This document shows, one piece after another, positions 1-22,190 of a stretch of DNA of 22,190 bases; the first letter of the stretch is position 1; each line of letters opens with the position of its first letter. The notes beneath the pieces were generated by a model that had not been told where the DNA came from, made no database searches, and worked only from the letters and a program-made list of their open reading frames with translations. Location: positions 1 to 22,190 of IMG/VR virus record IMGVR_UViG_3300031598_000032. One strand, written 5' to 3'. The DNA is from a virus. The position numbers and the translations under genes were made by a program.

Positions 1-654
1 TGTCGAATCAATATACAGCTGCGCTCTTGCGTAATTAGTACCTACAGTGTCGAAACCTGCACTATCACCTAGAGCCATCTGCAGGGTGTTAGTATTAGTG
101 CCCGGTACTACCGCTGTCCAAACAACAGCATAAGAGGCGTATGTACTATTTATGCCACTTGTAAAATCTACACTAGCTGAAGCACTAGCTTCGGCTGTTG
201 ATATAACTGTCCAAGCACCACCACCAGCCACCGCATACGCACCAGCACCATTTAAGAACGTGCTTGCACTTGCAGTTCCAGTTCCCAGATTAGCAGGGGC
301 AACAACGCCAGTTAATTTACTAGCCACCATGCCAGTGATATGGCTATCGTCAATCGCTCCACTGACTACACTTCCACTGTCAACGCTGTTCGCTGGAGGG
401 GCTACAGTTCCTGTAGTCTTCCCATTGAATAAACAGTACATCGTACTTGGACTGCTAATTGTGCTAGTCGTTAAGCTTGTACCGCTTGCAGTATAAGTAG
501 TAGGGTCTTGCCGTACATTATCGATGAACAAAGCAATGTCAACGCTACTAGTTACTGCTTGATCTAGCGTAAAGCTAGTGCCAGTAGGAGAGCTAAAAGT
601 CTGCTGTGTTAACGAGCTATACTTCTCTGCTGGTGTATTTCCTATATATCCCAT
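1..654 (-). CDS. Putative tail/fibre-associated structural protein, partial (C-terminus beyond window)
   Basis: The reading frame is open from an ATG at 654 to the left edge: 218 codons and no stop, so the C-terminus is missing. The N-terminus starts MGYIGNTPAEKY and continues with a segment containing LFIDNVRQDP. I recognise this opening from small structural proteins of marine phages, usually near tail fibres, though I cannot name a defined family. The rest is rich in Ser, Thr, Ala and Gly, as in beta-structured fibre or spike proteins, with an SGAIDDSHITG segment near residue 97 and a Gly-rich AVAGGGAW stretch. It starts directly after the stop of the upstream gene (TAAATG), with GGAG about ten bases before the ATG, so it is probably translated with the tail-fibre operon. 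No enzymatic motif is visible. A receptor-binding or fibre-tip role is inferred from position and composition only. Confidence 0.75.
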   Translation of the reverse strand, partial: MGYIGNTPAEKYSSLTQQTFSSPTGTSFTLDQAVTSSVDIALFIDNVRQDPTTYTASGTSLTTSTISSPSTMYCLFNGKTTGTVAPPANSVDSGSVVSGAIDDSHITGMVASKLTGVVAPANLGTGTASASTFLNGAGAYAVAGGGAWTVISTAEASASASVDFTSGINSTYASYAVVWTAVVPGTNTNTLQMALGDSAGFDTVGTNYARAQLYIDST

Positions 655-981
655 TTAAGAAATCTCCAAAACACTTAGCATAATATCTGCATCTCCATTG
701 GCAGATGCCTTCGCTTCAAGTATCTCGCCAGCTTCCATTATGAGTTTGTCACCACTCAATCCTGACAGTGATGATCCGACTGGTAACGGAGTACTAGGAG
801 CAAGCACATATTTAGTTGAACCACTCGCTCCTACTTTTGCTTCAACATTTACAGAACTTGATCCATCTATGTTTGTGAATCGCATCCCTATGACCACTGC
901 GCTAGTAGCACCGGGGCAAGTGTATATAGTAGCTAAAGCTGTTGTTAGTTCTGCTTGTGCGCGTTGATAAACTTCTGCCAT
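655..981 (-). CDS. Small structural protein, tail-fibre operon (108 aa)
   Basis: A 108-residue protein starting MAEVYQRAQAELTTALATIY. The start is supported by AAGGAG upstream of the ATG. The alternating pattern (TNIDGSSSVNVEAKVG, a central Leu/Ser/Gly turn, then LIMEAGEILEAKA and a final LSVLEIS) suggests a compact all-beta domain. Similar small proteins occur in marine phages next to fibre genes, with an early YTCPG/YTCPA-like motif, here YTCPGATSAVV at about residues 20-30. It has no signal peptide or membrane segment. It lies 15 bases after the tail-fibre stop and directly abuts the next gene, so one transcript probably carries all three. It may be a fibre-associated or minor tail protein. 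The family recognition is from memory and the role is inferred. Confidence 0.75.
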   Translation of the reverse strand: MAEVYQRAQAELTTALATIYTCPGATSAVVIGMRFTNIDGSSSVNVEAKVGASGSTKYVLAPSTPLPVGSSLSGLSGDKLIMEAGEILEAKASANGDADIMLSVLEIS

Positions 982-996
982 CTTCTTGCTCCTTTA

Positions 997-2829
997 TTAT
1001 CCGAGTGCCAGAACAAGACCGACACTTGCACCTGCGGTTGATGAAATAGTTACGGTATCGGTTCCTGCATTGGTTGTTATTGAAGTTCCTCCAGAGCCTA
1101 CTAAAGTCATAGTATCGGATGTTGAGTCAGCTACGACATTCGATTGCCCTGCCACCGAGACAGTCCCGAAAGCCATTGCCGTTGCAATCGGAGCAACATT
1201 CTGCCAAGCCGAACCGTTGTAAACTCTCATCGTGTCAGTATCAGTCCTGAAGACCAAATCCCCTTCTGTTAACGAAGAACCGGGGTCTGCACCTGCAATC
1301 CTGTACACTTCTGCGAAGTTATTTACTGATGCTATATTGCTTGCAGTCGTGTTGACGTTTGCTATCGCACCTGAAACAGTGGACATTGCCGTAACATTGG
1401 CAGAAGTCCCTAGCGTGTTCATAGCAGTTACATTGGCTGAAGTACCTAACACATTCATATCCACAACCACATCTGATGTTGCCAAAACATTCATGTCAGC
1501 AACTACGTCACTTGTCCCTAATATTGCCATATCTGCAACAATAGCAGATGTGCCGAGAATAGCCATATCCGCAATAATCGCAGCCGTGCCAAGCACATTC
1601 ATATCGGTTACTACGTCCGATGTACCCAGAATTGCCATATCAGCAACTGCCGCCGCTGTACCTAATCGGCCTACTTCAGTAGCTTTCCCCGCTACAGCAG
1701 TAACATCTGAGGCAATACCGGAAACTGTGTTTATATGACCTTGATTTGTAGATGAAGGAGTTGTGTTTAACCACGTTGTGGTACTTAACTTGTATACCTT
1801 CATCACCGCTTGGTCAGTTCTGAAAAATAAAGCCCCGTCAATCAGAGTATCCCCGTCATTGTCAACGCTTGGATCTGATGTCTTTGCCCCCAGAAACCTG
1901 TCATCAAAAGAATCATAAGAAGCAGCAGAAGCGGCGGCTGAATTACTCGAAGCCGTTGCTTGTGTACTTGCGGTTCCTGCTGATGTACTGGCTGCTGAAG
2001 CTTGGGTTGACGCGGTTCCAGCCGATGTACTGGCTGCTGAAGCTTGTGTTGACGCCGTACCTGCGCTAGTTGAAGCATTAGAGGCGCTCGTTGCGGCATT
2101 GGAGGCACTAGTAGAAGCGGCTGCGGCGGATGCTGCGGCTGCTGCTGCATCTACAAGTAAAGCCCACTTAGCTACATCTGTATTGCTAGATATTGGTTGC
2201 GCCCCACTAGAGGTATGAGCGGTTAAAACTATGTAGATATTATTATTAGAAGTGTCTTTTACGATGTCTCGGACTGCATAAGCAGTTGATGCGGCCCAAT
2301 TACCCCGGAATATGCCCATAGCTAAGTCTGTCATCGAGACATTTTCTATGCCATCCGCAGCCGCGTTAACCCTAAGAAGCTGCGAAGCTGTCAGATCTGT
2401 AATGGAAACCCCGGTGGTTGCGGAACTTTCAGGGAATTTAACCGCCCTATCGAGTTCTTCTTGAACCTGCTGTACTAATCTTACATTCTTATCCATCCTA
2501 TCTTCCATCGTCGTAGACGGAAAAGCTCCTCCAAGGGGCAACGCAGTGGTCTGCGTAACGGGATGATTACTCTTGATTGTTAAGGTTTCGCCGGAGGCTG
2601 GGGTATAATCTGTGGGACTCGTATCTATAGCAAGTGTACCTACGGCCCCATCACCCCCTGTGAGGTTGTACTGAGTGCCCGCCGTCCACACTGTCTCAAC
2701 ACCTGTTGTGTTGTTGGACAGAATTACTTTTACGGTGGTGTCTTCCCAGTAGATAAACGTTACTGGGAACGACGTCGTAGAGCCATCCCCTGAATATGCT
2801 ACTTTATTGGTAGTTGCTGTTAGAGTCAT
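997..2829 (-). CDS. Tail fibre protein with T7-type N-terminal domain
   Basis: A 610-residue fibre. Residues 1-150 match the T7 tail-fibre N-terminal domain that attaches the fibre to the tail: an early FPVTFIYWED motif, LTIKSNHP near residue 85, then a helical MEDRMDKNVRLVQQVQEEL at 108-126. Residues 175-226 (GNWAASTAYAVRDIV ... KWALL) look like a small carbohydrate-binding-type module. Residues 228-303 are Ala/Ser/Thr-rich with three 14-residue repeats. Residues 304-354 hold a YDSFDDRFLGAKTSDP module ending FFRTD..MKVY...W. Residues 389-484 are eight 12-residue LGTS..V.DM repeats. A second VFRTD..MRVYNGSAW module lies at 523-542. It should form an elongated trimeric fibre for host recognition. 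It has its own sigma-70-like promoter, and AAGGA precedes the ATG. The repeats suggest length variation by recombination; the C-terminal tip LVLALG is short. Confidence 0.93.
   Translation of the reverse strand: MTLTATTNKVAYSGDGSTTSFPVTFIYWEDTTVKVILSNNTTGVETVWTAGTQYNLTGGDGAVGTLAIDTSPTDYTPASGETLTIKSNHPVTQTTALPLGGAFPSTTMEDRMDKNVRLVQQVQEELDRAVKFPESSATTGVSITDLTASQLLRVNAAADGIENVSMTDLAMGIFRGNWAASTAYAVRDIVKDTSNNNIYIVLTAHTSSGAQPISSNTDVAKWALLVDAAAAAASAAAASTSASNAATSASNASTSAGTASTQASAASTSAGTASTQASAASTSAGTASTQATASSNSAAASAASYDSFDDRFLGAKTSDPSVDNDGDTLIDGALFFRTDQAVMKVYKLSTTTWLNTTPSSTNQGHINTVSGIASDVTAVAGKATEVGRLGTAAAVADMAILGTSDVVTDMNVLGTAAIIADMAILGTSAIVADMAILGTSDVVADMNVLATSDVVVDMNVLGTSANVTAMNTLGTSANVTAMSTVSGAIANVNTTASNIASVNNFAEVYRIAGADPGSSLTEGDLVFRTDTDTMRVYNGSAWQNVAPIATAMAFGTVSVAGQSNVVADSTSDTMTLVGSGGTSITTNAGTDTVTISSTAGASVGLVLALG
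1378..1665 (-). repeat. Eight tandem 36-base units in tail fibre (12-residue repeats)
   Basis: The fibre gene encodes eight consecutive 12-residue units with consensus LGTSxxVxDMxx at residues 389-484 (for example LGTSDVVTDMNV, LGTSAIVADMAI, LGTSANVTAMNT). The period is exact at protein level while the DNA units have diverged, so this is an old expansion kept by selection. A beta-helical or triple-stranded fibre shaft is plausible. Confidence 0.85.
1948..2073 (-). repeat. Three tandem 42-base units in tail fibre (14-residue repeats)
   Basis: Residues 253-294 of the fibre are three copies of the 14-residue unit STSAGTASTQASAA; the last copy ends ATAS. The DNA copies are close to identical, suggesting recent slippage or unequal recombination. 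The Ala/Ser/Thr composition fits a flexible or coiled linker between the attachment region and the distal shaft. Confidence 0.85.
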
Positions 2830-2863
2830 GTTTTTTCCTTTGATGCCTTTTTAGGCTTTATGT

Positions 2864-2892
2864 ATGATACCATTTGTGGGGTATAAACTCAA
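2864..2892 (-). promoter_or_regulatory. Sigma-70-like promoter before tail-fibre gene
   Basis: On the minus strand the 76-base gap upstream of the tail fibre contains TTGAGT, a 17-base spacer and TATCAT. The -10 hexamer matches that of the capsid promoter at 15785-15813. The predicted start lies about 25-30 bases before the fibre ATG. A short GCCT/AGGC hairpin sits between. This would allow the fibre genes to be transcribed apart from the upstream virion genes. Confidence 0.7.
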
Positions 2893-2905
2893 GTATTACT
2901 GCTCA

Positions 2906-5900
2906 TCATTGTGGGATGTTATCTGATCTCATATGAATGTCGATTTTGTTCTTTTCTGATAAACGCTGATCTTCTTCCGCGTCATTTATGATCCTCTCGC
3001 CAAGAGCAAAGTTTGTTGCATAAAACCATGAGTTAACCTGTGTGGCGACAAATCGAGCCTCTTTAGGCGTTTCTATATTCATAAACAAAGACTTTAGTAG
3101 ATCTTCGTTTTTGTTTAAAAACGCATCGTATAGAATGTGAAGAGCAGGGTCTTTGAAACGGGTTCTAAACGCATCTCTGACATTTTCAGACACCAGTTGT
3201 GCTGCCGCGATAGAACCTCCCCCTCCCGATGGAAGCGGGCTGAATCGGAGCGCGGCATACCTCAATATTCGTTCAATTAGCACATTAGGGGTAAGGTCAA
3301 AGGTTCCGCCCTTAGAGGCGTGGGCGTGTAGGATTACGTCCAGCTTTTTAGCCGACGTAATTACTTTTTCCATCATGTCCCGGCGCTCTGGCGAGAATAT
3401 TGCTTTCCCCATCTTCTGAACGTTTTTAGTGTTCCACAGGCTTTCCAGTGTTGCTCCCGATATAATCTCAGGAGTTTCCAAGTTCATGGTCTGTTTGACC
3501 TTTGCCTGATCCAGCATCCATAAAAATAAGTGACCATCTAACCCGTCTTTTGCTTCAGGGTTAGTTTTCACTTTATCCAGTAGATCTACTATCATAGCAT
3601 CTACCATTTTTGGGTCGAAGGTGTTTTGTATTTTCTTAAACGATAATGCTGGCCCATTCCCGACATAAAAAGCCGCCATTGACAATTTAGGATCGTTTAC
3701 TTGTTTGGTTAGCTGAACGTTTTTCAGGCGTTTAAACTCAACTATGTTTCCGCTTTTCACAAGCTCTTCTATGTCGTCTCTGATACTCCTAAGCGCCGGG
3801 GTATCCATCAACGTGGCGTGGGTTTTTAGAAATTCCTCGGCTGCGGATACATCAACCTTACCGTTGCTAATGACCTCACGATTAACTCGGTATTTTATCA
3901 ACTGCTCTGCGGCGCCTATTAATTCTACCGGCGCATCTGGCGACCCTCCCTCGAGAGATTTTAATATCCTTTCAAATATAGCCTGCCCTTGTGCAGCTCC
4001 GCCTTTTCCTGCACCAGTGAATATATTCTCAAGGGTAAGGCTCGGTGGGACTTTGTCACCATTGCGGTTCACGCGAAGAATGTCTGCTATGGGTTTATCA
4101 GCGAACCGCTCTTTCACTGCCCGTGTAGCTCTTAAGGCGGTTAAGTAGTCTTTATTTTTAGATACCGCGCCTTTAGCTCCCCCCATTCCGTGCAACATAG
4201 ATTCCGCTAAGTCATTTAGTAGTGATATTCTTCTCATATTAGGGGCAAGAGCCGTTCGCTCTTCCCTAACAATTTGTAATATTCTCGAGCGCAGTCCCTG
4301 TTGTCTTGAAAGCGATACTTGATCGCCCCACTCACCTTTTACCCACACATTTTTGGCCTTTACCGCTTTTCTACCCTTGACGGCCTTTTGAGCCTTTTGT
4401 TGTTTAGACCCAAACAGCCCACTCGCCGGGACAGCCTTTTTAGCCTTTATAGCTTTTACTGCGGGGATAGTTTTCCAATACCCTAGAAATTTGTGCAGAT
4501 CCCCACCGGCGTCTTCGTTGCCTAATTTAAATAAAGTTCGACCTTCTTCTCTTTCAACTTCCTGTAGTAGTCTCTTAAATGTAGACGTAGCGGCTGATGT
4601 GGGAGAATCCACTTTCATGTCAACCCGTTTCCATAAAATCTTCAAAGAGTTTTCAGCAATCTCTAACTCTTCTAGTATTAGCTCTTTGGCGTAGATATTC
4701 GCCATTTTAGGCGACATAGTGGCTTTTAAATCGTTGGCCTGTTTTAAGAGTTTCATCATCACCGTACTTAAACGGGATTCTAATAATATATTGATTTTGT
4801 TTAGTTCATCTGCGATAACTGATCCTACCGGCAGATCTTTTTTAACTGCGGGAGTTCTACCTATCTCAATGAGAAGATCATGCATCTGCCGCCATCGGGC
4901 AAACTCCCCTAGCTGTCTAGTTTCTTCGTCTCTAAAGAAAGCCGTCTGAAAATTGATTGCGGCTTTTAACTCGGTACGCTCCGCAGGAGAAAGAAGTTTA
5001 TAAAATCCGGGGGCGTCTTCCCCTTGATCGCCTTTTTCAAGGCGTTTTAGCCCTGCTTCTAAATCCTCCGCAGACCCTACACGTTTTTGTAATTGTTTCT
5101 GGGCGTTTCTAAGCGCGGCAGGCGACCCCCATGCGTCTAAGAAACTTCCCCCAAGCTGTTTGCCCGTGCCATATATAGTTCTTAAAGGTAACAGAGTTGC
5201 GGTACTTCCCCCCATCATACCCATTATAAACTGCGCTGCTACGGAATCTGGGTACTTGTTCTTCCCAATGCGTAAACCTACGGCAGCCGTACCTGTTGCG
5301 ATTGTTTCCACAGTAAGAGTTTGCAGAGGGTGTGCCACAGCTAACTCGCCGGTGCTTTTGAAAAAGCGTTTTATTTTCGTGATATTAGATATCGGCCCCC
5401 ACTTTGGGACTTTAAGAGCCGCTAATCCGGGTGAAAGAAGGCTAAAAACCAGCCCTTCGCCCATCATGCGCCCATCTTCAAATTCTTCTGAGCGTTCTTG
5501 CGTTCCCACATTTCCAAACACATCCTCGGCGGGAGCTTCCAGTCCCATATTGCCTAAAAAACTCTGTATAAACCCATCAGGTAGTTTGTCCGCGTACGCG
5601 CCCAAGAACCTGCTCATCTCTCTGAATCCGCCAGAGGGGATAGGCCCGTCAGGTCTACCTTCCCCCGGGGTGGGCGGGAACAGCAGTTGATTTAATATTG
5701 CGCTTACTGCATCACCCGGCAAGTCTAGAATGTCAAGAAACACCGAGTTTATGCCGGATCGATAACGTTCAATTCTATTTATAGCGATTTCTTCTTTTTT
5801 AGCTTGATGTCTGTCCCGGCGTATTTGCAATGTTTTTTCACGATCTACGCGAGCGCGAATAGCAGATTGCTTACGCTTTAATCGGGCGACTGCTTGTGGA

Positions 5901-6178
5901 CTGGCTTTCTTCTCTAAACTTATTGTTGCATCAACGTCTGAATCGGGGGCTGGTTGAACATCCAGCGGTAGGGGATCAACCTCTTGCATAGGGGTAGGTG
6001 TAACCTCTTCCTGCATAGGGGCAGGTGTAACCTCTTCCTGCATAGGGGCAGGTGTAACCTCTTCCTGCATAGGAGCGGGTGTAGCCGTATTCTGCACGGG
6101 AGCCTTTGGAAATACTTCCTCGGGAACTGAGTCTTGAGTAGGTTTAACCGCTGTTTGTTTACCGGGGAGAGTCGTCAT
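2906..6178 (-). CDS. Large putative internal virion/ejection protein (1090 aa)
   Basis: The largest protein in the window, placed immediately before the tail fibre, the position of the T7 internal core protein gp16. Residues 33-67 are Pro/Gln/Glu-rich tandem repeats (PAPMQEEVT). Residues about 97-140 form a strongly basic helical stretch. A Lys/Ala-rich linker with repeated KAVKA/KAIKAKKAV motifs lies at about 570-615. The rest is mostly alpha-helical in character, with a hydrophobic Gly/Met-rich segment (AAQFIMGMMGGSTATLL) near residue 315. I cannot find a lytic transglycosylase catalytic motif, which T7 gp16 has, so homology to gp16 is positional only. It starts directly after the stop of the 799-residue gene (TAAATG), consistent with coupled translation. 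Likely packaged in the capsid and ejected with the DNA. The assignment is by context, size and composition. Confidence 0.7.
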   Translation of the reverse strand: MTTLPGKQTAVKPTQDSVPEEVFPKAPVQNTATPAPMQEEVTPAPMQEEVTPAPMQEEVTPTPMQEVDPLPLDVQPAPDSDVDATISLEKKASPQAVARLKRKQSAIRARVDREKTLQIRRDRHQAKKEEIAINRIERYRSGINSVFLDILDLPGDAVSAILNQLLFPPTPGEGRPDGPIPSGGFREMSRFLGAYADKLPDGFIQSFLGNMGLEAPAEDVFGNVGTQERSEEFEDGRMMGEGLVFSLLSPGLAALKVPKWGPISNITKIKRFFKSTGELAVAHPLQTLTVETIATGTAAVGLRIGKNKYPDSVAAQFIMGMMGGSTATLLPLRTIYGTGKQLGGSFLDAWGSPAALRNAQKQLQKRVGSAEDLEAGLKRLEKGDQGEDAPGFYKLLSPAERTELKAAINFQTAFFRDEETRQLGEFARWRQMHDLLIEIGRTPAVKKDLPVGSVIADELNKINILLESRLSTVMMKLLKQANDLKATMSPKMANIYAKELILEELEIAENSLKILWKRVDMKVDSPTSAATSTFKRLLQEVEREEGRTLFKLGNEDAGGDLHKFLGYWKTIPAVKAIKAKKAVPASGLFGSKQQKAQKAVKGRKAVKAKNVWVKGEWGDQVSLSRQQGLRSRILQIVREERTALAPNMRRISLLNDLAESMLHGMGGAKGAVSKNKDYLTALRATRAVKERFADKPIADILRVNRNGDKVPPSLTLENIFTGAGKGGAAQGQAIFERILKSLEGGSPDAPVELIGAAEQLIKYRVNREVISNGKVDVSAAEEFLKTHATLMDTPALRSIRDDIEELVKSGNIVEFKRLKNVQLTKQVNDPKLSMAAFYVGNGPALSFKKIQNTFDPKMVDAMIVDLLDKVKTNPEAKDGLDGHLFLWMLDQAKVKQTMNLETPEIISGATLESLWNTKNVQKMGKAIFSPERRDMMEKVITSAKKLDVILHAHASKGGTFDLTPNVLIERILRYAALRFSPLPSGGGGSIAAAQLVSENVRDAFRTRFKDPALHILYDAFLNKNEDLLKSLFMNIETPKEARFVATQVNSWFYATNFALGERIINDAEEDQRLSEKNKIDIHMRSDNIPQ
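5978..6082 (-). repeat. 27-base tandem repeat, about 4 copies, inside internal virion protein
   Basis: Three full 27-base units (6002-6028, 6029-6055, 6056-6082) and one 24-base degenerate unit (5978-6001) lie in tandem. Two units are identical and the others differ at a few bases. They encode the 9-residue repeat PAPMQEEVT. The in-frame period keeps the reading frame, so copy number could vary between related phages. The unit contains no spacers and is not a CRISPR. Confidence 0.92.
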
Positions 6179-8578
6179 TTATTTCCGTTTCGTTATGTCA
6201 GCATCATTAATTTGTGCTACTGTGAAGTCTTTAAAAAGTGCGAGAGCGCCTCGAATTTCCTGTCGAGTATCATCCGAAAGCGTTCCGTCCGACAGCGCTT
6301 CTATGAGCGCGGGAATATTAAAGTCTTTTAGCGACGTCATATTTCCGTTATTGGCGGCATTTATTACATCAAGGGTTTCATCCCCAGTGCTCGTTTGGGC
6401 TTTTCTAGGCGGCGTAATCCTCGCGGGAGCTACGTCTTTCGGGTTGCTCGGCGGAGTAACCGATGCGCCTTCAGATTTGCGATCTTGAAACCCATATAGA
6501 ATTGCCTGTTCTTCTGTTAGGTCGTCAGGATTTAGATCATTAATTGCGTTTTCGTTATCGTTTAGACTACCCCCGGGTACTGGTAAGGTTGAATTTACAT
6601 CACCATCTTCAAAGCGTTTCATGCGCCTATGGATACGTCCGAGAATTGCCAGAGTATCTACTGCAAGGTTTTTCTCGTCCAATGGGCGGAACCCCGTTAG
6701 TTTACCTAGTTCCGCGTTACTTCGACTCTCTAGCTGGGTTCTAAAAGTAGCAATCGCAACTTTCGCTTTTGCATGGTTTGTCCATATGGATGGATCAGAG
6801 AATATCTTGGCAAGAATTATCTGCTCCTTTACCACAAAGCGGGGGTTTAAACTAAACAGTCTGATAAAGTCTCGTGCTAAGAGTGCTAAATTCATTCGGG
6901 CTTCTTCAGTTTCTTTATGAACTAGAGAGTCACTGAATGTTCCCAGAACCGTGTTAAATCCCGACTGCACGGCTGAGAAAAGGTCAGTAGCTTTACTTAA
7001 GTCCAGAGGATCTCCATTGGCATCCTTCATCCCCGTAAGCATCAGAGTTAACTCTGAAGCATCTTGGTCAAACCCAGCGGCGAATTCTTTTATACCGTCA
7101 GGCGTAGTTTTAAATGGTGGTGATTCCAAATTTGGAGCGTTGTTAAATGCACGATGCCCCGCCTTATAAAAATCGTATTTCTCGGGCTTATTAGGAATTA
7201 GTCTCTCCGCCTCCGCCAGCGCCTGCTTCGGGGTCATTCTACCCGTATCAGCAAGTAGTATCTCATTCGCCTTCAGTTCTACATCCGACATATATGCTGT
7301 CTCTAAGTCTGTAAAACCCTGTTTGCTACCGTTTATGTCACTGCTCTCTGGTATAAGACCCTGTGCGCCAGTGCGTAGATCATCGACTGCGGCGGATGTT
7401 AATGATCCGTCTCCATTTTTAAAGCTTACGTTCACCCGTGGATTTGGGGTTTGGAATGTAGTTTCACCGACACTCTTGCCATCAATTGGAGTTTTAGCCA
7501 ACGTGGAACCCTCTGGGACAACATTAGTAACAGGGGGACGATCCTTACCCTCTCCCACTGTAGTACCGGCGACATTTACTGTGGAGCCGGGGGTCAAAAT
7601 GTGTTCGGGGATAGCTCTTTCATGTGCCCTGTAGTACATCGATAAGTCGTGTACGTATAACTCAACACTCGGGTAATCTTTAGCCTTTGGCGCGCCCTCG
7701 TAGAACTTATTATTAGCTTTGAATTTTCGCCCTTCTGGGGAGTTGTCAAATCGTATATTAGCTTGTTCCTCCTTCCCCACTTGTGCTGCGTCCAGTAGCC
7801 CCTTGCTCATATAACTTCGGGTGAGGGGGTCACTCAAAAAAGCTTCCAGATCGGCTGGGTCAGCGTACTGGCGGCTGAGATATTTCAGACGCTGTGTCAA
7901 AGCCTGCCTCACCAGAGTCGTGAATATCGTCGTTTTCTTATTAGCTTCCAAGGCTCCGCCAGACGTGTGAACACGCTCAAAGATCCCATCCATCATTTGT
8001 GAAACCTTCGACCCCAAGGGGAATTCTGCTATATAACTCATTCCATCGTTCGTGGCGCGCTCACTATTTTTAGTGTCTCTAATCACTCCAATACTTTTGT
8101 TAGCCGTGGTATCGGATGAAAGTGCGGCGATCTCCAGTTTAGAATTGTAACGATGCCGGTTCACACTGCCGTCCATTTTTCCGCTAAACTTTTCATTTGT
8201 ACGGGCGACTCTTGTTGTGTACTCTTCGATGCCTTCTTCCGTACTTAAGTCCGACGCTTCGATATCAGCAGCGGAGTCATTTTTGTATTGAGCTAAATAT
8301 TCTGCCATGTCGTCATCGGCTTGATCGCCTTCCATTTTTAGTCGGGCATTATACTCAGCGTCAGCGGCGGCCTGATAATCGTCGGATATGTCCATTATTC
8401 TCGATCCAGCTTTAACGAGCGCATCCCCCGGCCCTTTTAAATTGGACGTGACATTGCGTTTTACGTTAGATGCTACAAAGCCTGTATTATTAGGCTGTAC
8501 CTCTACCGGCGAATTGACGTTTCGGTTACGGTGTACCGGATTTGGTCGGCCTTGTGTAATTTCTGGGAGAGCTGTCAT
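6179..8578 (-). CDS. Putative internal virion protein (799 aa)
   Basis: A 799-residue protein between the gp14-like gene and the 1090-residue gene, the place of T7 gp15. The N-terminus (MTALPEITQGRP) is followed by a polar, Asn/Val-rich segment, then long helical acidic stretches (about residues 65-150, including DQADDDMAEYLAQYKNDSAA). A low-complexity region about residues 340-420 contains PPVTNVVPEGST. Helical sequence continues to about 650 and a Pro/Asp-rich linker precedes the C-terminal helical part. No transmembrane segment, signal peptide or catalytic motif is evident. The upstream gap is 26 bases and the ribosome-binding site is weak. The stop abuts the next gene's ATG. The ejection or core role is inferred from gene order, not from a recognised domain. 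Confidence 0.68.
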   Translation of the reverse strand: MTALPEITQGRPNPVHRNRNVNSPVEVQPNNTGFVASNVKRNVTSNLKGPGDALVKAGSRIMDISDDYQAAADAEYNARLKMEGDQADDDMAEYLAQYKNDSAADIEASDLSTEEGIEEYTTRVARTNEKFSGKMDGSVNRHRYNSKLEIAALSSDTTANKSIGVIRDTKNSERATNDGMSYIAEFPLGSKVSQMMDGIFERVHTSGGALEANKKTTIFTTLVRQALTQRLKYLSRQYADPADLEAFLSDPLTRSYMSKGLLDAAQVGKEEQANIRFDNSPEGRKFKANNKFYEGAPKAKDYPSVELYVHDLSMYYRAHERAIPEHILTPGSTVNVAGTTVGEGKDRPPVTNVVPEGSTLAKTPIDGKSVGETTFQTPNPRVNVSFKNGDGSLTSAAVDDLRTGAQGLIPESSDINGSKQGFTDLETAYMSDVELKANEILLADTGRMTPKQALAEAERLIPNKPEKYDFYKAGHRAFNNAPNLESPPFKTTPDGIKEFAAGFDQDASELTLMLTGMKDANGDPLDLSKATDLFSAVQSGFNTVLGTFSDSLVHKETEEARMNLALLARDFIRLFSLNPRFVVKEQIILAKIFSDPSIWTNHAKAKVAIATFRTQLESRSNAELGKLTGFRPLDEKNLAVDTLAILGRIHRRMKRFEDGDVNSTLPVPGGSLNDNENAINDLNPDDLTEEQAILYGFQDRKSEGASVTPPSNPKDVAPARITPPRKAQTSTGDETLDVINAANNGNMTSLKDFNIPALIEALSDGTLSDDTRQEIRGALALFKDFTVAQINDADITKRK

Positions 8579-8604
8579 TATTATATCTCGTTTAGTAAGA
8601 TTAT

Positions 8605-9282
8605 TTAGAATTTGATGCTAGGGTATTTACTCTTCAACGTGCTTGTTTTTTTGGGGGAACTACTTGGGATTTTAGAGGATATGCTACTAGCGCCGCTGAA
8701 AAGAGATGACCCCGCGTTGAACAGCGAGCTAGTTCCGGCCTGCTTGGCCTGTGCCCCGAAGAGCTGCCCTTGAGCTGTTTCATTCTGTGCTTCCAGTCCA
8801 AAGTCCCCTGTTCTCACCGCAAACTGGTTTCTTAAACGCAGCGCGGTTAATTCGTCCTCCCCGGCTGCCTGACCCTGAGTGGAGGCAAAAGATCCCCTGT
8901 CAAGAAGTTGACCCGTAGCTCCTCCTGCAGCAAATCTACGAGCTATTGAAGCGGCTGAATCGCGTCGAAAATCTTCTTCATCTATAACCGCCTGCTGTTG
9001 AGACCTAACCTGATTTCGCCTAGCCAGCTCGGCGTTTTGCCCCGCTACTTGTCCTTGGAATCTTGCGTTAGCTGCCTGAGACTGTCCTTGTGAGACCGCT
9101 CCTACAACGCTTACTAGCGTACTAGCTAATGCTAAATTTGCCGATACGGCGGCACCCCCGGTTAACATGGCACCACCAGCAGTGGCAGTGAAAGCCGCGC
9201 CAAAGCAGTAGCAGTTCTTAAATATCTTAGATACGTCTTCGGTATATCTGAAATCGGCGTATTTATCGTAATTAAACGGCAT
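8605..9282 (-). CDS. Internal virion protein, T7 gp14-like
   Basis: A 225-residue protein with the composition of the gp14 internal virion family: a Gly/Ala-rich hydrophobic stretch at about residues 28-65, then a long Gln/Ala/Arg-rich helix (ARFQGQVAGQNAELARRNQVR), a Gly-rich turn (AAGGATGQLLDRGSFAS) and a second helix (GEDELTALRLRNQFAVRTG), ending in a Ser/Lys-rich tail. gp14-type proteins form part of the internal core and, after ejection, a channel at the outer membrane; that is family knowledge. The gene overlaps the upstream DUF5131-like gene by 11 bases, and AAGGA lies about ten bases before the ATG. A shorter version starting at the internal Met near residue 39 is possible, because residues 1-38 are less typical of the family. 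Confidence 0.78.
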   Translation of the reverse strand: MPFNYDKYADFRYTEDVSKIFKNCYCFGAAFTATAGGAMLTGGAAVSANLALASTLVSVVGAVSQGQSQAANARFQGQVAGQNAELARRNQVRSQQQAVIDEEDFRRDSAASIARRFAAGGATGQLLDRGSFASTQGQAAGEDELTALRLRNQFAVRTGDFGLEAQNETAQGQLFGAQAKQAGTSSLFNAGSSLFSGASSISSKIPSSSPKKTSTLKSKYPSIKF

Positions 9283-9919
9283 AACTATCTTGTCCTTCTT
9301 TATTGTATGTCATCGCAGTGTCGCCAAAAGCCACCTTTTGTGCTAAACATTGTCTATGAATATCTTCCGCCCATTTAGGGTCAGCGGGTCTTCTGTATCC
9401 CCACGTTTCTTCTTTTACTCCAACTGCATCTATGCCACTTAAATTCAAGTCACTACTAAATGGCCCCAGAATAGGCACTATAGAAATGACTTTCTTTTTT
9501 GCGGGCATATGTCTTAACAAATCAATTCTCCACTCGTACTGCCCCGACTCTACGGGCACCGTACAAATTATGTTATCTGACCATGTGAACATTGAACTGT
9601 GAATGAGTGCTCGACCAATTCGTTTCGTCCCCACTGAAAAAGTGTGCCAGTGAGCTTCGTTCATCAATGCAAAAACTTTCTTCTGGAACGCTAGTTCTAC
9701 ATCCACATGAAACAAATCCGATCCAAAAGCTACTTCATAATGAGATGGATTTGGGTTCTCCAGTGGGATGTTAAGAACTTCGGGATGTTCAACGGGGTTA
9801 TAACTTTTCCCCAGTCTCTTGTATTCCCAGTACGAAGGACAACTGTTACAACCGTCTGATACTCTGGCACAACCCGTAACAACAGGCCAGTTGAGTATAG
9901 AATCTAGATTGCTATTCAT
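9272..9919 (-). CDS. Gp37/Gp68 (DUF5131)-like protein
   Basis: This 215-residue protein shows the layout of the phage Gp37/Gp68 (DUF5131) family. The N-terminal NWPVVTGCARVSDGCNSC has the family's C-x6-C-x2-C spacing (C17, C24, C27). It is followed by FGSDLFHVDV, matching the usual GDLFH segment, then WHTFSVGTKR, matching the usual HTFxxLTKR. Later VPVESGQYEWRIDLLR and VISIVPILGPF correspond to the SVENQ..RI.LLR and SIEPLLGP segments. The canonical GGESG motif is not preserved; VKEETWGYR stands in its place. The biochemical role of the family is unknown to me, though the cysteine triad could bind metal or an iron-sulphur cluster. I chose the ATG at 9919 because it overlaps the upstream stop (ATGA) and has AAGGTG eight bases upstream; a GTG at 9928 is the alternative. 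Its place between tail and internal-protein genes is odd. Confidence 0.78.
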   Translation of the reverse strand: MNSNLDSILNWPVVTGCARVSDGCNSCPSYWEYKRLGKSYNPVEHPEVLNIPLENPNPSHYEVAFGSDLFHVDVELAFQKKVFALMNEAHWHTFSVGTKRIGRALIHSSMFTWSDNIICTVPVESGQYEWRIDLLRHMPAKKKVISIVPILGPFSSDLNLSGIDAVGVKEETWGYRRPADPKWAEDIHRQCLAQKVAFGDTAMTYNKEGQDSYAV

Positions 9920-10356
9920 ATAGCCCACACCTTTTTAACATCTGGATTGTCAACGTAAACCAATCCGTCCGTCCCTTGGGCTATTGCCATCGTCTTGTCA
10001 AATAGAATTCCAGTGGTTAATCCGTATGCTTCCGGGTGAACATTTTCGACATCCATGAGCACCACGTCGCCCGAATTCGATGACTCCAAAGATACTTGTT
10101 TATGTCCCATTTCCATAAAAATCTTCTCCACAGTTTCTTCAACGCCGCCCCCTGAGAAATGTTTGATGAATTTAATAGCCTCCTTCATCGTACTGTATTT
10201 GGATCTGAAGAAGTGAGCAGGGTCTGAACCGTTAATAGCTTGAACAGCGTCCGCTGCGAAAAGACAACAATCGGATTTACCCCACTCGAAAGGGGTGTTA
10301 TGCCGCTCTTTTAAGAATCCACTAAGTCGGTCAGGCCAGTCACTATATCTTAACAT
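9916..10356 (-). CDS. NlpC/P60-like (DUF6950-type) putative cysteine peptidase
   Basis: A 146-residue protein whose N-terminal third carries PFEWGKSDCCLFAADAV (residues 22-38). This is the signature of the DUF6950 group of phage NlpC/P60-like proteins, with C30 as candidate nucleophile. The family's following features are also present: AINGSDPAHFFRSKY, then a GDVVLMD strand, a Gly-containing GLTTGILF strand that would carry the second catalytic residue, and a GLVYVDNP...W C-terminus. A candidate His lies just before the third strand (HPEAYGL). Related proteins are thought to cleave peptidoglycan peptides or act in tail assembly. It lies between tail tubular protein B and the DUF5131-like gene, overlapping the latter by a few bases. 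Activity is inferred; whether the catalytic triad is complete cannot be decided by eye. Confidence 0.78.
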   Translation of the reverse strand: MLRYSDWPDRLSGFLKERHNTPFEWGKSDCCLFAADAVQAINGSDPAHFFRSKYSTMKEAIKFIKHFSGGGVEETVEKIFMEMGHKQVSLESSNSGDVVLMDVENVHPEAYGLTTGILFDKTMAIAQGTDGLVYVDNPDVKKVWAI

Positions 10357-10381
10357 ATTATAGCCTCTCTTGTCCTATTAT

Positions 10382-13189
10382 CTACACTGATGCATTGATT
10401 TTAACCTCTGGAGCTATAGCCAGAAGCGTGAATGGGGCAGGGTCGCTGTTTTGCACCCAAATACGAGGGTCAGACTCCCAGTTGCCTTCCACTTCCACAA
10501 AAAGTTCTCCTGTGAATATGGGGGTACCTGTATCCATAGCGTCTGAAACCTCTCTGAAATCGTTCTTGATAAACGCCGCTCCGGCTGAAACGGTATACTT
10601 TATAGTATGGCTGTAAAGAACTACAAACGTAATTCCGTTAATTCGTTTGTTACGTCCTACTGCCGTACCCGAGGGGTTTCCCCCTTCAATCTTTAATGTC
10701 TGCAGTTTATGTGTGAATCCAAGTCCTACCTGTACCACGGAGGCCGGGATATCAAGTGATATACCGCCGCTTGTAACCACCATGTCTGAATGCAAGGCAC
10801 CGTCGGCCCAGACCTTTACAGTCTGGCCTTCTAAGTGTCCTAGCCCAGTTAACGATGAAGTAGGAGTGCTGTCATAAGTAAGCCCCGAGTCAACGTAGAA
10901 TGCGTCTTCCGTGTCCTGATCATTATCATATTGTCTTTCTAGAAACTCTACGTTTCTAACTGTAGCGCCATTTATAGTCCTTTTTATCTGAATCCATACT
11001 TCATCTCGGGCAGACGAATCATGTGTCTGCCCAACCGCGTTGGCGCCCGGTATAACTACAACACTTTCAACAACAGCGTGACCTTCGCTAGTTACTGCAA
11101 GCCGTGTTTTGTCGGAACTTATTATACTCAAAAGCCCAGTGGCTCCGTGAGTAGTTTCGGTTATAGTAATTACATTTGCCGCAGGGTTAGCCACAGTAAA
11201 ATTTGCATGGGCGTTGATAGCCGTAAATATATTATCCGCTGTTACATTATTTGAAGTGTTGGGTCGAAATCCCAAAGTTTCCGACGGCACAGCCGCGCCA
11301 GCAGCCTCAGATGTAAATGTGATTGTCTCTCCATTGGACTGAATTAAATCTAATGTAGCGCCCGCTGCGAGATTAGCGTAGTCTGAAACGGTAACTGTAG
11401 CGGTTCCAAATCTACCGCCGAATATATGCCGTCCCCATCCAACGACATCTTCTTGGCGTCTAAATGTCATGGCAGGAAGCTGCCCGTCTCCTCGTACAAC
11501 CCATATCTGTGCATCAGGCTCTTCCGCGTGATCCATCTCAACAATACCGCTTTGAGTAATATGTTCTGCAAGTCGAGTCATGTCAAACGCTTGGTACCCG
11601 TCTGTCTCGAACGTAAATCCAAATTCTCGGATCTTTCTCTTAGCACGTTGTGCAAAAAGAACAATATTATCAACTCTCACAGGGGCAATTTGGGCTGACC
11701 CATGTGTAGTCTGTCGTCTAACTGTAATATCTGAAGGTGTTATAACTGATCCGGTAGAAGATGGAATCCACTCACCGCCGGTCGTACCGATTGAAAGTGT
11801 ATCTTCTCCCGCCGACATCCATCTGATAGCATTAACGTTATCAGCGCTAATAGTAAAATCAAGGCCATCGTCGTCGTGAACAGTCTCATCATAAGTCCCC
11901 TCCGTCGGGTCAGAGTCAGGGGCGTGGTTCTCGAAGTCCCCGGTGTTTGATGCCCAGAAGGTTTGGGGCTGATCTGTGCTTCCTGCTGCATATAATCTTT
12001 GCTCAAAGAAAGCCCCAGTTGACGGGTATCCTGTAGTTGCTGACCATGATCCAAGTCTCCATTTAGTTTCTGCTGCAGTACTCACAACGGTTCGTTCAAT
12101 ATCAACTACGGCAACTGTCGTACTCGTAATAGATGTGATCACCCCCCATCCCCAGTTAACGGTAGCCTCGTCGCTCAACCTAATCGACCGGCCTACATCT
12201 GTTGATTGAAAACCTAATCCTCCATTAACGCCTACTATAGTTGATATTGTAAAGTTAACGCCAAGCCCAGTAGCGGCTGATGCCGTCATGGTCGTTTCCG
12301 AAAGGTTCTCCGTTCCCCACGGGCCATCCTGCCACGGGACTTCTATTAGAGACCAAGTAGTATTACCTCGGCGTTCTAATCTATAAGTTGGGTATGATCC
12401 GTGAAACATATACAAGATATCAGCAGACTGCGGCCCTTCTATTTCATAAAGATCCGCTGCCGCATATGGAGTCTTTATCTCCATAGGCTCATTGTCTAGT
12501 ATAGCTACGTTATCAAGTTGGATTCCTTTTGCTAATTCGTTTTCAAACCTTATAAAGAAATTGGCTGCTGTTGCAGTGAATGCATACCCGTGGTATCCAA
12601 CCTCTGCTACGAATGTATCAACAATCTGAGTTCCGCCAGTGGATGTACCAACGCTGAAGATAAGATAGTCTCCGGGGGCACCTATAACTTGGAATTGTAC
12701 AACGTGCTCTACCGCAGACGAATTTGTTATTTCTTGCTCTGCCCCTGCATTTGTGGTTCCGTTAGACGTTAGGGTCATTCTGTCATTGGTAGCGTCATGC
12801 GCTATAGAAGACCCAGCACCAGATTTATCTGTCCAAGACGCAATGCCGGTCGGAAAGGTTCCATTAGCAACGCCCGCCGAGACATCTGGGACAGTGATCT
12901 GTCCTTGATTTCGGTAGAATCGCATAGTACCGTCACCCATTTCGAGAACGTAATTCTGCGTAGTTGAAAATTGGAATTTCTTAAGGCGAGATTTTATAGT
13001 TGCGCCGGTCTTTGTAGCGCTTACATATCGACTCCCCGGACGGCGTTGTATACCACCTTCTGGAAGGGCAGTAAAGTTTTCAAGCGTTTCGACGCCACTG
13101 GGGTACTTGTTGAAGTCTACTCTAGCGGATAGTCGGGGAGATAGCTCCCCTGTGTTCATGGATGGAGTTAATGGGTGGACTTTAGGCAT
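10382..13189 (-). CDS. Tail tubular protein B (T7 gp12-like nozzle protein) with two inserted domains
   Basis: A 935-residue protein with tail tubular B hallmarks: PSMNTGELSPRLSARVDFNKY and QRRPGSRYV near the start, MRFYRNQGQI at 89-98, TPYAAADLYEIEGPQSADILYMFH at 240-263, FFEQRLYAAGSTDQPQTFWAS at 394-414, then VWIQIKRTINGATVRNVEFLER at 731-752. It should form the nozzle of the short tail. At 935 residues it is longer than T7 gp12 (794). Two inserted segments explain the excess. Residues about 106-231 begin GVANGTFPTGIASW and end LDNVAIL, the look of a jelly-roll carbohydrate-binding module. Residues about 594-708 (ANLAAGATLDLIQSNG ... NIFTAINAHANF) resemble a small beta domain often seen repeated in phage tail proteins. 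The ATG overlaps the tail tubular A stop by one base (TAATG). Confidence 0.92.
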   Translation of the reverse strand: MPKVHPLTPSMNTGELSPRLSARVDFNKYPSGVETLENFTALPEGGIQRRPGSRYVSATKTGATIKSRLKKFQFSTTQNYVLEMGDGTMRFYRNQGQITVPDVSAGVANGTFPTGIASWTDKSGAGSSIAHDATNDRMTLTSNGTTNAGAEQEITNSSAVEHVVQFQVIGAPGDYLIFSVGTSTGGTQIVDTFVAEVGYHGYAFTATAANFFIRFENELAKGIQLDNVAILDNEPMEIKTPYAAADLYEIEGPQSADILYMFHGSYPTYRLERRGNTTWSLIEVPWQDGPWGTENLSETTMTASAATGLGVNFTISTIVGVNGGLGFQSTDVGRSIRLSDEATVNWGWGVITSITSTTVAVVDIERTVVSTAAETKWRLGSWSATTGYPSTGAFFEQRLYAAGSTDQPQTFWASNTGDFENHAPDSDPTEGTYDETVHDDDGLDFTISADNVNAIRWMSAGEDTLSIGTTGGEWIPSSTGSVITPSDITVRRQTTHGSAQIAPVRVDNIVLFAQRAKRKIREFGFTFETDGYQAFDMTRLAEHITQSGIVEMDHAEEPDAQIWVVRGDGQLPAMTFRRQEDVVGWGRHIFGGRFGTATVTVSDYANLAAGATLDLIQSNGETITFTSEAAGAAVPSETLGFRPNTSNNVTADNIFTAINAHANFTVANPAANVITITETTHGATGLLSIISSDKTRLAVTSEGHAVVESVVVIPGANAVGQTHDSSARDEVWIQIKRTINGATVRNVEFLERQYDNDQDTEDAFYVDSGLTYDSTPTSSLTGLGHLEGQTVKVWADGALHSDMVVTSGGISLDIPASVVQVGLGFTHKLQTLKIEGGNPSGTAVGRNKRINGITFVVLYSHTIKYTVSAGAAFIKNDFREVSDAMDTGTPIFTGELFVEVEGNWESDPRIWVQNSDPAPFTLLAIAPEVKINASV

Positions 13190-13794
13190 TAGTTACTAAA
13201 CCCAAAACCAGATCGGTTTCTAGAATTGGCCCATGATCCACGAGGGCGAGGTTCTGAGAACGACCCCATAGCATCGAGACCTTTCGCTCGGGCTAAATCT
13301 TTCGTGGCCCTTTTGGAGAGCTGGTCTTCTAAAATATTGGAGTTGGCTATAGTGACGGCTAGGTCTCTTGCTAGAGCAGAAGACAGCGCCTTTCTAAAAC
13401 CCGCAGACATAAGATTGGAGTCAGTTTCTTTGAAAGTGTATACTAGATATATAGATTCTACGTCGCTGGATATGACATTTTGTGACGCAACCTGCTCATG
13501 TCGGAAGTTTATAGTTCCAACCCCCGCATCATTATCGTGAGCTGATATGGTAAAAAGCCAATCGGATGGCAAGGCAAACGCATTATCAAACCCAAAGACC
13601 GGCGCGGTAGTTGACGCTGCAAGCTTAACGCGCTTGGTAGCAAAGTTCCAAGGGTACTCCAAAAGCTCGTCTCTGACATTAGAATAGAGATCCTGAACTG
13701 CGTTAGCGTTAGGTGTGCCCTGAGTAAGCGACGTAATGCGGGTGCCCCCCACGAGGCGTAACGCCACATTAGCGATACTTGTTTCACTTGCCAT
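13189..13794 (-). CDS. Tail tubular protein A (T7 gp11-like adaptor)
   Basis: A 201-residue protein, close to the 196 residues of T7 gp11. It shows the family pattern: SIANVALRLVGGTRITSL at the start, then VQDLYSNVRDELLEYPWNFATKR, the interior FALPSDWLF segment, SIYLVYTFKETD and a C-terminal helical region (LARDLAVTIANSN). Its function is to form the adaptor ring between portal and nozzle. The start is well supported by AAGGAG before the ATG. Its stop overlaps the tail tubular B start by one base, as expected of two proteins that assemble together. The C-terminal tail (PRPRGSWANSRNRSGFGF) is typical of the family in low-complexity character. No anomaly is seen. Confidence 0.93.
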   Translation of the reverse strand: MASETSIANVALRLVGGTRITSLTQGTPNANAVQDLYSNVRDELLEYPWNFATKRVKLAASTTAPVFGFDNAFALPSDWLFTISAHDNDAGVGTINFRHEQVASQNVISSDVESIYLVYTFKETDSNLMSAGFRKALSSALARDLAVTIANSNILEDQLSKRATKDLARAKGLDAMGSFSEPRPRGSWANSRNRSGFGFSN

Positions 13795-13803
13795 GCTTAC
13801 TCC

Positions 13804-14283
13804 TTAAGCAGCAACGGGGATAGGTTGGTCGCCTCTAGCGATACTGTTAGCTTCTATTTTGTTGTTCGACGTATGAACAATCTCACCGTCAACCAGTATA
13901 TCCCAGTTTTTGTTGGTATAGTTGTATTTTACTGTTCCGTTTTCCCTGATGTAATCGGGGCCATCTTCCTCTTTAGGTTTATCTTCTTCAGGTAGCTTAT
14001 CAGAAAATGTAGTAACTTTCGATATAGGCGTAAATTCAACAGCGCGAACAGTAGAAGTAGAACTTACTTCAAGAACTATCCCCTCCGCCATCGCAGTAAC
14101 CCTCTCGTCCTTTATCTTAATACACCGCACAGTATCACCAGCCATGAAATTTCCCGATAGGGGATCAAAAAAGCCCGGTTGAAAGCAGGTATTAATATCG
14201 TGGTCTTTACATATGTAGTTAAACTGTTTACCGTAGTTACCATCTTCGGGTTTATTGAGGTTATGCGTTTTCGCCTTAATCAT
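13804..14283 (-). CDS. Hypothetical protein between head and tail genes (159 aa)
   Basis: I do not recognise this 159-residue protein. It begins MIKAKTHNLNKPEDGNYG and its first two thirds look beta-rich (GDTVRCIKIKDERV, AEGIVLEVSSTST). A charged, disordered-looking linker (EEDKPKEEDGPD) is followed by a compact C-terminal part, YNYTNKNWDILVDGEIVHTSNNKIEANSIA, which could be a small beta domain. It has three cysteines in the N-terminal half. The ribosome-binding site AGGAG precedes the ATG. It is the first gene after the terminator at 14313-14342 and lies nine bases before tail tubular protein A. A minor head or head-tail joining role is conceivable from position only. Confidence 0.7.
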   Translation of the reverse strand: MIKAKTHNLNKPEDGNYGKQFNYICKDHDINTCFQPGFFDPLSGNFMAGDTVRCIKIKDERVTAMAEGIVLEVSSTSTVRAVEFTPISKVTTFSDKLPEEDKPKEEDGPDYIRENGTVKYNYTNKNWDILVDGEIVHTSNNKIEANSIARGDQPIPVAA

Positions 14284-14312
14284 ACTTGTTCTCCTGTTTT
14301 GGTAAAATAAAA

Positions 14313-14342
14313 TCTGGTAACGAAGCGAACTTCGTTACCAGA
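14313..14342 (-). terminator. Intrinsic terminator after the small head protein
   Basis: A perfect 13-base-pair inverted repeat (TCTGGTAACGAAG and its complement) encloses a 4-base loop that reads TTCG on the minus strand. A T-rich run (ATTTTATTTT) follows on that strand. It begins just after the stop of the 97-residue gene at 14349. This is a strong Rho-independent terminator for minus-strand transcription and should lower expression of everything downstream relative to the capsid unit. Confidence 0.9.
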
Positions 14343-14348
14343 AATTAG

Positions 14349-14642
14349 TTAGTCAGTGTTGGTTACTACTCCAACCAATGCTTCAGCTAGATCAACAACA
14401 CCATTAGCATCAACCGCCATGACCATGAGAAAACCCCAAGTTGAGATTGTCCCCGTGCGAACTGCGGTTGCCCAATCAACTACGAGAATAAGATCCCCGG
14501 CAGCCAGATTGAGATCGTCGTCCGTGTTGTTAAAGTATCCATCGATGTCCACGAGAGTGGTGGCTTCCAAACTATCATAACGATAGGTCGAGTAGCCATT
14601 CCCATTACTCGTCTGGACTAAATTTCCCGGTACATATGCCAT
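14349..14642 (-). CDS. Small head protein, putative decoration/cement protein
   Basis: The gene encodes 97 residues from MAYVPGNLVQTSNGNGYSTY. I chose the ATG at 14642 because AGAGGA lies seven bases upstream and because a longer reading frame would run back through the terminator into the capsid gene. The pattern GNGYSTYRYDS ... DGYFNNTDDDLNLAAGDLILV, then a second beta part ending VGVVTNTD, matches a common small beta-rich phage protein encoded next to capsid genes. Its place directly after the major capsid gene is that of the BPP-1 cement protein. A role in decorating or stabilising the head shell is inferred. It sits between two intrinsic terminators, so it is transcribed with the capsid but at a reduced level. 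Confidence 0.82.
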   Translation of the reverse strand: MAYVPGNLVQTSNGNGYSTYRYDSLEATTLVDIDGYFNNTDDDLNLAAGDLILVVDWATAVRTGTISTWGFLMVMAVDANGVVDLAEALVGVVTNTD

Positions 14643-14671
14643 TAGAAAGTCCTCTGTAAAAAGTAAAAAGA

Positions 14672-14697
14672 TCCGGGGGCTAACAAAAGCCCCCGAA
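14672..14697 (-). terminator. Intrinsic terminator/attenuator directly after capsid gene
   Basis: A GC-rich stem (CGGGGGC and GCCCCCG, extendable by a G-U and an A-U pair) encloses an 8-base loop. On the minus strand it is followed by TCTTTTTACTTTTT. It starts four bases after the capsid stop and ends before the ribosome-binding site of the next gene. Its position resembles the terminator after gene 10 of T7. Partial read-through would set the capsid to head-protein ratio. Confidence 0.85.
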
Positions 14698-14700
14698 AAA

Positions 14701-15597
14701 TTAAGAAACTGGTAGAGCTGAAGTATCGTTGAGGGTTCCCTCAATAACGCCAGCATCATCAATTAATACAGCAGAGCCTGACATCGCATGATTCACAAAG
14801 TGAGCTGCGCGGTCGCCGTGCCAAGTAATATCTGCGCCGACAGATGTTTCTTTGCCAGCACCAGCTAGGTTTGCAGGAGTTTTGCCAGCGGCATATCCTA
14901 TAGCATCCTTATTCCAGATAAACATCTTGGAAGTAGACGTTCCAACATTAGGAACACCAGAATGTACAGTCCACAGAACGTTAGCCCAACGTTTGAACAT
15001 CCCTACGGGAGCACCAACGTTAAAGGGAAGTCCGTCGCTACCGACATAATCAGAACTAGCAAACTCATTAATGGTAGAAGCAGCCGCCCATAGATGGGGG
15101 GACATAACTCCGTACATATTACCCGGCTCATAAGCATCATTAACGATCATGGCTTCCACCATGTCGAGAAGGCCGTTTCTAACTTTTGCAGAAGTAGTAA
15201 CTGTTAAAGTTACAGTTGTTTGAGATGTTGAATCGAGAATAGTCATTAGCTGACTATCTACTTTACGACCCAAAGCTTTAGCACCACCACGAGCAATAGC
15301 CATACGCTCGTCGATGTTGATCTTAGCTTCATCCAGTTTATCAACCCAGTCACCAGCATAGAAATCAGCGAGTGTCGTTGATACTGCGGTATGGGTTTGA
15401 TTCATGGGTGTAATAGTACCATGACGTGCTTTAGTTGTAGCTGTACCTTTTCCGATCTTTTGGAAGGTTGCTACTGAGCCAACAACATCAGACTTGAACC
15501 GGACAGTAGGTTTCAATACTGAACCGTCTCTCTGGAACACGTCGTGAACGTCACGCTCGTATTGCGTTATAAACGCATTATTAATAGATGTAGACAT
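14701..15597 (-). CDS. Major capsid protein
   Basis: A 298-residue HK97-fold-type major capsid protein of the group seen in BPP-1-like podoviruses. The N-terminal arm is MSTSINNAFITQYERDVHDV, then RFKSDVVGSVATFQKIG and a THTAVSTTLADFYAGDWVDKLDEAKI segment typical of the extended loop and spine helix. A long helix with DERMAIARGGAKALGRKVDSQLM follows. The C-terminal part holds the MYGVMSPHLW and TWHGDRAAHFVNHAMSGSAVLID strands of the axial domain. No protease or cleavage-dependent N-terminal extension is visible, consistent with use of a separate scaffold. A strong ribosome-binding site (GGAGG) lies six bases before the ATG. It has its own consensus promoter and a 3' terminator, indicating high expression. 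Confident from sequence pattern and neighbours. Confidence 0.92.
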   Translation of the reverse strand: MSTSINNAFITQYERDVHDVFQRDGSVLKPTVRFKSDVVGSVATFQKIGKGTATTKARHGTITPMNQTHTAVSTTLADFYAGDWVDKLDEAKINIDERMAIARGGAKALGRKVDSQLMTILDSTSQTTVTLTVTTSAKVRNGLLDMVEAMIVNDAYEPGNMYGVMSPHLWAAASTINEFASSDYVGSDGLPFNVGAPVGMFKRWANVLWTVHSGVPNVGTSTSKMFIWNKDAIGYAAGKTPANLAGAGKETSVGADITWHGDRAAHFVNHAMSGSAVLIDDAGVIEGTLNDTSALPVS

Positions 15598-15784
15598 TTG
15601 AAGCCTCCGTAAAATATAATGTGGTCAATATGACCGTGAATAAAATCCTACATTTCCGCCGGAAGCCGTTATGTCAAGTTTGAATCGGGGAGACCTTTCG
15701 GGGCCGTCATCTATACTGGGAACGGGGCGTTGGTAATGTATACTACGATGGTAGGGCCGATTAAGGGAATCTACCTAATACTTT
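15598..15784 (-). other. Long untranslated leader of the capsid transcript
   Basis: About 180 bases separate the predicted promoter start from the capsid ATG. This is the longest gene-free stretch in a window where genes otherwise abut. It contains only an unconvincing 12-codon frame without a ribosome-binding site. Small hairpins can be drawn: GGTCA/TGACC with a 3-base loop about 40 bases upstream of the ATG, and TTCC/GGAA a little further upstream. A second TTGACA occurs at 15672-15677 without a well-spaced -10. Confidence 0.6.
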
Positions 15785-15813
15785 ATGATAACAAATATTG
15801 CCTATTTTGTCAA
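15785..15813 (-). promoter_or_regulatory. Consensus sigma-70 promoter for the capsid unit
   Basis: On the minus strand TTGACA (15813-15808), a 17-base spacer and TATCAT (15790-15785) form a near-perfect host sigma-70 promoter. The -35 box contains the TGA stop codon of the upstream 120-residue gene. Transcription would start near 15778 and read the capsid and small head protein genes before the two terminators. Confidence 0.85.
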
Positions 15814-16172
15814 CGTTTGTTCTGTTCTTTTCTTTCTCGTTTTCTTTTCCGGCGTTCTTCGAGCCGCTTCTTCTCTTCCTTTTTAGTCAGATGTTTCTTG
15901 TGGTGTGGCACACGACTAAAGTTTTCCGCGCCTTTTCGGCCTTCAGAATTTCGTTGCCGTGCGTCAGTCGCTTCAGTAGACCGCCTCTCACTTTCGTTTT
16001 CCGCTGCAATAAAACCCTCGTCGGTGTCGGGGAAGCTTTTAGGCTTCACCCTTTTCCGATTCTTTTTTGATCTCGTGGCGTTAAGCGCACCGCCGGTAGT
16101 CTTAAAGCCTGCGGTGTTGACAACGTAGATCCTACCATCTTCCGAGATTGTACTACTTTCTTGGTGACTCAA
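15810..16172 (-). CDS. Basic hypothetical protein with TTG start (120 aa)
   Basis: The protein lies between scaffold and capsid genes. It has no internal Met or usable GTG, so the start must be the TTG at 16172, directly after the scaffold stop (TAATTG). GGGAG about ten bases upstream supports it. Residues 1-34 (with ISEDGRIYVVNTAGF) look like a small folded segment. The remainder is highly charged and increasingly basic, ending in a Lys/Arg/Glu-rich helical tail (KKEEKKRLEERRKRK). I do not recognise a family. A nucleic-acid-binding or capsid-interior role is possible from charge and position only. Its TGA stop lies within the -35 box of the capsid promoter, so gene end and promoter are interlocked. 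Confidence 0.68.
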   Translation of the reverse strand: MSHQESSTISEDGRIYVVNTAGFKTTGGALNATRSKKNRKRVKPKSFPDTDEGFIAAENESERRSTEATDARQRNSEGRKGAENFSRVPHHKKHLTKKEEKKRLEERRKRKRERKEQNKR

Positions 16173-17075
16173 TTAAAACTGTCTCCCATCTTGTCCGACA
16201 ACAGGCACATTTCCATCCATACGTTCTAGGACTTCACGTTCCTGTGCCGCTAGTTTATTTGCGCCCGCAGTGTCTTGTTTAGCGAGAGCTGCTCGTGTTT
16301 GTTCTCGTAAGCTGTTAGCTTTTGCCATCAGCGTCTCGCGTTCGCTACCTGTGACTACACTACCGAGACTACCCTCTCCCATTTGGCGGCCCAACGTTGC
16401 AAACATCTTTGCCATGATAGGATTGTCGAGAATGTATGCACCTGATTTATCTTCAATATATCTTGCATCCTGATAGTCATCTCCAAGTAGCTGCTCACTT
16501 GCTCGAGCTGCGTAGATGAGATTCTTATCATAGTCGTCTTTCCACTCTGCCCGCAAAGCATCCGTCGAATCTTTAGCGTACTTAGCATCAGCTTCTGCTG
16601 AGGCGCTTTGCATCTTTGTAAGTTCTTCCCTAAAGGCAGATACCAAAACATCAGCAGTCTCTTTAGGAACGTTATTATTTAGAAACAAATTCGACCAAGT
16701 GTCCTCTGAATCCATCATAGCATCGGTTCTGTCGTAACCCTCTGGTAACGGAAACTCATAGCCATCAACATCATTAGGGACACCTAAAGCTTCCCGATAA
16801 GCATCTACTTCTTTGTCAGTGGAATCCTCTGATAGTCTGGATACAGATTTACCTTCCTTCTTGCGGTAGTCGAGATTAGCTTTGACTAGCGCTTCAGGAG
16901 TTGTAAAGCGTTCTGCGTGTTTACGAAGATCTGCATCCTGAATAGATTCCCGCCAGTCTGTATCGACAGCGCCCTCATCAGTAGTATCCTCTAATTCAGT
17001 TTCATCTGAGGTATCCTCAGTTGATTCTTCCCCTACATCTTCAGTTGTTTCTTCTGCTACTTCTGATTCAGCCAT
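16173..17075 (-). CDS. Capsid scaffolding protein
   Basis: A 300-residue scaffolding protein of podovirus type. Residues 1-45 are almost entirely Glu, Asp, Thr and Ser. The segment at about residues 46-75 (LRKHAERFTTPEALVKANLDYRK, with TPEALVKA) and the following VPNDVDGYEFPLPEGY are hallmarks of phage scaffolds. The C-terminal half is a Gln/Lys/Ala/Glu-rich helical region (ANSLREQTRAALAKQDTAGA), where coat binding would be expected. It chaperones procapsid assembly and leaves before DNA packaging (family knowledge). GAGG lies about seven bases before the ATG. It is two genes downstream of no head-assembly protease, so scaffold release rather than cleavage is likely. It abuts the next gene exactly. 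Confidence 0.9.
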   Translation of the reverse strand: MAESEVAEETTEDVGEESTEDTSDETELEDTTDEGAVDTDWRESIQDADLRKHAERFTTPEALVKANLDYRKKEGKSVSRLSEDSTDKEVDAYREALGVPNDVDGYEFPLPEGYDRTDAMMDSEDTWSNLFLNNNVPKETADVLVSAFREELTKMQSASAEADAKYAKDSTDALRAEWKDDYDKNLIYAARASEQLLGDDYQDARYIEDKSGAYILDNPIMAKMFATLGRQMGEGSLGSVVTGSERETLMAKANSLREQTRAALAKQDTAGANKLAAQEREVLERMDGNVPVVGQDGRQF

Positions 17076-17077
17076 AA

Positions 17078-17413
17078 TTATCCTCGCCTCGTAATTTGTT
17101 TATCAGGTGGGGGCGGAGGCGGCTCTACCGTAGTAGTCTTATGAATAGCCAGAGCAAGTTTCCGCTCCCCAGTTGAAATTAATGTAGCATTCGTATCTAC
17201 ACCGTACTTATTAAACTTCGTAGTATCATTCAGGATGTACCCCATGCCGAGGATCTCTCGGAACACTTTCTCACCCATCGGCGTAGAAGTGAATAATATC
17301 TTAAAATCCTGATGTCTCTCCTCTACAGATGTGTACTGAGAAGATCTCTCAAACATATCAAGATCATTTATTTCAACCTTCTGTTCCGCCTTGGTTTTCC
17401 TGTTGGTTGGCAT
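17078..17413 (-). CDS. Bbp19-like phage protein
   Basis: A 111-residue protein located between the portal region and the scaffold, where BPP-1 carries Bbp19. The core, HQDFKILFTSTPMGEKVFREILGMGYI followed by GVDTNATLISTGERKLALAIHKT (about residues 33-91), shows the family pattern: a Phe-rich helix, a Gly before a hydrophobic helix, then an (E/G)xRxLxLxI helix. The N-terminus is Lys-rich. The C-terminus carries six prolines before DKQITRRG. The function of the family is not established; it is consistently encoded with head genes. AAGGA lies ten bases upstream of the ATG, and the gene ends just before the scaffold ribosome-binding site. Confidence 0.8.
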   Translation of the reverse strand: MPTNRKTKAEQKVEINDLDMFERSSQYTSVEERHQDFKILFTSTPMGEKVFREILGMGYILNDTTKFNKYGVDTNATLISTGERKLALAIHKTTTVEPPPPPPDKQITRRG

Positions 17414-17416
17414 TTG

Positions 17417-17623
17417 TCAAAAATCCTTAAATATATCGTCTGCTCTCTTTTTTATACTTTCCCTGCTCGGGGGCTTTTTCTTCTTATTTTCTTTAGCCCT
17501 CTTTCGTCTACGCTCCTCCGCCGCGTCCGATCTTTCCAACGGTGTGGATTTGGTGTCGCCTTTTCTCCGGGCGCTACCGGGTAGTGGTGGACGCTTTCTC
17601 CTCGTCATTTTATCTTTATCCAT
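17417..17623 (-). CDS. Very basic small protein (68 aa)
   Basis: A 68-residue protein in which 26 residues are Lys or Arg. A central AAEERRRKRAKENKKKK helix is followed by PPSRESIKKRADDIFKDF. No family is recognised. The likely ATG at 17623 has only a weak GGGG upstream, and an internal ATG (residue 6) is a possible alternative. It lies three bases from the preceding gene and from the next one, so it is clearly part of the portal-scaffold operon. The strong charge suggests nucleic-acid or portal contact, but this is inference. Lys/Arg runs can also appear by chance in spurious frames; tight coupling on both sides supports reality. Confidence 0.6.
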   Translation of the reverse strand: MDKDKMTRRKRPPLPGSARRKGDTKSTPLERSDAAEERRRKRAKENKKKKPPSRESIKKRADDIFKDF

Positions 17624-17626
17624 TGG

Positions 17627-17851
17627 CTATTTTTTACCCCTATCTCGTTTGCGTTTTTCAAAAGCCGCTTTTCTATCTTTTAGTTCCTTCTTCTTAGATA
17701 CCGAGCGTATCTTCGTCTTAGCTTTCGGGTTTTCTACTTGGTGTTTACCATGGAACTCCTTCTCAATCTCCTTTGGTGTCAGAGGCTTTGAGTCCTTGGT
17801 GAGCTTCTTTTCGCGTTTCCGTTTAGACCCGTAACCTACTCCTTCTGGCAT
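17627..17851 (-). CDS. Very basic small protein (74 aa)
   Basis: A 74-residue protein, 28 residues of which are Lys or Arg. It starts MPEGVGYGSKRKREKK, contains PLTPKEIEKEFHGKH in the middle and ends RKAAFEKRKRDRGKK. GGGAG lies eight bases before the ATG. It is unlike any family I can name; the central TPKEIEKEF could be a short helix, with the ends disordered. It forms a run of small charged proteins with its two neighbours, between the portal and Bbp19-like genes. A role in DNA contact or head assembly is possible but not shown by sequence. Confidence 0.65.
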   Translation of the reverse strand: MPEGVGYGSKRKREKKLTKDSKPLTPKEIEKEFHGKHQVENPKAKTKIRSVSKKKELKDRKAAFEKRKRDRGKK

Positions 17852-17874
17852 ATCAATACTCCCTTTAGTTAACG

Positions 17875-18060
17875 TTACTCTGAATTAATTTTATCCCAAG
17901 CATCTTTACCCTTGTGTCGTTTACCACTGTGAAACACGTTCTTCATCTGCCACGACATGGCAGTATGATTTGGGCATACGCATTGAAACCTAAATTTCGC
18001 ATCGCATCTGCTACAATATCTTGATCTAGTTGGTGTTTCCGTAATACTTTCCTTTTCCAT
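17875..18060 (-). CDS. Zinc-ribbon-like small protein (61 aa)
   Basis: A 61-residue protein with cysteines and histidine in the order C16-x2-C19-x7-C27-x-C29-x2-H32 (YCSRCDAKFRFQCVCPNH). This fits a small zinc-binding fold. Two more His residues lie at 44 and 49. The N-terminal 15 residues are polar; the C-terminus is Lys-rich. A strong ribosome-binding site (AGGAG) lies five bases before the ATG, ten bases after the portal stop. Zinc binding is inferred from spacing; the partner (DNA, RNA or protein) cannot be told. It is not a family I recognise beyond the general treble-clef or ribbon look. Confidence 0.75.
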   Translation of the reverse strand: MEKESITETPTRSRYCSRCDAKFRFQCVCPNHTAMSWQMKNVFHSGKRHKGKDAWDKINSE

Positions 18061-18070
18061 TAATCTCCTG

Positions 18071-19771
18071 TTAAGCGGGGACTCCCTGTTGTGGTGCGTT
18101 AGGATCTACGGGTGCGTCAGGGTCTTGTATCAGTCCCGCATCCTTGGCGGCTTTAGCGCCTTTTCCAATGATACCGGCCTGCATATCAGCGGCTTGAAGT
18201 TTCTGCATCTCAGCCATCTTAGCATTCTCCGCTTCAACTTTAGCTTGTACTTCTTCTCTAGTGTTCATTATATCATGTGGCAACGAAGCTGCATCAGCCT
18301 TGAAACGTGCAAGAGCATCAACGTTTACCAGATGTTTTGCTTCTGGAGCTATCTGTGCCATCTGCATAACTTGCATAGCCCAATCGGTAGCTGCGGCAGA
18401 TTGGACTTGTTTCTTAATCTTATCTACAGGCAAATCAAACTCAAACTTAATATTCTGTCCCGAAAGTACCTCTGGGATCTCACCAAAAGCTTCTTCCCGC
18501 ATCAACAATCTAAAAGACCTATCTACCAGAGGTTCGTTATAGTCAGTCTGAAACCTACCAAATACAGGCCCAACTTCACGAATGAACTCATCTTTACGCT
18601 GGATGATCTCCGTAGCAGTCATCTGTGGCCCACCCTGCGGCAAGTTTAGGATGTTTTTGAAGAACGCAGCAGCTACTTGGTTTCTAATATCTGTCTGCAT
18701 ATCTCTAGTCACCGGCAAGTTGTTGCCAGATATCATAGGGAAGAATGGATTACCACCTACCGATGCCGCAGTCTCCACGTCGTAGTAACTAATCCCACCG
18801 GGATAAGTCATAACTTCTTGGAAAGCCCCGTCGTTCGGCGCCATGATTGGTGGATCAGCAAGTCGCTGACCTGCCACCAGAATAGTCTCACCCATAGACT
18901 GCAGGGTATTACTATCAGGTAACGCAATCATACCCGGCGATCTGCCGTACTCTTCCCCGGTGGATGTATCCCACCGTGGAATTACAAAAGGGAATTCGTG
19001 GAAACCGCCCTCCGCAATAATATGTTTGGTTTGAGTTTCCATCCAAAGCTCTTCGATTGGAAAGTCTTTAGCAAATATAGGGTTTTCAATAGTTTTGTTC
19101 TTCCTATCTCCAACCCAATACATTAGATCTATCTTATCGTCAGTTTGGTTGTTCTGGATCTTCTCCTGAACAGTTTTTGACAAATTCTCTTTGCCAAACT
19201 TCAGCTCGGCTTGCCAGATGAACATCTTCTTCGTTCTATACATTCCATAAGGATTACCCTCGTCATCAAACATGGGATAACCATCTTTAAGATGTACAGA
19301 CTGATAAAGTAAATTCTCCTGAGACTTTGCCAGACCTACAAACAGAATACCAGTACCCATTACCACGAGGTCAAGGTCGACTTCCCCTGTTGCTTGTCTA
19401 AACCGCGCAAGGGGATTTCGTATATGACTATCGAGAATCTCGGTAGCCCGACCCATCCACTCTTGAACTTCTCCCTGTTGATTTAAAGTGTCATCTTGGG
19501 CTTTTACTTCCGCTAATGTCTGCCCTTCTGGACGGATCATAGCTCCAACAGTGTTTGCCAGACTACGAGCGGCTTGCATAGGAGTACCATCAAAGATGTT
19601 CTCCATGCGATAATCGCCGTCTACAACAGTCTGGGTAAAACCTTGTCGAGTAGGTAAAAGTACCCTAGACAGGTCGCTCCAATGCTCTTCAAACTGAGAC
19701 CGACGATTACTGGCGGCGGCCTGCTTTTTTATATGATGATTAACTCTCTCTTGGGGAGTTTTAAGTTCCAT
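18071..19771 (-). CDS. Portal protein (podovirus head-to-tail connector)
   Basis: A 566-residue portal of the T7-type head-tail connector family (T7 gp8 has 536). Characteristic segments: RRSQFEEHWSDLSRVLLPTR (about 23-42), then FDGTPMQAARSLANTVGAMIRPEG (about 59-82), GTGILFVGLAKS, the LKDGYPMFDDEGN wing, FPFVIPRWDTSTGEEYGRSPG in the middle, LPQGGPQMTATEIIQRKDEF and DRSFRLLMREEAFGEIPE in the C-terminal half. The C-terminal 60 residues are Ala/Lys/Met-rich helix and a Pro/Asp/Gln tail, likely the barrel or a flexible end. It forms the dodecameric ring at the packaging vertex, receiving terminase and later the tail adaptor (family knowledge). The gene follows two Pro-rich small genes, with a weak TAGG as ribosome-binding site. 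Confidence 0.95.
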   Translation of the reverse strand: MELKTPQERVNHHIKKQAAASNRRSQFEEHWSDLSRVLLPTRQGFTQTVVDGDYRMENIFDGTPMQAARSLANTVGAMIRPEGQTLAEVKAQDDTLNQQGEVQEWMGRATEILDSHIRNPLARFRQATGEVDLDLVVMGTGILFVGLAKSQENLLYQSVHLKDGYPMFDDEGNPYGMYRTKKMFIWQAELKFGKENLSKTVQEKIQNNQTDDKIDLMYWVGDRKNKTIENPIFAKDFPIEELWMETQTKHIIAEGGFHEFPFVIPRWDTSTGEEYGRSPGMIALPDSNTLQSMGETILVAGQRLADPPIMAPNDGAFQEVMTYPGGISYYDVETAASVGGNPFFPMISGNNLPVTRDMQTDIRNQVAAAFFKNILNLPQGGPQMTATEIIQRKDEFIREVGPVFGRFQTDYNEPLVDRSFRLLMREEAFGEIPEVLSGQNIKFEFDLPVDKIKKQVQSAAATDWAMQVMQMAQIAPEAKHLVNVDALARFKADAASLPHDIMNTREEVQAKVEAENAKMAEMQKLQAADMQAGIIGKGAKAAKDAGLIQDPDAPVDPNAPQQGVPA

Positions 19772-19774
19772 GTG

Positions 19775-20017
19775 TTAACCTAGTTTCTTAGTGGTTATAT
19801 TTCCGCCCGTCTCGCTTGATGTTCCTAAACCACCGGACGAAGATCCTGATAACTGAGATCCAGCACGGCCTCTGCGACGAGCCAACACCTCTTTATTCGA
19901 CTGCTTCGTTTCCACAGGAGGTGGAGGCGGAGGAGGCGGTGGAGGCGGTGGCGGGGGCGGAGGAGGGGGTCTGGGAGGTGGTGACCCACCGCCCGGTATT
20001 ATACAAAGGTTTTTCAT
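19775..20017 (-). CDS. Poly-proline small protein with RRGRAGS motif (80 aa)
   Basis: An 80-residue protein: MKNLCIIPGGGSPPPR, then 18 consecutive prolines (codons at 19916-19969), a short Lys/Glu region and RRRGRAGSQLSGSSSGGLG, ending TTKKLG. All four proline codons are mixed within the run, so this is not recent triplet slippage. Pro-rich small proteins with an (R)RGRxS-type motif, encoded close to the portal, are familiar from other phages, but I do not know a tested function. The run would need elongation factor P for efficient translation. It shares RRGRAGS and the final LG with the next gene upstream, so the two are paralogues. TAGGA lies seven bases before the ATG. Confidence 0.72.
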   Translation of the reverse strand: MKNLCIIPGGGSPPPRPPPPPPPPPPPPPPPPPPVETKQSNKEVLARRRGRAGSQLSGSSSGGLGTSSETGGNITTKKLG

Positions 20018-20019
20018 AA

Positions 20020-20253
20020 TTATCCTAAGTTCCCTTCTTCACCAGTTGCAGATTCGTTTAGAATACTACCACCAGTGGACTTGTTTTGAGTTAGTATAGA
20101 ACCCGCACGACCTCTGCGTTTCGCCACACTGTTTTTTAAATCTAATTTAGCCTGTTCAACAGCCGGATCAGCCCGAGCAACTGGAGGAGGCAATGGAGGC
20201 GGAAGTGGGGGCGGAGCACCGGGGCCACCGCCGAAGCCGGGAAATATATTCAT
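20020..20253 (-). CDS. Pro-rich small protein with RRGRAGS motif (77 aa)
   Basis: A 77-residue paralogue of the adjacent poly-proline protein. It starts MNIFPGFGGGPGAPPPLPPPLPPP, has a short helical DPAVEQAKLDLKNSVAK region, then RRGRAGSILTQNKSTGG and a GNLG end. The RRGRAGSILT segment is the best match to the RGRxSTILT motif I know from small phage proteins near portal genes. Its first eight residues are identical to those of the 122-residue protein at 20716-21084. The ATG overlaps the upstream stop (ATGA at 20250-20253), so translation is coupled. Function unknown; a flexible, Pro-rich linker joining two short conserved ends suggests an adaptor or scaffold-like contact. Confidence 0.75.
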   Translation of the reverse strand: MNIFPGFGGGPGAPPPLPPPLPPPVARADPAVEQAKLDLKNSVAKRRGRAGSILTQNKSTGGSILNESATGEEGNLG

Positions 20254-20618
20254 TTTATAAGTCTCTTGTAAAGTTGATAAGGTGTTACTGAAAAGTATTT
20301 AACGCCCAAAAGAGCTTTGACCAAACCGACACAATTAGCTACTGTTATTGTACCACAGAACAGATTAATGCCAAACTTGATACATTTAGCCTGTTCTGTC
20401 TCAACAGTAGTAAACCCTAAATCTCGGTAGTAGCTGTTGAGATCAAAATCCGATGCAGCCATAACACGAACAAGCGGAATTCCTATCCGGTAGTCAAACT
20501 CTACCCACCCGTTATCGGTTTGCAAATTAATAAAGCAATGTTTAAACCCATCCTTAAGCATCCATCCTAATGGATGACCTTTACCTTCTACGTTGCAAAA
20601 CACGACAATAGCTTTCAT
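20250..20618 (-). CDS. Putative circularly permuted NlpC/P60-like protein (122 aa)
   Basis: A 122-residue protein with a His near the N-terminus (FKHCFINL, H27) followed by a W-VEFD strand (residues 38-42). A Cys lies near the C-terminus in ANCVGLVKALLGV (C96), then VTPYQLYKRLIK. The His-before-Cys order, with the Cys at the start of a helix, is that of circularly permuted papain-fold (NlpC/P60 or YiiX-like) proteins. I have seen similar TPYQLY-ending small proteins near phage terminase genes, but cannot assign a named family. Length is short for a complete enzyme, and catalytic competence is uncertain. It begins in an ATGA overlap with the 34-residue gene and ends in an ATGA overlap with the Pro-rich gene. 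Confidence 0.68.
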   Translation of the reverse strand: MKAIVVFCNVEGKGHPLGWMLKDGFKHCFINLQTDNGWVEFDYRIGIPLVRVMAASDFDLNSYYRDLGFTTVETEQAKCIKFGINLFCGTITVANCVGLVKALLGVKYFSVTPYQLYKRLIK

Positions 20619-20719
20619 TTAGCTCCCGGTCTTGTTATACGCCCGCCTTGGGACTGAGTATTAGGTTTTATAGCTACATCTCTTTTGCCATCGTCGCCCT
20701 TCTTCTTTTTCTTGCTCAT
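20615..20719 (-). CDS. Very small Lys-rich protein (34 aa)
   Basis: A 34-residue frame starting MSKKKKKGDDGKRD and ending GGRITRPGAK. Support comes from context: TTAGGAGAGG ends four bases before the ATG. The ATG overlaps the upstream stop (ATGA at 20716-20719) and its stop overlaps the next ATG (ATGA at 20615-20618). Such double coupling is unlikely by chance. The C-terminal GGRITRPG is loosely like the DKQITRRG end of the Bbp19-like protein. No family recognised; too short for a folded domain, so probably a peptide that binds a larger protein or nucleic acid. Confidence 0.72.
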   Translation of the reverse strand: MSKKKKKGDDGKRDVAIKPNTQSQGGRITRPGAK

Positions 20720-21084
20720 CGTCCTCTCCTAACTCTGCGATTATTCCTACGTCTATTAACCGTATTACTAGAACTGCTGTTGGGTTTTGAAGCCGATGAT
20801 GTAGTCGCCGGAGAAGCTCCAGCAGGCGGCGTGATATTAGCGGCCTCTGGTCTTACTATCTGTTTGAAGGTTTTATTATTGTTCTGGACTTCGTTAGCTG
20901 TATTCTGGCGCCGTGTTAAGTCTCTAGCATCTCGACGTTCGGTTCTTGCGGCCTGATTAGCTGTTCTTTGGGTCTGACGAGTAGCGAACTGTTCGTTTCT
21001 CAGATTCAAAGCTTTGGTATTTGCAACAGTCTCGGGGTTACTTCCAAAAGCTTTGGGGTCGCCAAAGCCGGGGAATATGTTCAT
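20716..21084 (-). CDS. Arg/Gln/Asn-rich protein with MNIFPGFG start (122 aa)
   Basis: A 122-residue protein starting MNIFPGFGDPKAFGSNPETV. A helical Gln/Arg/Ala-rich stretch (residues about 25-75, with ARTERRDARDLTRRQNTANE) follows, then a Pro/Ala/Ser linker and a very basic end, NRRRNNRRVRRGR. Its first eight residues equal those of the 77-residue Pro-rich protein, and the 24 bases encoding them differ only at three silent positions. The remaining sequence is unrelated, so the N-terminus looks like a transferable tag. It starts two bases after the 57-residue gene's stop, using GGAGAGG encoded in that gene's last codons. Role unknown. Confidence 0.7.
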   Translation of the reverse strand: MNIFPGFGDPKAFGSNPETVANTKALNLRNEQFATRQTQRTANQAARTERRDARDLTRRQNTANEVQNNNKTFKQIVRPEAANITPPAGASPATTSSASKPNSSSSNTVNRRRNNRRVRRGR

Positions 21085-21085
21085 G

Positions 21086-21259
21086 TTATCCTCTCCACTT
21101 GTGGGGGTTATATTTACTCTTCTGCGTATTTGGTTTATGTACCTTCTTTGCTAGAACGTGCTTCGACTGTTCTCGTTCCCTTTGCTCGAAGTAAGCCTGC
21201 AACGTTGAGATAGTCCATCCGTTCTTTATCTCTTCAGGCGTTAGTATAAGATCTGACAC
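21086..21259 (-). CDS. Small GTG-start protein following terminase (57 aa)
   Basis: This frame has no ATG. It starts with GTG at 21259, which overlaps the terminase stop by one base (TAGTG), with GGAG six bases upstream. It encodes VSDLILTPEEIKNGWTIST (N-terminal residue read as Met), a charged helix (residues about 21-40) and a C-terminal KPNTQKSKYNPHKWRG. The C-terminal ten residues mirror the terminase end, SRYNPHKNWRR, and the DNA is also nearly duplicated. LTPEEI...W is a plausible small helical N-terminal motif, but no family is recognised. Tight coupling to terminase suggests a packaging-related role. Confidence 0.72.
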   Translation of the reverse strand: MSDLILTPEEIKNGWTISTLQAYFEQREREQSKHVLAKKVHKPNTQKSKYNPHKWRG

Positions 21260-21288
21260 TATCGTCTCCAGTTCTTATGGGGGTTATA
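21086..21288 (-). repeat. Imperfect direct repeat ending terminase and the 57-aa gene
   Basis: The 30 bases at 21259-21288 (end of terminase) and the 27 bases at 21086-21112 (end of the 57-residue gene) align with 24 identities in 27 positions plus one 3-base gap. Both copies end exactly at the stop codon. Each contains TGGAGA, the ribosome-binding site of the following gene. Both encode YNPHK-(N)-WR. Confidence 0.85.
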
Positions 21289-22190
21289 CCGTGAGTTAGT
21301 ACGTTTGGGCGAAGTGTTAAATCCCCCTGCTTTCCTCTTAGCGGGTATCAGAGCATACACTGCAGAGTCGCCTTTTCCGGGCGATCTACCAATTCTCTTC
21401 TTAAGATCTCCAAATCCGTCCTTACATTCCGTCGATTTGCCCTCAACTTGAATACCACGACTAGTTAACTGCCACTTTGGGGCTGCAAGATCAACTTTTA
21501 GCTCTCTGTCTGGCGGTAATGCAATCGGTTCAAGGTTATTAGGGTTCAAAGCCTCCCGCATTCTCCACCACAGCATACTGCGAGTGTTAAAGAAGCCCAA
21601 ATTGCCAGATTCATCCCTCTCATGGCATTCTTTGCGTCCGTCAACAGAGTAAACGTTAATTCCGTTCGTCTTCAAGTGATCTAATATAGATGCACCAGCT
21701 CCACCAATGATGTCGAGCATGATCTGCGCTCCATCCCTTACATAAGTAGTACATATGGCAGCACCAGTGGGGCCGTCTGGAGTGGACTCACCCTTCAAAA
21801 CGATCTGAGGAGCAAACCACCTGCCATATCTACCTGTGACTACAAAATCATCCTTACCTCCTCGTGCCGGGTCACAACCTAATGATTCCATCTTAGCACC
21901 TTGAGGCTTCTCGTCTGTCCATCTAGCCTGTGCCAGTTCAATCCAAGCTGTTGGTATAACCTGCCACGGGTCATCAAGCACCCCTGCAGTGAAATCCCCC
22001 ATCAGCATCTGACTACGGAGCGGCTCGGGTAGTGCTTGTAGAGCTGCTTTGTATCCAGAGTTAATTAAAAACGGATTGTCATCAATAGATGACGGTATGA
22101 ATGTTCTAGATCGGGGTTGTACCCAATCACCATCTTGCCATATAGGCTCACTACTTGGTACTTCTAAATCCTCACCTTCTGAGTCAGATA
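21259..22190 (-). CDS. Terminase large subunit, C-terminal part (partial)
   Basis: The frame is open from the right edge to the stop at 21259: 309 residues plus two bases, so the ATPase part of the protein lies outside the window. Internal Met codons near 22008 are not real starts, because the upstream sequence continues the family pattern: RSRTFIPSSIDDNPFL, then GYKAALQALPEPLRSQMLMGDF. The nuclease (RNase H-like) domain follows: LGCDPARGGKDDFVV holds the first acidic residue, IMLDIIGGAGASILDHL the second, and GKGDSAVYAL the last, with NTRSMLWWRMREAL and IALPPDRELKVDL between. Terminase pumps DNA through the portal and cuts concatemers. The basic C-terminal tail (SPKRTNSRYNPHKNWRR) may contact the portal. 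It lies upstream of the portal, unlike in T7. Confidence 0.95.
   Translation of the reverse strand, partial: SDSEGEDLEVPSSEPIWQDGDWVQPRSRTFIPSSIDDNPFLINSGYKAALQALPEPLRSQMLMGDFTAGVLDDPWQVIPTAWIELAQARWTDEKPQGAKMESLGCDPARGGKDDFVVTGRYGRWFAPQIVLKGESTPDGPTGAAICTTYVRDGAQIMLDIIGGAGASILDHLKTNGINVYSVDGRKECHERDESGNLGFFNTRSMLWWRMREALNPNNLEPIALPPDRELKVDLAAPKWQLTSRGIQVEGKSTECKDGFGDLKKRIGRSPGKGDSAVYALIPAKRKAGGFNTSPKRTNSRYNPHKNWRR

Follow-up and report, generated by a model that had tools for sequence, protein, structure and literature searches.

Why should two neighbouring genes of one virus, encoding the large terminase subunit (TerL) and a protein of 57 residues (here the NGWT protein), end in nearly the same peptide? 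This question is raised by a linear IMG/VR virus record of 22,190 bases, analysed over its whole length (the window), whose genes lie on the minus strand (Table 1). How TerL docks on the portal and leaves it is a long-standing question, for which a peptide shared with a 57-residue partner offers a simple handle.

Two gene ends with a common tail

In the window, TerL, whose full-length homologues have about 530 residues, ends in ..NSRYNPHKNWRR, with SRYNPHKNWRR as its last residues and a stop at 21259. The NGWT gene begins with GTG, overlaps the terL stop by one base, to which it is probably coupled in translation, and ends in QKSKYNPHKWRG, with KSKYNPHKWRG as its last residues and a stop at 21086. 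A preliminary description of this DNA, which pointed to these near-identical tails running to the stop codon and to a TGGAGA in each copy ahead of the following gene, is borne out on both points, the hexamer standing just upstream of both next starts (GTG at 21259 and ATG at 21084). Its count of 24 identical bases with a codon gap also holds, except that the aligned positions number 26 and not 27 (24/26 identical, plus a 3-nt gap). This match is the best among all gene-end pairs in the window, but a set of about 20,000 random pairs contained one with a higher score and one with an equal score. By itself, the DNA match is moderately unlikely by chance, and the window evidence alone is only suggestive because random pairs reach or exceed its score; the decisive evidence for twin tails is conservation across genomes.

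Table 1. Coordinates of the terminase, the NGWT gene, their tails and associated features in the window
Feature	Position	Strand	Basis or remark
terL, terminase large subunit, C-terminal part	21259..22190	-	Open at window edge; ORF listing; phrog_2 E=1.9e-13
TerL C-terminal tail TNSRYNPHKNWRR	21262..21300	-	Sequence; kept in relatives
TGGAGA, W-R codons near TerL end; plausible ribosome-binding site of NGWT gene	21265..21270	-	
NGWT protein gene, 57 codons	21086..21259	-	ORF listing; alignment; dN/dS
NGWT protein C-terminal tail KSKYNPHKWRG	21089..21121	-	Sequence; kept in 39/41 homologues
TGGAGA, NGWT W-R codons; plausible ribosome-binding site of next gene (ATG 21084)	21092..21097	-	
T7-type portal (head-tail connector)	18071..19771	-	PF12236 E=8.4e-98; phrog_332 E=5.6e-97
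Probable gp11-like gene	13189-13794		Assigned by eye

The window also encodes a Phage_capsid_2 major capsid protein, and its terL-portal interval holds further small genes. The octapeptide MNIFPGFG opens two different small proteins there (20716-21084 and 20020-20253), with similar starts in relatives L011, L017 and L036, and the neighbouring small proline-rich proteins (20020-20253 and 19775-20017) have in common an RRGRAGSxL motif and ends in LG; proteins of a similar RGRxxTILT kind occur in this interval in HTVC010P, epsilon15 and others. GNAT-like acetyltransferase genes lie downstream of the small gene in the interval of L021 and L107, and BPP-1 bbp24 is a GNAT-like acetyltransferase in a comparable interval, all assigned by eye.

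Conservation and covariation of the two tails

Relatives were collected by a TerL scan, which gave 35 loci, and by a profile of the small protein, which gave 60 viral loci and two MAG contigs, the latter being the only genome contigs with the small protein found by the profile search. TerL tails played no part in picking the small-protein-profile loci, in which nearly all TerLs nevertheless end in N-x-x-Y-x-P-H-[RK]. Both tails approximate N-x-[RK]-Y-x-P-H-[RK] in 42 non-redundant related loci, where the anchor Y is present in 41/42 TerLs and 40/42 small proteins and the P at +2 in 38/42 and 41/42, respectively. The common consensus extends to P-x-x-x-N-x-[RK]-Y-x-P-H-[RK], to which the small protein adds W-R; nearly all small proteins have an N-G-W-T core, and their tail takes the form Y-x-P-(H/L/F)-x-W-R. 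When TerL tails were compared with the tails of other ORFs in related loci (5,225 comparisons), the top 19 were all pairs of TerL and small protein. The tail occurs on two TerL families, one BPP-1-like of about 530 residues and one Terminase_3/Terminase_6C of about 430, and on TerL it is short, conserved and at the extreme C-terminus beyond the nuclease domain (model confidence below 50 over residues 250-309, in a TerL fragment model that is poor overall).

An N-terminal pattern, blind to the tail, recovered 41 distinct small proteins, of which 39 keep the tail. The preliminary description had asked for a motif kept in the homologues of both proteins and covarying, which is what is found, and had named as an adverse case a small protein without the motif beside a TerL that keeps it. 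The two small proteins that lost the tail (L098 and L103) differ from that case, since their TerLs are also without the Y-x-P-H tail; L035 and L017, on the other hand, have small proteins that retain the motif beside TerLs with a drifted tail, which speaks against a common docking peptide.

The twin-tail viruses are uncultured bacterial viruses that make up a large group, and tblastn with two queries found no cultured phage with an NGWT gene. One locus (L043, PQ492659.1, Limnohabitans phage DC33) is labelled Inoviridae, and its terL region matches BPP-1-like tailed phages. As most phages with a T7-type portal are without the NGWT gene, it is not generally essential. The AlphaFold model of the NGWT protein has two helices (8-12 and 17-36) and a loose tail (mean pLDDT 80, pTM 0.47), with no significant Foldseek match and no meaningful PDB match, and the family has no Pfam, PHROG or NCBIfam match and no sequence relation in the PDB. 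One identity, a small terminase subunit (TerS), was considered and set aside, on the lack of a family match and the presence of a separate TerS-like gene upstream of terL in relatives. The same Pfam, PHROG, NCBIfam, PDB and Foldseek comparisons gave no sequence or fold relation to a known portal adaptor or head-completion protein.

Covariation was assessed in the 42 non-redundant pairs, aligned on Y with rows anchored by pattern, leaving out L098 and L103, whose two proteins both lack an alignable motif, and L101, which yielded no TerL. A genome's own tails are more alike than shuffled ones (z 6.3 for 42 pairs and 5.9 for 27 representatives; z 4.3 when shuffled within GC bins and 2.1-2.8 with seven degenerate pairs dropped), in a signal where loci share ancestry and a few departures carry much of the weight. 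Some departures occur in both tails at once: Y-x-V-H in L093, with V replacing P; Y-R-P-L in L104, with L replacing H; Y-S-P in L090, L100 and L106; and, in eight loci, S, R or D as the x residue. In L099 both proteins stop exactly at ..KW. One ancient duplication, after which the tails were retained for unrelated reasons, would make the likeness mainly ancestral, and the alignable stretch does extend to a common proline seven residues before Y. Tails retained independently, however, would resemble each other no more within a genome than after shuffling, and this reading is judged improbable, common ancestry limiting the number of independent events.

The same alignments bear on the alternative raised in the preliminary description, that a ribosome-binding-site segment was duplicated and is coding by chance, the protein likeness being a by-product. 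The near-identity of the window DNA and the hexamer before both next starts are what such an event would leave, and many relatives have TGG-AGR near a start. Across the 42 loci, however, the two tails share a codon at 104 of 243 same-residue positions, where the codon usage of each genome predicts 107.1. W-R is encoded as TGG-AGR in many lineages and as TGG-CGN in many others, so a ribosome-binding site explains at most codon choice, and Y-x-P-H lies outside it; in many relatives, moreover, the twin tails persist with other genes inserted between terL and the small gene. The duplicated-site account is thus left unsupported and is considered extremely improbable. Pooled tail divergence per site is about 0.8 synonymous against 0.08-0.12 nonsynonymous, and dN/dS of the NGWT gene is about 0.02-0.16 in pairs with measurable dS. 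The small protein is under strong selection, and because codon identity is at expectation and synonymous divergence lies far above nonsynonymous divergence, selection acts on the protein and not on the DNA.

Terminase tail type and portal type

TerL scans of both families covered at least 160 loci, with TerL ends and portals classed by profiles made here. Beside T7-type (PF12236) portals without an NGWT gene, 25 of 32 non-identical TerL tails among the matches listed have a Y-x-P/V end, and YDPY, of the BPP-1 kind, is the form of the TerL tail there. Cultured relatives with the motif include BPP-1 (LDYDPYARM), epsilon15 (TEYDPWK) and SR18 (DHDPYADLG); T7 (..FIEW), ZP6 (..KRKR) and L127 have a T7-type portal but a TerL without Y-x-P, and pelagiphage TerL tails bear only a loose resemblance. 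Beside P22/SU10-type portals, the Y-x-P/V end occurs in 0/40 TerL tails and a W-[ML]-G-type end in 25/40, again among the matches listed. The association of tail with portal type (Fisher p of about 2e-13 for Y-x-P/V and about 4e-9 for W-[ML]-G) is a correlation among related sequences, calculated on the matches listed with relatedness ignored and with patterns fixed only once the data had been inspected. The pair L225 and L264 makes the strongest single case for the tail following the portal, with 75% identity between their TerL cores over 448 residues: L225 ends in PYDPYANLNR beside a PF12236 portal and L264 in GSSSGWMG beside a PF16510 P22_portal. The type of TerL tail goes with the type of the portal beside it and not with the TerL body. 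[SGA]-W-[ML]-G ends are common on the TerLs of L124-L203, which lie beside P22/SU10-type portals, and could be a second portal-specific docking tail.

At the level of sequence comparison, then, tails that are shared, selected and covarying, and a tail type linked to portal type, are established. In P22, TerL without residues 483-499, the last 17, loses procapsid portal binding, and the source states that such a loss has likewise been reported for T3 and lambda TerL (PMC5290284). Because of this work and the link between tail and portal, the TerL tail is most simply read as a portal key. The suggestion in the preliminary description that the small protein may carry a mimic of a docking peptide is partly supported by the homologue comparison and by tail switching with the portal, set beside the work on P22, T3 and lambda (PMC5290284).

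If the tails were basic peptides kept for their charge, binding DNA or RNA non-specifically, their richness in K, R, W and H would be accounted for. The most fixed residues, however, are Y, P, N and H and not charges, the equivalent YDPY tail of TerLs beside T7-type portals without NGWT is not basic, and the P-to-V change common to both L093 tails is not charge-driven, which leaves this reading very improbable. Both tails might instead bind another common partner, whether the TerL ring, TerS, a host factor or one of the scaffold and capsid proteins, which would make the small protein a motor subunit or regulator. Conservation and covariation need a common partner, whichever it is, TerS-like genes lie upstream of terL, and head genes travel with the portal, so that another head protein could lie behind the correlation with portal type. 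Against this, two TerL families bear the tail, which changes when the portal type does, and the TerL C-tail partners described for P22, T3 and lambda are portals (PMC5290284). Another partner is considered unlikely, yet it deserves more weight than charge or ancestry.

A proposed copy of a docking peptide and its relation to known systems

The favoured explanation, held with moderate confidence, is that the shared tail is a portal-docking peptide, of which the small protein carries a copy, and the T7-type portal of the window is proposed as the docking partner of both tails. TerL would grip this portal by its tail, at the end of a linker behind the nuclease domain, and the NGWT protein, in which this peptide comes after a small helical stretch, would bind the same portal site. 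Across distant relatives the shared peptide has persisted and its changes run in parallel, so the small protein probably attaches to the docking site on the virus shell that the motor uses, and it may have a part in regulating or replacing the motor. It would most likely serve at the portal as a placeholder or competitor that fills the docking sites before packaging, or else as a release or hand-over factor that takes the place of TerL once packaging is over; that it physically binds the portal, and that it competes or hands over there, is what we infer from the tails.

A possible second, independent twin-tail case is found in L190, where TerL ends in ..LVVKDYNPYATV (VVKDYNPYATV; end at 6197) and an 86-residue protein unrelated to NGWT (8454-8714), just downstream of the T7-type portal, ends in VVIDYNPYGFENERSA (..KVVIDYNPYGFENERSA). 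This case is one genome, a search for relatives of the 86-residue protein having given none besides itself; it shows the picture to be expected had the same device arisen independently. A broader proposal, that the NGWT family is widespread, mimics the terminase docking peptide, competes for the portal and times motor docking or release, with independent examples elsewhere such as L190, is put forward tentatively and is on balance doubtful. The twin tails offer a function for an unannotated protein family, and the portal correlation suggests a possible general rule in which TerL carries at its extreme C-terminus a key specific to the portal type (Y-x-P for T7-type and W-[ML]-G for P22/SU10-type portals), which could predict motor-portal compatibility in uncultured phages.

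A docking tail on TerL is already known, whereas the papers searched gave no conserved family of separate proteins whose tail matches it and covaries with it. A literature search with little reach into subscription papers and preprints returned no described terminase-tail mimic, and no description was found of a second protein with the same tail as P22, T3 or lambda TerL. We know of no copy of the TerL tail in P22 gp4. P22 gp4 may nevertheless be an analogue: its extended C-terminal tail is inserted on the portal and is suggested to assist in dislodging TerL (PMC5290284), so that a portal-binding C-tail on a second protein, possibly with such a role, has a precedent. No sequence relation of the NGWT protein to P22 gp4 or the T7 gp11-type adaptors was found, and the window has its own probable gp11-like gene. 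As in BPP-1, epsilon15 and Caulobacter phage SR18, where an extreme C-terminal Y/H-D-P-Y/W motif is found on TerL beside T7-type portals, the tail described here closes the terminase, but those phages show no NGWT gene and no twin tail, and have YDPY in place of YNPHKxWR. The P22 TerL tail, rich in basic residues and proline (PMC5290284), differs in sequence (IRKPKEKKIPAPIRPVRR) from the tail described here, which is nevertheless like P22 gp2 (483-499), T3 gp19 and lambda gpA in that these are stated to have a short extreme TerL C-terminus needed for portal binding (PMC5290284).
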